This document shows, one piece after another, positions 1 through 64,000 of a stretch of 64,000 bases of DNA. Position 1 is the first letter of the stretch. Each line of letters begins with the position of its first letter. Made by a program: the position numbers and the translations under genes. Origin of the DNA: Parvularcula lutaonensis (GTDB lineage: Bacteria; Pseudomonadota; Alphaproteobacteria; Caulobacterales; Parvularculaceae); contig NZ_BMXU01000001.1 in NCBI RefSeq assembly GCF_014651915.1, positions 868,001 through 932,000 of the forward strand. The letters are read 5' to 3'. The notes under the pieces were generated by a model. The model saw only the letters and a program-made list of their open reading frames with translations. It did not search any database and was not told where the DNA came from.

Positions 1-1
1 T

Positions 2-2596
2 GTCGTCGATGGCGTCCGGCGCCGGGGCATCACCCTTTCCAACGTCGAGCCCGAACTGACCCTGACCGAGGCCGACATCGAGGCCTATGGAGTCTCTTCC
101 ATCGCGGAGCTGCTCGAACAGCTTGCGCCGGAGACTTCTTCCGGCCGCTCTCGTCGGGGCAGTGGCGGCAGGCCCGTGGTGCTTCTCAACGGGCGGCGGA
201 TCTCAGGCTTTCGCGAGATCGGTCGCTATCCACCCGAAGCCCTCGCACGGGTCGAGATCCTGCCCGAAGAGGCCGCCCTCGCCTACGGCTTCAACGCCGA
301 CCAGCGGGTCATCAATTTCATCCTCAAGCCCAACGTCATCGTCCGCGCGGCGGAAGGCCAGGTTCAGACCCGGCAGGCCGGCGGCAACGCCACGACCCAG
401 GCGAGCCTGCAGCGCCTCTCCGTGGACGGATCGAAACGCTTCTCCATCGACCTCAGCTACGAGACGCAGTCGGAGCTCCTCGAAAGCGAGCGCGATTTCA
501 TCTCCGAGCAGCCCGCCCTTCCCTTTGCATACCCCGGCAATCTCGGTGCCGACAATTTCGGCGACCCCATCGGCGCACAGCTCGGCGGCGATCCTGCTTT
601 CACGGTGGCGGCACTGCAGGACAACAGCTTCAACCTTCCTCTCGTCGGCAGCCGGAACCCCGAAGACGACCAGTCCCAGCGGACACTCCAGCCGGAACGC
701 GAGCAACTCGTCCTCGGCTTCAGCCGTGCTTCCGGCTTCGCCTGGGACAGCGTGCTGACGCTCACCGGTGAACTCGAGCGGAGCGAGGCGACCCAGAAAC
801 TGGGGCTCGGCGACATCGCACTCGATCTTCCGGGGACGAACCCGTTCGTCCCCTTCGGCGACGGGCTGACGCTCTACACGCAGGTCCCTTCGGACGGGCC
901 CCTCTTGCAGGAAAACGACACGGATGTTCTTTCTGGCGGGATCGCCGTGGTCAGCAAGCCGAGCAGGACCAACTGGACCTTCACCGCAAACTATGAAGTC
1001 TCGGACAATGAGACGGTCACGGATCTCTCGCTCGACACCGCGCAGCTTCAGGCAGCAGTTGATGGCGGCGCCGATCCCTTTGCGGCGCTCGGCACGGCGG
1101 TCTTCACCCGCGAGCAGCGGATCACCGAAAGTGAGACCCGTACCGGCGAGGCCGAATTCGTCGTCAATGCAAAGACCTTCGCCCTTCCCGCCGGCGACCT
1201 TCAGGTCTCCGCGCAGGCCGGCCTCTTCAGCCGCGAACTCGATACGCGGGTGGTCGACAGCGCCGGAGAAACCGAATCCGCTCTCAGCCGCGAGACGGTG
1301 CGTGGGCAGTTGAGCGTCGATGTCCCGCTCGTCGATGCCGTAGACGGATGGGTCGGGCGCCTTGCGGTCAACGGGAACATCAACGCACGCGACCTGTCAG
1401 ACTTCGGCACACTGACGAGCTGGGGCGGCGGCTTCAACTGGCGCCCTTCGGAGAGATTCCGGTTGCTCGCTTCCTACACCCGCGAGGAAGGCGCCCCCGG
1501 CATCGCCCAGCTTGGCGACCCGGTTCTCGTGACACCCAATGTCCGGGTCTTCGATTTCACCACCGGCGAGACCCTGCTGGTTGATGCGATCACTGGCGGC
1601 AACCCGGCGCTCGTCGCGGACAGCCGCGACGTCTCGAAGGTTGGCGTGCAGATCAAACCGTGGGAGGAGCGCGAGGTCACGCTCAATATCGACTACACGC
1701 AGTCCTTCCTCGAGGACGAAGCCCGCGCATTCCCCGCCCTGACGGCCGAGATCGAAACCGCCTTCCCCGACCGGTTCACGCGGGATGCGAGCGGGACGCT
1801 GATCGCCATCGACCAGCGTCCGGTCAATTTCGAGGAGGGCAACAACCGCCAGCTCAGGACGGCGCTGAACTGGTCAAAACGGCTTGGCGGTCGCGGCGGG
1901 CGTCCGGGCGGCGGCAGGCCGCAAGGCGCAGGCGGCCCTCCTGGCGGAAGACCCCAGGCGGCATCACGGCCGGAAGGCGCCGAGGGGCAGAGCCAGCAAA
2001 CCCAAGGCGGACCCCCTCAGGCAGCGAGAGGCGGCAGGCCAGAGGCGGGATCTGCCCAACAGGCTGAGGGTGGCCGCAGGCAATCCAACCGGCAGCCGAC
2101 GCGCAGCGGTCGACCCGGCCGCGTCAGCCTCGGGATTACCCACGTCTGGACGCTGGAAGACACGCTCCTGGTCCGCGATGGCCTTCCCGAACTCGACCTT
2201 CTCGGCGGCTCGGCCATCGGCCCCAATGGCGGAACGTCAGAACACGAACTCAACGTCGTCTACAGGCGCTGGAACAAGGGTCTCGGCCTGTTTGCCCGCG
2301 CCCAGTGGAAAAGCGGCACAAAGGTCGATGGCGCCCTTGCTGGCGGTTCGGACCTCGAATTCTCCGATCTCCTGATCGTCAACACACGGATTACCTACGA
2401 CCTCGGATTCTCCGGCGCGATCATGCAGAAGGCTCCGTGGCTACGCGACACCCGCGTGGCGATGAGCGTCAACAACGCCCTGAACCAGATCCAGGACGTC
2501 CGCGACGACACCGGCTCCATCCCCCTGCGCTACCAGCCAGACCTCATCGACCCCAATGGCCGCATCATCGAATTCGAGATCAGGAAGCGGTTCTAA
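2..2596 (+). CDS. TonB-dependent outer-membrane receptor, 5' end outside the window
   Basis: The open frame enters from the left edge, so the signal peptide and any TonB box are missing; 864 residues are visible. Residues about 28-120 look like a plug domain (IEAYGVSSIAELLEQL, PVVLLNGRRISGF, EILPEEAALAYGF, RVINFILK). The rest is beta-barrel sequence of alternating hydrophobic residues, and the protein ends EIRKRF with the terminal Phe typical of BAM-inserted barrels. By family it would import a bulky ligand using TonB energy; the substrate is unknown. Odd feature: residues about 629-706 are a Gly/Arg/Pro/Gln-rich low-complexity insert between barrel strands. Family assignment is firm, substrate is not. 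Confidence 0.88.
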   Translation, partial: VVDGVRRRGITLSNVEPELTLTEADIEAYGVSSIAELLEQLAPETSSGRSRRGSGGRPVVLLNGRRISGFREIGRYPPEALARVEILPEEAALAYGFNADQRVINFILKPNVIVRAAEGQVQTRQAGGNATTQASLQRLSVDGSKRFSIDLSYETQSELLESERDFISEQPALPFAYPGNLGADNFGDPIGAQLGGDPAFTVAALQDNSFNLPLVGSRNPEDDQSQRTLQPEREQLVLGFSRASGFAWDSVLTLTGELERSEATQKLGLGDIALDLPGTNPFVPFGDGLTLYTQVPSDGPLLQENDTDVLSGGIAVVSKPSRTNWTFTANYEVSDNETVTDLSLDTAQLQAAVDGGADPFAALGTAVFTREQRITESETRTGEAEFVVNAKTFALPAGDLQVSAQAGLFSRELDTRVVDSAGETESALSRETVRGQLSVDVPLVDAVDGWVGRLAVNGNINARDLSDFGTLTSWGGGFNWRPSERFRLLASYTREEGAPGIAQLGDPVLVTPNVRVFDFTTGETLLVDAITGGNPALVADSRDVSKVGVQIKPWEEREVTLNIDYTQSFLEDEARAFPALTAEIETAFPDRFTRDASGTLIAIDQRPVNFEEGNNRQLRTALNWSKRLGGRGGRPGGGRPQGAGGPPGGRPQAASRPEGAEGQSQQTQGGPPQAARGGRPEAGSAQQAEGGRRQSNRQPTRSGRPGRVSLGITHVWTLEDTLLVRDGLPELDLLGGSAIGPNGGTSEHELNVVYRRWNKGLGLFARAQWKSGTKVDGALAGGSDLEFSDLLIVNTRITYDLGFSGAIMQKAPWLRDTRVAMSVNNALNQIQDVRDDTGSIPLRYQPDLIDPNGRIIEFEIRKRF

Positions 2597-2630
2597 GCGC
2601 CTGAAGATCCGTTCAGGTTCCACCAAGGCG

Positions 2631-2665
2631 GTTCACAAGACGCTCGAGATCCCCATCTTGTGAAC
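2631..2665. repeat. Perfect 10-bp inverted repeat between the receptor and L,D-transpeptidase genes
   Basis: Arms GTTCACAAGA (2631-2640) and TCTTGTGAAC (2656-2665) are perfect complements around a 15-base spacer. There is no T-run after it, so a classical terminator is unlikely. It could be an operator or an mRNA hairpin in the leader of the gene starting at 2743. A weaker dyad, CCTGAA/TTCAGG, lies just upstream, near 2600-2617. Confidence 0.5.
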
Positions 2666-2742
2666 GGGACAGCGCGAGACGTTTTCCGGTCCGGTTTTGG
2701 CCGCGGATTGGCACCTTGCGCGGAAATTCAGGGGTTCATTTC

Positions 2743-3393
2743 ATGATTTTCTCAAAGCTTCTCGCTTCTGCCATGCTCGGTTTCGCATCATTTCTCCTGG
2801 CGCCGTCCGCCTTGGCTGCCGGACTGGCGACAGAGGAGGTTTCCGGCAGCTTTGTCGAGGCTGGCCTCAACCCTGCGGTCCTGAGCAAGGCCCTCAAGGC
2901 TTATGAGGAGCATCAGGACGTGGTGGAGAACGAGCGCTATATCGGCATTATCGACTATACGAGGCACAGCTCGGAGCCGCGCTTTTTCGTCCATGACCTT
3001 GAAACCGGAGAGACCGAGGTCCTGCTCGTCTCCCACGGGCGCGGTTCTGATGCTGCGCACACAGGCCGCCCGGTCAGGTTCAGCAACACGCCCGGCTCCA
3101 AGATGACCTCGGTCGGTGCCTATGTCACGGCGGAGACCTATCACGGCAAGCACGGCCTCAGCCTGCGCCTTGACGGCCTGAGCGAGACCAACAGCCGTGC
3201 AAGGGAGCGCGCGATCGTCATCCATGGCGCCGACTACGTCGCCCCAGGCCGGACCATCGGCCGTAGCTGGGGTTGCCCGGCGGTGGAGCGCCGCCTCGCA
3301 GGCGACCTGATCGAGAAATTCAAGGGCGGCGCGTTCCTCTATATTCACGGCGAGGAACCCGACGAGCTGGCCCAGGTTGCGTCCGCCAGCTAG
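2743..3393 (+). CDS. Secreted murein L,D-transpeptidase catalytic domain protein
   Basis: 216 residues. The ATG at 2743 is preferred to an upstream TTG (2716) because it starts a clean signal peptide (MIFSKLLASAMLGFASFLLA...ALAA). The mature part carries the signature of the YkuD-related murein transpeptidase family: RYIGIIDYTRHSSEPRFFVHDL, VSHGRGS, then VIHGADYV followed by SWGCPAV with the presumed catalytic Cys. By family it would form or remodel 3-3 peptidoglycan cross-links or attach proteins to the wall in the periplasm. It stands alone behind the receptor gene, 146 bases downstream. Family assignment is good; the exact reaction is inferred. Confidence 0.85.
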   Translation: MIFSKLLASAMLGFASFLLAPSALAAGLATEEVSGSFVEAGLNPAVLSKALKAYEEHQDVVENERYIGIIDYTRHSSEPRFFVHDLETGETEVLLVSHGRGSDAAHTGRPVRFSNTPGSKMTSVGAYVTAETYHGKHGLSLRLDGLSETNSRARERAIVIHGADYVAPGRTIGRSWGCPAVERRLAGDLIEKFKGGAFLYIHGEEPDELAQVASAS

Positions 3394-3472
3394 CCCGCTG
3401 GCGCAATCGGTCCTAACTGAAGCCCATGATGCTGGAGACAATCCCCTGCCGGTTCCTGAAAGGCGGCGCTTG

Positions 3473-4138
3473 ATGTGGCCCGTCCTGCTGCGCGCGGGTC
3501 TTGCCGTGGGCACCGTGGTCGGTGCCGCGGTTGCGGGCCGCAAGGCGCTCGACAAGAAGATCGAGAAGAAACTCCTGACCGCGACCGAGGAAGCCGTGAT
3601 CCTCGCCGAGGCCGAGCTGGACCGGAGCGTGAAGGCCGTCCTGCGTGAACGGTCGATCCGCTTCGCCAAGACGATGGCGGTGAAATTTGCTCTCCTGGGA
3701 ATCGTCGCGCTCAGCTACTGGGCGGAGCTTCTCACCCTCCGGGGCTTGCGTTTCTCGATCATTGCGCTGGGGATAGGCTACATCGTCTATGACCTCCGGC
3801 AGGTCCTGCCTCGCCTGCTGCCGGCCCTCGCCTATGCACGGCTGCACAAATTTTCAGTACGCAGCATGATTACCGATACCGTCGCCGCCGCCGCCTTCGA
3901 GCGCGCGCGCGAAGAAGTGGCCGAGCGCCTGAGCGGTGACAAGCATCGCCGCTGGATTGCCCTGTCGAGCTTCACGCCCGAAGGCATGTCGCACGACATC
4001 GCCGAAGCCGTCGCGGAAGTCGCAAGGCATGCAAGCTATGACAAGGTGATGCCCCGTGCACTGATGTTCATCGCCGCAACGGTCGCCCTGTCCATGGTCT
4101 ACACCGGCCTTGCATGGCTCGTCGCATCGCTGGGCTAG
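3473..4138 (+). CDS. Hypothetical membrane protein
   Basis: 221 residues from ATG 3473, which has GAAAGG about 10 bases upstream; the frame is open further 5' to 3377, overlapping the previous gene. An N-terminal hydrophobic stretch (PVLLRAGLAVGTVVGAAVAG) precedes a charged Lys/Glu-rich helix (KALDKKIEKKLLTATEEAV), then two hydrophobic segments (VKFALLGIVALSYWAELL, IIALGIGYIVYDL) and a C-terminal one (ALMFIAATVALSMVYTGLAWLV). I do not recognise the family. It is probably an inner-membrane protein with a cytoplasmic helical domain. Confidence 0.7.
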   Translation: MWPVLLRAGLAVGTVVGAAVAGRKALDKKIEKKLLTATEEAVILAEAELDRSVKAVLRERSIRFAKTMAVKFALLGIVALSYWAELLTLRGLRFSIIALGIGYIVYDLRQVLPRLLPALAYARLHKFSVRSMITDTVAAAAFERAREEVAERLSGDKHRRWIALSSFTPEGMSHDIAEAVAEVARHASYDKVMPRALMFIAATVALSMVYTGLAWLVASLG

Positions 4139-4232
4139 CAGGACACAACCCCTTCTCGACCAAAGCAAGCAGCCCACGCGCCCGGCGACCAGCCCGCTCG
4201 CTCGGTAATGCCGAGTACCTTGAGAGATGAGA

Positions 4233-4309
4233 TGGTGAGCCCTCTCGGATTCGAACCGAGGACCTACTGATTAAAAGTCAGTTGCTCTAACCAACTGAGC
4301 TAAGGGCCC
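4233..4309 (-). tRNA. tRNA-Lys (anticodon TTT)
   Basis: Read on the minus strand the 77-base gene folds as a complete cloverleaf: acceptor GGGCCCT paired with AGGGCTC (one G-U), D arm AGCTCAGTTGGTTAGAGC, anticodon stem ACTGA/TCAGT with loop CTTTTAA (anticodon TTT, Lys), T arm with GGTTCGAATC, discriminator A and an encoded CCA (4233-4235 on the plus strand). No T-run terminator is visible downstream. Confidence 0.97.
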
Positions 4310-4385
4310 ATCCAGAGCGGCGTGACTAATGGGCTGCGGCGGAGGCGTCAACCGCTTTCTCGGTGCGACTTTTGGTACTTTCTGC

Positions 4386-5510
4386 TCAGCTTTTCTCGCG
4401 GTGGCGGGCGCGGAAATCGGCGGCGAACTGGGCGAAGCGGCCCTCGGCGATGGCGGCGCGCATGGCAGCCATGAGTTTCTGGTAGAAATCAAGATTGTGC
4501 CAGCTCAGCAGCATGGGGCCGAGATACTCACCCGCACGAAAGAGGTGGTTGAGATAGGCCTTGGTGTAGTCGCGGCTGGCCGGGCAGTCGCTCTCTGGAT
4601 CGAGCGGGCTCTCATCCTCGATGAACTGGGCGTTCTTGACGTTGATCGGGCCGTCCCAGGTCCAGGCCTGGCCATGGCGGCCTGAGCGCGTGGGCAGGAC
4701 ACAATCGAACATGTCGATGCCGCGCTCCACCGCGCCGACGAGGTCCAGCGGCTTGCCGACACCCATGAGGTAGCGCGGCTTGTCGGTGGGCAGGACTGGC
4801 GTCGTGAAGTCGAGCACCTTGAACATCTGCTCCCGGCCCTCCCCCACGGCGAGGCCGCCGACGGAGTAGCCGGGGAAGCCGATCTCCTGCAGCGCTTCGG
4901 CGGAGCGCTTGCGCTGGTCCTCGAAGACCGAGCCCTGGACGATGCCGTAAAGCGCCTGATGCGGGCCGGCCATCTCCTCGAAGGCCTGTTTCGAACGTCT
5001 GGCCCAGCGGATGGAGAGTTCGAGGCTTTCGAGGGACGCTTCCTCGGTGATCGGGAAAGGCGGGCATTCGTCGAGCTGCATCTGGATGTCCGCACCCAGC
5101 AGGCATTGGATCTCGATCGAGCGCTCGGGCGTCAGCATGTGCTTCGAGCCGTCGATGTGGCTGCGGAACTCGACGCCCTTCTCCGTCAGCTTGCGCATCT
5201 GGGCGAGGGACATGACCTGGAACCCGCCTGAATCGGTGAGGATCGGGCCATCCCATGTCGAGAATCTATGCAGCCCCCCGAGCTTCGCCACACGCTCCGC
5301 CGTCGGACGAAGCATCAGGTGGTAGGTGTTGCCAAGGATGATGTCGGCGCCCGTCGCCTTCACGTCCCGCATCTGGACGGCCTTGACCGTGCCTGCCGTG
5401 CCCACTGGCATGAAGGCAGGTGTGCGGATCGTCCCGCGCGAGGTGGTGATCTCACCGGTGCGGGCCTGGCCGTCGGTTTTGTGGAGGGAGAAGGAGAAAG
5501 GCGTGGTCAT
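4386..5510 (-). CDS. tgt: Queuine tRNA-ribosyltransferase
   Basis: 374 residues, normal for bacterial Tgt, which exchanges G34 for preQ1 in GUN-anticodon tRNAs. Visible active-site parts are D93 in [12 protein letters not shown], the substrate-binding GGLAVGE, and the nucleophile D269 in [15 protein letters not shown]. Unusually, the C-terminal zinc site CxCxxC...H reads S307-D-C309-P-A-S312 with H338 retained, so two of three zinc cysteines are serine. Its ATG overlaps the TGA of the upstream gene (ATGA at 5507-5510), implying translational coupling. queA is encoded 2.6 kb upstream on the same strand. Confidence 0.96.
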
Positions 5511-5989
5511 GGAAGCTCTTCGCGGGCGTAGTCAGAGAGGGCGTACTCGGGCTCGAAATACCTATCCGGAAAGCCGGGAGCTGCGATAGCGAGAGAGCAC
5601 GGCATCGCGTTCGGAACGATCGTCATTTTCTGGCCCTGCTCCCACAATATCTCGATCCCAGACTCGATGGTGGCATGCTCTTCCACGGAGATTAGTTCAG
5701 TGATTGACCGATCACCTTCAGGGAGAGGAATCTTTTCGGCACAGAGCGAAGCGATGCAGGAGTCAACGCCGACGTTCAGCCTACCGACTTCAAGCCGCTC
5801 TTCGATATCGATCATCTCAATGAAGAGAGTGATTGCTGTTCCTTGATCCGGTACAAGTGCTGCGCAGCCGTGAGATCTGGCAGCAAGTTCGGGTACAGCA
5901 AGCCACCGAACAAGGCGAAGAGCGTTCACCAGATCAACGTGGCTGAGATCCGTCGCGTAGGGAATATGTCCCGTCGGCCAATCGCTCAT
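5507..5989 (-). CDS. Hypothetical protein coupled to tgt
   Basis: 160 residues, beginning [17 protein letters not shown]. The ATG at 5989 lies 17 bases after the preceding gene and has GGAAG about 10 bases upstream; a frame-open ATG at 6028 lies inside that gene and is less likely. The stop overlaps the tgt start. No signal peptide or membrane segment is seen. The sequence is acidic with many Ile/Glu residues ([23 protein letters not shown]), and the gene looks lower in GC than its neighbours, which may mean a recent arrival. I do not recognise a family; its place before tgt need not mean a role in queuosine synthesis. Confidence 0.65.
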
Positions 5990-6005
5990 ACTGAACTCTT
6001 CCGGT

Positions 6006-6305
6006 TCAACTCGCGTGCTCTTCCCCATAAAGCTGCATCGTATGGTACTGGATCGGGAACTTGGCGAGGTCCCGCACGAGCCCCGCTTCGGTCGGGTCGT
6101 CCGGGGTGCCGAAGATCTCGCGCTTGTCCTCGAAGTCCACGACGTCATAGCGGAAGTGGCGGCGGAAGTGGTGGGTGACTTCCTGCTCGAAGGTCTCCCA
6201 GTCGTCGAACTTGCCATAGACCCAGCAATAGCCGCCGGCGGGGCCGCCCGGGGCGGCGCCGCGGTTGCGGGTCTTGAAGTGGATGACCATGGCGCGGTCG
6301 GACAT
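6006..6305 (-). CDS. Hypothetical small protein
   Basis: 99 residues from ATG 6305 with GGGAG about 7 bases upstream. The product is soluble, rich in aromatic and charged residues (CWVYGKFDDWETFEQEVTHH, RRHFRYDVVDFED) and has no recognisable motif. It is transcribed toward tgt with 16 bases to the next gene. The longer frame open to 6488 on this strand is discarded because it overlaps the DUF4345 gene and its extension is Arg/Ser-rich shadow sequence. Confidence 0.65.
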   Translation of the reverse strand: MSDRAMVIHFKTRNRGAAPGGPAGGYCWVYGKFDDWETFEQEVTHHFRRHFRYDVVDFEDKREIFGTPDDPTEAGLVRDLAKFPIQYHTMQLYGEEHAS

Positions 6306-6363
6306 GCGTTCACTCCCGATAATCCTGGGCCGCGGGCGTGCGCGGCTCTCGTTCGGGAGGCGG

Positions 6364-6774
6364 CTAGCAGGATGTGGCGCGCATGTCTCGCCCCACCTGG
6401 GACGCCTTCGCCACGGCCCGCTGCCAGAGGATGAGGACCGGCGCGCCGATCTCCAGCCCGGTGAAGAAGACCTGCTGCGGCAGGGCATCGCCGACGGTCA
6501 TCATGGAGACCAGACGCCCGATCCCGCCGATGCAGAGGGCCACCGTCACGAGAGCGAGGGTCGCCCCCTCCTCCTCGATCCGCGGGATGATCCGCCAGGC
6601 GAGGAGCGTCACGAGAATGTAGACGCCGGAGAGGTAGCGGAGCTGGTTGTCGAGGGCGCCCGGCACCCCTTCCCCGCCAAGCCGCTCGGCCCCAGCGAAG
6701 ATCCCGACGACAGCGAAGAACAGGGGGATTAGCGACAGCACCCCAAGGACGATCTGCAGGCCTCTTTTCATCAC
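6364..6774 (-). CDS. DUF4345 family membrane protein
   Basis: 136 residues beginning MMKRGLQIVLGVLSLIPLFFAVVG (ATG at 6774 or 6771). Four hydrophobic helices are evident: residues about 6-26, a segment at YLSGVYILVTLLAWRI, one at TLALVTVALCIGGIGRLVSM, and one at QVFFTGLEIGAPVLILWQRA. This is the layout of the DUF4345 family, whose biochemical role is not known. It may share a transcript with the small genes running toward tgt; the gap is 58 bases. Confidence 0.75.
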   Translation of the reverse strand: MMKRGLQIVLGVLSLIPLFFAVVGIFAGAERLGGEGVPGALDNQLRYLSGVYILVTLLAWRIIPRIEEEGATLALVTVALCIGGIGRLVSMMTVGDALPQQVFFTGLEIGAPVLILWQRAVAKASQVGRDMRATSC

Positions 6775-6878
6775 TCTCTCTCCTGTGCGTCAGTCACTCG
6801 CAGGCGGGCGGTTCGTCTTTCGCTGGCTACCCTGCTAGGAAGAAAAGAGAAACGACTCGGGTCAGGAGGAACAGGGCC

Positions 6879-8084
6879 ATGAACAGGATCGCGCGGATCG
6901 CGAGCTTCGCTGCGGCAGGGGTCGCGGGACTCGCAGCCGTCACATGGATCGGCATCGGCAAGGACTGGCGCGCGCTGCTGGCCAACCCGCCGAGCGGGAC
7001 GGACGTCCTTTTCTGGTCGCAGGAGCAGCGCGACGCCGGCTTCAGGATGATCGACAAGGTTCCCTTCCTCATCGAAGCGCGGAGGATCGAAGCAGGCCGC
7101 GATGTGCGGGAACTGCCCGAAGGCGAACCGCTGGACCTTGGCGACGCGCTCGAAACCTATATGGACGAAGCGCGCCTCGCCTCCGTGGTGATCCTGCACA
7201 ATGGCGAGATCAGGGCCGAGCGCTACGGTCTCGGCTTCGGTCCGGGCAAGCGCTGGACCAGTTTCTCCGTGGCCAAATCATTGACCTCGACCCTCGTCGG
7301 CGCGGCCATCGCGGATGGCTATATCGAAAGCCTCGACGCCCCGGTCACCGACACGATCGAAGGGCTCAAGGGCTCCGCCTATGACGACGTGACGATCGCG
7401 GAGCTCCTGACCATGACCTCGGGCGTCGACTGGAACGAAGACTACGAAGATCCGCAGTCGGACGTTGCCCTCTTCATGCAGCACGAGCCCGAAGGCGACC
7501 TTCCGGTCACCGTCAGCTACATGCGCGGCCTCGCAAGGGCACATGAGCCGGGGGAGCGCTGGAACTACTCCACCGGCGAGACGAACCTCATCGGCATTCT
7601 GGTGTCGGAGGCGACAGGCAAGACGCTGGCGGAGTATCTCGAGGAGAAGATCTGGAAGCCTTATGGCATGGAGGCTGATGCGACGTGGCTTCTGGGCACG
7701 GACGGGAACGAGATCAGCGGCTGCTGTATCCAGGCGACGACCCGCGACTTTGCCCGCTTCGGCCAGTTTATCCTCGAAGGCGCCGTGGCCGATGGCGAGC
7801 GCGTGGTGCCTGCGGACTATCTCGCCCGCGCGACGTCGAAGCAGGCCGACATCGGCGCGCCAGAAGCGGGCTACGGGTTCCAGTGGTGGACCGTGGACGA
7901 CAACGCCTTCCAGGCACAGGGGATCTTCGGTCAAGGGATTTTCATCGACCCCGAGCGGAACCTCGTCATCGCGTCGAACGCCAACTGGACCTCCGCCCGC
8001 GGTAGCCCTGGCGGCGAAGGCGCGGCTCGCGCAGCCTTTCACCGGCTGGTGCAGGACACAATCGACCGTGAGGGGCGGATCTAG
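6879..8084 (+). CDS. Beta-lactamase-fold serine hydrolase
   Basis: 401 residues with an N-terminal hydrophobic anchor (residues about 7-27). The class C beta-lactamase/penicillin-binding fold is shown by S130-V-A-K133 in SFSVAKSLTS, the Tyr region ERWNYSTGETN (Y230), and a final GQGIFIDPERNLVIASNA strand. Such proteins are often esterases or peptidases rather than antibiotic-resistance enzymes, so no resistance is inferred. AGGAGGA lies 8 bases before the ATG. The stop overlaps the end of queA by 4 bases (convergent). Confidence 0.88.
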   Translation: MNRIARIASFAAAGVAGLAAVTWIGIGKDWRALLANPPSGTDVLFWSQEQRDAGFRMIDKVPFLIEARRIEAGRDVRELPEGEPLDLGDALETYMDEARLASVVILHNGEIRAERYGLGFGPGKRWTSFSVAKSLTSTLVGAAIADGYIESLDAPVTDTIEGLKGSAYDDVTIAELLTMTSGVDWNEDYEDPQSDVALFMQHEPEGDLPVTVSYMRGLARAHEPGERWNYSTGETNLIGILVSEATGKTLAEYLEEKIWKPYGMEADATWLLGTDGNEISGCCIQATTRDFARFGQFILEGAVADGERVVPADYLARATSKQADIGAPEAGYGFQWWTVDDNAFQAQGIFGQGIFIDPERNLVIASNANWTSARGSPGGEGAARAAFHRLVQDTIDREGRI

Positions 8085-9193
8085 GCCTTCTTCTCCAGAA
8101 GGCAGGCATCGCCATAGCTGAAGAAGCGGTATTTCTCCGCCACGGCATGGGCGTAGGCGGCCTTCATCTCTTCAGTCCCGGCATAGCCGCAGACGAGCAT
8201 GAACAGCGTCGACTTCGGCAGGTGGAAGTTCGTCATCAGAAGGTCCGTGGACGGAAACTTGTCACCGGGCTTTAGGAAGATGTCGGTGTCGCCGCGGAAC
8301 GGCGCGACCTTCTCGCCGTTCCAGGCTGACTCGAGGAGGCGCAGCGACGTCGTTCCCACGGCGATGATACGCCCGCCCTGCGCCCTCGTCTCGGCGATTG
8401 CCGCTGCCGTCTCCTCGCTGACCACGCCCCATTCTGAGTGCATCTTGTGGTCGGAAACATCGTCCGTACTCACAGGCAGGAAGGTGCCTGCGCCGACATG
8501 CAGCGTCACATAGGCGCGCCCGACGCCCTTCGCCTCGAGCTGCGCGAAGAGTTCGTCCGTAAAGTGCAGACCTGCCGTGGGCGCGGCAACGCTGCCTGCC
8601 TCTCTCGCGTAGACCGTCTGGTAGCGCTCGCGGTCGTCCTCTCGCACACCGCGCTTGCGCGCGATGTAGGGCGGCAGCGGCGGCATCCCGGCTTTCATCA
8701 GGGCACCGTCGAAATCCCCCTCCGCAACATCGAAGAGGATGTCCGTCTCCATCCCGTTGCGCGCCACGACCTCCGCCGTAAGGCCACGAAAATCGAGCCG
8801 GTCACCGACCTTCAGCCGTTTGCCCGGCCGCGCAAAGCTGCGCCAATGCGCGCGTCCCTCGCGGGGCTCGAGATGTTCAATCAGGTTGGCCTCGACCACG
8901 ACCCCTTGGTTTTGGCTCACGGCGCGAGGCGCCTCCGCCGGGGTGGCCTGCCCGGCCGGGCCACCGTCGTGGTCTTCCCGCGGAAGCCTCCTGCCTTCGA
9001 GTGCAGCAGGAATGACCTTGGTGTCGTTCAGAACCAGCAGGTCGCCTGCGCGCAGGACCTCGACCAGGTCCTTCACCGACCGGTCCACGATCCCATCCCC
9101 GACATGCAGCATCCGCGCATCCGTCCGCTCCGCCGGAGGTTCCAGCGCGATCAGCTCTTCGGGCAGCTCGAAATCAAAGTCAGACGTCCGCAT
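8081..9193 (-). CDS. queA: S-adenosylmethionine:tRNA ribosyltransferase-isomerase
   Basis: 370 residues from the ATG at 9193 (MRTSDFDFELPEELIALEPP), the usual QueA start; an in-frame start 12 codons earlier adds atypical sequence. Family hallmarks are RMLHV, DLLVLNDTKVIPA, SVAAPTAGLHFT and LHVGAGTFLPVS. The enzyme adds the epoxy-cyclopentane ring from SAM to preQ1-tRNA, the step after Tgt. There is a roughly 30-residue insert after EGRRLPRED, at GGPAGQATPAEAPRAVSQNQ. The gene converges on the serine hydrolase with a 4-base overlap. Confidence 0.96.
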   Translation of the reverse strand: MRTSDFDFELPEELIALEPPAERTDARMLHVGDGIVDRSVKDLVEVLRAGDLLVLNDTKVIPAALEGRRLPREDHDGGPAGQATPAEAPRAVSQNQGVVVEANLIEHLEPREGRAHWRSFARPGKRLKVGDRLDFRGLTAEVVARNGMETDILFDVAEGDFDGALMKAGMPPLPPYIARKRGVREDDRERYQTVYAREAGSVAAPTAGLHFTDELFAQLEAKGVGRAYVTLHVGAGTFLPVSTDDVSDHKMHSEWGVVSEETAAAIAETRAQGGRIIAVGTTSLRLLESAWNGEKVAPFRGDTDIFLKPGDKFPSTDLLMTNFHLPKSTLFMLVCGYAGTEEMKAAYAHAVAEKYRFFSYGDACLLEKKA

Positions 9194-9235
9194 AGCCGCG
9201 CCTTTGGCGGAGCAGGCGATGCTCGGCAAGACGCC

Positions 9236-10102
9236 CTAGCGCAGCGCCTCCACGATGGCCGCGCCAGCCTCTTCGGGCTTTTCCCAGTGGGGGTAGTGCC
9301 CAGCGCCTTCGATCTCGCGGATCTCAGGGTTTGCCGTCCGCTCGCGGAGGGCTTGGAGCACGTGCCCCCCGGACACCGGGTCGAGCGGACCCCAGACAAA
9401 GCTCATGCGGCCCTCCTCAATCGCCCTGTGCATCGCCGCAACCCATGGTTCACGGTGGATGCGGCGGTCGTCGACATAGGTGAGGAGCGAAGCAAGACGC
9501 TTCTGGCCGTCATTGTGCGCAATGGCCTCGAAATGCTCGTCGATCGCCCACTCGGTCCAGGCGTCCGGGGAGCCTGCGATCCGTCGCAGGGCCTTGGCCA
9601 GCGCATCGCGGCCTATGGCCCCCGCCACGATCTCGCCGACCAGAGGTGCCCGGAGCAGCTTCTGGATCGGACGCGCCCGGTGATGCTCGGGATAGATCCC
9701 ACCATTGAGAAGCACGACCCTGCCGATACGGAAAGGCAGCCGACCCTCCCCTTCTGCATGGAGAAGCTCCTGCGCCAGCGTCACGGAGTAGTCGTGGGCC
9801 ACGATGTCGATCTCGCGGATGCCGCGGCTATGCAGCAACGCTTCGACGAGCTGGCGGTGGTGCGGGAAGGTGTAGCGGATCCGGGGCTTGTCCGAGAGAC
9901 CGAAGCCGAGAAGGTCCGGATAAAGACAATGCCTGTCAGCGAACCGGTAGGCGATCAGCCGCCAGTCGATACCGCTGGTCGGATAACCGTGCAGGAAGAG
10001 AAGCGGCCTGCCCGCGCCGCGGTGCTCCCTGACATGGAGCGTCTGGCTGCCGAACTTACGGGTCGTGAGGGTCTCGGGCCCGCCCTCGGGGAAGTCGAAC
10101 AT
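9236..10102 (-). CDS. Alpha/beta hydrolase, epoxide-hydrolase or MEST-like
   Basis: 288 residues from ATG 10102; a TTG at 10162 would add 20 residues. The oxyanion motif LLFLHGYPTS, the nucleophile elbow VAHDYSVTLAQELL with Asp in place of Ser, and a late GAGHYPHWE histidine fit the Asp-nucleophile branch of alpha/beta hydrolases (epoxide hydrolases, haloalkane dehalogenases, MEST-like proteins). A second acid may be in WGPLDPVSG. The substrate is unknown. It lies 42 bases upstream of queA on the same strand and may be cotranscribed. Confidence 0.85.
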   Translation of the reverse strand: MFDFPEGGPETLTTRKFGSQTLHVREHRGAGRPLLFLHGYPTSGIDWRLIAYRFADRHCLYPDLLGFGLSDKPRIRYTFPHHRQLVEALLHSRGIREIDIVAHDYSVTLAQELLHAEGEGRLPFRIGRVVLLNGGIYPEHHRARPIQKLLRAPLVGEIVAGAIGRDALAKALRRIAGSPDAWTEWAIDEHFEAIAHNDGQKRLASLLTYVDDRRIHREPWVAAMHRAIEEGRMSFVWGPLDPVSGGHVLQALRERTANPEIREIEGAGHYPHWEKPEEAGAAIVEALR

Positions 10103-10307
10103 GCTCACTTCTGGAAGCTCCCTGTTCACCTGATAGGCAGCCGATGCCGCAGCGTGCGTCAAGCAGCGAGGAGCCCTTGCAACGGCCCTCGTTGCGGCCT
10201 AGTTCAGGGGCACTCCCCCTTTGTCATTCAGCGAAGACCCCGCCGGACGACGCGCCGGGGAAGCCGTATTCTCGCGCCGGAAAGGCGCACCGACTGGAGG
10301 AACCTCG

Positions 10308-10979
10308 ATGTCCGACAAACCGCTGATGCCGAAGGCGACGGCCGTCTGGCTGATCGACAACACAGCCCTGACCTTTGACCAGATCGCGGATTTCTGCGGC
10401 CTGCATCCCCTTGAGGTGAAGGGTATCGCCGATGGCGACGTCGCCCAGGGCGTGCGCGGCATCAACCCGATCACCAACGACCAGCTCACCCGCGAGGAAA
10501 TCGAGAAAGCGGAGGCGGATGAGAACTACCGCATGAAGCTCTCGAAAAAGAAAGTCGTGGTGCCCGAGCTCAAAAAGAAACAGAAGCGCTACATTCCGAC
10601 GTCGCGCCGCCAGGAACGTCCGAACGCCATCGCGTGGATCGTGCGCAACCACCCGGAGGTCCCGGACCGCGTGATCTCCAAGCTGCTCGGCACCACCAAG
10701 CAGACCATTCAGGCGATCCGCGAAAAGACCCACTGGAACTCGGCCAATCTCGAGCCGATGGACCCGGTGACGCTGGGCTTCTGCACCCAGTTCGACCTCG
10801 ACATGGCCGTCCAGAAAGCCGCCGACGAGCGCGCGCGCCTCGAAGCGGAAGGCAAGCTGCCCGAAGGCGCAACCCTTCAGCCTGCTGAGGATACGACGGC
10901 TGCCGAAGAAGAGGAAGAAACCTCGAGCGCGCCGGATCTCGACAAGGTATTCGCGAATTTCGGCTCGTCGGACGACTGA
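10308..10979 (+). CDS. trcR: TrcR/DUF1013 cell-cycle transcriptional regulator
   Basis: 223 residues. The ATG at 10308 has a strong GGAGG 7 bases upstream; earlier frame-open starts lack this. The N-terminus MPKATAVWLIDNTALTFDQIADFCGLHPLEVKGIADG looks like a helix-turn-helix. A basic linker (KLSKKKVVVPELKKKQKRY) leads to a second HTH-like block (HPEVPDRVISKLLGTTKQTIQAIREKTHW). This is the alphaproteobacterial DUF1013 family, annotated as TrcR. The C-terminus is acidic, low complexity and ends VFANFGSSDD. It is monocistronic, closed by the terminator at 11001-11027. Confidence 0.9.
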   Translation: MSDKPLMPKATAVWLIDNTALTFDQIADFCGLHPLEVKGIADGDVAQGVRGINPITNDQLTREEIEKAEADENYRMKLSKKKVVVPELKKKQKRYIPTSRRQERPNAIAWIVRNHPEVPDRVISKLLGTTKQTIQAIREKTHWNSANLEPMDPVTLGFCTQFDLDMAVQKAADERARLEAEGKLPEGATLQPAEDTTAAEEEEETSSAPDLDKVFANFGSSDD

Positions 10980-11000
10980 TCGAGTGCCCACAGACGATAA

Positions 11001-11027
11001 AAAACGGGGCCCGTCGGGCCCCGTTTT
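11001..11027. terminator. Bidirectional intrinsic terminator
   Basis: A perfect 12-bp stem, AAAACGGGGCCC with GGGCCCCGTTTT around GTC, sits between the convergent trcR and outer-membrane protein genes. It has a T-run on the plus-strand exit and a longer T6 on the minus-strand exit, so it can stop transcripts from both sides. Confidence 0.92.
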
Positions 11028-11051
11028 CGTATCTGCGATCGGCCCTGCTTC

Positions 11052-11615
11052 CTAGAAGCGGAAGCGATAGGTGACCGAGTAGCTCGAGTTCGCGTAGTCG
11101 AGGTCGAACTCGGTGCCCGACTGGTCTGCCACGAAGCCGTCGGTTTCGAGGATCGCAGCCTGCACACCGATATAGTGCGGGCCGGAAACGTTGAGATCGA
11201 CGCCGCCCTTGAACTGCGTCGCGAAGGCGTTGCCGCCATCCTCCAGGTTGGTCGAGGCGAAGCCCGCGCCGACGCCGACCCAGCCGATCACCTTTTCATT
11301 CGCCGGGGTCGAGAGGACCGCATTGGCAAGGAAGGCGGTGACGGTGAAGGTCTCATCGCCCACAAAGAACGAGCTGTCGTTGGACTGGCCGGTGATCTCG
11401 AGCTCGCCTGCAAAGAACTTGTTCACTTGCAGGCCGCCGAGGAAACCAAAGGCCGGTCCATCATCATAGTCGATGGCGCCGAAGTTCGTTCCGTTGACGT
11501 CAAGTCCGTCTTCGTCGACCGAGCTCAGGCCAAGATGGGCACCGAAATAGCCTTGCGCCGAGGCGATCCCGAGGGACGCAGCGCTCACGGCTGCGAGGAG
11601 AGCGAGTCTTTTCAT
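11052..11615 (-). CDS. Small outer-membrane beta-barrel protein (OmpA/porin-like)
   Basis: 187 residues from ATG 11615, with signal peptide MKRLALLAAVSAASLGIASAQ. The mature part consists of amphipathic strands with aromatic girdles (GYFGAHLGLSSV, AFGFLGGLQVNKFFAGELEITGQ, KVIGWVGVGAGFAS) and ends YSVTYRFRF with terminal Phe. This is the layout of an 8-stranded OmpA-like or Opa-like barrel without a peptidoglycan-binding domain. A 13-residue extension from an upstream start is discarded because it would precede the signal peptide. Function is unknown; these barrels are often structural. Confidence 0.82.
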   Translation of the reverse strand: MKRLALLAAVSAASLGIASAQGYFGAHLGLSSVDEDGLDVNGTNFGAIDYDDGPAFGFLGGLQVNKFFAGELEITGQSNDSSFFVGDETFTVTAFLANAVLSTPANEKVIGWVGVGAGFASTNLEDGGNAFATQFKGGVDLNVSGPHYIGVQAAILETDGFVADQSGTEFDLDYANSSYSVTYRFRF

Positions 11616-11724
11616 CTGTACTACCCCATTGGGCACGCCCTGCGCGGCACCCATTCTTCAGGCGTGACCCTCTCACGCCCCGGTGAATTGTCAAGAAGGC
11701 CGAGAGTTCGTCGACCCGGCTCCG

Positions 11725-12771
11725 TCAGCCCCCGACAAGGCCGAGCAGGATCGCCGCCAGGACGAAGAGCGCCAGCCCTGCCGTCGTGAGCGACAGGCAG
11801 AGGATCGGCTTCAACCCCACCGTCATCAGCGACTGGAGGGAGGTCTTCACGCCGAGCGCGGCGACCGCCGCGACCAGCGCCCCGCGCGAGACATCGGAAA
11901 GGATCCCTTCCGCCGCGGGCGGTATCCACCCGGCGCTGCCGATGGCACAAAGGGCAAGGAAGGCGACAAGAAAGACCGGCATCGCCTGGCGCCGCACGGT
12001 CTCGGCTTCTTCGTCTCCGGGGACACGGGCGAAGACCATGCTGATGACGAAGACAGCGGGCGCGAGCATCGCGACACGCAACAGCTTGACGATGGTGGCC
12101 GTCTCGCCCGCTTCATTCGAGATCGCGAAACCTGCGCCGACCACCTGCGCCACGTCATGGATGGTCGCACCGAGGAAGATGCCTGCCTGCGTGTCGGAAA
12201 GACCGAGGAGGCTCGCGATAGCCGGGTAGACCACCATCGCGACCGTACTGAGCGTCGTGACACCCACCACGGTGATGCCGAGATTCTGCTCCGACTGCGC
12301 CGTGCGCGGAAGAACGGCGGAGATGGCAAGCGCCGCCGATGCGCCGCAGATCGCCGTGGCTCCGCCCGAAAGAACTGCGTGGTCTGCTTTCAGCCCGAGG
12401 GCGCGTCCGACGGACCAGCCGAAAAGGATCGTCAGCGTCACCCCCGCGATGACAAGCGAGAGGGTGCCGAAACCGAGCCCGGCGATCTCCGAGATCGTGA
12501 TCCGTACACCGAGGAGCGCGACGCCTATCTTGAGGACGTTGCGCGCCACGATATCGAGGCCCGGACGGAAGCGTTCGTCCGCATGAAGGAAGTGGAAGGC
12601 CATTCCGATCAGCAGCGCGAGCAGCATCACCGGACCGCCCGCCCCGGTCGCGACGAACGACGCAGCGCCAGCGATGGTCAGGCTCAGGACCACACCCGGC
12701 CCAAAGCGTTCGACCGCGCGGCGGTGGCGCGTGCCGAGGGCCAGGGTCTCTCCTGGCGTTCCGGGACTCAA
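11725..12771 (-). CDS. YeiH/UPF0324-family putative sulfate or anion exporter
   Basis: 348 residues, about ten hydrophobic segments. Characteristic stretches are RPGLDIVARNVLKIGVALLGVRIT, GGATAICGASAALAISAV and GIFLGATIHDVAQVVGAGF. The family is annotated as a putative sulfate exporter, mostly on weak evidence, so the ion is uncertain. The start is TTG 12771, whose TTGA overlaps the TGA of the DUF6356 gene, indicating translational coupling. The Lrp regulator gene divergent from this pair is the obvious candidate regulator. Confidence 0.85.
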   Translation of the reverse strand: MSPGTPGETLALGTRHRRAVERFGPGVVLSLTIAGAASFVATGAGGPVMLLALLIGMAFHFLHADERFRPGLDIVARNVLKIGVALLGVRITISEIAGLGFGTLSLVIAGVTLTILFGWSVGRALGLKADHAVLSGGATAICGASAALAISAVLPRTAQSEQNLGITVVGVTTLSTVAMVVYPAIASLLGLSDTQAGIFLGATIHDVAQVVGAGFAISNEAGETATIVKLLRVAMLAPAVFVISMVFARVPGDEEAETVRRQAMPVFLVAFLALCAIGSAGWIPPAAEGILSDVSRGALVAAVAALGVKTSLQSLMTVGLKPILCLSLTTAGLALFVLAAILLGLVGG

Positions 12772-13031
12772 GCGGCCTCGCGGGCCTGGGACAGTCGTTC
12801 CTGCTGCGCACGAGCGGCGCGGTCCGCGCGGGAGCGGCAGACCACCATCCGGTCATGCAGACCGCTGATGATGCGGCTTCCGGTGCCTTGGAAGAAGAAG
12901 GGCAGGAGGCCATGGAGGAAACAGCACAGCCCGCCAAGGATCATCGCGCCGGCAAAGGACCATGCCTCGCCGAGGTGCTGGACATAGGTCTCGCCCACGG
13001 ATTCAGGATGTTCTTTGAAGAGACGTTTCAT
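12768..13031 (-). CDS. DUF6356 family small membrane protein
   Basis: 87 residues, MKRLFKEHPESVGETYVQHLGEAWSF followed by a hydrophobic hairpin (AGAMILGGLCCFLHGLLPFFFQGTGSRII) and a basic tail. This matches the DUF6356 family, short membrane proteins of unknown role. The stop overlaps the TTG start of the YeiH-type gene by 3 bases, so the two products are probably made together and may interact. Confidence 0.82.
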   Translation of the reverse strand: MKRLFKEHPESVGETYVQHLGEAWSFAGAMILGGLCCFLHGLLPFFFQGTGSRIISGLHDRMVVCRSRADRAARAQQERLSQAREAA

Positions 13032-13106
13032 GGCTCATCCTCGCTACTGGGTTCCTACACCACGTCGCGCGAAATTGGGGATCAAATTATATCGTAAATG
13101 CGCTAT

Positions 13107-13119
13107 CGATTGATTATTT
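13107..13119 (-). repeat. AT-rich 13-mer shared with the moxR/sppA intergenic region
   Basis: The minus strand reads AAATAATCAATCG, identical to 28323-28335 on the plus strand. Both copies lie in unusually AT-rich divergent promoter regions of this GC-rich sequence and next to a TATCGAT. It may be a protein-binding site (Lrp, IHF or similar) or chance. Confidence 0.35.
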
Positions 13120-13128
13120 TCTTTCGCT

Positions 13129-13134
13129 TATAAC
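13129..13134 (+). promoter_or_regulatory. -10-like element for a probably leaderless lrp transcript
   Basis: TATAAC ends 7 bases before the ATG at 13142 and no Shine-Dalgarno sequence lies between, so transcription would begin at or next to the A of the ATG. No convincing -35 is seen at 16-18 bases upstream (TTGATT at 13110 is only 13 away). Confidence 0.4.
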
Positions 13135-13141
13135 GCATCGA

Positions 13142-13606
13142 ATGGACGGAATTGATCGTAAAATCCTCGAAGAACTGCAGCGGGACGCGAATCTCAGCGT
13201 CCGTGACCTCGCCGAGCGCGCCGGCACCTCCGAGCCCACTTGCTGGCGCAGGATCCGCGCTCTGGAACAGGCGGGCGTCATCAAGGCGCGGGTCGCGATC
13301 GTGGACCCCGAGAAGATCGATCTCGGCCTCACCGGTTTCATCCTCGTGCGCACCGACAAGCACAACGAGGCCTGGACCAAGCATTTCGCCGAAGGCGTCG
13401 CCCGTATCCCGGAGGTCGTGGAGTTCCACCGCATGACCGGCGATGTCGACTACCTGCTCAAGATCGTGGCCCCTGACATCAAGGGTTATGACGCGGTCTA
13501 CAAGCGCCTGATCCGGGTGGCGGACCTTAGCGACGTCAGCGCCTCCTTCTCGATGGAAACCCTCAAGGCGACCACCGTCCTGCCCCTGACCTACGTGACT
13601 GAATAA
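13142..13606 (+). CDS. Lrp/AsnC family transcriptional regulator
   Basis: 154 residues, full family length. An N-terminal HTH (MDGIDRKILEELQRDANLSVRDLAERAGTSEPTCWRRIRALEQAGVI) is followed by the RAM ligand-binding domain (GFILVRTDKHNEAWTKHFAEGVARIPEVVEFHRMTGDVDYLLKIVAPD). The ligand is probably an amino acid, by family. It is divergent from the DUF6356/YeiH pair across a 110-base AT-rich region and probably controls that pair and itself. No SD is visible (see the -10 element at 13129). Confidence 0.93.
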   Translation: MDGIDRKILEELQRDANLSVRDLAERAGTSEPTCWRRIRALEQAGVIKARVAIVDPEKIDLGLTGFILVRTDKHNEAWTKHFAEGVARIPEVVEFHRMTGDVDYLLKIVAPDIKGYDAVYKRLIRVADLSDVSASFSMETLKATTVLPLTYVTE

Positions 13607-13664
13607 ACCTCGAGAAACCTCTTCTGCGCTGCTGCGGTGCTTGCGCTTGCAAGGCGATCCGGCC

Positions 13665-15101
13665 ATGTCCGGGACCATGGCGCGTGCAGCTTTCAGCATT
13701 GGCGATCGGCGCACGCGGCTTCTTGAACAGCCGGTGACCAAGGTGCTGTTCGACCTTTCCTGGCCGATGTCGCTGGGCCTCTTCTCGGTCATCGCGATCA
13801 ACGTCACCGACACCTTCTATATCGGCAGGCTCGGCTCGCAGGAGCTGGCGGCCATCGGCTTCTGCTTTCCGGTCATCTTCGGGATGAGCGCCATCTCCAT
13901 CGGCATGGGCAATGGCGGGGCCGCCGTCGTCGCGCGGGCAATAGGAGCGGGGCAGGAAGACCGCGCCAAGGCTCTCATCACCTCGACGCTGCTCTTCGTG
14001 CTGATCTTTGCGCTGATGCTGGCGATCATCATGCTGCAGGTTTCCGACGCCGTGTTCCTTGCGCTCGGCGCGCCGCGGGAGCTCCTGCCCTACATCAACC
14101 AGTTCATGACCATCTGGTACTCGGGCCTTCCGCTCCTGGTCCTGCCGATCGTCCTCAATGGCCTGATACGAGCGGCTGGCGAGGCGAAGGTGCCGAGCGG
14201 GCTGATGGTCCTCGCAGCCGTCATCAATGCCGTGGTGTCGCCCTTCATCATATTCGGCCTCTTCGGCATGCCCGAGCTCGGCATGGCCGGCGCCGCCCTG
14301 GCGACGATCATCGCGCGGCTCGTCATCACCGTCATGGCATTCACATGGCTTGCCAGGGCCGACCTCATCACTGCGAGTCCTTCCGTCCTGCGGAGCTTCC
14401 TGCCCTGCATCGCGCAGGTCCTGCGCTACGGCGCGCCAGCCTTCCTCGCGCAGCTCTTCTCCCCCATCGGCAGCGCCATCATCACGCGCCTGCTGGCGAG
14501 CTCAGGCCCCGAAGCCGTTGCAGGCTTCGCCGTCGGCGCCCGGATCGAGGCCCTGGTCCTGATCCCCTTCTTCGCGCTCCAGACAGGCATCACCCCCTTC
14601 ATCGGCCAGAATGTCGGGGCCCACGAGGACATGCGCCTGCGCCTCGCCGAGCGGAACGTCTGGGCCTTCGCCGCGCTCTGGGGCGGCGTCGGGGCCGTGG
14701 TGCTCTTCGCCTTTGGCGGCAGCCTCGCAAGCCTGTTCACCGAGAACGCGGCCATCGTCGCAATCTCTGACCGCTATCTCGAAGCCATTTCGCTTGGCCT
14801 CTGGGGCGCTGGCCTGCTTTTCGTGGCGATCGGTGTCTTCAACCCGCTCGGCTATCCCAATGTCGCCATGGGCATGAATGCCCTGCGCTGCGTCGTGGCC
14901 TATGCAGGGCTTGCGACACTCGGCGTCATGGTGTTTCAGCAGAGCCCGGTCGAGGCGGTGTTCCGAGCCGCCTGGCTCTCCTACGTGATCGCGGGACTCG
15001 CCTCGGCGCTTCTGGTGCGCTTTCTTCTTCAGCGGCCGAACCGTTCTGACCTCAAAACCACCCCCGAAAAACAACCCGCGGCTGTGGGCCGCTCCACCTA
15101 G
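13665..15101 (+). CDS. MATE family multidrug/Na+ antiporter
   Basis: 478 residues with about twelve hydrophobic segments in two related halves. The MATE pattern is clear: TKVLFDLSWPMSLGLFSVIAINVTDTFYIGRLGSQELAAIGF, then GMGNGGAAVVARAIGAGQEDRA, and in the second half RYGAPAFLAQLFSPIGSAIITRLL and TGITPFIGQNVGAHE. The start is taken as ATG 13665; ATG 13677 is also possible. It would export cationic compounds using Na+ or H+; substrates are unknown. The C-terminal tail is hydrophilic and basic. Confidence 0.92.
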   Translation: MSGTMARAAFSIGDRRTRLLEQPVTKVLFDLSWPMSLGLFSVIAINVTDTFYIGRLGSQELAAIGFCFPVIFGMSAISIGMGNGGAAVVARAIGAGQEDRAKALITSTLLFVLIFALMLAIIMLQVSDAVFLALGAPRELLPYINQFMTIWYSGLPLLVLPIVLNGLIRAAGEAKVPSGLMVLAAVINAVVSPFIIFGLFGMPELGMAGAALATIIARLVITVMAFTWLARADLITASPSVLRSFLPCIAQVLRYGAPAFLAQLFSPIGSAIITRLLASSGPEAVAGFAVGARIEALVLIPFFALQTGITPFIGQNVGAHEDMRLRLAERNVWAFAALWGGVGAVVLFAFGGSLASLFTENAAIVAISDRYLEAISLGLWGAGLLFVAIGVFNPLGYPNVAMGMNALRCVVAYAGLATLGVMVFQQSPVEAVFRAAWLSYVIAGLASALLVRFLLQRPNRSDLKTTPEKQPAAVGRST

Positions 15102-15122
15102 GGCTGCGGTTCGGGATAAATC

Positions 15123-15156
15123 GTTCTTGTCCTGTTCTGATGTTCTGCTATTGTTC
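15123..15156 (+). promoter_or_regulatory. Two tandem LexA (SOS) operators, GTTC-N7-GTTC twice
   Basis: GTTCTTGTCCTGTTC at 15123-15137 and GTTCTGCTATTGTTC at 15142-15156 both match the alphaproteobacterial LexA direct repeat GTTC-N7-GTTC exactly, 19 bases start to start. A possible promoter, TTGTCC (15127-15132), 16-base spacer, TATTGT (15149-15154), lies inside them, so LexA would block it. The ATG follows 5 bases after the second box and no SD is seen, suggesting a leaderless mRNA. Confidence 0.85.
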
Positions 15157-15161
15157 CGATC

Positions 15162-16256
15162 ATGGGACACCCGGCGCACCTCAACTTCAAGCCGACCCAG
15201 GCCTCGAAGAAGCGGGGCCGCGGAGCCTTCTCAAACGCTTCGGGGCGCTATGAGAGCGAGGTTCGCGAGGCTGCCGACGATGGCTGGGAAGCTGACGAAC
15301 CCCTGCCATTGAAAACGGAGGTCGTGCAGGAAGCGGCGAAGAAGATCGTCACCTTCAACGACAGCCCGTTCGTCGGCTTCGACCGCTCGATCAATCCCTA
15401 CCGGGGCTGCGAGCACGGATGCGTCTACTGTTTCGCTCGACCGACCCACGCCTATATGGGCCTGTCCCCCGGCCTCGATTTCGAGAGCAAGCTCTTCGTC
15501 AAACCGGGCGCACCGCAGCTCCTGCGCAAGGAACTCTCCGCCAGGCGCTATAGGGTCCGTCCGATCGCCATCGGCACGAATACCGATCCGTACCAGCCGA
15601 TCGAGCGGCGGCACGAGATCATGCGCCAGGTGCTCGAAGTGCTTCTTGCGTTCCGGCACCCCGTCAGCATTCTGACGAAGTCTCACCTCATCCTCCGCGA
15701 CCTCGATGTATTGCAGGAGATGCAGAAGCACGATCTCGTCCGCGCGATGATCTCGATCACCACGCTCGACGGTGCCCTCGCCCGCACGATGGAGCCCCGC
15801 GCGCCGACGCCGAAGAATCGGCTGGCAGCCGTGAAGGCCCTTGCCGATGCGGGCATCCCCACCGGCACGGTCCACGGGCCGATGATTCCGGGGCTTTCCG
15901 ACCATGAACTCGAGCGGCTGATGCAGGCGTCGCGCGAAGCTGGCGCGACGTTCACCGCCTACACCCTCCTCCGCCTGCCGCAGGAGGTCGGGCCGATCTT
16001 CGAGGAATGGCTCGAAAGCGCCGCGCCGACGCGGAAGGCAAAAGTGCTGAACCGCATCCGCGAGATCAATGGCGGAAGGGTTTACGACGTCGCTCGCTCC
16101 CGCGGCGGTGGACCGAAGGGCGCCTATGCCGAGATGCTCGACATGCGCTTCCGCGCCGCGAAGAAGCGCTACGGCTTCACCGAGATGCCGGTGCCGTCTT
16201 CGGAGCATTTCCGCGTTCCCGGATCAGGCCCGCCCCAGCCAGACCTCTTTGGATAA
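15162..16256 (+). CDS. PA0069/Rv2578c-type radical SAM protein, SplB-like, SOS-controlled
   Basis: 364 residues. The radical SAM cluster motif CxxxCxxC is in NPYRGCEHGCVYCFARPTHAYMG. The flanking IGTNTDPYQPIERR, VSILTKSHLILRDLD, TLDGALARTMEPRAPTPKNRL and VHGPMIPGLSDHELERLM are typical of the PA0069 family, relatives of spore photoproduct lyase whose substrate is not established. The N-terminal 45 residues are basic and probably disordered. Two perfect LexA boxes upstream imply induction by DNA damage, so a role in DNA repair is a reasonable inference. rnhB follows 42 bases later and may share the transcript. Confidence 0.92.
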   Translation: MGHPAHLNFKPTQASKKRGRGAFSNASGRYESEVREAADDGWEADEPLPLKTEVVQEAAKKIVTFNDSPFVGFDRSINPYRGCEHGCVYCFARPTHAYMGLSPGLDFESKLFVKPGAPQLLRKELSARRYRVRPIAIGTNTDPYQPIERRHEIMRQVLEVLLAFRHPVSILTKSHLILRDLDVLQEMQKHDLVRAMISITTLDGALARTMEPRAPTPKNRLAAVKALADAGIPTGTVHGPMIPGLSDHELERLMQASREAGATFTAYTLLRLPQEVGPIFEEWLESAAPTRKAKVLNRIREINGGRVYDVARSRGGGPKGAYAEMLDMRFRAAKKRYGFTEMPVPSSEHFRVPGSGPPQPDLFG

Positions 16257-16298
16257 GTCGCGCTTGGCCGCCAGCACGGCGCGGCGGACAATGGGGGG

Positions 16299-16901
16299 AT
16301 GAAAGAGCCCTGCCCGATATACGAAAGCGAAATTGCCGCCGGCCGCCCGGTGATCGGCGTCGACGAAGTCGGGCGCGGCCCGCTCGCTGGGCCCGTGGTG
16401 GCCGCGGCGGCTTACCTGCCGCCCGGTCATGGCATCGAGGGGCTCCGGGATTCAAAAGCCCTGACAGAGAAGCGGCGCGAAAAGCTGGCTCCCATCATCC
16501 TCACAAAAGCCCGCATTGCCCTCGGCGCGGTTTCGGCCGCGGAGATCGACAGCCTCGGCATCGAGCCGGCGACCAAGCTCGCCATGCGCCGGGCGGTGGA
16601 GGCACTTGGCCTTATCGAAGGCGCCGTCGCGATCGTCGATGGCAACCGTCCGCCGGACTTTGGCCACGTGCCTGTCATCACCGAGATCAAGGCCGACGCC
16701 TCCTGCCCCTCCGTCTCAGCCGCCGCCGTGGTTGCCAAGGTAACGCGCGACCGCGCCATGATCCGGCTCGGCCAGCGCTATGCCGCTTATGGTTGGCACA
16801 CGAACAAAGGCTATGGTAGTGCCGCGCACCGTGCAGCGATCACAGAGCAGGGCGTCACCCGCCACCACCGGCGGTCGTTCCTGAAGAACATCGCGCCTTA
16901 A
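16299..16901 (+). CDS. rnhB: Ribonuclease HII
   Basis: 200 residues, normal for RNase HII, which cuts RNA-DNA hybrids and removes single ribonucleotides from DNA. Catalytic acidic residues lie in VIGVDEVGRGPLAGPVVAAA (Asp, Glu), IVDGNRPP (Asp), and the block KADASCPSVSAAAVVAKVTRDR. The C-terminal GYGSAAHRAAITEQGVTRHHRRSF is typical. It starts 42 bases after the SOS-controlled radical SAM gene and is followed by ccrM. The start codon directly follows a G-run, too close for a standard SD. Confidence 0.96.
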   Translation: MKEPCPIYESEIAAGRPVIGVDEVGRGPLAGPVVAAAAYLPPGHGIEGLRDSKALTEKRREKLAPIILTKARIALGAVSAAEIDSLGIEPATKLAMRRAVEALGLIEGAVAIVDGNRPPDFGHVPVITEIKADASCPSVSAAAVVAKVTRDRAMIRLGQRYAAYGWHTNKGYGSAAHRAAITEQGVTRHHRRSFLKNIAP

Positions 16902-16918
16902 CGCCCTATTCACAAAGA

Positions 16919-16970
16919 TTAACCGCGCACGGATTAAGACCTCTTTTACCCTGTTGACTCAGGACGAATC
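16919..16970 (+). promoter_or_regulatory. ccrM leader: TTAACC half-site and two GANTC sites
   Basis: The 95-base gap before ccrM holds TTAACC (16919-16924), GACTC (16955-16959) and GAATC (16966-16970). In Caulobacter the ccrM promoter is CtrA-controlled and its leader carries two GANTC sites whose methylation state affects expression; the same arrangement here suggests conserved autoregulation. A full TTAA-N7-TTAA CtrA box is not present; the TTAA words near here are spaced differently. Confidence 0.5.
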
Positions 16971-16993
16971 GGCAGGGGCGAATAGGAGCGTAA

Positions 16994-19088
<2,095 letters not shown>

Positions 19089-19138
19089 GACCGCCGCCCG
19101 CGCTTGAGCTCCGCCCGCTGATCCCGCATCGTCCCGCT

Positions 19139-19627
19139 ATGCGAGACACCCCGCCTGCAACTCAAGCCCCAAGGACCAAGCCCGCGCGAAGGGCCGCACC
19201 CAAGCTCTCCAAGTCGCTGGGCCCACACCTTGCCCGGCTGGCCAAGGCGACAGGCGCGATGGATCCGCGCCTGGCGGCCGACTGGGGCGAGCTGGCGGGA
19301 CCGGAGATCGCACCGCTTTGCCGCCCGGTCAGGATCATCAACCGGGGCCGGTCCCAGGCGCTGGAAGTCTCGGTGAAGAGCGGTGCGGCGGCCATGAAGC
19401 TCCGCTACCATCAAGAAGCGATCCTCGGACGGGTCCGCCAGAAGGTCGGCCTGCCCCGCCTCAACAGCATCGTCATCCGCGAAGGCAACTCCGGCCGCGG
19501 GTGGGAGAACCGGCGCATGGCTCCTGCGCAGAAGGAGGCGATGAAGCCTCCGCCATCGCCCCGGTCGGGTTTCCTCAAGAGCGCGCTGGAGACGATGCGA
19601 CAAACAATTCATAAAGACGGCAGCTAG
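19139..19627 (+). CDS. DUF721/DciA-like protein
   Basis: 162 residues with a basic, Pro/Ala-rich N-terminus, then the DUF721 core (LGPHLARLAKATGAMDPRLAADWGELAGPEIAPLCRPVRI...LEVSVKSGAAAMKLRYHQEAILGRVRQKVG). DUF721 includes DciA, the ancestral loader/operator of the replicative helicase DnaB; whether this member loads helicase is inferred from family and from the chromosome-maintenance neighbours (mutY, smc). It is followed by the DsbA-like gene 33 bases later, probably in one transcript. Confidence 0.82.
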   Translation: MRDTPPATQAPRTKPARRAAPKLSKSLGPHLARLAKATGAMDPRLAADWGELAGPEIAPLCRPVRIINRGRSQALEVSVKSGAAAMKLRYHQEAILGRVRQKVGLPRLNSIVIREGNSGRGWENRRMAPAQKEAMKPPPSPRSGFLKSALETMRQTIHKDGS

Positions 19628-19660
19628 CCCCGGGATTCCGCACGGGGTAAGGGAACTCGC

Positions 19661-20395
19661 ATGACTCGAAACCAATTCCGCCTCGCCCTGATTGCCGCTG
19701 GCTCTGCCGTCCTCGCCGCCTGTGGCGGTGGCGATGATGCCGCGTCCGACGCTGCCGAAGAGACAGCGGCGCCCGCAGCGGAGACCTCCGCTGAAGCCCC
19801 TGCCGAAACCGCGGCAGCCCAGCCGCAGACGATCGCCGCGCCCGAAGGCAGCATGGCCGCCGAAGAGATGGTCATCGGCGATCCGGACGCTCCCCTCACC
19901 GTCATCGAATACGCCTCGGTCACCTGTCCGGGCTGCGCAGCGTTCCATGAGCGCGTCTTCCCCACGATCAAGGAAGAGTTCGTTGACACCGGAAAGGTGA
20001 AGTTCGTCTACCGAGAGTTCCCGACGCCGCCGGAACGGCTCGCGTTTGCAGGTTTCATCCTTGCCCGCTGCGCCGCCACCAATGCTGGCCCCGAAGCCTA
20101 TTACGGCATGGTGGACGCCCTCTATAAGCGCCAGCAGAGCTGGGTCCGCGGCCCGAACACCGGCGAAGAGCTCCGCAACATCGCGGCGCAGGCTGGCCTT
20201 GCTGGCGAGCAGTTCGACCAGTGCTTCCAGCGTGAAGACATCCGCGACGCGATCATCGAGAATGTCGAGATGGGCCGCGAGGCAGGCCTTCGCGGCACGC
20301 CGTCTTTCATCATCGACGGCAAGCAGGTCGACCTGACCTTCGACCCGGAACGCGCTTCGGAGATTCTCCAGGCTGAAGTGGACAAGCGCTCCTGA
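19661..20395 (+). CDS. DsbA/thioredoxin_4 family lipoprotein
   Basis: 244 residues with a lipoprotein signal peptide ending in LAAC (Cys21), then about 45 residues of Ala/Glu/Pro-rich linker. The thioredoxin fold starts at EEMVIGDPDAPLTVIEYASVTCPGCAAFHERVFP with redox motif CPGC, has the helical insert, and the cis-Pro loop GLRGTPSFIIDG. It probably introduces or shuffles disulfides in exported proteins, such as the Cu-Zn SOD or peptidases of this window. AAGGGA lies 8 bases before the ATG. Confidence 0.9.
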   Translation: MTRNQFRLALIAAGSAVLAACGGGDDAASDAAEETAAPAAETSAEAPAETAAAQPQTIAAPEGSMAAEEMVIGDPDAPLTVIEYASVTCPGCAAFHERVFPTIKEEFVDTGKVKFVYREFPTPPERLAFAGFILARCAATNAGPEAYYGMVDALYKRQQSWVRGPNTGEELRNIAAQAGLAGEQFDQCFQREDIRDAIIENVEMGREAGLRGTPSFIIDGKQVDLTFDPERASEILQAEVDKRS

Positions 20396-20400
20396 CGCGC

Positions 20401-20418
20401 GAATCGCGTACGTTAACC
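20401..20418 (+). promoter_or_regulatory. smc leader: GANTC site plus TTAACC half-site
   Basis: GAATC (20401-20405) and TTAACC (20413-20418) lie in the 63-base gap before smc. The same two kinds of element occur in the ccrM leader. This could place smc under CcrM/GcrA or CtrA cell-cycle control, but single short motifs occur by chance. Confidence 0.35.
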
Positions 20419-20458
20419 TTTCGGCGGCGGTCCCTCCGCCGTCCTGAGGACTTTGCCC

Positions 20459-23400
20459 ATGCGCTTTGAACGCCTCCGCCTGTGCGGTTTCAAATCCTTC
20501 GTCGAGCCTGTCGACATCGAGATCAAACCAGGCCTTACCGGCATTGTCGGGCCGAATGGCTGCGGGAAATCGAACCTCGTCGAGGGACTGCGCTGGCTGA
20601 TGGGCGCCAATTCGGCCAAGGCGATGCGCGCCAGCGGCATGGACGAAGTGATTTTCGCCGGCACCACCGGTGGCCGGCCTGCAAGAAGCTGGGCCGAAGT
20701 CACGCTCGAGATCGACAACAGCCAGCGCCGCGCCCCTGCGCAGTTCAACGACAGTGACCAGCTCACCGTTTCGCGACGGGTCGTCCGCCGCGCTGACGGC
20801 TCGGTTTCGCAATACTCCATCAATGGCAAGGAAGTCCGCGCCCGCGATGTGCAGATGCTCTTCGCGGATGCCTCCACCGGTGCAACATCACCCGCCCTCG
20901 TCCGGCAGGGCCAGATCAGCGAGCTGATCAATGCCAAGCCGACCGACCGCCGCCGCTTCCTTGAGGAGGCCGCAGGCGTCACTGGCCTCGCCGCCCGCCG
21001 CCACGAGGCCCAGCTCCGCCTCAACGCTGCCGCGGACAATCTCGAGCGCCTCGACGATGTGATCGGCGAGCTCGACGTGCAGGCCGAACAGCTCGCCCGC
21101 CAGGCCCGCAAGGCCGAGAAATACCGCACGCTGAGCGAAGAGATCAAGGAGGTCGGCAAGGCGCTCTCCATCTCCCGCGTGCGCGAGAGCTACAAGGCGC
21201 ACGAGGCCCTGGACCGGCAAACCTCCGAACGCCGGGGCGCTGTTGCCGATGCCGTCGAAGCTGCCGCGCGCGCGGACCGTCTGGCAACGGAAGGTGCCGA
21301 CAAGCTCGAGGACATCCGCGAGAAAGAGCGCGAAGCCTCGATGAAGATGACGAAGGCGGAAGCGGCTCTGCGCGCCTTTGAGACCAATGAAGCCATGCGC
21401 AAACGCGCAGCGGAGGAGCGCGAGCGGTCGCTGCAACGCTTCGCCGCCGACCAGGAACGCGAAGGCGCGCTCGTCAAGGAAGCCGACGAGGCCATCGCCG
21501 CTGCCGAGACGCGAATCCAGCACCTCAAGAGCGAGATCGCCGAGGAAGCCGATACCAAGATCGCCCTTGAAGAAGCCGCGACGAAAGCCGAGGCCGCTGC
21601 CGCCGAAGCCGAGGCGCTCTTCGAAGCCGCGCAACGCAAGGCCGCCGAACTGATTGCCGAGGCCCGCGCGGCCAGACAAAGCCGTCAGGAGGCGGAAGAC
21701 CGGGTCGCCGCCGCCAAGGCCGAGCGCGCGCGCCTGAACGAAAAGCTTGCCGCTCTCCCCACCCTTGACGATGGCGCTTTCGAGCATGCCGCCTTGGAAG
21801 CCGAGCGCACCCGAGAAGCCCTTGCCGAAGCAGAGCAAACGCTCCGCCAGCGGAACGAAGAACTCGATGCGGCGCGGAGGACCTCGACGGCCGCTGACGA
21901 AGCTTTCCGCGAAGCGAAAGAGCGCCTGCGGCTTCTCGAAAATGAAGCGAAAGTTCTCGCCCCCCTGATCCCGACCCCTGCGGAGGATGCGGCGGAGGGC
22001 GAGACGGCCCTGACCGCCATATCGGCGCCGGAAGAGCTGCGCGCCGGTCTGGCCGCGGCCTTGGGCGACGCCCTCCACGCGGCGATCGGTGACGAAGCGG
22101 ACCACGCCTGGACCCAGCTTGGTCAGGACGCGGAAGGCATTGCCCCCCTGCCGGCGGGCGTTCAGTCTCTGGCCAGCCTTCTTACCCCGCCCCCGGCGCT
22201 GCGCCGCAGCTTCGCGGCGATTGGCCTTGTCGAGGGGACGCCTACGGACGAGCAGCTCGAGGACCTTGCGCCGGGCCAGCTCATCATCAACCGTCAGGGC
22301 CACCTGTGGCGCTGGGACGGTTACCGCCGCCGCTCCGCCGCCGACCGGCACCTCGAGGAGCTTCTCGCCGCGTCCTCGCGACTGCGCGCCATCGAAGACG
22401 AGACCGAGGAGGCCCGAGCGGCCCTCGCCCAGGCCCAGCTAGAGGCAGAAACCGCGCGCCGGAATCTGAAGGAAGCCGAAGCCGCCCTCGCCCTGGCCCG
22501 CAGTGCACAGAGCCAGGCCGTCACCGCGGAGCGCCACGCCGAACAGCACCTTGCCAAGCTGACACGAGACTCCGATGCGATCCGCCTACGGAAAGAAGCA
22601 CTCGACGAACAGCTCGCAGCAAACGCCGTCGCACTTACTGCTGCCGAGCGCCGTCTGTCCGAGATCGGAGAGCAGGTCGATACGCCACAAGTGGACGAAA
22701 AGGCACTCGACGAGGCCCGCGCCGTCCGTGACGAGGCTCGTCGCAGGGCGAGCCAGGCGCGTGGTCAGGCTGCGGAGCATCGCCGCAAGTCGGTAGAACG
22801 CCGCGATGCCCTCCGCCGCGAGGAAGGCCAGGCCAAGGCTTGGCGCGACCGCCGGACGGCTGCAGCCCAGCGCCTCGAACAACTGGCCGAACAGAAGGCC
22901 ATCCTCGAAGACGAGGTCAAGCAGGCCTCGACGGAGGAGAGCGATATGGCCGCTGGCGAGGCGCTCGAACTCGCGGCTTTCGAGGCCAAGAGCGCGTGGG
23001 AGAAGACCCGTGACGCCCTTGCCGAGGCCCAGCAGGCCCAAAGCGCTGCCGAAAAAGAGCGCCGCGAGACCGAAGCCCGCGCCAGCGCCGCCCGCGAAGC
23101 ACTCGCCGAGCTTGGCGCGGAACTGAAAGCCGCGAAGGCCCGCCTCGATGAGACGCTCGAAGAGGCCAATATCAGCGGCGACAACATCCGCGCCCTGCTC
23201 GCCGCTACGGGCGAGGTGGAGCCGGTCGACGTCCTGTCGCGGAAGCTCGAAAAGCTCGAGCGCGAGCGCGAACGCCTTGGCGCCGTGAACCTTCTGGCTG
23301 CGGACGAACAGAGCCAGGTCAATGAACGCCTTGGCAGCCTCCGGTCCGAGCGCGAAGACTGCGAGGCGGCTGCCAACCAGCTCAAGACCGCGGTCAACGC

Positions 23401-23896
23401 AATCAACCGCGAGGGCCGCCAGCGGCTTCTCGCAGCCTTCGAAGCGGTGAACGGGCACTTCCGCGAGCTGTTCACCAGCCTTTTCAATGGCGGCGAAGCG
23501 CACCTCAAGTTCATCGACAGCGATGATCCGCTCACGGCGGGTCTCGAGATCTTCGCCTGTCCGCCGGGCAAGAAGCTCCAGTCGCTAAGCCTGATGTCAG
23601 GTGGCGAACAGGCGCTGACCGCAACCGCGCTGATTTTCGCCGCGTTCCGCACGAACCCTGCCCCGATCTGTGTCCTGGACGAGGTCGATGCGCCGCTCGA
23701 CGACGCCAATGTCGAGCGCTTCTGCGACCTTCTCTCCCTGATGGCGAAGTCTTCGACCACGCGCTTCCTCGTGGTGACGCACCATCCGCTGACCATGTCG
23801 CGCATGGACCGGCTGTTCGGTGTGACGATGATGGAGCGGGGCGTCAGCCAGCTCTTCAGCCTCGACCTCGAGTCAGCCCGCAGGCTTGCTGCCTAG
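20459..23896 (+). CDS. smc: Chromosome segregation ATPase SMC
   Basis: 1145 residues from ATG 20459 with GAGGA just upstream. The Walker A head is LTGIVGPNGCGKSNLVEGLRWLMG, with Q-loop region VRQGQISELINAKPTDRR. Two long Ala/Glu/Arg-rich coiled coils (about 165-500 and 640-960) flank a hinge (about 505-630). The C-terminal head has the ABC signature SLMSGGEQALTATALIFAAF and Walker B APICVLDEVDAPLDDANVERF. It works with ScpA/ScpB to compact and segregate the chromosome. The 3' end overlaps the CCA transferase gene by 24 bases. Confidence 0.97.
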   Translation: MRFERLRLCGFKSFVEPVDIEIKPGLTGIVGPNGCGKSNLVEGLRWLMGANSAKAMRASGMDEVIFAGTTGGRPARSWAEVTLEIDNSQRRAPAQFNDSDQLTVSRRVVRRADGSVSQYSINGKEVRARDVQMLFADASTGATSPALVRQGQISELINAKPTDRRRFLEEAAGVTGLAARRHEAQLRLNAAADNLERLDDVIGELDVQAEQLARQARKAEKYRTLSEEIKEVGKALSISRVRESYKAHEALDRQTSERRGAVADAVEAAARADRLATEGADKLEDIREKEREASMKMTKAEAALRAFETNEAMRKRAAEERERSLQRFAADQEREGALVKEADEAIAAAETRIQHLKSEIAEEADTKIALEEAATKAEAAAAEAEALFEAAQRKAAELIAEARAARQSRQEAEDRVAAAKAERARLNEKLAALPTLDDGAFEHAALEAERTREALAEAEQTLRQRNEELDAARRTSTAADEAFREAKERLRLLENEAKVLAPLIPTPAEDAAEGETALTAISAPEELRAGLAAALGDALHAAIGDEADHAWTQLGQDAEGIAPLPAGVQSLASLLTPPPALRRSFAAIGLVEGTPTDEQLEDLAPGQLIINRQGHLWRWDGYRRRSAADRHLEELLAASSRLRAIEDETEEARAALAQAQLEAETARRNLKEAEAALALARSAQSQAVTAERHAEQHLAKLTRDSDAIRLRKEALDEQLAANAVALTAAERRLSEIGEQVDTPQVDEKALDEARAVRDEARRRASQARGQAAEHRRKSVERRDALRREEGQAKAWRDRRTAAAQRLEQLAEQKAILEDEVKQASTEESDMAAGEALELAAFEAKSAWEKTRDALAEAQQAQSAAEKERRETEARASAAREALAELGAELKAAKARLDETLEEANISGDNIRALLAATGEVEPVDVLSRKLEKLERERERLGAVNLLAADEQSQVNERLGSLRSEREDCEAAANQLKTAVNAINREGRQRLLAAFEAVNGHFRELFTSLFNGGEAHLKFIDSDDPLTAGLEIFACPPGKKLQSLSLMSGGEQALTATALIFAAFRTNPAPICVLDEVDAPLDDANVERFCDLLSLMAKSSTTRFLVVTHHPLTMSRMDRLFGVTMMERGVSQLFSLDLESARRLAA

Positions 23897-25081
23897 GGCC
23901 CGATTGAGCAATTCTTCGGTGCGCTGAGATTCGCTTGGCGCACCGGCTTCGAGCCAGAGCTTTTCGAAGCGCTTCATCACCTCGCTGACTTCCGCTCCCG
24001 GCTTGACGCCCTTCGCAATTACGTCCCGGCCAGAGATTGGAAGGACCGGAACTTCATCAGCCTGCAAACGAGCGACGAGGCCATCGGGAACTTGACGCCC
24101 TTCCGCAGCAGCGAGAGCCGCCGCCGCGACCGCATCCTCGCGACCAAAGCGGTAGAGCAGCTCATGCGCCTGGATGCCCCTGATGATCGCATCCCGCGTA
24201 GCCTCGATAGCGGCGTAGCGGCCGAGGACCTCGTTGGATGGCTTCAACCGCTCGCGCAGCACATCCCGAGGCAGGCCCGGCCACAGCGCGGCGAGCGAAA
24301 GCGCAGGCTCCCAATGGCCCGCCGCATGGAGCCTCGCGAATACGTCCGTTCGTGGAACGCCAGGAAGAAGGCGCTGCAGGACGCCGACCTCGCAAGCAAC
24401 AGCCAGCGCCCGAGGGGCACCCTTCGCCGCGAACGTCCGGCGCAGCTCCGACCACACCCTTTCCCGCGAAAGGATGTCAAGCAGGTCCGCCTGCTCCCTG
24501 ATCGCAGCCAGCCCGTCGGCATCATAGCCTTCGGCGAAACGCGCCGAGAAGCGGAAAAACCGGAGGATGCGAAGCGCATCCTCGCGGATGCGGTCCCTCG
24601 CATCGCCAATGAACCGGACACGGCGGGCTTCGAGGTCTTCGAGGCCGCCGGCCGGATCCCAGATCCTGCCGTCAGGATCCGCGTAAAGAGCATTGATCGT
24701 GAAATCGCGGCGGCGCCAGTCCTCGTCCCAGTTGCGGGTGAAGCGGACCTGCGCATGGCGGCCGTCCGTCTCTTCGTCCGCCCGGAGAGTCGTGCATTCG
24801 GCGACGAGGCCGTCCTCGACGGCGGTCAGCGTCCCGTGCGCTTCACCGGTCGCGATCCAACGAATGCCCGCCGCATCGAACAGCGCCTTCATCTCTTCGG
24901 GCGTCCGGTCGGTCGCGATGTCGATGTCGATTGCGTCATTGTCGAGCGGGGTCTCCCCCAGAAGGCTGTCCCGCACGCATCCGCCAACAAAACGCGCTTC
25001 ACCTCCGGCCGTCAGGGCCCCAACGATTTTCCGGAGGCGCGGCTCGCTGAGCCATGAGAAATCGGCATCAGGCATCGTCAT
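23873..25081 (-). CDS. cca: CCA tRNA nucleotidyltransferase / poly(A) polymerase family
   Basis: 402 residues, class II nucleotidyltransferase. Motifs in order: ARFVGGCVRDSLLGE, the metal-binding DxD in AIDIDIATD, VEDGLVAECTTLR, RRRDFTINALYADPDG, and DPAGGLEDLEARRVRFIGDARDRIREDALRILRFFRFSARF. The C-terminal part is helical. It adds or repairs the 3' CCA of tRNAs. Start at ATG 25081 or 25075; both overlap the end of the CoA pyrophosphatase gene, so the DUF1285-NUDIX-cca row is translationally coupled. Confidence 0.95.
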   Translation of the reverse strand: MTMPDADFSWLSEPRLRKIVGALTAGGEARFVGGCVRDSLLGETPLDNDAIDIDIATDRTPEEMKALFDAAGIRWIATGEAHGTLTAVEDGLVAECTTLRADEETDGRHAQVRFTRNWDEDWRRRDFTINALYADPDGRIWDPAGGLEDLEARRVRFIGDARDRIREDALRILRFFRFSARFAEGYDADGLAAIREQADLLDILSRERVWSELRRTFAAKGAPRALAVACEVGVLQRLLPGVPRTDVFARLHAAGHWEPALSLAALWPGLPRDVLRERLKPSNEVLGRYAAIEATRDAIIRGIQAHELLYRFGREDAVAAAALAAAEGRQVPDGLVARLQADEVPVLPISGRDVIAKGVKPGAEVSEVMKRFEKLWLEAGAPSESQRTEELLNRALGSKPAG

Positions 25082-25706
25082 GGATTGCGTCCGAGAGGGT
25101 GCGGAGTATGCCAGCCGTTAGCCCCCAGATGTTCCGGTGCTGGCCAGCGGTATCAAGAACCGGCACCGCGAACATGTTGTAGGGCACGCCGCTGAATTCA
25201 CGTTCCTGAATGACGTGGTTGCCGGGGTCAGCAATCGCGGAGAGTGGCACTTCGAAGACTTCCGACACTTCACGCGGGCAGGCTTCGATTGGCACGTTGC
25301 CGTCAATGATCCCGATCACCGGCGTCACCACATAGCCGAGGCCGCCGTAATGAAGGCCGTAATTGCCCAGCACGCTGACCGCTTCCGCAGGGACCCCGAC
25401 TTCTTCATGAGTCTCGCGCAGGGCCGTGCCGATCAGGCCGTCATCGTCTTCCTTCGGCGTTCCGCCGGGCAGGCTGATCTGCCCGGCATGGGACGGCATG
25501 GTCGGTGCGCGGAGAGTCAGCACCACCGTTGGCTCGGCAATGTCCCGCACGCCGATCATCACGGCAGCAGGCCGCGGCCGCTTCGGCGGCTCGCGCAGGA
25601 TCGGCGTGTGGTCGAGGCCGGGGTTGAGTTCATCGAAGAGCCTCCGGTCACGCGCGGCGTGAGGCGAGCTGAAGCTCCTGCGAAGGCGTTCCTGCCAGTC
25701 GTTCAT
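25068..25706 (-). CDS. NUDIX hydrolase, CoA pyrophosphatase type
   Basis: 212 residues. The CoA-hydrolase-specific UPF0035 pattern VVLTLRAPTMPSHAGQISLPGG directly precedes the NUDIX box GGTPKEDDDGLIGTALRETHEEVGV. This subfamily cleaves CoA and acyl-CoA to phosphopantetheine and 3',5'-ADP. The start ATG shares one base with the TGA of the DUF1285 gene (TGATG), and the 3' end overlaps cca by 14 bases. Confidence 0.92.
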   Translation of the reverse strand: MNDWQERLRRSFSSPHAARDRRLFDELNPGLDHTPILREPPKRPRPAAVMIGVRDIAEPTVVLTLRAPTMPSHAGQISLPGGTPKEDDDGLIGTALRETHEEVGVPAEAVSVLGNYGLHYGGLGYVVTPVIGIIDGNVPIEACPREVSEVFEVPLSAIADPGNHVIQEREFSGVPYNMFAVPVLDTAGQHRNIWGLTAGILRTLSDAIHDDA

Positions 25707-26245
25707 CAGGCATCCGCTTCGATCGGGAGGCGGAAGGTCGCGCCGCCTGACCGCAGGACGAGTGCGCCGTCTTCGACCGGCAGCTCTTCAACCAGCCGGT
25801 AATAGGGTGCGCGGTCGAGGCGCGCTTCGAGGCCACCGCGGATCAGGATATAGGGTGCGCGTTGGCCCAGGGCTTCGGAATGCCGCAGCGTGATCGGATG
25901 GTCGGCATCGATCAGCACACGGTCCCCGACATTGGTGCGAACCTCATAGCCCCTGTCCGTCCGATCGTAATCGACCGCGAGGAAAGGCACATCCTCGACC
26001 TTGATCGTGACCTTCTCGGCAGGCGTCACGAGGACATAGCCTTCGGGGTCCTTCCGAAGGATGCGGGAGAAAAGCCGGACCAGCGGCGCGCGGGTGATCA
26101 TCGACCCTTCGTGCCACCAGCTTCCATCCGCCTTGATGACAAGGTCCATCTCACCGCAATGCTCGGGGTTCCACCGCTCCACGGGAAGCGGTCCGTCGTC
26201 GCTCGAATCCGTGAGCGAGGCTGCGATGCGCGAAAGGTCTACCAC
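25706..26245 (-). CDS. DUF1285 family protein
   Basis: 179 residues from GTG 26245. The core NPEHCGEMDLVIKADGSWWHEGSMITRAPLVRLFSRILRKD...GYVLVTPAEKVTIKVEDVPFLAVD is characteristic of DUF1285, a conserved proteobacterial family of unknown function. The start is uncertain: AGGAGG directly touches the GTG, and a frame-open GTG at 26338 would place the sppA terminator stem inside the coding region. The TGATG overlap with the NUDIX gene indicates coupling. Confidence 0.85.
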   Translation of the reverse strand: MVDLSRIAASLTDSSDDGPLPVERWNPEHCGEMDLVIKADGSWWHEGSMITRAPLVRLFSRILRKDPEGYVLVTPAEKVTIKVEDVPFLAVDYDRTDRGYEVRTNVGDRVLIDADHPITLRHSEALGQRAPYILIRGGLEARLDRAPYYRLVEELPVEDGALVLRSGGATFRLPIEADA

Positions 26246-26260
26246 CCTCCTGAAATGGAA

Positions 26261-26295
26261 GAGCCCCGGGCGGCGGTCAAGCGCGCCCGGGGCTC
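26261..26295 (-). terminator. Intrinsic terminator after sppA
   Basis: A perfect 12-bp GC-rich stem, GAGCCCCGGGCG with CGCCCGGGGCTC, encloses an 11-base loop. On the minus strand it is followed by TTCCATTTC. It lies 28 bases beyond the sppA stop and just before the DUF1285 start, so it separates or attenuates the two units. Confidence 0.75.
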
Positions 26296-26322
26296 GTTGT
26301 TCAGAACCTGATGCCGCAGCCC

Positions 26323-28263
26323 TTACGGGATGGGGCACTCGAGGCAGCGGACATAGATGCCGTTGGGATCATCGAAGCTGCGCTGGAACCGCAGTTCATC
26401 GTCAATCAGCTTGGCCGCCGCACCGAGGGTGGTGCGCTCGAAGCCCGTGCGGCGCGAGACGAAGAGCTCGTCATCGTCCGAGATCAGGCCGTACGCCTGG
26501 GCTTCGCCCGCGAGGCTTTCGAGGAAGAGTTCGAAGCGGGTCTTCTCCTTGATGAGGCCGACAACGTCCCACTCATCAAGGCCGGCCGCCTTGGCCGCCG
26601 CAGCGATCGCGTCCGGCAGGCCGCCGAATTCATCGACAAGCCCACGCTCCTTGGCGTCCGAGCCGATCCAGACTCGGCCTTGGCCGATCTCGTCCACCCG
26701 TTCGAGGCTCAGATCACGACCCTCGGCCACCACGGTGAGGAACTCCTCATAGCCATCCTCGATATTGAGCTGGAGGATCGTCCGCAGCTCTTCGGGCAGC
26801 TCGGCCAGCGGGATGCCGCGGATCGAGGACAGGGGCGAGGTGCCGACACCATCGACATTGACCCCGACGCGCGCGGCCAGCTTTTCGAAGGTGGGCAGGT
26901 AGCTGAAGATGCCGATCGAACCCGTGATCGTGGTCGGCTGGGCAAAGATCCTGTCAGCCGGGGCCGCGATCCAGTAGCCGCCCGATGCAGCCAGCGAGCT
27001 CATCGAGACGATGACCGGCTTGCCGGCTTTCTTGATCGCGAGAAGCTCGTCGCGGATGACCTCCGAAGCGAAGGCGGAACCGCCGGGACTGTCGACGCGC
27101 AGCACGACGGCGGCGATGTCATCGTCCTTGCGGGCTTCGCGAAGCTGCTTGGCAACGTAGGTGCCCGAAGCAACGCCCGGCTCCTGCGGACCGTCGATGA
27201 TCGCGCCCTCGACGGTGACCACGGCGATGTTCTTGACGTCTTCGCGGTCCTGCGGCGACTTGATGCCGATCTTGTACTTCTTGAGCTTGACGGTGTTCAG
27301 CTCGCCCTCGTCGTTTTCGCCGACGATGTCCTTGATGAACTGGCGCTGGGCTTCACGATCGGCCAGGTCATCGACATAGCCGCCATCGAGGATCGCCTGG
27401 GCGATGTCGCCGCCAGCCGCTTCGAGGCGGCTGCTGAACTCGTTGGCGAAGGCAGCGGTCGCGCCCGGCGTGAAGCTGCGGTTCTCGTCGACGCGCGTGG
27501 TGTAGCTGTTCCACAGGCCATTGAGATAGGTGAGGTTAGCTTCCTTCGCCTCCGGCGACATGCCATCGCGGAGCACCGGCTCGAGCGCCGACTTGAACGT
27601 GCCGACGCGGAAGACGTTCACGGACACGTCGAGCTTCTCGAGCATCGAGGCGTAGTAAGTCCGGAACGAGCCGAAACCGGTGAAGAACAGCATGCCCTGA
27701 TCGTGCATCAGAACCGTGTCGGCCTCGGAGGCGATCATGTACTGGTTCTGGTCGTAATAATCGCCGACAGCCACGACCCGCTTGCCGCTTTCGCGGAAGT
27801 CTTCGATCGCATCGGCCAGGATGTGGGCCTTGGACAGGTAGGCGTCCGGCACGACCAGCCCGCCGAGGTCGAGGACCAAAAGCTGGATGCGGTCGTCGTT
27901 CTTTGCATGTTCGATCACGCGAATCAGCTCGTGGACGCTGACCTGACCGACCGAACCGCCGCCAAAGGCTTCCTGGAGTGCCTGTTCGAACGGATCCTGT
28001 TCAGGAGCGTTTTCCGACAGCACGCCGCTCGGGTTGAACACGAGAGCGGCGCCCTCAGGGACTTTCAAGGACGGGCCGTCCTCGTTCTTGCCCTTCATCT
28101 GGTCGCCGAAGCTGCCGAGGACAGACAGGAGCACGGCAAAAACCATAATGAAAAGAAGAGCCTGCAGGAACAGCGCACCGCCCACCACGACCTTCGCGAG
28201 GCCCCGGAAAAACTGCCAAACTGTCAATCGCGAGCGTTCCTGCCCGCCTACGTAATCGGTCAA
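26323..28263 (-). CDS. sppA: Signal peptide peptidase SppA, 67 kDa type
   Basis: 646 residues from TTG 28263, supported by GGGAGG 5 bases upstream. One N-terminal membrane segment (residues about 28-52) anchors two tandem protease domains, as in the long E. coli type. The first half holds the catalytic Lys in RVGTFKSALEPVLR; the second holds the nucleophile Ser in SMSSLAASGGYWIAAPADRIFAQPTTITGSIGI. It degrades cleaved signal peptides in the inner membrane. Divergent from moxR across 183 bases. Confidence 0.95.
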   Translation of the reverse strand: MTDYVGGQERSRLTVWQFFRGLAKVVVGGALFLQALLFIMVFAVLLSVLGSFGDQMKGKNEDGPSLKVPEGAALVFNPSGVLSENAPEQDPFEQALQEAFGGGSVGQVSVHELIRVIEHAKNDDRIQLLVLDLGGLVVPDAYLSKAHILADAIEDFRESGKRVVAVGDYYDQNQYMIASEADTVLMHDQGMLFFTGFGSFRTYYASMLEKLDVSVNVFRVGTFKSALEPVLRDGMSPEAKEANLTYLNGLWNSYTTRVDENRSFTPGATAAFANEFSSRLEAAGGDIAQAILDGGYVDDLADREAQRQFIKDIVGENDEGELNTVKLKKYKIGIKSPQDREDVKNIAVVTVEGAIIDGPQEPGVASGTYVAKQLREARKDDDIAAVVLRVDSPGGSAFASEVIRDELLAIKKAGKPVIVSMSSLAASGGYWIAAPADRIFAQPTTITGSIGIFSYLPTFEKLAARVGVNVDGVGTSPLSSIRGIPLAELPEELRTILQLNIEDGYEEFLTVVAEGRDLSLERVDEIGQGRVWIGSDAKERGLVDEFGGLPDAIAAAAKAAGLDEWDVVGLIKEKTRFELFLESLAGEAQAYGLISDDDELFVSRRTGFERTTLGAAAKLIDDELRFQRSFDDPNGIYVRCLECPIP

Positions 28264-28322
28264 AAGAGCCTCCCAAAGCCAACGCGACCACCCTAAAGGG
28301 GCACCCTAAACGTTTTATCGAT

Positions 28323-28335
28323 AAATAATCAATCG
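28323..28335 (+). repeat. AT-rich 13-mer shared with the lrp promoter region
   Basis: AAATAATCAATCG here is the exact reverse complement of 13107-13119. It sits in an AT-rich island containing TTATCGATAA, in the sppA/moxR divergent region. It is possibly a binding site for the same regulator. Confidence 0.35.
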
Positions 28336-28446
28336 TCCGGAAAGTGCCATCGGCCAGATAGACGCATTCCGGGTTGCAAATTCGCCATTTGCGCGCGGGG
28401 CACGGCTGGCTTTAGCCAAGGATAAGCGATTTGCGGAGTTTTCCAG

Positions 28447-29424
28447 ATGAACGTTCCTGAACATGACCTCGTGGCGCGGTTCGATGCGCTGTCGGTTCGT
28501 CTGGAAAAAGCGCAGGATGCGCTGGGCCGGGTGGTGTTCGGCCAGGAGCGCGTGATCGAGGAAACCCTCATCACCATCCTTTGCGGCGGACACGGACTTC
28601 TCGTCGGCACGCCGGGCCTCGCCAAGACCCGCCTCGTCAACGCGATCGGCACGGTGCTCGGCATGGAAGCCAAGCGCGTCCAGTTCACGCCGGACCTGAT
28701 GCCGTCGGACATCTTGGGCACCGAGGTCCTCGACGAAAGCCCTGACGGCAAGCGCAGCTTCCGGTTTATCGAGGGTCCCGTCTTCAGCCAGCTCCTGATG
28801 GCCGACGAGATCAACCGCGCCAGCCCGCGGACGCAGTCGGCCCTTCTCGAAGCGATGCAGGAACGCCAGGTCACCGTTGCGGGCGAAGTCCGCAAGCTGC
28901 CCCAGCCCTTCCACGTCCTTGCGACCCAGAACCCGATCGAGCAGGAAGGCACCTATCCCCTGCCCGAGGCGCAGCTCGACCGCTTCCTTCTCCAGATCAA
29001 TGTCGACCAGCCGTCGGTCGATGCCGAGCGCGAGATGCTCCGTGCAACGACCTTCACCGCGCAGCCGCAGCCGGACCAGGTGCTTGGCGCCGAAGAGCTC
29101 ATGGAGGCCCAGGAGCTGGTGCGGGCCATGCCGGTGGGCGACACGCTGATCGACACGGTGCTGAAGCTCGTTCGCACAGCTCGGCCCGGCGGCCAGTTCG
29201 CAGAGCACCTCCGCTGGGGACCCGGCCCGCGTGCGAGCCAGGCCTTCTCTCTCGCGCTGAGGGCTCGCGCCCTCCTGCGCGGCGCCCCTGCTCCGGAAAC
29301 GGAGGACCTCATCGCCCTCGCCCAGCCGATCCTGCGCCACCGCATCGCGCTCAGCTTCGCGGCGCGTGCGGAGGGTCATGATATCGACCACCTCATCGAC
29401 AGGATGGTCGAGGCGGCCCTGTGA
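28447..29424 (+). CDS. MoxR-family AAA+ ATPase
   Basis: 325 residues. Walker A LLVGTPGLAKTRLV, Walker B LLMADEINRASPRTQSALLEAMQER, sensor region VLATQNPIEQEGTYPLPEAQLDRF and the C-terminal helical lid RWGPGPRASQAFSLALRARAL are typical of MoxR. MoxR ATPases act as chaperones for partners with von Willebrand A domains, which the next genes supply. It is the first gene of a four-gene run; its TGA overlaps the GTG of the DUF58 gene (GTGA). Confidence 0.95.
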   Translation: MNVPEHDLVARFDALSVRLEKAQDALGRVVFGQERVIEETLITILCGGHGLLVGTPGLAKTRLVNAIGTVLGMEAKRVQFTPDLMPSDILGTEVLDESPDGKRSFRFIEGPVFSQLLMADEINRASPRTQSALLEAMQERQVTVAGEVRKLPQPFHVLATQNPIEQEGTYPLPEAQLDRFLLQINVDQPSVDAEREMLRATTFTAQPQPDQVLGAEELMEAQELVRAMPVGDTLIDTVLKLVRTARPGGQFAEHLRWGPGPRASQAFSLALRARALLRGAPAPETEDLIALAQPILRHRIALSFAARAEGHDIDHLIDRMVEAAL

Positions 29425-30293
29425 CCGACGCCGCCGCCCGGACCAGTCTCGAGCGGCGCGCGCAGGAAGCTGCGGCCCGCCTGCCCGACCTCCTCGCAGC
29501 CGCCGACCAGGCGGCGCAGGTGGTGCTGGCAGGCCGTCACCCGCGCCAGAAAGAAGGGCGCAGCGATACCTTCTGGCAGTTCCGCGACTATGCCCATGGC
29601 GACCCGGTCAGCTCCATCGACTGGCGCCAGTCCGCGCGCCTCGACCGGCGGCTCCTCGTGCGCCAGACCGAGTGGGAGCAGCCCCAGACCATCCTCCTCT
29701 GGTGCGGCGGTGGCGACGATTTCGACTATCAGGGCGAAGGCGCCGAGGCAAAAAGGTTCCGTGGCCAGACTGTCGCCCTCGCCCTCGGGATCCTCGCATT
29801 GAGGAGCGGCGAACGGGTCGGCCTGTGGGGCTCGCCCGAGCCCTCCCGCGCCGGCAATCAGGCCGCATCCATGATTGCCGACCAGCTTCTCCGTCAGGAT
29901 GCGGAGCTTGGCGGACACCTTCCTCCGAACGGCGCACTCTGCCTGTTTGTCAGCGATTTCCACGACGACCCGCAGAAACTCCACGACGCCTTCCAACGCG
30001 TCCGCGACGCTCGCGGCCATCCGGTCGCCGTGGTGGTGGAGGACCCTGCGGAGGAACGCTTCCCGTTCCAGGGTTCGCGCCGCTTCGAAAGCCCGAGAGG
30101 GACCGCGCGGAAGTTCTTCGGCGAAGCGGGCGCCATCCGTGACGCCTATGTTGGATTGCGGACAGAGCACCATGACGCCCTGCGCTCCGCCGCACGCGGC
30201 GCAGGCGAGGCGGTGCTGTTCCACACGACCGACCAGCCGGTCGCACCGCTGCTCCTACAGCTTTCCACCCTGTTCAGTGAGGGCCCGCGATGA
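29421..30293 (+). CDS. DUF58 domain protein, MoxR partner
   Basis: 290 residues from GTG 29421. The DUF58 signature GRHPRQKEGRSDTFWQFRDYAHGDPVSSIDWRQSARLDRRLLVRQTEWE spans about residues 36-84 and is followed by a vWA-like domain (FVSDFHDDPQKLHDAFQ). It has no membrane segment. By family it is a client or adaptor of the MoxR ATPase in a membrane-associated complex. Both ends overlap neighbours by 4 bases (GTGA, ATGA). Confidence 0.92.
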   Translation: MTDAAARTSLERRAQEAAARLPDLLAAADQAAQVVLAGRHPRQKEGRSDTFWQFRDYAHGDPVSSIDWRQSARLDRRLLVRQTEWEQPQTILLWCGGGDDFDYQGEGAEAKRFRGQTVALALGILALRSGERVGLWGSPEPSRAGNQAASMIADQLLRQDAELGGHLPPNGALCLFVSDFHDDPQKLHDAFQRVRDARGHPVAVVVEDPAEERFPFQGSRRFESPRGTARKFFGEAGAIRDAYVGLRTEHHDALRSAARGAGEAVLFHTTDQPVAPLLLQLSTLFSEGPR

Positions 30294-32917
30294 GCTTTTC
30301 CGCGCCGCTGATCCTTGCCGCTCTCCTCGCCCTGCCGCTTCTCGTCTGGCTGCTGCGCGCCATCCCTCCGCGTCCTGAGCGGCAGGTTTTTGGCGGCATG
30401 TATTTCCTGCGCAAGCTTTCGACGCCTAAGCAGCAGCCCGTCCGTACGCCACCGATCATCCTCATCGTCCGCCTCCTCGCCTTCGCGGCGATCGTCATCG
30501 GTCTCGCGGGGCCCAAGCTCGGGCCTCAGACCGACCAGACCTCAGGGCCCATGACCCTCGTTTTCGGAGATGGCTGGGATGCGGCACAGCGCTGGGAAGA
30601 ACGGCTGGACGCGGCCCGCGCGGCCATTGCCGCCACCGATGGCGAGATCCGTATCCTGACAGCGAGCAATGGCGAACTCTCGCCGCCGCTCTCCCCGACC
30701 GCGGCCGCACGCGCGTTCGCCCGCCTCAACCCGCAGCCGAAGCTTGCCGACTGGCTGGCCATTCGCGAAGCCCTCGCCGAGGTCGACACCCGGATCGTCC
30801 TTGTCCCCGGCGGCCTCTCCCCGGATGACGAGATCGGCGTCGGCAGCCTGCCGCCCGTCACTGCCTATCTTCCCGAAGGCCAGACACTGGCCCTCGGCGC
30901 GCCGCGCGTCACCAGCGACTCGATTGCCGTCAGCCTCTACCGTTCGCGCGTAGATCAAGCGTCGTCGCATCGCGTCCGAGCGCTCAGCCGCGACGGGCGC
31001 ACGGTCTCGGTCACCGACGTCACCTTTGCACCGGGAGAGGACACGGCCGAGGCCCTGTTCCGCCTGCCTCTTGCCCTGCGCAACGAGGTCTCCCGGCTCG
31101 ATGTCGAAGGCATACGCAGCGCAGGCGCGACCTCGCTCCTCGGCTCCTCGGCCCGACGCACCCTCGCAGGGCTTGTCTCGACAGGCAGCGGCACGCTTCG
31201 CGAAGGTGGCTTTTACATCTCCAAGGCACTCGAGCCTTCCGCCGAGATCATCGAGGCTCCGATCCGTGAGCTGACGAATTTCGATCCGGGCCTAATCATT
31301 CTTGACGATGTCGGCACACTTCGCAGCGATGACCGGATCGCCCTTCAATCCTTCCTTCAGGACGGCGGCATTCTCGTCCGCTTCGCAGGACCCGACCTCC
31401 TCGCCGGCGATAGCCGTTCAGGCGATCCGCTGCTGCCTGCGCCGATCCTCGGCGGCGAACGTGCCCTTGGCGGCGCCCTCACCTGGGCCGAGCCCCAGCG
31501 TGTCGCTTCGATCAATCAGGACTCGCCCCTTGGCGGCCTCACCCTTTCCGAGGAGATCGCGGTCCGGCGGCAGGTCCTGACCCAGCCCGGCGCCGATGCC
31601 GAGGTCTGGGCCAGCCTCGCCGATGGCACCCCGCTCATCACTGCTGCCCGTCGCGGTGACGGCCTTGTCGTCCTCATCCATGTCAGCGCCGCGCCCACCT
31701 GGTCTGACCTGCCCGTCTCAGGGTTCTTCGCGGCTCTGATGCAGCGCCTCGCCGCCCTTGCGGAAACCGACATCGCCGCTGATGTCAACGCCGCGGGCGA
31801 GCCGCTGCCTGCCCGCAAGCTTCTTTCAGGACGCGGAGCGTTAACTGATCCTCCCGGTGACGCAGCACCGCTTGTCCCCGGCGAGCCTCTGCCTTCCCCC
31901 GGCCTCTATGGCGATGGCGCGAACGAGCGCGCGGTCAACGCCTACCGTCTTTCCCAAGCCCCCACGGCTTTCACCGCAGACCTTCTGCCCCGCGGCTCCC
32001 GCGTGCTGACGGTCGAGGATGGTCCCCAGCGTGACCTCTCGCCCTACTTCCTCGCAGCGGCGCTTGTCCTCCTCATGATCGACGCCATCATCAGCCTCGG
32101 GCGTTTGCCCTTCTTCCGCGCCGCAGCGGCTGGCCTCGCGCTCTTCGTCGCTGTCGCCCCCCTCTCCGACGCCAGCGCCCAGCTGCGCCCGCCCCTGCCA
32201 AGGAAGGCCGTCGAGGCAGCGCTGGAGCTGCGCTTTGCCTATATCCGTACCGGCGATCCGGCTACGGACCGGCTCAGCGAAGCGGGACTGCGCGGCCTCA
32301 CCGCCAAGGCTGCCGAGCGCAGCTCACTCGAGCCTGCGGCGCCGCAGGCCGTCGACCCCGACCGCGATGAACTCTCCGTCTACACTCTTCTCTATTGGCC
32401 GGTTCGCCCCGGCCAGGAACCGCCTTCCGACGCGGCGCTCCAGAGGCTCGAAGCCTATATGGCAAGCGGCGGTATGCTGATTATTGATACGGGCGATGGC
32501 GGCGCGCCGGGTCGCGGCGGCTTTCTTGGCTCTGTGCTGGGCCGCCTCGACGCACCACCGCTCGAACCGCTGCCCGATGACCATGTGCTTCTCTTCTCCT
32601 TCTACCGCCTCGATGACCTGTGGGGCCGCAATGCCACCGGCCGCGTCTGGGTCGAGACACGCGGCGCGCTCGACCAGCGCCGCGATGGCGTGCCGAGCCT
32701 CATCATTGCAGGCCGCGACTGGGCCAGCGCCTGGGCACTGGATGCGCAGGGCATCCCGCTGAAACCTCCCGGTCCGGGCGGCGAAGGCCGTCGCGAGATG
32801 GCCTTCCGTGCAGGGATCAACATGGCGATGGTGGCGATCACCGGCAACTACAAGGCCGACCAGGCCGATGTCGAAGCGATGCTCGACAAGCTGGGGGAGG
32901 AAGCCGGTGGCCTTTGA
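30290..32917 (+). CDS. BatA-N / DUF4159 membrane protein
   Basis: 875 residues. The N-terminus is a BatA-type double membrane segment (MSFSAPLILAALLALPLLVWLLRAIPPRPERQVFGGMYFL, then LLAFAAIVIGLAGPKLG). A large periplasmic middle contains vWA/amidotransferase-like folds. Another hydrophobic pair lies near residues 590-625 (YFLAAALVLLMIDAIISLG, AAAAGLALFVAVAPL). The C-terminal 200 residues are DUF4159 (LRFAYIRTGDPATDRLSEAGLRGLTAKAAERS). This fusion is typical of alphaproteobacterial MoxR-Bat operons; function is probably envelope stress or assembly, not proven. Confidence 0.9.
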   Translation: MSFSAPLILAALLALPLLVWLLRAIPPRPERQVFGGMYFLRKLSTPKQQPVRTPPIILIVRLLAFAAIVIGLAGPKLGPQTDQTSGPMTLVFGDGWDAAQRWEERLDAARAAIAATDGEIRILTASNGELSPPLSPTAAARAFARLNPQPKLADWLAIREALAEVDTRIVLVPGGLSPDDEIGVGSLPPVTAYLPEGQTLALGAPRVTSDSIAVSLYRSRVDQASSHRVRALSRDGRTVSVTDVTFAPGEDTAEALFRLPLALRNEVSRLDVEGIRSAGATSLLGSSARRTLAGLVSTGSGTLREGGFYISKALEPSAEIIEAPIRELTNFDPGLIILDDVGTLRSDDRIALQSFLQDGGILVRFAGPDLLAGDSRSGDPLLPAPILGGERALGGALTWAEPQRVASINQDSPLGGLTLSEEIAVRRQVLTQPGADAEVWASLADGTPLITAARRGDGLVVLIHVSAAPTWSDLPVSGFFAALMQRLAALAETDIAADVNAAGEPLPARKLLSGRGALTDPPGDAAPLVPGEPLPSPGLYGDGANERAVNAYRLSQAPTAFTADLLPRGSRVLTVEDGPQRDLSPYFLAAALVLLMIDAIISLGRLPFFRAAAAGLALFVAVAPLSDASAQLRPPLPRKAVEAALELRFAYIRTGDPATDRLSEAGLRGLTAKAAERSSLEPAAPQAVDPDRDELSVYTLLYWPVRPGQEPPSDAALQRLEAYMASGGMLIIDTGDGGAPGRGGFLGSVLGRLDAPPLEPLPDDHVLLFSFYRLDDLWGRNATGRVWVETRGALDQRRDGVPSLIIAGRDWASAWALDAQGIPLKPPGPGGEGRREMAFRAGINMAMVAITGNYKADQADVEAMLDKLGEEAGGL

Positions 32918-35018
32918 CTTCTCACCCCTTCTTCCTGTCTGGCTGATCACCTCGATCGGTGGAACGTTCCTTCTCGCAACGGCCGTCCGCATACCGACGG
33001 CTCCCATTGGTGCGCTTCTCCGGCTTCTCGCGGGCGCCGCGGCCGTGCTGTTCCTCCTCGGCCCTGAACGGGTCGAACAGGACTTCGACCGCCTGCCGGA
33101 TCAGGCCCTCATCCTCCTCGATGACAGCGCCAGCATGGGCCTCGCAGGCCGTACGGAAATCCGGGACGAGGCCGCTCTCCGCCTGCGGGAGCGGCTCGAG
33201 GACGATGGCATCGACGTCCAGACGGCCCGCTTCGGCGGCACCGATGACAGCGACCTTGCCGCGGGTCTGACCGATGGTCTCGCGTCCGTCGCACGCAGCC
33301 AGCTCGGCGGCGTTTTCGTCCTCAGCGACGGCCAGGTGACAGGTACGGAGCAGGCGCAGGGCCTCGATCTCCCCGCCCCGGTCCACAGCATTCTCATCGG
33401 CGATCCAGAAGGCGAGCAAGACCGCCGTATCGCATGGGTCTCCGCCCCCTCCTTCGCCCTCGTCGGCGAAGACATGGAGCTCCAGTTCCGGGTCGATGAC
33501 ACGCGCGGCCAGCCGACGCTCCCGGTTACCCTGCGCATCGATGGCGAGGATGTCCTCAGCCGCGCGGTCATCACCGGTGAGACCGTGACCGTGACCGTCC
33601 CCGCTGAGCGTCCCGGTGAGCGGATCATCGAACTAGGCATCCCGTCCGTACCCGGAGAGCTGACCGACCGCAACAACGCTATTTCGGCCAAGGTCAACGT
33701 CATCCGCGACAGGCTCCGTGTGCTGCTGATTTCGGGAGAGCCCCATGCAGGCGAGCGTGTCTGGCGCAATGTCCTCAAGTCTGACCCAGCGGTGGATCTC
33801 GTCCACTTCACGATCCTGAAACCTGCGGACAAGCCGGCCTATGCCGGGCCCGAAGACCTCAACCTCATCCCTTTCCCCAGCCAAGAGCTGTTTCTCGACA
33901 AGCTCCAGCATTTCAACGTCGTGATCTTCGACCGCTACACCTATCGCGGTGTCATCACGTCGTTCGAACTGGCGGAGGTTGCCCGCTTCGTGGACCGGGG
34001 CGGCGCGGTGCTCGTCGCTGCAGGGCCGGAGCTGACAGTCGACGGCTCCCTCGCCCAGCAACCGAACCTCAGCTACATCCTACCCGCCCTGCCGACGGGC
34101 GGGATCGCAGAGGAAGCATTCATCCCGACGCTGACGCAGACCGGCGGGCGGCATCCGATCACCTCGACCCTCGGCAGCTCCGACGACTGGGGCCGCTGGC
34201 TGCGGCTGATCCCCTCTCAGGTCCGGCGCGGCACGGTTCTGATGGAGGCCGAAGACGGACAACCGCTCCTCGTCACCGACCGTGTTGGCGAGGGCCGCGT
34301 CGCCATGCTCCTCTCGGATCACCTCTGGCTCTGGGCGCGCGGTTTCGACGGCGGTGGTCCGCATAGGGAGTTCCTGCGCCGCCTGGTCCACTGGCTGATG
34401 GCCGAACCCGAGCTTGAGGAAGAGGCTCTCTCCGCCAGCCTCTCCGACGAGGGCGTGCTGACCATCACACGCCGCTCCCTTTCAGAAGACGTCAGCTTCG
34501 TCCGCGCTGAAATCGACGGCGCGCCGACAGACGCCATCGAGCTCGCCGAAGGCGCGCCGGGCCAGTTTGGTGCAACTCTCGAAGGCATCGAGGCCGACAG
34601 GGTCCGGCTTGAGACCACCACCGAAGACGGGCGAGTCCTGACCGCCGCCGCCGTGCGGGAGCGCGGCGCCTCGCAGGAATTCTCCGCCGTGACCACGGAC
34701 GCGTCGGCGCTCGCACCGCTCGTCGGAGCCACCGGAGGCGGCAGCGTCGTGCTCACCGATGACGCGTCCGAACTTCCGGGCATCAGGCGTACCAGAGCTG
34801 ACCGGCGGGACCATTCGGGCCGCGGCTGGCTGGGCGTTGCCCGGCGGGATGCCCGTGCGGTGCTTTCCGAGACCCGTGTTCCTCTGCTTCCGCGCCATGG
34901 ATACCTCCTGCTGGTCGCAGGACTTTTGCTTCTTGCCTGGGTCACCGAGAGTGGTCGCATGAAGTTCTTCGCACCTGCACAAAGACTTGGCATAAGACAA
35001 CCTAAAGAAACTGCGTGA
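32907..35018 (+). CDS. Membrane protein with vWA and glutamine-amidotransferase-like domains
   Basis: 703 residues from GTG 32907, preceded by GGGGAGG; it overlaps the upstream gene by 11 bases. Two N-terminal hydrophobic helices (residues about 8-50) are followed by a vWA domain with MIDAS motif DDSASM (ALILLDDSASMGLAGR). Beta-rich domains come next, then a DJ-1/PfpI or amidotransferase-like region (VVIFDRYTYRGVITSFELAEVARFVDRGGAVLVAAGPEL). A C-terminal membrane helix (HGYLLLVAGLLLLAWVTE) ends the protein. It is the last gene of the MoxR set and is likely the major vWA client of the ATPase. Confidence 0.88.
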   Translation: MAFDFSPLLPVWLITSIGGTFLLATAVRIPTAPIGALLRLLAGAAAVLFLLGPERVEQDFDRLPDQALILLDDSASMGLAGRTEIRDEAALRLRERLEDDGIDVQTARFGGTDDSDLAAGLTDGLASVARSQLGGVFVLSDGQVTGTEQAQGLDLPAPVHSILIGDPEGEQDRRIAWVSAPSFALVGEDMELQFRVDDTRGQPTLPVTLRIDGEDVLSRAVITGETVTVTVPAERPGERIIELGIPSVPGELTDRNNAISAKVNVIRDRLRVLLISGEPHAGERVWRNVLKSDPAVDLVHFTILKPADKPAYAGPEDLNLIPFPSQELFLDKLQHFNVVIFDRYTYRGVITSFELAEVARFVDRGGAVLVAAGPELTVDGSLAQQPNLSYILPALPTGGIAEEAFIPTLTQTGGRHPITSTLGSSDDWGRWLRLIPSQVRRGTVLMEAEDGQPLLVTDRVGEGRVAMLLSDHLWLWARGFDGGGPHREFLRRLVHWLMAEPELEEEALSASLSDEGVLTITRRSLSEDVSFVRAEIDGAPTDAIELAEGAPGQFGATLEGIEADRVRLETTTEDGRVLTAAAVRERGASQEFSAVTTDASALAPLVGATGGGSVVLTDDASELPGIRRTRADRRDHSGRGWLGVARRDARAVLSETRVPLLPRHGYLLLVAGLLLLAWVTESGRMKFFAPAQRLGIRQPKETA

Positions 35019-35069
35019 CTCGTTTCCGAATTGCCCCCACTCTTCTAGTGAGGGCATCAGGAAAAACCG

Positions 35070-35300
35070 ATGATCAGAGCGTGTTTCCTTCTGGGTTCCG
35101 GAATTGCAGCCGTCGCGTTGAGCGGCTGCGGCACGGTTTCGACGGCGAGCGGCCTCGCCAAGCAGACCGGGCGAGCCGCGCTGCGCGCTGCCGGGGTCGA
35201 GGTTTCCACACCCCAAGCTCCTGAGAGCACCCAGACCGCGGACGCCAAGGGGGGTCGCCACTGGTCCGAGAACTGGGTCTGGGAAGGCGATCAGGATTAA
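35070..35300 (+). CDS. Small lipoprotein, unknown
   Basis: 76 residues. The signal peptide MIRACFLLGSGIAAVALSGC has a good lipobox (LSGC, Cys20), predicting a lipid-anchored envelope protein. The mature part is short, Ala/Thr-rich, and ends HWSENWVWEGDQD. I do not recognise it. It sits between the MoxR operon and xerC with a 51-base gap on the 5' side, so it may read through from either. Confidence 0.65.
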   Translation: MIRACFLLGSGIAAVALSGCGTVSTASGLAKQTGRAALRAAGVEVSTPQAPESTQTADAKGGRHWSENWVWEGDQD

Positions 35301-35335
35301 CCTCTTCTTGACCATGAGGCGCTGAGCCTCGGGCC

Positions 35336-36277
35336 GTGGCGGACCAAGATCTCACAAGCCTGACGGCCCGGTTTCTCGACACCCTGCGCGCCGAGCGCCG
35401 CGCCAGCCCCTACACCGTCAGGAATTACGGCAGCGCACTCGCGCATTTCGCCGAATTCATGTCAGGCCATCTCGGCGGCATGCCCACCGCGAAATCACTG
35501 AACAGCCTCAAGACCCGCGATTTCCGCGCTTTCCTCGCATCGCGCCACCGGGAAGGGCTCGATGCTGCGACACTCAGGCTCGAGCTTTCAGCGGTGCGCA
35601 GTTTCTTCCGCTACTGGGACCGCCAGGGCGTTCTCTCCTCTGCGGCACTTTCTGCCCTCAAATCCCCCAAGAAGCGCGCCGTGCTCCCCCGGCCCGTCAG
35701 CGCTCCGAATGCGGAAAAGCTGCTGCAGGCCGCGTCAGAACAGCCCGGCGACGCTAGCTGGATCGCCAAGCGGGACACAGCGCTCTTCACGCTTCTCTAT
35801 GGTGCGGGCCTCAGGATCAGCGAGGCTCTGGGGTTGGGATGGCACATCGGCCAGGGCCATCTGCGTATCCACGGCAAGGGCGGAAAGTCACGGGACGTCC
35901 CCCTCCTCCCGGCGGTCCGTGAAGCGATCAGGGCCTACAAGGCAGCACTCGCGCAACAGGTACCCGGCTTCCTTGCCCAGGACGATCCACCGCTCTTCTT
36001 CGGGGCGCGCGGCGGTCGCCTTTCCGCCACCGTCGCCCAGGCGCGGATGCGCCATCTTCGCAAGGCTCTCGGCCTTCCTGAGAGCGCAACACCCCACGCC
36101 CTTCGCCATGCCTTCGCCACGGAACTGCTCGCTGGGGGCGCTGACCTGCGGGTTATCCAAGAGCTGCTCGGCCACGCCTCTTTGGCGTCGACCCAGCGCT
36201 ATGTTGCTGTGGATCCCGATCGGCTGGCGGCTGAGCATCGGCGCTGTCATCCACGATCGCGGCTGTCTCGTAGCTGA
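35336..36277 (+). CDS. xerC: Tyrosine recombinase XerC
   Basis: 313 residues from GTG 35336. An N-terminal SAM-like core-binding domain (LTARFLDTLRAERRASPYTVRNYGSALAHF) precedes the catalytic domain with Arg in LLYGAGLRISEALGLGW, Lys in HGKGGKSRDVPLL, H-x-x-R in PHALRHAFATELLAGG, His in LLGHASLASTQRY and the nucleophile Tyr in the same motif. It resolves chromosome dimers at dif with XerD and FtsK. Its last 125 bases lie opposite the 36153-36446 minus-strand frame. Confidence 0.94.
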   Translation: MADQDLTSLTARFLDTLRAERRASPYTVRNYGSALAHFAEFMSGHLGGMPTAKSLNSLKTRDFRAFLASRHREGLDAATLRLELSAVRSFFRYWDRQGVLSSAALSALKSPKKRAVLPRPVSAPNAEKLLQAASEQPGDASWIAKRDTALFTLLYGAGLRISEALGLGWHIGQGHLRIHGKGGKSRDVPLLPAVREAIRAYKAALAQQVPGFLAQDDPPLFFGARGGRLSATVAQARMRHLRKALGLPESATPHALRHAFATELLAGGADLRVIQELLGHASLASTQRYVAVDPDRLAAEHRRCHPRSRLSRS

Positions 36278-36446
36278 GTGCCTGCGATGCCTCGAGCATC
36301 ATGCCTTCTGCCTTGCTGAGAACGATTTCCACGCTCTCGCTGAGTTCCTCGAGACCGTTGATCCGGAAATAGGCCTCCAGCCGGATCAAGTGGGATAAAG
36401 CGGGTTTGATTGTTGCCTGCACAAAGGCATGATCAGGACGCGACAA
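36153..36446 (-). CDS. Hypothetical small protein, 3' half antisense to xerC
   Basis: 97 residues from TTG 36446, with GGGGAG 8 bases upstream. The N-terminal half (HAFVQATIKPALSHLIRLEAYFRINGLEELSESVEIVLSKAEGMMLEASQAL) is a plausible helical domain outside xerC. The C-terminal 41 residues are low complexity and encoded opposite the last 125 bases of xerC. That tail could be a read-through after loss of an original stop. I do not recognise the family. The gene is divergent from topA across 153 bases. Confidence 0.5.
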   Translation of the reverse strand: MSRPDHAFVQATIKPALSHLIRLEAYFRINGLEELSESVEIVLSKAEGMMLEASQALSYETAAIVDDSADAQPPADRDPQQHSAGSTPKRRGRAALG

Positions 36447-36599
36447 TTGAAAACTCCCCGTAAACCATCCGACTCAACCTCTAGATGAATTTCCTCCCGT
36501 TCACAACCTTTCATCGCCAAGGTACGTTGACAGAGTGAGATGACGTCACCACTTTGCCGCGGCCCAGCGCAAAGAATTCCCCGAAAGGTCCGAACCCTC

Positions 36600-39191
36600 A
36601 TGCAGGTTGTCATTGTCGAGTCGCCGTCGAAAGCGAAAACCATCGGCAAATATCTGGGTAAGGACTACGAGGTGCTCGCCTCCTACGGCCATATCCGAGA
36701 CCTTCCGTCCAAGGACGGTTCCGTTGACCCCGAGCAGGACTTCAAGATGCTCTGGGAGAGCGACGCCAAGTCGAAATCCCGCGTGAAAGAGATCGTCGAC
36801 GCCGTGAAGGCTGCCGACGGCGTCATCCTCGCAACCGACCCCGACCGCGAAGGCGAGGCCATCTCCTGGCACCTCTACGACGTGCTTGCCCAGAAGAAGG
36901 CGCTGAAGGACAAGAAGGTCCAGCGAGTCGCCTTCAACGCCGTGACCAAGAAGGCGGTGCAGGAAGCAATCGCCAACCCGCGCGATATCGACCAGGACCT
37001 TGTCGATGCTTATCTCGCGCGCCGCGCACTGGACTACCTCGTCGGCTTCTCGCTCTCGCCGGTCCTGTGGCGCAAGCTGCCGGGCAGCCGTTCGGCAGGC
37101 CGCGTGCAGTCCGTCGCTCTCCGCCTGATCTGCGAGCGGGAACTCGAGATCGAGAAATTCGTTGCGGAGGAATTCTGGACCGTCGAGGCCCAGGTCACGG
37201 CCAACAGCGATCCCTTCACCGCGCGGCTCACCCATCTCGACGGCGAGAAGCTCGGCAAGTTCTCCCTCACCACCGAAGCTGACGGCGCCCGCGCCAAGGC
37301 ACTGATCGAGGCTGCGGATTTCTCGATCGCCTCGGTCGAGGCCAAGCCCACCAAGCGCAACCCGTCCGCTCCGTTCACCACCTCCACCATGCAGCAGGAA
37401 GCGAGCCGCAAGCTCGGCTTTACCGCCAAGCGGACCATGCAGGCAGCCCAGCGGCTCTATGAGTCGGGCCTCATCACCTATATGCGGACCGACGGCATCG
37501 ACATGGCGCCCGAGGCGGTCATGGCCTGCCGGGAGGAGATCAAGTCGCGCTATGGCGAACGCTTCGTTCCCGCTAGTCCGCGCATGTACAAGTCGAAGCA
37601 GAAAAACGCCCAGGAGGCGCACGAATGTATTCGGCCTACGGACTTCTCGAAACACCCTGACGACATCAAGGCCGGTGAGGACGAAGCCAAGCTCTACCGC
37701 CTGATCTGGCGTCGCTCCGTCGCCTGCCAGATGGCGAGTGCCGAGCTTGAGCAGACCACGATCGACATCCGGTCCTCCGACGACAAGATCGCCTTCCGCG
37801 CCACTGGCTCGGTCATCACCTTCGAAGGCTTCATCGCCGTCTATACCGAAGGCAAGGATGACGAGGAGGAAGAGAAGCAGGGCGTACTTCCGAAGGTGGA
37901 GCCGGGCACGCCCGCCATCGTCTCGAACGTCAAACCAGAGCAGCACTTCACCCAGCCGCCGCCCCGTTTCACCGAGGCATCGCTGGTCAAGGCCCTTGAG
38001 GAGAACGGCATTGGCCGCCCCTCAACCTACGCTTCGATCATCAGCACGCTGCAGGACCGGAATTATGTCCGCATGGACAAGAACCGGTTCATCCCCGAGG
38101 ACCGTGGCAGGATCGTCACGGCCTTCCTCGAGAATTTCTTCGGCAAGTATGTCGAATACGACTTCACCGCGCAGCTCGAAGAAACCCTCGACGAGATTTC
38201 CGCGGGCAAGGAAAACTGGCGCGCCTTCCTGGCCCGGTTCTGGGAGGAGTTTCACGCCAAGATCGAGGATATGACTGGCCTCCGGATCACCGAGGTTCTC
38301 GATGTCCTCAACGAAGCCCTCGGCCCGCACATCTTCCCCGACAAAGGCGACGGCACCGATCCGCGCCTCTGCCCGACCTGTGGCGAAGGCCAGCTCAGTC
38401 TGAAGGTCGGCCGCTACGGCGCCTTCATTGGCTGCTCGCGCTATCCCGATTGCAAGCACACGCGCCAGCTCGGCAAGGACGCGCAGGAAGCGCCGGAGGA
38501 CAGGGTGCTCGGCATCGATCCGGACACCTCCACCGAAGTCTCGCTCAAGAGCGGCCGTTTCGGTCCGTATGTCGAACGCGCTCCACAGTCAGAGGACGAA
38601 AAGCCCAAACGGGCCTCGATCCCGAGGGGCTGGAACCCGCAGGAGATCGACCTCGACAAGGCGCTCATGCTTCTCAACCTTCCCCGCGATGTCGGTCCGC
38701 ACCCGGAGGATGGCCAGACCATCGAAGCCGGCATCGGGCGCTTCGGCCCCTTCGTGAAGCACGGCAAGACCTACGCATCGCTCGAGAGCGTCGATGATGT
38801 GTGGGAGATCGGTATCAACCGTGCCGTGACCCTGATTGCGGACAAGATCGCCAATCCCAGAGGCCGCGGCCGGGCAGCGGCGAAGCCCAAGAAAGAGCTT
38901 GGCAAGCATCCCGACACGGATGAAGTGGTCGGCCTCTATGACGGCCGCTACGGCCCCTACGTCAAGCATGGGAAGACCAACGCCACGATCCCGAAGGACA
39001 TCAACCCCGACGAGATCACCCTCGAACAGGCCCTCGCCCTGATCGCCGACAAAGAGACCAAGAAGCCGACCAAGAAAAAGGCCACGAAGAAAAAGGCGGC
39101 GAAGAAGAAAGCTACAAAGAAGAAGGCCACCAAGAAGGCGACGAAGAAGACCACCAAGAAGGCTGCGCCGAAAGCCGACGCGGCGGATTGA
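36600..39191 (+). CDS. topA: DNA topoisomerase I
   Basis: 863 residues from ATG 36600 (GAAAGG 11 bases upstream); relaxes negative supercoils. TOPRIM is at MQVVIVESPSKAKTIGKYLG...LATDPDREGEAISWH. The catalytic Tyr lies in ESGLITYMRTDGIDM. QEAHECIRPTDF and IGRPSTYASIISTL follow. One Cys4 zinc finger is visible (CPTCGEGQLSLKVGRYGAFIGCSRYPDCKHTR), followed by further topo_C-type repeats. The last 40 residues are a Lys/Ala/Thr repeat resembling histone H1 tails. GACTC lies 125 bases upstream. Confidence 0.97.
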   Translation: MQVVIVESPSKAKTIGKYLGKDYEVLASYGHIRDLPSKDGSVDPEQDFKMLWESDAKSKSRVKEIVDAVKAADGVILATDPDREGEAISWHLYDVLAQKKALKDKKVQRVAFNAVTKKAVQEAIANPRDIDQDLVDAYLARRALDYLVGFSLSPVLWRKLPGSRSAGRVQSVALRLICERELEIEKFVAEEFWTVEAQVTANSDPFTARLTHLDGEKLGKFSLTTEADGARAKALIEAADFSIASVEAKPTKRNPSAPFTTSTMQQEASRKLGFTAKRTMQAAQRLYESGLITYMRTDGIDMAPEAVMACREEIKSRYGERFVPASPRMYKSKQKNAQEAHECIRPTDFSKHPDDIKAGEDEAKLYRLIWRRSVACQMASAELEQTTIDIRSSDDKIAFRATGSVITFEGFIAVYTEGKDDEEEEKQGVLPKVEPGTPAIVSNVKPEQHFTQPPPRFTEASLVKALEENGIGRPSTYASIISTLQDRNYVRMDKNRFIPEDRGRIVTAFLENFFGKYVEYDFTAQLEETLDEISAGKENWRAFLARFWEEFHAKIEDMTGLRITEVLDVLNEALGPHIFPDKGDGTDPRLCPTCGEGQLSLKVGRYGAFIGCSRYPDCKHTRQLGKDAQEAPEDRVLGIDPDTSTEVSLKSGRFGPYVERAPQSEDEKPKRASIPRGWNPQEIDLDKALMLLNLPRDVGPHPEDGQTIEAGIGRFGPFVKHGKTYASLESVDDVWEIGINRAVTLIADKIANPRGRGRAAAKPKKELGKHPDTDEVVGLYDGRYGPYVKHGKTNATIPKDINPDEITLEQALALIADKETKKPTKKKATKKKAAKKKATKKKATKKATKKTTKKAAPKADAAD

Positions 39192-39197
39192 TCCCTG

Positions 39198-39289
39198 CTG
39201 TCATCCCGGGGCCGCGCAGCGGAGCCCGGGACCCAAACAGCGCTACCTATGGGTTCCGGGCTCAGGCTTCGCCTGCCCCGGAATGACAG
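39198..39289. repeat. Dispersed palindromic intergenic repeat, copy 1
   Basis: Outer arms CTGTCATCCCGGGGC (39198-39212) and GCCCCGGAATGACAG (39275-39289) pair with one mismatch. Inner elements GAGCCCGGGACCC and GGGTTCCGGGCTC pair as well, so the 92-base unit can form one long hairpin. The same CATCCCGG/CCGGGATG theme recurs at 42151-42243 and 51506-51535, always between genes. Confidence 0.75.
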
Positions 39290-39405
39290 GCTTTGAACTC
39301 TTCCGTGTCCCTCTTCGATTGCCTGCAGCCCATGCGGATCTTCCCCGCACTTGCGCCCACGCCCACCGACCCCAACATCTCCTCTGAAGCAGGGGAGACG
39401 ATATC

Positions 39406-39564
39406 ATGTGGCTAGGCATACTCTGGTGGCTGTTTGACGATCACCTCGCCGAGGCACTCGGCACGCCGGGGCTTGGCGAGCTGCCGATCTGGGTGCCGTT
39501 CCTGATCGGCATCGCGTTCAGTTTCACCATCTCCGCTTCGGTCAAGAGTGGACGGCGCGACTAG
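39406..39564 (+). CDS. Small membrane protein of 52 residues
   Basis: The ATG at 39406 has GGGGAG 8 bases upstream. The product begins MWLGILWWLFDDHLAEALG and has a hydrophobic helix (LPIWVPFLIGIAFSFTISASV) ending in a basic SGRRD. Its stop overlaps the end of the M19 dipeptidase gene by 4 bases, as convergent genes do elsewhere in this window. I do not recognise a family. The strong SD and clean ending support expression. Confidence 0.55.
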   Translation: MWLGILWWLFDDHLAEALGTPGLGELPIWVPFLIGIAFSFTISASVKSGRRD

Positions 39565-40739
39565 CGCATCTTCCGCGCGACTCGCTCGACCTCTTCCCAG
39601 ACCCGCAGGGCATTGCCCGAGAGGATCTTCTTGATGTCCTCGTCGGAGTATCCGCGATCCATCAGGCCCTGCACAAGGTTCGGCATGGTCGAGGCGTCTT
39701 TCAGGTTCGTCGGAAGGCTATCGCCCACGCCATCATAGTCCGAGCCGAGCCCCACATGGTCGATCCCGGCCAGTTCCACCACGCGGTCGATATGGTCGAG
39801 GACATCTGAAAGATCCGCATAAGGATAGGGATTCTCTTCGCGGAAGATCGCATCGAACTCGGCGAACGCTTCATCGCTATGCTGACGGCCGTTCGCGCCC
39901 AGCCATTCGTTATAGGCATCGCTGCGCGCCTTCGACCAGTCACGCGGCTCGTTCGACAGGAAGCTCGAGCCGTAATTGATCATGATGACCCCGCCGTTCT
40001 CGCCCAGCTTGCGCACCATGTCATCGGACATGTTACGCTCGAATCCGGGCGTGAAGTGGCGAAGGGAAGAGTGCGAGGCGATCACTGGTGCCTTGGTGAT
40101 CTCCATCACGTCGTCAAAGGCTTCGTCGGAGATATGGCTGACATCGACCATCACGCCGATGGCATTCATCCGTTCAACGAGCATCTTGCCGAATGGTGAC
40201 AGCCCGCGCCAGCGGCGCTCATCGTCATAGGAGCTGTCCGAGATGTGGTTTACCTTGGAATGGGTCAGCGTGATGTAGCGGATGCCGCGGTCGTAGAAGT
40301 GCTCGAGGTTCTCGATATCCCCTTCGATCGGCGCACCGTTCTCCATGCCCAGCGGCAGCGCGATCTTGCCCGCCTTGGTGATACGGCGGACGTCCTTCGG
40401 AGATTTCGCAATCTCGAACTTGTCCGGGTGCTGATAGACAAGGCCTTCGATCAGGCCGATCAGGCGGTCCGCCTGTGCCTTGGCGCCGCCGGTCTCCTGG
40501 AAATCCGCCGCGACATAGATCGACATGAACGGCGCGTTGAGCCCGCCTTGCATGGCTCGGGGAAAGTCGAAGTCGCCCTTCTCCGTCGCCTCGCCGACAT
40601 CTTCGCCCGAGCGAGCGACGCGATAGGGCACGTCCACATGGCCATCGAGGATGATCGTCTCCTGCGCGATGCGGCGGGCCTCCTCGGAGACTTCCATCTG
40701 GAATGCGAGCGCAGTAGTGAGAAGAAGGGTCGTCAGCAT
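39561..40739 (-). CDS. Secreted membrane dipeptidase, peptidase M19
   Basis: 392 residues with signal peptide MLTTLLLTTALAFQ. The M19 renal-dipeptidase fold is shown by TIILDGHVDVPY (metal-binding H-x-D), GMENGAPIEGDIENLEHFYDRGIRYITLTHS, VMVDVSHISDEAF (His), PVIASHSSLRHFTPGFERNMSDDMV and IDHVGLGSDYDGV (Asp). It hydrolyses dipeptides, including those with D-residues at the second position, in the periplasm. It is divergent from the M20 gene with a 98-base gap. Confidence 0.94.
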   Translation of the reverse strand: MLTTLLLTTALAFQMEVSEEARRIAQETIILDGHVDVPYRVARSGEDVGEATEKGDFDFPRAMQGGLNAPFMSIYVAADFQETGGAKAQADRLIGLIEGLVYQHPDKFEIAKSPKDVRRITKAGKIALPLGMENGAPIEGDIENLEHFYDRGIRYITLTHSKVNHISDSSYDDERRWRGLSPFGKMLVERMNAIGVMVDVSHISDEAFDDVMEITKAPVIASHSSLRHFTPGFERNMSDDMVRKLGENGGVIMINYGSSFLSNEPRDWSKARSDAYNEWLGANGRQHSDEAFAEFDAIFREENPYPYADLSDVLDHIDRVVELAGIDHVGLGSDYDGVGDSLPTNLKDASTMPNLVQGLMDRGYSDEDIKKILSGNALRVWEEVERVARKMR

Positions 40740-40837
40740 CGGAAATCTCCCGGAGTTCCGCGTTGCCTAGCCTGTTCGCTGCAGATGGCCAAACGCCGCA
40801 TTTGCGTTGCGGGCGGTTTCTTGGTTCCCTCCCGGCC

Positions 40838-42148
40838 ATGAGAAAGCTCGCCGCCCTTGCCGCCTCCGCCCTCGCCCTTTCCGCCGCATCCGCCCAGGAC
40901 CTGAAAGCCGATGCCGCCAAGGACTGGAAAGCGCTGCGCCCGCTCTACGAGCACCTGCACGCCAATCCCGAGCTTTCCTTCGAGGAGCATGAGACCGCCA
41001 AGCGCATGGCGCGGGAGCTGAAGAAACTCGGCTTCAGGGTTACCGAGGGTGTCGGCGGCACCGGCGTCGTCGGCGTCATCGAGAACGGCGAAGGCCCCGT
41101 CGTCATGGTCCGCGCCGACATGGACGGCCTGCCCGTGGTCGAGGACACCGGGCTCCCCTACGCCTCGAAGGTCACCGCCAAGAACCGCTTTGGGGAGACC
41201 CAGCCTGCCATGCACGCCTGCGGCCATGACGTCCACATGACCGCCCTCATCGGAACGATGCGCCAGCTGATGAACCGGAAGGACGACTGGTCGGGCACGC
41301 TCATCGCTATCCTTCAGCCTGCCGAGGAAATTGGCGAGGGTGCCAAGGCCATGCTCGATGATGGTCTCTACGATCGCTTCCCGACCCCGGATTATGTCCT
41401 TGGCCTCCACGACGCAGCGCAAATGCCTGCGGGCATGGTTGGCTATTCCTCAGGCTGGGCGCTCGCGAACGTCGACTCCGTCGACCTCTACGTGAAAGGC
41501 GTCGGTGGCCACGGCGCCTATCCGCATACGACCAAGGACCCTATCGTCATCGCCTCGCAGATCGTGAATGGCCTGCAGACCCTTGTCAGCCGCGAGACTG
41601 ATCCCCTGGACAGCGCCGTCGTGACCGTTGGCGCCTTCAATGCAGGCTACAAGCACAACATCATCCCGGACGAAGCCCACCTACAGCTTACCGTGCGGAG
41701 CTATTCCGACGAAACCCGCCAGCGCCTCCTTTCCGGGATCGAACGCATCGCCCGCGCCCAAGCCCTGGCGGCGGGCCTGCCGGAAGAGCTTATGCCGGTG
41801 GTGGAGATTTCCGATCCCTACACGCCCTCGACCTATAACGACCCGGACCTGACCGCCCGCGCGACGTCGGCCATGGCTGCAGTGCTCGGGGAGGAGAACG
41901 TGATCGCGACCCCGCCTGTCATGGGCGGCGAGGACTTCTCACAATTCGGACGGACCGAGGAGGATGTCCCGACGCTGATCTTCTGGGTCGGAGCGGTCGA
42001 TCCTGAGACCTTCGCGAAGTCCCAGGCGGGCGAGGTCGAATTGCCCTCGCTCCACTCGCCCTTCTTCGCCCCGGATGCAGAGCCGACGATCACCACGGGC
42101 GTCACGGCCATGACCGCCGCGGTCCTCGATCTGATGGACACTGAATAA
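40838..42148 (+). CDS. Secreted M20-family amidohydrolase
   Basis: 436 residues from ATG 40838, which starts a signal peptide (MRKLAALAASALALSAASAQ). The hippurate/IAA-amino-acid hydrolase pattern is visible: HANPELSFEEHETAKRMARELKKLGF, GPVVMVRADMDGLPVVEDTG, AMHACGHDVHMTALIGT (metal ligands), LIAILQPAEEIGEGAKAML and GGHGAYPHTTKDPI in the dimerisation lid. By family it cleaves N-acyl amino acids. It is divergent from the M19 gene. The repeat copy 2 follows directly. Confidence 0.93.
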   Translation: MRKLAALAASALALSAASAQDLKADAAKDWKALRPLYEHLHANPELSFEEHETAKRMARELKKLGFRVTEGVGGTGVVGVIENGEGPVVMVRADMDGLPVVEDTGLPYASKVTAKNRFGETQPAMHACGHDVHMTALIGTMRQLMNRKDDWSGTLIAILQPAEEIGEGAKAMLDDGLYDRFPTPDYVLGLHDAAQMPAGMVGYSSGWALANVDSVDLYVKGVGGHGAYPHTTKDPIVIASQIVNGLQTLVSRETDPLDSAVVTVGAFNAGYKHNIIPDEAHLQLTVRSYSDETRQRLLSGIERIARAQALAAGLPEELMPVVEISDPYTPSTYNDPDLTARATSAMAAVLGEENVIATPPVMGGEDFSQFGRTEEDVPTLIFWVGAVDPETFAKSQAGEVELPSLHSPFFAPDAEPTITTGVTAMTAAVLDLMDTE

Positions 42149-42150
42149 AC

Positions 42151-42243
42151 TTCATTCCGGGGACCCGTGAAGCCGGGTCCCGGGACCCCGACAGTGCCGG
42201 CTTTGGATCAAGGGCTCGCTCGACCAGCGCCCGGGGATGACGG
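42151..42243. repeat. Dispersed palindromic intergenic repeat, copy 2
   Basis: TTCATTCCGGGG near 42151-42162 and CCCGGGGATGA at 42230-42240 form the outer arms; inner GGGACCCG and CGGGTCCCGGGACCCC add nested pairing. It has the same ends as the copies at 39198 and 51506. It lies between the 3' ends of the convergent M20 and M14 genes. Confidence 0.65.
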
Positions 42244-42299
42244 TCGGAGAGATCGCGCGCCTCGCCGACTTATCCCCCGGGCGGGATGATCTGCTTCAC

Positions 42300-44924
42300 T
42301 CAGTCCGTATACGCGGGCGCAAGCACCACGGCATTGGCGACCAGCAGGTCGAGCCCGTCGAGATAGCCCCGCACCGTCGGGTCCTGCGCGAAACCGATGG
42401 CCATCCCGTCGCCGACACGGTCGGCAACGACGAATGGCTTGCGGCCAAGCTGCTTGCGCACGTCGTCCCAGAGATAGCCCGAGGCGAGGAGGTTGTCCGG
42501 CCCGCGATAGCTGAAGACATTCGTGCCCTCATTGGCTCGCATCGGCGCATAGATCGTGCTGCCGCGGAAGAGCGTGATGGCTTCGTCATAACCCGAGCTC
42601 AGGAAGTGGTCCTCGTTCGCGCTCGCACGGAGAAGCACCCCCGGCACCCGATCCGGTCGGCCGCCGGGCGAAGCCGTCGCGGCAGCGTAGTCCTCTTCCG
42701 ACCAGAGCTCGGTGCCCGGCACGACTTTCTCGTCACCGTCGCTGGTCTCCTTCGCGCCGACCTTGTTCTCGCGCCGAAGGGTCAGAAGCCCCACATCATC
42801 GGAGGCAAGGGCATCGACGCCAGAGCCGAGGCCAATCACGACGCCGCCTTCTTCAGCGAACTCCTTGAGCGCCGCACCGCCACGCCCCAGCACCGTTCCG
42901 AAGCTGAAACGGGTTTCCGGCACGATGATGACATCATATCGTGAGAGATCGGCACGCCCCATGCTCCGCACCCGGATCGGTGTCACGGGGATGCCAAGAC
43001 GCCGCTCGAGGACGTAGCGGGTGCTGCCAGCGGAAAGCGGGGATGTCCCCTCGCCCCAGGCCATGGCCACTTTTGGCATACGGACATCGCTGAAGCTTCG
43101 CGAACCGAAATTCGGGCCCTCATCGACCCAGCTTGAATCCATCGCCACGAGGTCGCCGCCATGCTCCGCGACAAGCTTGCTCAGCGTCTCGCGCAGTCCG
43201 TCTCCATTCATCGCATGCGTGAAGACCACCGTCCCGCGCGGCAGGCTTTCTCCACCGGTCACGAACCCCGTATCGGTCGTCCGCCCACGGATGCCGGCCT
43301 TCAGCGCTGCGACCAGGAGCTTCGCCTGCTCGGCATCGTCCCAGGGCAGCGCGTAGCCGAATTGCGCTTCAGGCAGCCGCGCAATGACCTGTTCCTTGCG
43401 GAACGGATCGAGCGCACTCTCGTCCAGCGTGGCACAGGTCGTGAAATCGAGGTCGTTCATCAGCGGGAGCGACCAGGCAGTGACGTCGTAGAGCTCATGG
43501 CCGAGCCCCCGCGAACGGCGATCTTCCTGCTCCTTGACGAAATCCTCCGGAAGCGGGGTATTCTCGTCGAGCAGTGTACGGACCAGACGACCATCGGGTT
43601 GCGCCCGGTCGATGACGATCGCACCCTCTGGATAGTCAGCGCCGCAGATCTTCGCGCCTTCGTCCGCCTTCATGACTTCGATGCCCTGCTCGACCAACCT
43701 CTCGGCCATGGCCTCGGCCTGGCTGTCGCGATGGCGGAGATCGATGACCGTATAGCGGTCCCGCGCCCTTTCGTTCTCCTCAATCGCGGAAGCACGGTCA
43801 TCCGCGTAGACCGACAGGAAGCGGTCCTTGTTCCCGGCCACTGTCGCTGCAGTCATCAAGGTTGCATAGAAGTGGTTCCTGACGCCGTCCTCATAGGTCA
43901 GCGTCTCGCCGTCGGCCCGGTCATACTTCAAGCCGCGCGGCGAAGCCTGTTCATAGGTCATCGCCACGGCACCGCGCAGCGCCGGCCACATGTCGCCGAA
44001 GCCGGGATAGAAATTGTCGTACACTTCGCGGGTGAAGTACGGAATGCCCAGCTCGTCGAACTTGCTTGCGATGGACCGGCCCACGATCTCCTGACTCTCG
44101 CGAGTGTTCTCCGTAAGCTGAGGGTTGAATGGTCGCGCCGCCGGAGCGAAATAATAGGTCGAGTCCGAACCCATCTCATGCGCATCGACCACGGCGACCG
44201 GGTTCCAGTCGATGATCGCGCTGACCTTGCCCTTCGTCTCCGGCTGGGAGAGCGTGAACCAGTCGCGGTTCATGTCGAAGAGATAGTGATTGAAGCGCCC
44301 GCCCGGCCACGGCTCGTCACGCTCCGCCGCGTAGGCCGCTCCTTGTGTCTCAAGGCCACGGGCCTGCTCGAAGCTCGATACAAAGCGCGCCCTGCCATCC
44401 GGGTTCTGCATCGGATCGATGATGACGATCGTCTCGTCGAGAATCTCATCCACCGTCGCATCGTCTCGCGCGGCGAGCAGGTGGTAGGCGAGCGCTAGGC
44501 CGGCATCCGTGGACGTGATCTCATTGCCGTGGACGCCGTAAGCGAGCCAGGTGACGGCGGGCAGTTCCTCGACCAGCGCGTCCCGTTCCTCTTCGGACAG
44601 CACTCCGGAGGCAAGGCGGTCGAGGCCTTCCTTGATCTCGTCGATCCGCGAAATGTTCTCCTCGCCCCCGATCACTGCATAGACCAGCGGTCGGCCTTCC
44701 CAGCTCTCGGCATACTGGATGAGCTTCATGCGCTCGGGCGCTGCGGCCTGCAGCTTCTCGAGATAGCGGATCGCCTCGTCCGGCGCCGTGATCTCCGCAC
44801 CATTCACGTGCCCGAGCACGGTTTGCATGGTCGGCACGCCGGCGGCGTAGGAGCCATCGGTGAAAGGAAGCTCAGCGTGAGCGGACGCGGCCAGAACAGC
44901 CACGGAAGCGAAAAGAGAACGCAT
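42300..44924 (-). CDS. Secreted zinc carboxypeptidase, peptidase M14
   Basis: 874 residues from ATG 44924 (MRSLFASVAVLAASAHA, signal peptide); ATG 44930 is also possible. The M14 site is GVHGNEITSTDAG (H-x-x-E) with a downstream His in VAVVDAHEMGSDSTYYF, and the MQNPDGRARF loop. After the 350-residue peptidase domain comes a long C-terminal part with an amidotransferase-like fold (YDVIIVPETRFSFGTVLGRGGAALKEFAEEGGVVIGLGSG). This large M14 type is common in secreted peptidases of marine bacteria. The exact substrate is unknown. Confidence 0.9.
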   Translation of the reverse strand: MRSLFASVAVLAASAHAELPFTDGSYAAGVPTMQTVLGHVNGAEITAPDEAIRYLEKLQAAAPERMKLIQYAESWEGRPLVYAVIGGEENISRIDEIKEGLDRLASGVLSEEERDALVEELPAVTWLAYGVHGNEITSTDAGLALAYHLLAARDDATVDEILDETIVIIDPMQNPDGRARFVSSFEQARGLETQGAAYAAERDEPWPGGRFNHYLFDMNRDWFTLSQPETKGKVSAIIDWNPVAVVDAHEMGSDSTYYFAPAARPFNPQLTENTRESQEIVGRSIASKFDELGIPYFTREVYDNFYPGFGDMWPALRGAVAMTYEQASPRGLKYDRADGETLTYEDGVRNHFYATLMTAATVAGNKDRFLSVYADDRASAIEENERARDRYTVIDLRHRDSQAEAMAERLVEQGIEVMKADEGAKICGADYPEGAIVIDRAQPDGRLVRTLLDENTPLPEDFVKEQEDRRSRGLGHELYDVTAWSLPLMNDLDFTTCATLDESALDPFRKEQVIARLPEAQFGYALPWDDAEQAKLLVAALKAGIRGRTTDTGFVTGGESLPRGTVVFTHAMNGDGLRETLSKLVAEHGGDLVAMDSSWVDEGPNFGSRSFSDVRMPKVAMAWGEGTSPLSAGSTRYVLERRLGIPVTPIRVRSMGRADLSRYDVIIVPETRFSFGTVLGRGGAALKEFAEEGGVVIGLGSGVDALASDDVGLLTLRRENKVGAKETSDGDEKVVPGTELWSEEDYAAATASPGGRPDRVPGVLLRASANEDHFLSSGYDEAITLFRGSTIYAPMRANEGTNVFSYRGPDNLLASGYLWDDVRKQLGRKPFVVADRVGDGMAIGFAQDPTVRGYLDGLDLLVANAVVLAPAYTD

Positions 44925-45082
44925 ACCCATCCCCAAAATCTGGAAGCCCCGAGGCTAGAAGAAAGGCGTGAATATTCCAAACACGCGGAAAGGGAACTTA
45001 TATTCGGCCACTCCACTGACTTGTTTTCCACATAGCGTCACAGGATCATGCTAAGGACACGGGGCATGAGGGGAATTTGACC

Positions 45083-46438
45083 ATGAGCGAGCGGTCTGAC
45101 GCCGGCAAATTGGCGGCGATCAAGTCTTGGGTAATCCGCAACCGGGAGGCGCTGGAGCGCGGTGCCTTCGCAGCAGGCATTCTGTTCGTTGTGTTCATGG
45201 CCGGGCTCACCATGGGATTCCTCAAGATCGGCCCAAGCTTCATCGTCCGGGACACACTGGACGTCGCGCGGGAGCTGGCCCGTGACGGGAAAGCCTATTT
45301 TGCCTCCAAGCCGACCAAGCACATCGCCCCTCTTCGCTATGACGAGACGGGGATCGTTGTCGCTGATTCTTCACGGATGCAGCCCGGCGTCACCTTCATC
45401 ACCGGGCTTTTCGGAAACACGCTTGGCGTGCGCCTTTATGCCGAAGACGGAGCATTGCTGCACGAGTGGCCGATCAATTTCTTCGATGTTGCGCGAGAGG
45501 AGATGGGGTATCCCTTCGATACCCTGATCCACGGCTCGGCCCTCATGCCGAACGGCGACATCATCGTGAACCTCGATGGCCGCGGCGTCATGCGGGTCTC
45601 CGCCTGCGGAGAAATCCTGTGGCGCAGCCGCGACCGGAGCCACCATGCTGTCGACCTTGCGAGCGACGGCACCATCTGGACGCCGATCTACAGGCCCCGC
45701 TACCGCGAGGAACGCCTCCTGCCAGGCACGACCTTCAACTATGACGCCATCGGAGCGTTCGACCCTGACAGCGGAGAGATGCTGCGGGAAGTCGACATCG
45801 TCGATGCCGTGATCGCCTCGGGGCGCCAAGGTCTCGTTCTCAGCAATGATGTCCATCCCGGCGACGTCATGCACCTCAACGATGTCGAGGTGCTGAGGCC
45901 GGATATGGCCGATGCCTTCCCCCTGTTCGAGGCAGGCGACCTCCTTCTCTCCAGTCGACACTTCAACCAGATCTGGGTGCTCGACGGGAAGACCGGTGCG
46001 CTCAAATGGTGGCATGTGGGCAGCACGATCGGCCAGCATGACCCGGACTTCCAGCCCGACGGCACGATCACCGTTTTCGACAACCGCACCCTTGGCCGGC
46101 CCGCTCCCGAAAATGGCTGGCTGGGCACCGGAGGCGGCAGCCGGATCGTCAGCATCGATCCTGTCACCCACGAGGACCGGGTCCTTTACCAGTCGACCCC
46201 GGACAATCCGTTCTACACAGCCTTTCGCGGCAAGCACCAGGTCCAACCCAATGGCAACATCCTCATCACCGAGACAGACGCCGGGCGCGTCTTCGAAGTG
46301 ACGCCGGAGGGCGAGATCGTCTGGTCCCTCGTCAACGCCTATGACGAGGACGAGATCGGCTGGCTCATGGGTGCGCTGCGCTACCCAGCCGACCACCTCG
46401 CGCCGGGCAGCCTGAGCTGCGATGCGGAGGCGAGCTGA
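45083..46438 (+). CDS. Membrane-anchored arylsulfotransferase-like beta-propeller
   Basis: 451 residues from ATG 45083 (a TTG two codons upstream is possible). One N-terminal helix (GAFAAGILFVVFMAGLTMGFLKIG) anchors it. The rest is beta-propeller sequence with ASST-type repeats: LIHGSALMPNGDIIVNLDGRGVMRVSACGEILWRSRDRSHHAVDLASDGTIW, VHPGDVMHLNDVEVL and HDPDFQPDGTITVFDN. The His pair in RSHHAV and the HLNDVEVL region match arylsulfotransferase motifs. Actual sulfotransfer is not proven; some relatives are non-catalytic. Confidence 0.82.
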   Translation: MSERSDAGKLAAIKSWVIRNREALERGAFAAGILFVVFMAGLTMGFLKIGPSFIVRDTLDVARELARDGKAYFASKPTKHIAPLRYDETGIVVADSSRMQPGVTFITGLFGNTLGVRLYAEDGALLHEWPINFFDVAREEMGYPFDTLIHGSALMPNGDIIVNLDGRGVMRVSACGEILWRSRDRSHHAVDLASDGTIWTPIYRPRYREERLLPGTTFNYDAIGAFDPDSGEMLREVDIVDAVIASGRQGLVLSNDVHPGDVMHLNDVEVLRPDMADAFPLFEAGDLLLSSRHFNQIWVLDGKTGALKWWHVGSTIGQHDPDFQPDGTITVFDNRTLGRPAPENGWLGTGGGSRIVSIDPVTHEDRVLYQSTPDNPFYTAFRGKHQVQPNGNILITETDAGRVFEVTPEGEIVWSLVNAYDEDEIGWLMGALRYPADHLAPGSLSCDAEAS

Positions 46439-46486
46439 ACCGTCGGCCCTTGCGCCCGCGGGCGCCCTCACGCACACGGGCAGCCC

Positions 46487-47704
46487 ATGGCATTCCTTCG
46501 CGACAATTTCCGTTGGCTCCTCGGAGGCTTCCTGCTGACGCTCTTCTCCGGCTTCGGGCAGACAATCTTTATCGGCGCATCCGGCGGCGAGCTCCGCGAG
46601 GCCTTCGGCATGTCGAACGGGCAATGGGGCAATCTCTACGGCCTCGCGACCCTCGCCAGCGCGGCAACCCTGCCCTTCGTTGGCAAAATCATGGACTACC
46701 GCCCCGGTTGGCAGGTCGCGGCGATGGTCATTCCGGGCCTCGCCATCGCCTGCGTCTCGATGGCCTTCGCACAGTCGGTGCTGATGCTCGGCGTCAGCCT
46801 CTACCTGCTCCGTCTCCTCGGTCAGGGAATGATGAGCCACATCGCGCTGACCGAGACAGCGCGCTGGTTCGCTGCCAGTCGTGGCAAGGCGATCAGCCTT
46901 GTCGTCCTCGGCTTCCAGGCGCAGGAAGCGATCTTGCCCCTCACCTTCACCCTGCTGGTGGCGAATTACGGCTACCAGACCGGGTGGCTCGCGGGCGCGG
47001 CGGTCCTGGTGGTCTTCGCGCTCCCCGTGATCGTCTGGCTGCTGAAGAAACCGCGTGAGCCGCAGGGCGAAGCGGAGGTTGCCGTCACCTCGGGCCGCGA
47101 CTGGACCCGTGGCGAGGTAATCCGTGACCCCCTTTTCTACGCCATGTCCACCGGTGTCCTCGCGCCGCCCTTCATTGGCACGACGCTCTTCTTCCACCGC
47201 GATCATCTGGCCGAGCTTCGCAGCCTTTCCGACGCCACCATGGGCGCAGGCATCCCGGTCATGGCTTTTCTCACGGTCGGTTTTGCTCTGCTGACCGGCA
47301 GGCTGGTGGACCGCTTCGGTGCCTCGCGGCTGCTTCCAATCGTCATGGCACCCCTGGCGCTTGGCTGCCTTGCCGTCGCCTTCCTCGACGGCGCCCTCGG
47401 CGTCATCATCTTCTTCGCACTCTTCGGTATCAGCTACGGCTTCGCCACCACCCTCTTCGGTTCGATCTGGCCCGAGGCCTATGGCACCCGCTATCTCGGC
47501 TCCATCCGCTCGGTGACCCAGTCGGCCATGGTGTTTGCCACGGCCCTCGGCCCGTGGATCACGGGAGCGCTGATCGATCAGGGCATCTCCCTGCCAACCC
47601 AGTTCGGCTGGATGGCGGTCTATTGCGCGGTCGCCGGCGTGTTCCTCATGGGTGCATCGCGCAGGCTCGTTGCCCGCAACGCCTCGGCCACCGCGACGGC
47701 CTGA
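46487..47704 (+). CDS. MFS transporter
   Basis: 405 residues with twelve hydrophobic segments. Loop motifs MDYRPGWQ after helix 2, TETARWFAASRGKAISLVVLG and GRLVDRFGASRLLP (classical motif A, between helices 8 and 9) place it in the major facilitator superfamily. The FGSIWPEAYGTRYLGSIRSVTQSAMVFATALGPWITG stretch recalls anion/nitrate-type or OFA-type exchangers, but the substrate cannot be read. It follows the arylsulfotransferase gene by 48 bases and may be cotranscribed; the next gene has its own LexA-controlled promoter. Confidence 0.9.
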   Translation: MAFLRDNFRWLLGGFLLTLFSGFGQTIFIGASGGELREAFGMSNGQWGNLYGLATLASAATLPFVGKIMDYRPGWQVAAMVIPGLAIACVSMAFAQSVLMLGVSLYLLRLLGQGMMSHIALTETARWFAASRGKAISLVVLGFQAQEAILPLTFTLLVANYGYQTGWLAGAAVLVVFALPVIVWLLKKPREPQGEAEVAVTSGRDWTRGEVIRDPLFYAMSTGVLAPPFIGTTLFFHRDHLAELRSLSDATMGAGIPVMAFLTVGFALLTGRLVDRFGASRLLPIVMAPLALGCLAVAFLDGALGVIIFFALFGISYGFATTLFGSIWPEAYGTRYLGSIRSVTQSAMVFATALGPWITGALIDQGISLPTQFGWMAVYCAVAGVFLMGASRRLVARNASATATA

Positions 47705-47739
47705 CGCTCGACCTCCCTCTTGCAGTTCCTTTCAAGACG

Positions 47740-47754
47740 GAACATTATGCGAAC
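47740..47754 (-). promoter_or_regulatory. LexA (SOS) operator abutting the start codon
   Basis: GAACATTATGCGAAC at 47740-47754 is the reverse complement of GTTC-N7-GTTC, an exact match to the alphaproteobacterial LexA box. The ATG begins at the next base. A possible promoter, TTGCAG (47720-47725), 17-base spacer, CATTAT (47743-47748), lies under it and predicts a leaderless transcript. No SD is visible. LexA bound here would block RNA polymerase at the -10. Confidence 0.85.
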
Positions 47755-49005
47755 ATGAGTATCTCCGAGAAGACGATCTCCAAGCTTCGCGTGCTTGCGG
47801 ATGCGGCCAAATACGATGCCTCCTGCGCCTCGTCAGGCAGCACGAAGCGCGACAGCCGCGATGGCAAGGGGGTCGGCTCGGTCGAGGGCATGGGCATCTG
47901 CCACGCCTACGCGCCCGATGGCCGGTGCATCAGCCTGCTGAAGATCCTTCTCACCAATTCCTGCATTTTCGATTGCGCCTATTGCATCAACCGCAGCTCT
48001 TCCTCCGTGGAGCGCGCCCGCTTCACCCCGCGGGAGGTCGCCGACCTCACCCTCAATTTCTACAAGCGCAACTATATCGAGGGTCTTTTCCTCAGCTCAG
48101 GGATCATCCGCTCGCCCGATTACACGATGGAACAGATCGTCGAGGTCGCGCGAATACTGCGCGAGGAGTACGACTTCCGCGGCTATATTCACCTCAAGAC
48201 GATCCCCGAGGCCGCGCCCGAGCTGATCGAGGCCGCTGGCAGGCACGCCGACCGCGTGTCGATCAATGTCGAACTCCCCTCCCGCAAGTCCCTGAAAGCG
48301 CTCGCGCCTGAGAAAGACCGTGACGGCATCGAGGGTGCCATGGCGAAGATGCGTGAACGGATCGATGCCTTCAAGGCGGACAAGACCCGCCGGGCAAGGA
48401 AACCGCTCTTCGCCCCCGGCGGCCAGTCGACCCAGATGATCATAGGCGCTGACGACGAGAAAGATGCCAGCGTCCTGCGCACGGCGACGGACCTTTACAA
48501 CCGGCACCGCCTGCGCCGCGTCTACTATTCCGCTTATTCACCGATCCCCGATGCCAAGCCCGGCATGCCCGCCCAGAAACCGCCGCTGGTTCGCGAGCAC
48601 AGGCTCTACCAAGCCGACTGGCTGACACGTTTCTACGGCTTCCAGCCCGATGAGATCATCTCCACCATGGAGAACGGGATGCTCGACCTCGCCACGGATC
48701 CTAAGCTCGTCTGGGCGCTCAAGAACCAGGGCTTCTTCCCGATCGACGTCAACCGGGCGACGAAGGAGCAGCTCCTGCGTATACCCGGCGTCGGCACGAA
48801 GGGCGTTGCCAAGATCATTGCCGCCCGCCGTCACGGGGCGCTCCGTTATGACGACCTCGCGAGGATCGCGGCGAGCATCCGCAAGATCAGTCCGTTCGTG
48901 ACAACGCCCGATTGGCGTCCTACATCGCTTCTCGATTCAGGTGCTCTGGAGGCAAGAATGCGAAAGCCTGCCGAGCAGCAGGACCTTTTCGCGGTGGCGG
49001 CATGA
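47755..49005 (+). CDS. UDG-linked radical SAM protein (putative DNA modification/repair), SOS-controlled
   Basis: 416 residues. The N-terminus MSISEKTISKLRVLADAAKYDASCASSGS is the normal start of this family (known as rSAM_link_UDG). The cluster motif is LLTNSCIFDCAYCINRSSSS (CxxxCxxC). The C-terminal third has tandem helix-hairpin-helix DNA-binding turns (IDVNRATKEQLLRIPGVGTKGVAKIIAARRHGALRYDDLARI), implying action on DNA. The family is named from its association with DUF4130/uracil-DNA-glycosylase genes, seen here too. The product reaction is unknown. Its TGA overlaps the next ATG (ATGA). Confidence 0.94.
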   Translation: MSISEKTISKLRVLADAAKYDASCASSGSTKRDSRDGKGVGSVEGMGICHAYAPDGRCISLLKILLTNSCIFDCAYCINRSSSSVERARFTPREVADLTLNFYKRNYIEGLFLSSGIIRSPDYTMEQIVEVARILREEYDFRGYIHLKTIPEAAPELIEAAGRHADRVSINVELPSRKSLKALAPEKDRDGIEGAMAKMRERIDAFKADKTRRARKPLFAPGGQSTQMIIGADDEKDASVLRTATDLYNRHRLRRVYYSAYSPIPDAKPGMPAQKPPLVREHRLYQADWLTRFYGFQPDEIISTMENGMLDLATDPKLVWALKNQGFFPIDVNRATKEQLLRIPGVGTKGVAKIIAARRHGALRYDDLARIAASIRKISPFVTTPDWRPTSLLDSGALEARMRKPAEQQDLFAVAA

Positions 49006-49322
49006 GCAGCGGACGATTTCTCGAGAACACGACCGACGAGCTTTTTGACTGGTGCATGGTGGTTCTGGAAAACGCCTACGGCTTCTACGCAGAGCGTTTC
49101 CCTAACCTGCAGCCGCTGACCGACCAGTACGAACGCCAGCGGGACCTGCTCGAGAAGACCCGTTCCAATGACGACCTGCGCGGGATGCGCATCCTGTCGG
49201 TGGACTTCTTCGACGCAACCTCACGGGCGCATCACGACCTCGTCGCCCGCGTGAACGACGCGCTGGTCAGCCGCTTCGGACCGGACACCGCGCTGATCCC
49301 CACCCGTGATGAGCGCGCCTGA
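49002..49322 (+). CDS. Unrecognised 106-residue protein between radical SAM and UdgX genes
   Basis: 106 residues, MSSGRFLENTTDELFDWCMVVLENAYGFYAERFPNL... The ATG overlaps the radical SAM stop (ATGA at 49002-49005), and its own stop overlaps the start of the UdgX gene by 14 bases, so all three are translationally coupled. The sequence looks all-alpha and soluble, with one Cys and amphipathic helices (PLTDQYERQRDLLEKTRSNDDL, SRAHHDLVARVNDALVSRFG). I do not recognise a family. The context makes an accessory role to the repair pair likely. Confidence 0.75.
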   Translation: MSSGRFLENTTDELFDWCMVVLENAYGFYAERFPNLQPLTDQYERQRDLLEKTRSNDDLRGMRILSVDFFDATSRAHHDLVARVNDALVSRFGPDTALIPTRDERA

Positions 49323-50745
49323 ACGCATCGTCTCCCTTTCATCCGACGATGACCTTCAGGCCTGGAAGCGCGAGGCCCGCGCACTCCTCAAGGAAGGTGT
49401 CCATCCCGACAGCGTTGTCTGGCGTGTCGGTGGTGAAGGGGATCTCTTCGCCAGCGAGCTCGGCGGAACCTACGCTCCGCCTGCGGAGAAGGTCTCGATT
49501 CCGCGCAAGGCTGCAAAACTGGTCGAGACGGCGCTCCACCATTCTGGCTCGGGGCGCTTGGGGCTTCTTTATCGCTTTCTCTGGCGCGCCCAGCGTGACC
49601 GCTCGCTGCCGGACAACATGGCTGACCCCGACACACTTGCTGTCCACCGCCTGGAAAAAGCCGTGCGGCGCGACGCGCACAAGATGCACGCTTTCGTCCG
49701 CTTCCGGAAGGTTGGGGAGGACGATGGGCGCGAGCGGTATGCTGCCTGGTTCGAGCCTGACCATCACATCGTCGAGCGCGAGGCGCCTTTTTTCGTCCGT
49801 CGATTCGCCAATATGGATTGGGCCATCGTGACGCCGCGAAAGACAGCGATCTATTGGGGCGGCGAGGTGTTCTTCGCCGAAGGAGGCCGCCGCGAGGATG
49901 TTCCGGCGGAGGACGCTTTCGAGGATGCCTGGCGCGCCTATTACGCCAGCATCTTTAACCCTGCGAGGATCATGACCGATGCGATGCGCGCCGAGATGCC
50001 GAAGAAATACTGGAAGAACCTTCCCGAGGCGGCGCTCATTCCCGAGCTTCTCGAGCAGGCTCCGGCACGGGTCGCGGTGATGAACGCCCGCGCCGCCGCT
50101 GACGACACGGCCCGCCACACATCGAGAATGCTCCGCGTGGAGCCGGGTCACAACAGCCTCGAAAGCGTCCATGACGCCATCCGCCGTTTCCATGCGGAGG
50201 AACTAGGGGACGCCGTCACGAAACCCGTCCCCGGCGAAGGTCCGCCGGATGCCAATCTGTTCTTCATCGGCGAACAACCGGGCGATCAGGAAGACATCAC
50301 AGGCCGTCCCTTCGTCGGGCCTGCGGGCCAGCTCTTCGATCGCTTCCTGCAGGCGGCTGGCATTGACAGGTCTTCCGCCTACGTGACGAATGCAGTCAAG
50401 CGCTTCAATTTCATCGAGCGCGGGAAGCGCCGTATCCACCAGACCCCGAAGGCCGGCGAGATCGACATTTGGGCGCCTTTCCTGATGCAGGAGCATCGCC
50501 TTGTGCAGCCCAAGGTGACGGTCACGCTCGGCGCGACCGCCCTGCGCGGCTTCTTCGGCAGGCCGGTCAAGCTGTCGGAAGTCCGCGGCGAAACCATTCC
50601 GCTGCCGGAGGAATTGGGTGGCGTCTGCGTGCCCACCTTCCACCCTTCCTATCTCTTGCGGATCCAGGACGAAGGCCAACGTGCGATCGAAGAACGAAAA
50701 TTCGTTGCGGACCTTGAAAAGGCACGCGAGCTGGCCTTCGCTTGA
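49309..50745 (+). CDS. DUF4130-UdgX fusion, uracil-DNA-capturing protein
   Basis: 478 residues from ATG 49309; a GTG one codon earlier is possible. Residues about 35-250 are DUF4130 (LGLLYRFLWRAQRDRSLPDN, RRDAHKMHAFVRFRKV, FVRRFANMDWAIVTPRKTAIYWGG). Residues about 285-478 are a family-4-like uracil-DNA glycosylase fold with GEQPGDQEDITGRPFVGPAGQLFDRFL at 321 onward and PTFHPSYLLR near the end. The KRRIH motif (373-377, H377) marks the UdgX subfamily, in which this His forms a covalent bond to the uracil-stripped DNA. Third gene of the SOS-headed operon. Confidence 0.93.
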   Translation: MSAPERIVSLSSDDDLQAWKREARALLKEGVHPDSVVWRVGGEGDLFASELGGTYAPPAEKVSIPRKAAKLVETALHHSGSGRLGLLYRFLWRAQRDRSLPDNMADPDTLAVHRLEKAVRRDAHKMHAFVRFRKVGEDDGRERYAAWFEPDHHIVEREAPFFVRRFANMDWAIVTPRKTAIYWGGEVFFAEGGRREDVPAEDAFEDAWRAYYASIFNPARIMTDAMRAEMPKKYWKNLPEAALIPELLEQAPARVAVMNARAAADDTARHTSRMLRVEPGHNSLESVHDAIRRFHAEELGDAVTKPVPGEGPPDANLFFIGEQPGDQEDITGRPFVGPAGQLFDRFLQAAGIDRSSAYVTNAVKRFNFIERGKRRIHQTPKAGEIDIWAPFLMQEHRLVQPKVTVTLGATALRGFFGRPVKLSEVRGETIPLPEELGGVCVPTFHPSYLLRIQDEGQRAIEERKFVADLEKARELAFA

Positions 50746-50748
50746 AGC

Positions 50749-51048
50749 GTGACCGAGGAAACCGCCCGTCTCGACAAATGGCTCTGGTGCGTTCGCATCT
50801 ACAAGACGCGCGCACTGGCGGCGCAGGTCATCTCGGGCAAGAGCCCGCGCATCACCCGCGATGGACAGACCATGCGCACGGACAAACCGGCCTTCAAGCT
50901 CAGGATCGGTGATACTGTGACAGTGATGCGCGGCCGCCAGCTCTTTGTTCTCGAAGTTTTGAACCTACCTGACAGGAGGGTCTCGGCGCCCGAAGCGCGG
51001 ACCTGTTATGTGAACCATGCCGCCGAGGAGGAGCAGCCCGATGCTTGA
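50749..51048 (+). CDS. S4-domain RNA-binding protein, HslR-like
   Basis: 99 residues from GTG 50749, only 3 bases after the UdgX stop. The S4 fold is clear: ARLDKWLWCVRIYKTRALAAQVISGKSPRITRDGQTMRTDKPAFKLRIGDTVTVMRGRQLFVLEVL. HslR (Hsp15) members bind stalled 50S subunits carrying nascent chains after stress. The position continues the repair operon, but this gene also occurs in other contexts in alphaproteobacteria, so a link to DNA repair is not required. The 3' end overlaps the TerB gene by 8 bases. Confidence 0.88.
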   Translation: MTEETARLDKWLWCVRIYKTRALAAQVISGKSPRITRDGQTMRTDKPAFKLRIGDTVTVMRGRQLFVLEVLNLPDRRVSAPEARTCYVNHAAEEEQPDA

Positions 51049-51487
51049 CCGCCTGTTCAAGAGCTTTGCGAAAGACAGGGGCGAGGAAACGCCAGACGAG
51101 GATGCCCTCCCCCGCGCCGTCGCTGCCCTGCTCGTCGAAGCCGCCAGGGCCGATGAAGAGTACACGGACGAAGAACGCGGGTTGATCGACCGCATTCTGA
51201 TGGGACAGTTCAGACTGTCGGCCGAAGGTGCAGCCGATCTCCGCGCCAGGGCTGAAGCCGCGCAGGCGGAGGCAAATGACCTCTACCAGTTCAGCCGCGT
51301 GGTGAAGGATGCCCTCGACCGCGACGGCAAGATGCAGCTTGTCGAGGATATGTGGCGGGTGGTCCTTACCGATGAAGAACGCGACCCGCACGAAGAGATG
51401 GTGATCCGCAGGCTGATCGGCCTCATCCATCTCGAGGACACGGACAGCACCGCCGCAAGGCGCCGTGCCGAGGCTTCGGCGGAATAG
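51041..51487 (+). CDS. TerB-family protein
   Basis: 148 residues from ATG 51041, inside the end of the S4 gene. The TerB-like helical bundle is seen in EDALPRAVAALLVEAARADEEYTDEERGLIDRILMGQFRLS and LVEDMWRVVLTDEERDPHEEMVIRRLIGLIHLEDTD, with conserved acidic residues that bind metal in TerB. The family is named for tellurite resistance, but most members work in general stress or membrane-associated roles. It is the last gene of the five-gene run. Confidence 0.86.
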   Translation: MLDRLFKSFAKDRGEETPDEDALPRAVAALLVEAARADEEYTDEERGLIDRILMGQFRLSAEGAADLRARAEAAQAEANDLYQFSRVVKDALDRDGKMQLVEDMWRVVLTDEERDPHEEMVIRRLIGLIHLEDTDSTAARRRAEASAE

Positions 51488-51505
51488 CTCGGGCTTAAAT
51501 CCCAT

Positions 51506-51535
51506 CATCCCGGCCGTCCTGAGGGGGCCGGGATG
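51506..51535. repeat. Dispersed palindromic intergenic repeat, copy 3 (short form)
   Basis: CATCCCGGCC (51506-51515) and GGCCGGGATG (51526-51535) form a perfect 10-bp stem around a 10-base loop. It shares the CATCCCGG core with the copies at 39198 and 42151 but lacks their inner arms. Confidence 0.6.
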
Positions 51536-51558
51536 CCAGCCAGCATAGCGCGCAACAA

Positions 51559-51584
51559 AAAAGGCGCCCGGAGGCGCCCTTTCC
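51559..51584 (-). terminator. Intrinsic terminator after the cyclophilin pair
   Basis: On the minus strand, GGCGCC TCCG GGCGCC is followed by six T residues, a good terminator 19 bases beyond the stop of the second cyclophilin gene. On the plus strand the tail is only CTTTCC, so it acts less well for the TerB operon. Confidence 0.8.
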
Positions 51585-51602
51585 ATTGCCTGGAAACCGA
51601 GC

Positions 51603-52046
51603 TCAGTCCGCTTTTCTGAACTCGATGATCTTTGTCGGGTTGGCCGGCGGCTCGCCTTTCGCGATGGCGTGCACGTTCTCCATGCCTTCGACGACCTTGC
51701 CCCAGACGGTGTACTGCTTGTCGAGGAAGCTTGCGTCATCGAGACAGATGAAGAACTGGCTGGACGCCGAATTGGGATCCTGCGCACGGGCCATCGAGCA
51801 GACACCTTCCTGGTGGCTGACATCGTTGAATTCGGCCGGGAGCTGCTTGTCCGCGCCGCCCATGCCGGTGCCGTCGGGGCAGCCGCCCTGCGCCATGAAG
51901 CCGTCGATGACGCGGTGGAAGGTCAGCCCGTCATAGAAGCCTTCTTCTGCGAGGCGGGTGATCTGTTCGACGTGCTTCGGCGCCTTGTCCTCGAAGGTTT
52001 CGATCAACACGTCGCCGGTTTCGAGCTTCAGTTTGAGCATGCCCAT
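51603..52046 (-). CDS. ppiB: Cytoplasmic cyclophilin-type peptidyl-prolyl isomerase
   Basis: 147 residues with no signal peptide. The cyclophilin core is complete: FYDGLTFHRVIDGFMAQGGCPDGTGMGG (active-site Arg and Phe), FNDVSHQEGVCSMARAQDPNSASSQFFICL and YTVWGKVVEGMENVHAIAKGE. It speeds proline isomerisation during folding. The ATG shares one base with the stop of the upstream secreted cyclophilin gene (TGATG), so they are coupled; the symbol is by analogy to the cytoplasmic paralogue. Confidence 0.94.
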   Translation of the reverse strand: MGMLKLKLETGDVLIETFEDKAPKHVEQITRLAEEGFYDGLTFHRVIDGFMAQGGCPDGTGMGGADKQLPAEFNDVSHQEGVCSMARAQDPNSASSQFFICLDDASFLDKQYTVWGKVVEGMENVHAIAKGEPPANPTKIIEFRKAD

Positions 52047-52930
52047 CAGCCAATTTCTCCATCAATGCGTACGGGAACATGGACGGAGCACGAATCGACG
52101 AGAAACCCGTCATCGGTGATCAGCCTGTTCGCCCGGAGCCACGCCTTGAAGGTTTCGCTCTCCGCCCTCAAGGCCTCCACGGTTTTTTGCTCTTCCGGCG
52201 GCAGGTCAGCCATGATCCGGGCGCGGAGAATGGGCGTCGGACGTTCGGGGGGCTCGCCGCGATTGATCCGGCGGACATTGCGCTCACCGTCGATCACCCG
52301 GCCCCACGCGGTGTATTGCTGGTCGAGCCCGCGGCGGTTGTCGCCGAACATGATGAAAAACTGCGAGTTTGCAGAGTTCGGATCGCCCGCACGGGCCATC
52401 GACAGGACTCCGGGGCAGTGCATCGGCCAGGCGCCGACCTCCTCGGTCTTCAGGAATTCCTTCATCGAGGGCGTCTGGCTCGCCACCGGCATGGTGCCGA
52501 GGAAACCGATATCCGAGGCGCGGTCATCGCGACCGATCGGGACATATTCGCTCAGCTCTTCGCGTGCCGTCACAAAGCGGCCCTGCAGGTTCGGGTAATC
52601 CGACCCGCCCTTCCCGGTGCCCGTGGGGTCGCCGCCCTGCGCCATGAAGCCGTCGATGACGCGGTGGAAGATGGTGTTGTTGTAGAACCCCTGCCGTGAA
52701 AGCGTCTTGATCCGCTCCACGTGCTTGGGCGCGAAATCGGGTCGCATCTCCACGAGGACCGGGCCTGAGGGCAGGTCGATGACCAGGATGTTCTCCGGAT
52801 CGATGGTCCGCCATGCGCGATCGGGCGCTCTTTCGAGCAGCTCCTCGGGCGACGGACCCTCTTGGTCCTGAGCCACTGCAACACCGGCGGAAAGCGCGGC
52901 AGCCGCCGCGAACGCGAGAAACTTCTTCAT
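52046..52930 (-). CDS. ppiA: Periplasmic cyclophilin-type peptidyl-prolyl isomerase
   Basis: 294 residues from ATG 52930, which starts a signal peptide (MKKFLAFAAAAALSAGVAVAQ). The core FYNNTIFHRVIDGFMAQGGDPTGTGKGG and VLSMARAGDPNSANSQFFIMFGDN parallels the cytoplasmic partner, but an insert of about 45 residues (QGRFVTAREELSEYVPIGRDDRASDIGFLGTMP...) separates them and a roughly 60-residue C-terminal extension follows. It probably assists folding of exported proteins. Its TGATG junction couples it to the next gene. Confidence 0.93.
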   Translation of the reverse strand: MKKFLAFAAAAALSAGVAVAQDQEGPSPEELLERAPDRAWRTIDPENILVIDLPSGPVLVEMRPDFAPKHVERIKTLSRQGFYNNTIFHRVIDGFMAQGGDPTGTGKGGSDYPNLQGRFVTAREELSEYVPIGRDDRASDIGFLGTMPVASQTPSMKEFLKTEEVGAWPMHCPGVLSMARAGDPNSANSQFFIMFGDNRRGLDQQYTAWGRVIDGERNVRRINRGEPPERPTPILRARIMADLPPEEQKTVEALRAESETFKAWLRANRLITDDGFLVDSCSVHVPVRIDGEIG

Positions 52931-52988
52931 GGGGTTCCGGTAGCCTATCACGGCCCGCTCTTCCAGCGGTCGCGCGCTTAAACGAAGG

Positions 52989-53492
52989 TCAGCCTTTGAG
53001 TTTTGCCTTCAGCGGCGCGGCCACGGCCTCGGGGACGAATTTCTCGAAATCCCCGCCGAGGACCGCGATCTCCTTCACCAGCCGACTGGCGATCGCCTGG
53101 TAGCGGACATCAGCCATCAGGAAGACGGTCTCGATCTCGTCATTGAGCTCGGCATTCATGCCAACCATCTGGAATTCATACTCGAAATCCGACACGGCCC
53201 GCAGGCCGCGGATGATGACACCGGCCTTGAGCCGCTCCGCATAGTGCATGAGAAGCCCCTCGAAAGGCTCCACCCGGATCGTCGCCCGCTGGCCCTCGTC
53301 CATGTCGGCAATCGACGCCTTCACCAGCTCCTGCCGTTCCTCGAGATCGAAAAGCGGGTTCTTGCCCGAATGCATCGCCACGCCGATGACCAGCTCATCC
53401 ACGAGCTTCACCGCCCGCTTGATGATGTCCACATGCCCAAGGGTGATCGGATCGAACGTCCCAGGATAAAGGCCGATGAGCGGTTTGGTCAT
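52989..53492 (-). CDS. coaD: Phosphopantetheine adenylyltransferase
   Basis: 167 residues from ATG 53492. The nucleotidyltransferase motif is IGLYPGTFDPITLGHVDIIKRA (T/H-x-G-H), with IIRGLRAVSDFEYEFQMVGMN for pantetheine binding and YQAIASRLVKEIAVLGGD for ATP phosphate. It makes dephospho-CoA, the fourth step of CoA synthesis. It lies upstream of the two cyclophilin genes on the same strand, and a CoA pyrophosphatase is encoded elsewhere in the window. Confidence 0.97.
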   Translation of the reverse strand: MTKPLIGLYPGTFDPITLGHVDIIKRAVKLVDELVIGVAMHSGKNPLFDLEERQELVKASIADMDEGQRATIRVEPFEGLLMHYAERLKAGVIIRGLRAVSDFEYEFQMVGMNAELNDEIETVFLMADVRYQAIASRLVKEIAVLGGDFEKFVPEAVAAPLKAKLKG

Positions 53493-53577
53493 GACTACGC
53501 TATCTGTTCTCTCAACTGGCACCACTCACTGGCATAATGTTACAGCCTCGTGAAGCGTGGGGGTCAGGGATTTCGGG

Positions 53578-54081
53578 ATGAACGAACCGGAGACACGGGC
53601 TCTCCCGGCAAAGGCTTGGAAAATCCTCAAGTCCGAGTGGGAGGATTATGGCGGCGGGATGGATGTGAACATCCTGCTTCCGAGCCTGCCTTTTGAGCAT
53701 CGCCAGTTCCTACTTTCGACCGCCGTTTCGTATTTCAACGACCCAAGCATCAACCGCGGCGACACAGGAGAGACCGTCTCGCCCGCTGGGGCTCTCACGG
53801 CATTGGAGAAACCGACAAGCCTCTCGTTGGTTGGCAACGATATCCACGGTCGACACCTGCAGGTATATTTCTACACGGACGACCTGAAAACGATAATCGA
53901 ACTGGAGATCACCTTCTTCGAACCCGAACAGCTCGATCGTGAACTGACTGATCCTGAAAACGTTGACCGGCTCAAAGCGCTGATCGAACTTTCAGATCGC
54001 TTCAACTCCATTGCACCCGGGAGCCCTCGCTATCTCTGCGAGGGAAACTACTCCCCCGGCTCGGAGCTCCTGCGCTTCTGA
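53578..54081 (+). CDS. Hypothetical protein
   Basis: 167 residues from ATG 53578 with GGGA upstream; the frame is open to a GTG at 53557. No signal peptide or membrane helix. The sequence (WEDYGGGMDVNILLPSLPFEHRQFLLSTAVSYFNDPS, VYFYTDDLKTIIELEITFFEPEQLDRELTDPENVDRL) is acidic. The gene is less GC-rich than its neighbours and interrupts the coaD-gyrA row on the opposite strand. This may be a recent insertion. I do not recognise the family. Confidence 0.65.
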   Translation: MNEPETRALPAKAWKILKSEWEDYGGGMDVNILLPSLPFEHRQFLLSTAVSYFNDPSINRGDTGETVSPAGALTALEKPTSLSLVGNDIHGRHLQVYFYTDDLKTIIELEITFFEPEQLDRELTDPENVDRLKALIELSDRFNSIAPGSPRYLCEGNYSPGSELLRF

Positions 54082-54166
54082 CGAGTCTGGAAGAGCTACC
54101 AATGGCACACCATTCAGGCTTTACTCTGTGGACTGAGGCTCTGCGGACTGGTGAAGGACCGTATGT

Positions 54167-54640
54167 CTACGAGCCATCCCCGTATCTGAACCCGCTGGCG
54201 ACGAGTTCACGCCAACGCGCCTGGCGGTGGCTGTAGAAGCTGCGCGCGAAGGCTGCAACAACCGGCGTCCGCCACCCTGCGTCGAGGGTCAGGCGGTCTT
54301 CGTAGCGGGTGCCCTCGCCTTCAGGTTCGATCGTCACCCAGTGGTCCCACCGCTTGATCGAAGCGCTGTGGCCATCGTCGCGGAGGAAGCGCTTGCCGCC
54401 CTCCGCCGGCGGGTAGGAGATGCCGATCACCTGCTGGCCGATCGGCAGCACCCCGGCGAGCTTCATGGCGCAGAGATAGTCACCGGTCTCCCAGCGCTCA
54501 GGAAACGCGGGAGGGTTGATCGCCTCGAAGGCGATCATCGGACTCGCGACGTAGTGGAGCACGCGCGGCTTCGTCGCGTGCTCCCAGACTTCGTCAGCAG
54601 ACGCATCGAGATAGGTCGAAAGGACGACCTCGGCGGTCAC
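54167..54640 (-). CDS. SRPBCC/START-like domain protein
   Basis: 157 residues from GTG 54640, whose GTGA overlaps the gyrA stop. The fold is suggested by the opening [33 protein letters not shown], central strands ([23 protein letters not shown]) and the final long helix ([25 protein letters not shown]). Such helix-grip proteins bind hydrophobic ligands. The ligand is unknown and coupling to gyrA is probably not functional. Confidence 0.8.
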
Positions 54641-57372
54641 CCTGCCGGGGCCTCATCGCCACCATCGTCGTCTTCGTCGCGTTCACCGACACCTTCGACA
54701 GAGACCACTTTCTCGTCCTTGCGGGTCTTGAGAATGGTCACGCCCTGGGTGTTGCGGCCCGCGATGCGGATGTCGTCGACCGGTGTACGGATGAGCTGCC
54801 CGCCGTCGGTGACGAGCATGACTTCCTCGCCGTCCATGGCCGGGAAGCTCGCGACCACGCGACCGTTCCGCTCATTCGTGACGATGGAGATGATGCCCTT
54901 GCCGCCGCGTCCTGACGTTCTGTACTCGAACGAAGATGTCCGCTTGCCGTAGCCGTTTTCGGTCACGGTGAGGATGAACTCCTCCGCCGCCGCCATGGCC
55001 GCGATCCGCTCCGAGCTGAGCGCGACATCTGCCGTGCCCTCGTCCTCGGTGCCTTCGGTCTCGCCATCGCCAGCCGCCCGGCGCATGGCCGCCGCGTGCT
55101 TGAGATAGGCTGCCTTCTCGTCCGCCGAAGCGTCGAAGCTGCGCACCACGGACATGCCGATGACTTCGTCACCCTCGGCGAGCCTGATGCCCCGGACGCC
55201 TGTGGAGGTCCGTCCACTGAAGACCCGGACAGCATCGACCGGGAATCGGATGGCCATCCCCTCGGCCGTGGTCAGCAGCACATCCTGGTCCGGCCGAGCC
55301 AGGCTGACACCGACGAGGTTGTCACCGTCATCGAGCTTCATGGCAATCTTGCCGGCCCGGTTGATGTTGGTGAAGTCCGCCAGCTTGTTCCGACGCACAT
55401 TGCCCGACCTGGTTGCGAAGAGGATGTCGAAGCTCTCTTCATCCTCCGGCATCGGAAGAATGACGTTCACCCGTTCGCCCTGCTCAAGGGGCAGGAGGTT
55501 CACGAAAGCCTTCCCGCGCGAAGTCGGCGCGCCTTCGGGCAGGCGCCAGAGCTTGAGCCGGTAGACCATGCCGCGGTCGGTGAAAAACAGAAGCGGCGTA
55601 TGCGTATTACCGACGAAGAGCTGGCTGACGAAATCCTCGTCCTTCATCGCCATGCCCGAGCGGCCCTTGCCGCCCCGGCGCTGGGCCCGGTAGGTCGAAA
55701 GCGGCGTCCGCTTGACGTAACCGGAATGCGTGACGGTGACGACCATGTCCTCGCGCGGGATGAGGTCTTCGTCCTCCATCTCGATTGCGTCAATGAATTG
55801 CGAGCGGCGCGGTGTGGCGAACTTCTCGCGTACCTCGGTCATCTCGTCCTTGGCAATCGTCAGCACACGGTCCCGGTTGGACAGGATGTCGAGATAGTCC
55901 TTGATCTGCTCGGCCAGCTTTTCGAGCTCGTCGCCGATTTCGTCGCGGCCGAGGGCCGTCAGGCGCTGGAGGCGCAGGTCGAGAATCGCGCGCGCCTGCA
56001 CTTCGGACAGGCGAAGCGTTCCGTCCTCGGACAGCGTGTGGCGCGGATCCGCAACGAGGCGGATCAGCGGCGCCATGTCTTCGGCCGGCCAATCGCGCGC
56101 CATCAGCTGCTCACGGGCTGTCTGCGGGTTCGGCGCGGCGCGGATGAGGCGCACCACCTCGTCGATATTGGCAACGGCAATCGCAAGGCCCGTCAGGACA
56201 TGGGCCCGGTCACGGGCCTTCCCCAGCTCGTGCTTCGTCCTCCGGGTGATGACCTCCTCGCGGAACCTGATGAAACTCGTCAGGACACTGCGCAGGTTCA
56301 TCTGCTCGGGACGGCCACCATTGAGGGCCAGCATGTTGACGCCGAACGAAGTTTGCAGCGGACTCTGCTTGTAGAGGTTGTTGAGGACGACCTCGGCATT
56401 GGCGTCGCGCTTCAGCTCGATCACCACGCGGATGCCGTGGCGGTCGGACTCGTCGCGAAGGTCGGCGATGCCCTCGATCTTCTTGTCACGGACCAGTCCC
56501 GCGATCTTCTCGACCATCGCGGCCTTGTTCACCTGGAACGGGATCTCGGTGATAATGATGGCGTAGCGGTCCTTGCGGATCTCCTCGACATTGGCGACCC
56601 CGCGCATCACGACGGAGCCGCGTCCCGTCATCAGGCCCGATCGCGCACCGGAACGGCCAAGAATCAGGCCACCAGTGGGAAAGTCAGGACCCGGAACGAT
56701 CTCGAGCAGTTCCTCGTCCGAAACATCCGGCTCGTCGATGAGCCTGATCGTCGCGTCGATGATCTCGCCGAGGTTATGGGGCGGGATGTTCGTCGCCATG
56801 CCGACGGCAATGCCGCCCGCGCCATTGACGAGGAGGTTCGGGAACCGCGCCGGCAGGCATACCGGCTCCTGGCGTTCGCCGTCATAGGTGTCCTGGAAAT
56901 CGACGGTGTCCTTGTCGATGTCCGCGAGAAGCGCCATCGCCGGATGGTCCATCCGGACCTCCGTATACCGCATGGCGGCCGGCGGGTCGTTGTCGATGGA
57001 GCCGAAGTTGCCCTGCCCGTCGAGCAGCGGCAGGCGCATCGAGAAGTCCTGCGCCATCCGCACCAGCGCGTCATAAACGGCGCTGTCGCCATGGGGGTGG
57101 TACTTACCGATCACGTCACCGACGACGTTGGCGGATTTCTTGTGCTTCTTGTCCGGCGTGAAGCCGTTCTGGTGCATCGACCAGAGGATGCGGCGGTGGA
57201 CCGGCTTGAGGCCGTCCCGCGCATCGGGGATCGCCCGGCTGACGATCACCGACATGGCGTAGTCGAGGTAGGATTTCTCCATTTCGCCAGTGATGGAGAC
57301 GGGGCTGACGCCCGGCGTCAGCTCTCCTTCGACAGCGGGCTCATTCTTGTCGTCGTTTTCGTTTTCAGCCAC
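54637..57372 (-). CDS. gyrA: DNA gyrase subunit A
   Basis: 911 residues. N-terminal breakage-reunion domain: [54 protein letters not shown] and the catalytic Tyr136 in [14 protein letters not shown]. The quinolone-determining positions equivalent to E. coli 83 and 87 are Ser97 and Asp101, the usual sensitive state. The C-terminal wrapping domain has the GyrA box QRRGGKG and six beta-pinwheel blades; about 30 extra residues ([19 protein letters not shown]) lie in one blade loop. GAATC lies 25 bases before the ATG. Confidence 0.98.
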
Positions 57373-57463
57373 GTTGGGCGCAACTTTCTTGAGGATGAAT
57401 CATGGTCTGAAGGCGTTAGCAGTCTTCGAGAGACACCGCCACACAATGACCTCCGGAGGAACG

Positions 57464-58027
57464 ATGACACCGAAGAAAATTGCGCTCTTTGCCGTCCCGC
57501 TGGCCCTGGCCGCCTGCTCCGAGGACGCGAGCATCGCCTCCAGCGCCGGCGCAGTGCCCGTCCCCGTGGCCGAAGACGCTGATCCCACTGGTGAAATGAC
57601 GGTCGCCATCACCGGCACCGAAGGCACGGCCATCGGTGAGGCCACGGTCCGGCCCGGACCCCACGGAATGGTCATCCGGTTGATGGCGGAAGGGCTGCCC
57701 GAAGGCTGGCACGGCGTGCACCTGCATCAGGTCGGGGACTGCTCGGACTTTGACGGCGGATTCAAAAAATCCGGCAGCCACATCAATATCTCCGGCACGG
57801 AGCATGGCGTCCTGAACCCCGAAGGCTACCACACAGGCGCGGACTTCCCGAACCTGTGGGCGGACGCCGATGGCCTCCACGGAGAACTCTTTGCCGGTGG
57901 CCTTCTTCTCGACCAGGCCAGGGACGATGACGGCTTCGCGATGATTATTCACGCCAACGAGGACGATCACGTTACCCAGCCGATCGGCGGTGCGGGCCCC
58001 CGTCTCGCCTGCGCGGCCTTCCGCTAG
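57464..58027 (+). CDS. sodC: Cu-Zn superoxide dismutase lipoprotein
   Basis: 187 residues from ATG 57464 (GGAGGA upstream). The signal peptide MTPKKIALFAVPLALAAC has a lipobox (LAAC), so it is envelope-anchored. Metal ligands are in HGVHLHQVGDC (Cu His pair), GSHINISG, EGYHTGADFPNL (zinc loop with Asp) and MIIHANEDDHVTQ (Cu His). The disulfide Cys pair is in VGDC and LACAAF. It removes superoxide outside the cytoplasm. It converges on the MFS gene with a 4-base overlap. Confidence 0.95.
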   Translation: MTPKKIALFAVPLALAACSEDASIASSAGAVPVPVAEDADPTGEMTVAITGTEGTAIGEATVRPGPHGMVIRLMAEGLPEGWHGVHLHQVGDCSDFDGGFKKSGSHINISGTEHGVLNPEGYHTGADFPNLWADADGLHGELFAGGLLLDQARDDDGFAMIIHANEDDHVTQPIGGAGPRLACAAFR

Positions 58028-59295
58028 GTTCTGACGCCTGCTTCGGGCGGTTCGGGCTCGGGGGCAGGCTCCTGCTCGCGCGGGTCGGCGCGGGGGTCGA
58101 GCTCGAAGATGCCCGTGTTGGTGCGCATGATGGGGACGTACTCCTCGCGCACCTTGGGCGCCTCGCGAAGGCTGATCCGGACGATACCAAACGCGGCAAG
58201 CGCCACATAGATCGCGGCGATCCACCAGAAGAGCGCGTTTGTCCCGAACAGCCTCATCAACTGGCTCGCCGCAAGGGGGCCAAAACAAGCCGATGCTCCG
58301 TAGAGGAGCAGGAGCCCGGCATTCACCGCGACACTGCTGCCGGGCTCAGCGTGGTCATTGGCATGGGCGATCGCCAGACCGAAGGCAGGCACGGCGACAG
58401 CGCCAAAGACGAGGCCTGAGACGATAAGCATCGCTTGGCCCAGGCCTGCCAGCAACGGAACGGAAAGAGCGATGACGACGGCGGCTGCAGCCATGCCGAT
58501 AATGACGTAGCGCCGGTCCATCCGGTCGGAGAGCCAACCCAAGGGCCACTGCGCCAGCGCGCCACCGAAAATCAGCGCCCCGATGAAAAGACCCGTCGCC
58601 TCCGCGGGGTAGCCGAGCCCCGATACGAACAGCGGTCCCATCGACCAGTAAGAACTCGCTGAAAGCCCGATCAGCGCCGCCCCGACCGCAGCGAGCGGCG
58701 AGACTGTCCACAGCCGCCGCAGTTGCAGGCTCGATGACTTCGGAACGGGCGGCGCGGGAATGCGCGTCAGCGCCACAGGAACGAGCGCGACCGAGATCAG
58801 GATCGTCAGGACGCCAAAGGGGACGAAGCTCTTCGGATCGAAGACAGGCAGGATCGCCTGGAAAAGGGTTGCCGAGGTAAAATCGGTGACCCTGTAGACC
58901 GACAGCACCTGCCCGCGGTTCTCGTTCGTCGCCCGCTCGTTGAGCCAGCTTTCGAGGATCATCTGGAGGCCGGCGAAACAGAAACCGGTCACGACCCGCG
59001 TGGCGATCCAGAACCAGCTCTCCACGAGAAGCGCGTGGCTGACCGCAGCAGCCGAAGCGATCGAAGCGAAGGCCGTGAACGCCCGGATATGCCCCACGTC
59101 ACGGATGATCTTCGGCGCACGCCTGCAGCCTGCGATGAAGCCGACATAGTAAGCCGTCAGGAACAGCGCGATCGCCGTCGCCGGAAATCCCTCCAGCGTC
59201 CCCCGCACACCGAGCAGGGTCGAATGCATCCCGTTGCTCCCGAACAGGAGCGCTGCGGCAAAGAGGAGGGAGATGAGAGAGAAGGCGACGCGCAT
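58024..59295 (-). CDS. MFS transporter, YfkF/Ycad-like
   Basis: 423 residues from ATG 59295; a GTG three codons upstream is possible. Twelve hydrophobic segments; VESWFWIATRVVTGFCFAGLQMILESWLNERATNENRGQVLSVYRV and GLFIGALIFGGALAQWPLGWLSDRMDRRYVIIG (motif A) are typical of the YcaD-type branch of MFS. The tail is acidic and Pro/Glu-rich. The substrate is unknown. Confidence 0.9.
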   Translation of the reverse strand: MRVAFSLISLLFAAALLFGSNGMHSTLLGVRGTLEGFPATAIALFLTAYYVGFIAGCRRAPKIIRDVGHIRAFTAFASIASAAAVSHALLVESWFWIATRVVTGFCFAGLQMILESWLNERATNENRGQVLSVYRVTDFTSATLFQAILPVFDPKSFVPFGVLTILISVALVPVALTRIPAPPVPKSSSLQLRRLWTVSPLAAVGAALIGLSASSYWSMGPLFVSGLGYPAEATGLFIGALIFGGALAQWPLGWLSDRMDRRYVIIGMAAAAVVIALSVPLLAGLGQAMLIVSGLVFGAVAVPAFGLAIAHANDHAEPGSSVAVNAGLLLLYGASACFGPLAASQLMRLFGTNALFWWIAAIYVALAAFGIVRISLREAPKVREEYVPIMRTNTGIFELDPRADPREQEPAPEPEPPEAGVRT

Positions 59296-59348
59296 CCGGC
59301 CCACATGGCACGGTTCAGAACCTGCGCAAGGGGGTTCGCCATCTCGTT

Positions 59349-61124
59349 CTAGGCAGGCTCTTTCTCGCGCTCGGGCTTGATCAGGGGCTTGTCCATGATC
59401 TCCTTCTTGGCGTGGACACCGTCCGCCTTCTGGGCCAGCAGGCGGGCCTTGTCGCGCTCGCGGAACTCCGCCTCGATATCGCCGATGATGCTGTCCGAGC
59501 GGCCGAGATAGCTCAGGGTCCGGGTGGCCATCTTCACCGCGCTCTCGAAGGTTTCGCGCACGATGAGGTCGATGTCCTCGTCAAGCAGTTCGAGTTCATG
59601 CAGACGGTCCCGCGCCCGGACGATGATCTTCACCTTGGGACAGCGTTCCCGGAGGGCGGCAAGAGCGTCCCGGACTCCCTTGTAGTCATCGATCGCGAAG
59701 ATCACGGCATCGGCGCTGATCGCGCCTGCCCTCAGGAGGAGATGCAGCTTGGTCCCGTCGCCATAGAAGACCTTGGCGCCGAATTCACGGGCCGTCTCGA
59801 TCCGCGCCGGATCGTTGTCGATCGCGGTGACGGAAATGTTCGAGCCGCGCAGGATCTGGGAGATGATCTGCCCCATCCGTCCGTAGCCCACGACGAGGAC
59901 CTGGCCCTCCGAACCGTCGAGGCCGTCCGGCCCGGCGGGCGCTTCGCTTTTCGGGTCGGAGGCGATCCGGTTGATCGCGATCATGATGAACGGCGTGGCG
60001 ATCATCGACAGTGTCACGATCGCCGAGGCGAGGGTCGCGAATTCGACATCGAAGATCCCGCGGCCGACGCCGAGGCTGAAGACGACGAAGCCGAACTCGC
60101 CGCCCTGGCTTAGGATACCACCGACGCGCATGGCCTGCCGGTGGTTCGAGCCGAAGAGCCGCGAAAGGCCGTAGATGATGACGCTCTTGGTGCTGATGAG
60201 TGCCAAGGCGCCGAGGATCACGATCCACCAGTTCGCCAGCATCACGGCAAGGTCGAGCTGCATCCCCACGGCGATGAAAAACAGGCCGAGCAGGACCTCG
60301 CGAAACGGCTCGATATCGGCTTCGATCTGGTGCCTGAACGAACTCTCCGCCAGGAGCACGCCCGCCATGAACGCGCCCAGCGCCATGGAGAGCCCTGCTT
60401 CGGCCAGCAACAGTGCCGTTGCCGCCACCACGAAGAGGGCTGCGGCAGTGAACGCCTCGCGCGACCCCGACACGGCGACCAGCCGGAAGAAACGGTTGAG
60501 CGCAAATCGTCCGACCAGGATCAATCCGACAATAGCCCCGACCGCGCGGAGGATGGCCGTCACGTCGATCGGCATCGGTCCGGCGCTCGACGAGCTTTGC
60601 GCAACAAAGGGTATCGCCGCGAGCAGCGGGATTACCGCGATGTCCTGGAACAGGAGGACCGAGAACGCCTTGGTCCCATAGGGCGTGTTGAGCTCCCCTC
60701 TTTCCTCGAGGAGGCTGAGCGCGAAGGCCGTCGACGAACAGGCGAGCGCGAAGCCTGCAATGTAGCTCGGCCCGTTCCCAAAAAATCCGAACTGCTTGAT
60801 GACGAACCCGAACAGCGCACCCGTGACGACCATCTGGAGAAGGCCTAGGCCGAAGATCGTCTTTCGCAACGACCATAATCGGCCTGCGGACAATTCGAGA
60901 CCTATCACGAACAGGAACAGGACAACGCCGAGCTCCGCGATCTCGAAGACGCCTTCTTCAGCGGACAGAATACCGAGGCCCGAAGGGCCGAACAGGACGC
61001 CCGCCGCAAGGAAGCCAAGGATCGTGCCAAGCTTCAGCTTCTTGAAGATCGGAACGGCAATCGCGGTCGCGCCGAGATAGACGGCCGCGTCGACCAGAAA
61101 TTCCGAACCGCCTGCACCCGCCAT
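59349..61124 (-). CDS. CPA2 monovalent cation:proton antiporter with TrkA-N domain (KefB/C-like)
   Basis: 591 residues. Residues about 10-385 form twelve to thirteen membrane segments (KLKLGTILGFLAAGVLFGPSGLG, SFRHQIEADIEPFREVLLGLFFIAVGMQLDL, SQGGEFGFVVFSLG). Residues about 410-530 are the TrkA-N Rossmann domain (VLVVGYGRMGQIISQILRGSNISVTAIDNDPARIETAREFGAKVFYGDGT). Kef systems export K+ during electrophile stress under glutathione control. No KefF/KefG partner is adjacent, so the exact trigger is open. Confidence 0.94.
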   Translation of the reverse strand: MAGAGGSEFLVDAAVYLGATAIAVPIFKKLKLGTILGFLAAGVLFGPSGLGILSAEEGVFEIAELGVVLFLFVIGLELSAGRLWSLRKTIFGLGLLQMVVTGALFGFVIKQFGFFGNGPSYIAGFALACSSTAFALSLLEERGELNTPYGTKAFSVLLFQDIAVIPLLAAIPFVAQSSSSAGPMPIDVTAILRAVGAIVGLILVGRFALNRFFRLVAVSGSREAFTAAALFVVAATALLLAEAGLSMALGAFMAGVLLAESSFRHQIEADIEPFREVLLGLFFIAVGMQLDLAVMLANWWIVILGALALISTKSVIIYGLSRLFGSNHRQAMRVGGILSQGGEFGFVVFSLGVGRGIFDVEFATLASAIVTLSMIATPFIMIAINRIASDPKSEAPAGPDGLDGSEGQVLVVGYGRMGQIISQILRGSNISVTAIDNDPARIETAREFGAKVFYGDGTKLHLLLRAGAISADAVIFAIDDYKGVRDALAALRERCPKVKIIVRARDRLHELELLDEDIDLIVRETFESAVKMATRTLSYLGRSDSIIGDIEAEFRERDKARLLAQKADGVHAKKEIMDKPLIKPEREKEPA

Positions 61125-61182
61125 TGAACACCTCTTTCCGTGAGTGGGAACCTAGGGAGCGTCGGTTGGCAAAGCCAGCTTC

Positions 61183-62469
61183 CTAGGCGCTCTCTATCGC
61201 AGCACCGAGCGAGGCCATGAGCGTGGCAAAGCCGGGAAAGCTCGTCGCGATCGCTTCGGCTCCGGTGATCCGCATCGGCTCCTGCGCGGAGAGCCCCAGA
61301 ACCAGGGTTGCCATGCCGATCCTGTGGTCGTGGTCGGTGTCCACCGTTCCCCCGCCCCTGATGTCGCCGCCGTCGATCTCAAGCCAGTGGTCCCCGGTCC
61401 GGCAGGTCACGCCCGCAGCCGTCAGCAGCCCGGCGGTAGCCGCCAGCCGGTCGCTCTCCTTGACCTTCAGCTCTTCGAGCCCCTCGATCCGCGTTGTCCC
61501 CTCGGCGGAGGCTGCAGCCACGGCGAGGATCGGGATCTCGTCGATCATGTCCGGCACGTCGCTGGCGGGGACCTTCACCGCTTTCAACGGCGATGCCCGA
61601 ACCCTCAGGTCAGCGACCTCCTCCCCGCCAACGAGGCGCAGGTGCTCTTCGGTGATCTCCGCACCCATGCGCCTGAGCGTCGCGAAGAGGCCCGTCCGGC
61701 GCGGGTTGAGCATCACCTCGGGCAGCACGACCTCGGAGCCAGGCCGCATCAGCGCTGCGACTATCGGGAAGGCCGCCGAAGACGGATCGGCGGGGATTGC
61801 CAGCGTCTGGCCGACAAGGCGCGCACCGGGTGTCAGCGTGATGCGGTGGCCATCGGTCTCGAGATCGGCACCGAACGCCTTCAGCATCCGCTCGGTGTGA
61901 TCCCGCGTCGGCGTTTTCTCGATCACCGTCACCGGCCCTTGCGCGCCAAGGCCAGCCAGCAGGACCGCGGACTTCACCTGCGCGGAGGCCATCGGCAGCT
62001 CGTAGGTGAAGCTCCTGAGTTGCGAGGGCTTCAGCGTCACCGGCAGCCTGCCCTCCCGGTCATCCGCCTGTAGCCCCATCGCTCGCAGCGGGTCGAGGAC
62101 CCGTCCCATCGGCCTGCGCATCAGGCTCGGATCGCCCGTGAAGGTGCATAAAGCGCCCTGCCCCGCAGCCAGCCCCATCAGGAGCCTGACGCCGGTTCCG
62201 GCATTGCCGAGGTCGAGCATTCGCGCCGGCGTCCGCCACGCATCGCCCCGGACGATGAACGTACCGTCGATGCGCTCAACGGAAACGCCGAAGGCCCGCA
62301 GCGCCGAAGCGGTGCTCAGGACATCACCGGCCTCGAGAATCGAGGACACCCGCGTCACCCCGGCGGAAATCGCGCCGAGCATCAGCGCGCGGTGGCTCAT
62401 GCTCTTGTCACTTGGCACGCGAGCCGTGCCTTTCAGGGCTTCTGAGGGTCGGGCGACGGCCTCGGTCAT
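61183..62469 (-). CDS. aroA: 3-phosphoshikimate 1-carboxyvinyltransferase (EPSP synthase)
   Basis: 428 residues from ATG 62469 with GGAG 5 bases upstream. Motifs: LKGTARVPSDKSMSHRALMLGAIS, LDLGNAGTGVRLLMGLAAGQ, FTGDPSLMRRPMGRVLDPLRAMG, PSSAAFPIVAALMRPGSEV, and DEIPILAVAAASAEGTTRIEGLEELKVKESDRLAA. It is the sixth shikimate step. The overall sequence resembles class II enzymes, but the glyphosate-critical Gly (GNAGT) is unchanged, whereas the tolerant CP4 form has Ala there. Confidence 0.97.
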   Translation of the reverse strand: MTEAVARPSEALKGTARVPSDKSMSHRALMLGAISAGVTRVSSILEAGDVLSTASALRAFGVSVERIDGTFIVRGDAWRTPARMLDLGNAGTGVRLLMGLAAGQGALCTFTGDPSLMRRPMGRVLDPLRAMGLQADDREGRLPVTLKPSQLRSFTYELPMASAQVKSAVLLAGLGAQGPVTVIEKTPTRDHTERMLKAFGADLETDGHRITLTPGARLVGQTLAIPADPSSAAFPIVAALMRPGSEVVLPEVMLNPRRTGLFATLRRMGAEITEEHLRLVGGEEVADLRVRASPLKAVKVPASDVPDMIDEIPILAVAAASAEGTTRIEGLEELKVKESDRLAATAGLLTAAGVTCRTGDHWLEIDGGDIRGGGTVDTDHDHRIGMATLVLGLSAQEPMRITGAEAIATSFPGFATLMASLGAAIESA

Positions 62470-62579
62470 GGACACTCCGCGGGATTACGATAGGTCCGCT
62501 TTGACAGCGCCGCTCGGCTCTGCCAACCAGCGCGGCTGGAACGACCTTCTTTTCTGACCCAACCCATCAGGACACTTAA

Positions 62580-63059
62580 GTGGCGAACGAAGAACTCGGT
62601 ACGAAGCGCGACTGCCCGAACTGCGGCGCGCGATTCTACGACCTCAAAAAAGACCCCGCGCACTGCCCCAAGTGCGATCACGAATTCACGCCGGACGTGC
62701 TGCTGAAATCTCGCAAGCGCCTCCGCGAGGAAGAAGAAGCAGCGCACAAGGCCGCCAAGCCCTCGAAAGAGGTCGATGACGACGGCGAAGAGCTGGATGA
62801 TGAAGTCCAGGAGATCGACGCCGAGGCCGAGAACACGACCAGCCTCGACGATGCCGAGGACGAAGTCGCTCCGGCCAAGTCCAAGCGCGCCAAGTCGCTC
62901 GACGAAGACGACGATGATGACGACGAGGACGAGGACGACGAACTCGCCGATCTCGATCTTCCCGACGATGACGACGACACACTGCTCGACGATGATGATG
63001 ACGACGAAGACGACGTCGCAGGCATCGCGATCGGCGGAGACGATGACGACGACCGTTGA
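62580..63059 (+). CDS. TIGR02300/FYDLN acidic protein
   Basis: 159 residues from GTG 62580 with AGGA upstream. The N-terminus MANEELGTKRDCPNCGARFYDLKKDPAHCPKCDHEFTPDVLLKSRK is a zinc-ribbon (CPNC...CPKC) with the FYDL motif that names this alphaproteobacterial family. The C-terminal two-thirds is nearly all Asp/Glu with some Lys, a probably disordered polyacidic tail. Function is unknown; the layout suggests binding to a basic or nucleic-acid-associated partner. Confidence 0.92.
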   Translation: MANEELGTKRDCPNCGARFYDLKKDPAHCPKCDHEFTPDVLLKSRKRLREEEEAAHKAAKPSKEVDDDGEELDDEVQEIDAEAENTTSLDDAEDEVAPAKSKRAKSLDEDDDDDDEDEDDELADLDLPDDDDDTLLDDDDDDEDDVAGIAIGGDDDDDR

Positions 63060-63171
63060 TTTTGGGGGCTAAGCCCCCGAAACGACGCCTGTCGGAAGAT
63101 TTTCACCCTGGCGCGCCGGCACTCACCGGAGTGGCCGCGCGCACAGACAGTAGAATTCAAGGAGACCACGC

Positions 63172-64000
63172 ATGGCCAAGATCAAGGTCAAGAACCCCGT
63201 CGTCGAGCTCGACGGCGACGAGATGACGCGGATCATCTGGAAGCTGATCAAGGACAAGCTGATCCACCCCTACCTCGACATCAACCTGATCTACTTCGAC
63301 CTCAGCATCCAGAATCGTGACGCGACGGACGACCAGGTGACGATCGATGCGGCCTACGCGATCAAGAAGCATGGCGTCGGCGTGAAATGCGCCACGATCA
63401 CCCCGGACGAAGCGCGTGTCGAGGAATTCGGCCTCAAGAAGATGTGGCGCTCGCCGAACGGGACCATCCGCAACATCCTTGGCGGTGTCGTTTTCCGTGA
63501 GCCGATCATCATCCGTAACGTGCCGCGCCTCGTGCCTGGCTGGACCCAGCCGATCATCATCGGCCGTCATGCTTATGGCGACCAGTACCGCGCCACCGAT
63601 TTCCTGTTCCCCGGCAAGGGCAAGCTGACGATCAAGTGGGAAGGCGAAAGCGGCGAGATCATCGAGCACGAGGTCTTCGACGCGCCCTCCTCGGGTGTCG
63701 CCATGGGCATGTACAACCTCGACGATTCGATCCGCGACTTCGCCCGTGCGACCTTCAACTACGGCCTGCAGCGGCAGTATCCGGTCTACCTGTCGACGAA
63801 GAACACGATCCTCAAAAAATACGACGGTCGCTTCAAGGACATCTTCCAGGAGATCTACGAGACCGAGTTCAAGGAAGAGTTCGAGAAGATCGGAACGCAT
63901 TACGAGCACCGTCTCATCGACGACATGGTCGCTGCGTGCCTCAAATGGTCAGGCGGTTATGTCTGGGCCTGCAAGAACTATGACGGCGACGTCCAGTCGG
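63172..64000 (+). CDS. icd: NADP-dependent isocitrate dehydrogenase, 3' end outside the window
   Basis: The first 276 residues are visible, from ATG 63172 with AGGAG 8 bases upstream. The sequence [91 protein letters not shown] and [23 protein letters not shown] is the homodimeric, eukaryote-like type common in alphaproteobacteria, not the E. coli type. It makes 2-oxoglutarate and NADPH in the TCA cycle. Stop not in the window. Confidence 0.96.

Follow-up and report, generated by a model that had tools for sequence, protein, structure and literature searches.

The window, a 64,000-nt stretch of DNA from Parvularcula lutaonensis, carries a tight run of five plus-strand genes between positions 47755 and 51487, preceded by a putative LexA box (Table 1). 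All five open reading frames were found where a first-pass annotation had placed them, and re-reading reproduced every junction that it had listed. The radical SAM gene (ending at 49005) and the 106-aa gene (beginning at 49002) share an ATGA overlap; the 106-aa gene overlaps the DUF4130-UdgX gene by 14 nt (ATG at 49309, with an alternative GTG at 49306); 3 nt separate the end of that gene (50745) from the GTG start of the S4 gene (50749); and the S4 gene (to 51048) overlaps the TerB gene (ATG at 51041) by 8 nt. A terminator scan of the region gave four sites, compared with 2.7 in shuffled sequences.

Table 1. Features of the five-gene run and its flanks (positions within the window)
Feature	Position	Strand	Remarks
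Weak promoter-like elements TTGCAG (47720-47725), 17 nt, CATTAT (47743-47748)	47720..47748	+	
Putative LexA box GAACATTATGCGAAC	47740..47754	+	abuts radical SAM start codon
Radical SAM/helix-hairpin-helix protein	47755..49005	+	TIGR03916, 416 aa
106-aa protein, no family match	49002..49322	+	predicted four-helix bundle
DUF4130 (TIGR03915)-UdgX (TIGR03914) fusion	49309..50745	+	478 aa
S4-domain protein, Hsp15-like but below cut-offs	50749..51048	+	GTG start, 99 aa
TerB-like protein	51041..51487	+	PF05099, 148 aa
Terminator-like stem-loop 3' of TerB	51563..51578	+	scan match, weak alone

The radical SAM protein scores 565.7 bits against TIGR03916 (rSAM_link_UDG; cut-off, 343.5). Its CX3CX2C motif (C70, C74, and C77) is present in all 85 aligned rows, and the alignment contains three further invariant cysteines (C24, C49, and C58) that could possibly hold a second cluster. 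A PDB sequence search returned no solved relative of this protein beyond its helix-hairpin-helix (HhH) tail. What it acts on is therefore a guess based on the UdgX partner. In the fusion protein, the DUF4130 part scores 202.4 bits against TIGR03915 (cut-off, 112.25) and 143 bits against PF13566 (cut-off, 27), and the UdgX half scores 245.7 bits against TIGR03914 (cut-off, 189.95).

The first-pass annotation described these two genes as a known pairing, which the TIGR03916 and fusion scores and the distribution of the genes support. In an even sample of 385 genomes of the class, 26 carry either the radical SAM gene or the DUF4130-UdgX gene, and 24 of these carry both, so the pairing is near-obligate. 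DUF4130 is also carried by Caulobacter vibrioides, the species to which C. crescentus NA1000 belongs. Of 80 related loci, 78 have the radical SAM gene upstream of its DUF4130 partner and in the same orientation (gap greater than 500 bp in nine); in the window, the partner sits two genes past it. In two Clostridia, the partner consists of TIGR03915 alone, without a UdgX half, which places the core chemistry in the radical SAM and DUF4130 proteins. The genes for a radical SAM protein and a uracil-capturing protein are a known, little-understood, DNA-damage-induced repair pair.

The first-pass annotation had the run start at a LexA box, as a candidate SOS-induced operon, and the position of that box supports SOS control. 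The box (GAAC-ATTATGC-GAAC) ends directly at the radical SAM ATG and has the form of the direct repeat, GAAC-N7-GAAC or GTTC-N7-GTTC, given as the alphaproteobacterial LexA motif in PMC8565304. The motif is common by itself, with 113 occurrences in the 2.95-Mb genome compared with 74 for a reversed control; when 20 box surroundings elsewhere in the genome were chosen by eye and read, an SOS-type gene was recognized at three. One further box in the window, at 27898, was dismissed as chance, as it lies deep inside the longest open reading frame called there, with no gene start nearby. The position of the box before the radical SAM gene is not chance, because it recurs before the orthologous gene: of the 76 related loci that could be read, 75 have the alphaproteobacterial box upstream, compared with 7 of 488 other, mechanically called open reading frames (0 for the reversed pattern). 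The exception is a Woeseia genome, which has two CTGT-N8-ACAG boxes instead. A betaproteobacterial locus carries CTGTATAAATATACAG at -29. In 40 of the 75 loci, the box ends 0 to 3 nt upstream of the first in-frame start codon.

The lexA gene of the same genome is preceded by the same motif, ending 26 nt upstream. The direct repeat at the putative promoter is shared with lexA, and its position supports SOS control as a prediction. The promoter-like hexamers TTGCAG and CATTAT, read by eye, agree at 3 of 6 and 4 of 6 positions with the sigma-70 consensus, and CATTAT falls within the box; a promoter scan found no site above threshold at the proposed transcription start. The transcript would start at or very near the radical SAM ATG, given that the box overlaps the putative promoter. 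We also surveyed 62 Parvularculaceae genomes, nine of which are carriers. Three carriers (G053, G054, and G056) have the box at the same place before the radical SAM gene, G055 has only a one-mismatch box, and G051 has none there. In G051 and G053, a separate LexA box precedes the UdgX block, ending 4 nt before the first gene of the block.

SOS control of a gene pair encoding a radical SAM protein and a UDG-type protein has already been published (PMC8565304). The two-gene COG4277-COG1573 operon in the predicted LexA networks of Bacteroidetes described there, for which the text cites studies of Verrucomicrobia and Caulobacter (PMC4951493, PMC2238201), likewise combines these two protein types under LexA. 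The operon in the window differs in pairing the radical SAM protein with a DUF4130-UdgX fusion that lacks Fe-S ligands, in having three extra genes, and in a box that runs up to the start codon.

The UdgX half retains GEQPG, TNAV, KRRIH, and HPSYLLR. Published UdgX motifs are GEQPG (motif A), KRRIH (R-loop), and HPS(S/A)(L/V)(L/V)R (motif B), as listed in the motif description of PMC10359453; the protein thus carries the UdgX motifs, with one residue of motif B off the published pattern. Six positions that serve catalysis (E, Q, N, H, H, and R) are conserved without exception in 89 of 89 rows. Mycobacterium smegmatis UdgX (PDB 6ajp and others) has in common with this half the GEQPG, TNAV, KRRIH, and HPS-x-LLR motifs and the fold; the model of the UdgX half superposes on it at 2.0 A over 199 columns with 41% identity. 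In a structure search with the whole fusion, the 50 matches listed had a UDG fold in every case where the fold was assignable. The arrangement of the two domains of the fusion is unsure, because the pTM of the model is 0.55.

At four positions presumed, from the alignment, to be the [4Fe-4S] ligands (CxxC ... H ... C), the fusion has F, E, R, and W. None of the four presumed ligands is present in the alignment, and the whole UdgX domain contains a single cysteine. Judged from these residues, the UdgX half is not typical, and we refer to it as a cluster-free variant. DT_81 (L125), by comparison, is a relative that bears the cluster. M. smegmatis UdgX, in contrast, is a 4Fe-4S protein (described as such in PMC10359453), and the window protein differs from it further in being fused to DUF4130. 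The cysteine loss is all-or-none and affects 16 of 86 distinct fusions, through four changes on the tree; four other cluster-free fusions likewise score above the TIGR03914 cut-off.

With all four presumed ligands gone, and with two clostridial partners that have no UdgX half at all, the cluster-free domain might be a decaying or purely structural remnant, leaving the radical SAM and DUF4130 proteins to work alone. Relative to the cluster-bearing fusion of G056, the UdgX half has indeed diverged more (68.4 and 63.2% identity) than DUF4130 (75.4 and 67.3%). However, the catalytic positions are all retained in 16 of 16 cluster-free rows, and at none of the four places on the tree where the ligands were lost did the domain go with them. 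Moreover, pairwise comparison of the three cluster-free Parvularcula fusions shows higher identity in the UdgX half than in DUF4130 every time (74.7-83.9% versus 67.6-74.2%). We consider a remnant improbable.

The same retained uracil-excision residues bear on whether uracil is irrelevant and the pair is instead a direct-reversal enzyme that acts, like spore photoproduct lyase (SPL), on UV-type lesions. Passages in PMC8565304 report that SplB radical SAM proteins are SOS-regulated in several species, and Aravind et al. (PMC3765255) associate DUF4130 with SplB-like radical SAM photolyases. The radical SAM protein, however, matches TIGR03916, with no SPL model among its NCBIfam matches, and has no radical SAM relative in the PDB by sequence. 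We regard direct reversal with no part for uracil as unlikely. Aravind et al. also link DUF4130 to both radical SAM proteins and uracil-DNA glycosylases, in agreement with the arrangement in the window. That association is a prediction from gene neighborhoods, and the passages that set it out do not mention N-terminal cysteines or cluster loss.

The first-pass annotation regarded the remaining three genes as possible suppliers of accessory functions. For the 106-aa protein, profile searches returned no family match, and its family occurs in 2 of the 62 Parvularculaceae genomes; the only convincing relative shares 27% identity and occupies the equivalent slot. An accessory role is not supported. 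Elsewhere, the middle gene is replaced by an unrelated gene or is absent. A single family in the middle slot was ruled out, as G051, G053, G054, and G055 have there a charged protein of roughly 135-145 residues without BLAST similarity to the 106-aa protein. Distant relatives of the charged protein occur in 7 of the 385 class genomes; the six loci read have no LexA box, and in the three of these genomes that have the radical SAM gene as well (G124, G339, and G381), it and the relative lie on different contigs. Among 16 loci with longer gaps between the paired genes, most intervening open reading frames look spurious or run on the opposite strand, and no recurring third gene was seen; two same-strand frames longer than 100 codons (161 aa in L166, 145 aa in L180) are unlike each other.

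The TerB protein scores 105.1 bits against PF05099 (cut-off, 24.4). The S4 protein remains below the cut-offs of both its Pfam model (17.9 of 22.8 bits) and the Hsp15 model (42.9 of 148). Of the 53 family genomes with both S4 and TerB, 42 have them no more than 400 bp apart; among the 44 of these that lack UdgX, 35 show such a close pair. Only two of 80 loci have S4 and TerB near the radical SAM/UdgX pair, and these are Parvularculaceae (G054 and G056, counted also in the family survey). The S4-TerB pair of this family is mostly found away from UdgX, and it lies directly 3' of UdgX in six genomes, all in the genus Parvularcula and six of the nine family carriers; in two of these (G051 and G053), the radical SAM gene is on another contig. 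UdgX is adjoined by S4-TerB solely in this genus. The proposed gene-order comparison has therefore a divided outcome: outside Parvularcula the neighbors are not conserved, the result that the first-pass annotation had named as refuting, whereas within the genus UdgX, S4, and TerB stay together. Because this arrangement is kept in most carriers and separate UdgX blocks have their own LexA box, S4 and TerB are likely co-expressed in the SOS response, to judge from gene order. The linkage in six genomes could also mean that S4 or TerB matters, which counts against confining the functional unit to the core pair.

A single functional damage-response machine made of all five gene products, in which the 106-aa, S4, and TerB proteins are accessory subunits, would agree with the tight gene overlaps and with the persistence of the UdgX-S4-TerB block, including the separately boxed blocks of G051 and G053. 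We nevertheless find it rather unlikely, given the rarity of S4-TerB beside the pair, its independence of UdgX in most family genomes, and the swapped or absent middle gene. Of the five-gene module first proposed, the box and the core pair are supported, and the small gene, S4, and TerB as functional parts are not; an accessory function of the last two is not supported by their distribution. The three genes beside the core pair look like local additions.

We therefore favor, with a probability of roughly two in three, a LexA-repressed operon whose core is a two-protein DNA-repair unit and whose other genes are mostly passengers. On DNA damage, RecA would inactivate LexA and allow transcription from the radical SAM ATG or very near it. 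The radical SAM protein would grip DNA through its HhH domain and carry one SAM cluster, and possibly a second on C24, C49, and C58. Together with DUF4130, it would perform base or sugar chemistry, with a division of labor that we can only propose. The UdgX half, tied to DUF4130, would find and remove uracil or a similar damaged pyrimidine and would stay covalently on the abasic sugar via H377, so that the site is held and marked for the partner; in the lineage of the window, no iron-sulfur cluster would be involved. The S4-TerB pair would be older and would now share the transcript of the core, whereas the 106-residue gene would be a fast-evolving local insert; both are presumed passengers. 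A more specific version, which we put forward tentatively and consider rather improbable, is a two-step device in which the cluster-free UdgX excises the base and traps the abasic site covalently, and the radical SAM protein, with its second cluster, and DUF4130 then repair or release it.

UdgX is in use as a uracil-mapping tool, and its precise physiological role is described in PMC10359453 as largely unknown. Across Alphaproteobacteria, it is linked via DUF4130 to a LexA-boxed radical SAM enzyme, and the three extra invariant cysteines give this uncharacterized radical SAM family a concrete feature. The natural cluster-free versions, which arose in four places on the tree, offer a direct test of the need for the iron-sulfur cluster. 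If the two-step device is real, the cluster would be dispensable for uracil capture, as these natural proteins would indicate, and the UdgX adduct would be a repair intermediate and not a dead end, which would explain the purpose of UdgX.

Rereading the window sequence bore out the five genes and their junctions as the first-pass annotation had described them: a radical SAM gene (TIGR03916), a gene for a 106-residue protein, a fusion of DUF4130 (TIGR03915) and UdgX (TIGR03914), S4 and TerB, behind a LexA box. The radical SAM protein and the fusion score far above the NCBIfam cut-offs, and this core pair is already known. DUF4130 has been linked to SplB-like radical SAM proteins and uracil glycosylases (PMC3765255), and a two-gene COG1573-COG4277 operon has been placed in a predicted LexA-type network of Bacteroidetes, with SOS regulation of such a system earlier reported for Verrucomicrobia and Alphaproteobacteria (PMC8565304). 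In an even sample of 385 genomes of the class, the radical SAM gene occurs in 25, DUF4130 in 25 and both in 24. Two genomes have one gene alone: G106, with the radical SAM gene, is fragmented and its match stops at position 277 of the 414 in the model; G243, with DUF4130, gives the weakest hit. The partner in two Clostridia lacks a UdgX half (locus L213, 285 residues; L214, 244 residues), and UdgX therefore looks like an add-on to a radical SAM-DUF4130 core.

The box motif (GAAC-N7-GAAC or GTTC-N7-GTTC) occurs at 113 sites in the 2.95-Mb genome, compared with 74 for the reversed pattern, and by itself is weak evidence for regulation. Of the listed sites, 20 were picked by eye and the short stretches around them read; an SOS-type gene was recognized at three (lexA, an ImuA-like gene and one resembling a DNA glycosylase) and in none of the remaining 17. 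The lexA box ends 26 nt before the start of the gene. Separately, the window holds a PA0069-family gene that is a probable second radical SAM gene of the SOS type (see table).

Features located in this analysis. L numbers denote fetched loci; G000 is the window's genome.
Feature	Sequence	Coordinates	Strand	Details
LexA box of the operon, GAACATTATGCGAAC	window	47740-47754	+	first-gene ATG begins at the next base
Two GTTC-N7-GTTC boxes	window	15123-15156		just 5' of the PA0069-family gene
PA0069-family radical SAM gene	window	15162-16256		465.5 bits (cut-off 360)
ImuA-like gene	L103 (G000:C1:121600-125200)	~1411-2067		47.3 bits (cut-off 150); two LexA-type boxes just 5'
DNA-glycosylase-like gene	L109 (G000:C1:775100-778200)	1510-2308		MutY/DR2438-type, far below cut-offs; two LexA-type boxes around its start
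Charged middle-slot protein	L012	6321-6731		other Parvularcula
Charged middle-slot protein	L014	6194-6628		other Parvularcula

The box evidence draws its weight from comparison among loci, not from the motif alone. With a DUF4130-UdgX profile, we fetched the best 80 of 588 loci from named genomes. The radical SAM gene lies 5' of the fusion on the same strand in 78 of these 80 (gap greater than 500 bp in nine); it was not seen in L165, which begins at a contig end, or in L169. The upstream region is readable in 76 of the 78, and 75 carry a box between positions -75 and +15 relative to the radical SAM start. As a control, 488 other ORFs were called mechanically within these loci, and 7 of them have a box; the reversed pattern gave 0. 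Among these best 80 of 588 loci, every readable alphaproteobacterial one has the box before the pair. The one readable locus without it is from a genome of Woeseia, a gammaproteobacterium, with two CTGT-N8-ACAG boxes (the E. coli type) at -68 and -49. A Caballeronia plasmid (Betaproteobacteria) has one such box at -29, and an Azospirillum plasmid has GAACATATTAAGAAC; three kinds of box were tried on the two Clostridia, and none gave an exact match. Within the family Parvularculaceae, an exact box precedes the radical SAM gene in seven of nine carriers; in G055 the box has one mismatch, and G051 has no box. These box types suggest that in proteobacteria regulation is kept while the motif tracks each lineage's own LexA. 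At 40 of these 75 loci, 0 to 3 nt separate the end of the box from the first in-frame start codon (codons assigned by script), a spacing suggestive of a leaderless transcript whose -10 region lies under the box. A promoter scan at the window site gave nothing above threshold.

The first-pass annotation had read all five genes as what looks like one module; its anatomy and core pair stand, and the module as a whole is supported only in part. Neither S4 nor TerB is peculiar to the core pair: of the 62 family genomes, 60 have S4 and 53 have TerB. The two lie within 400 bp of each other in 42 of the 53 genomes with both, and in 35 of the 44 of these without UdgX. In seven of ten loci read with S4 away from UdgX, an ORF of about 1000 residues, helicase-like by eye, precedes S4. 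Both members of the core pair occur in nine of the 62 genomes, the same nine for each. The fusion is directly 5' of S4-TerB in six (the window's genome, G051, G053, G054, G055 and G056) and not in G057, G010 and G011. G051 and G053 carry the radical SAM gene on a different contig from the fusion, and an exact box also precedes their block of middle gene, UdgX, S4 and TerB, with 4 nt between its end and the ATG of the middle gene. In G054, boxes stand at both places (3 nt before the middle gene); G055, G056 and the window's genome have no second box there. G055 (L089) and G051 (L090) also encode a second, apparently stand-alone UdgX.

The 106-residue protein has one convincing relative, in the same slot of G056 (27% identity). 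G051, G053, G054 and G055 instead have a charged protein of about 135-145 residues, and the slot is empty in G057, G010 and G011. An AlphaFold model predicts, with confidence, a helical bundle, for which no informative matches were found. This charged protein of other Parvularcula genomes (loci L012, L014, L091 and L092; coordinates of the first two in the table) has distant relatives elsewhere in the class (L207-L212), two of them, by eye, near a GapR-like gene.

In the radical SAM protein, C24, C49 and C58 are as invariant as the CX3CX2C cysteines (85 of 85 rows; 82 without three repeat rows). They are kept in the two Clostridia and one betaproteobacterium, where the next gene is of TIGR03915 or UdgX type. 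All three are absent from a Gemmatirosa relative (35% identity; 302.7, below the TIGR03916 cut-off of 343.5), where the next gene is histidine-kinase-like, not DUF4130. This single case fits a function shared with DUF4130. The cysteines could hold an auxiliary Fe-S cluster or provide a hydrogen donor, both being possible. In the portions of the literature consulted, we found no earlier description of their role.

Most rows of the fusion alignment have CxxC, H (in KHFKF) and C at what, from the alignment, are presumably the 4Fe-4S ligand places of UdgX and family-4 glycosylases. Whereas Mycobacterium smegmatis UdgX (MsmUdgX) is described as a 4Fe-4S protein (PMC10359453), the window's fusion has F, E, R and W at these places and a single cysteine in its entire UdgX half. 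Equivalents of MsmUdgX E52, Q53, N91, H109, H178 and R184 are all kept, here and in the rest of the 89 aligned rows. The full CCHC set occurs in 72 rows, none of the three cysteines in 17 (six retaining H) and a partial set in none; after removal of three rows that each duplicate a genome under a second identifier, 16 of 86 are cluster-free, a frequency not representative because the rows are the best-scoring loci. The maximum-likelihood tree, with ligand columns kept, needs four changes, and its starred branches force four. Read as losses, these would be four losses of cluster ligands: in Parvularcula, in a Sphingorhabdus/Parasphingorhabdus/Parasphingopyxis/Sphingomonas quercus group, in Roseomonas-Belnapia relatives, and in Pacificimonas with one Sphingomonas MAG. 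When cluster-free Parvularcula proteins are compared with one another, conservation is higher in the UdgX half than in DUF4130 (3 of 3 pairs), which argues for a working protein; against cluster-bearing G056 it is lower (2 of 2 pairs compared), which argues for a shift that accompanied loss of the cluster. No earlier description of cluster-free UdgX, or of its recurrence, was found in titles, abstract beginnings, or the parts seen of PMC10359453 and a review (PMC9266487), which does not prove absence; a word search of another UdgX paper (PMC10776899) returned none of the cluster terms.

We propose that UdgX would capture uracil or a similar base and then stay on the abasic sugar, and that the radical SAM protein and DUF4130 would perform chemistry at the abasic site so held. 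UdgX has been proposed to protect abasic sites, with RecA-dependent paths or proteases resolving the complexes (PMC10359453). The operon context suggests that the radical SAM-DUF4130 unit may take on a share of this work.
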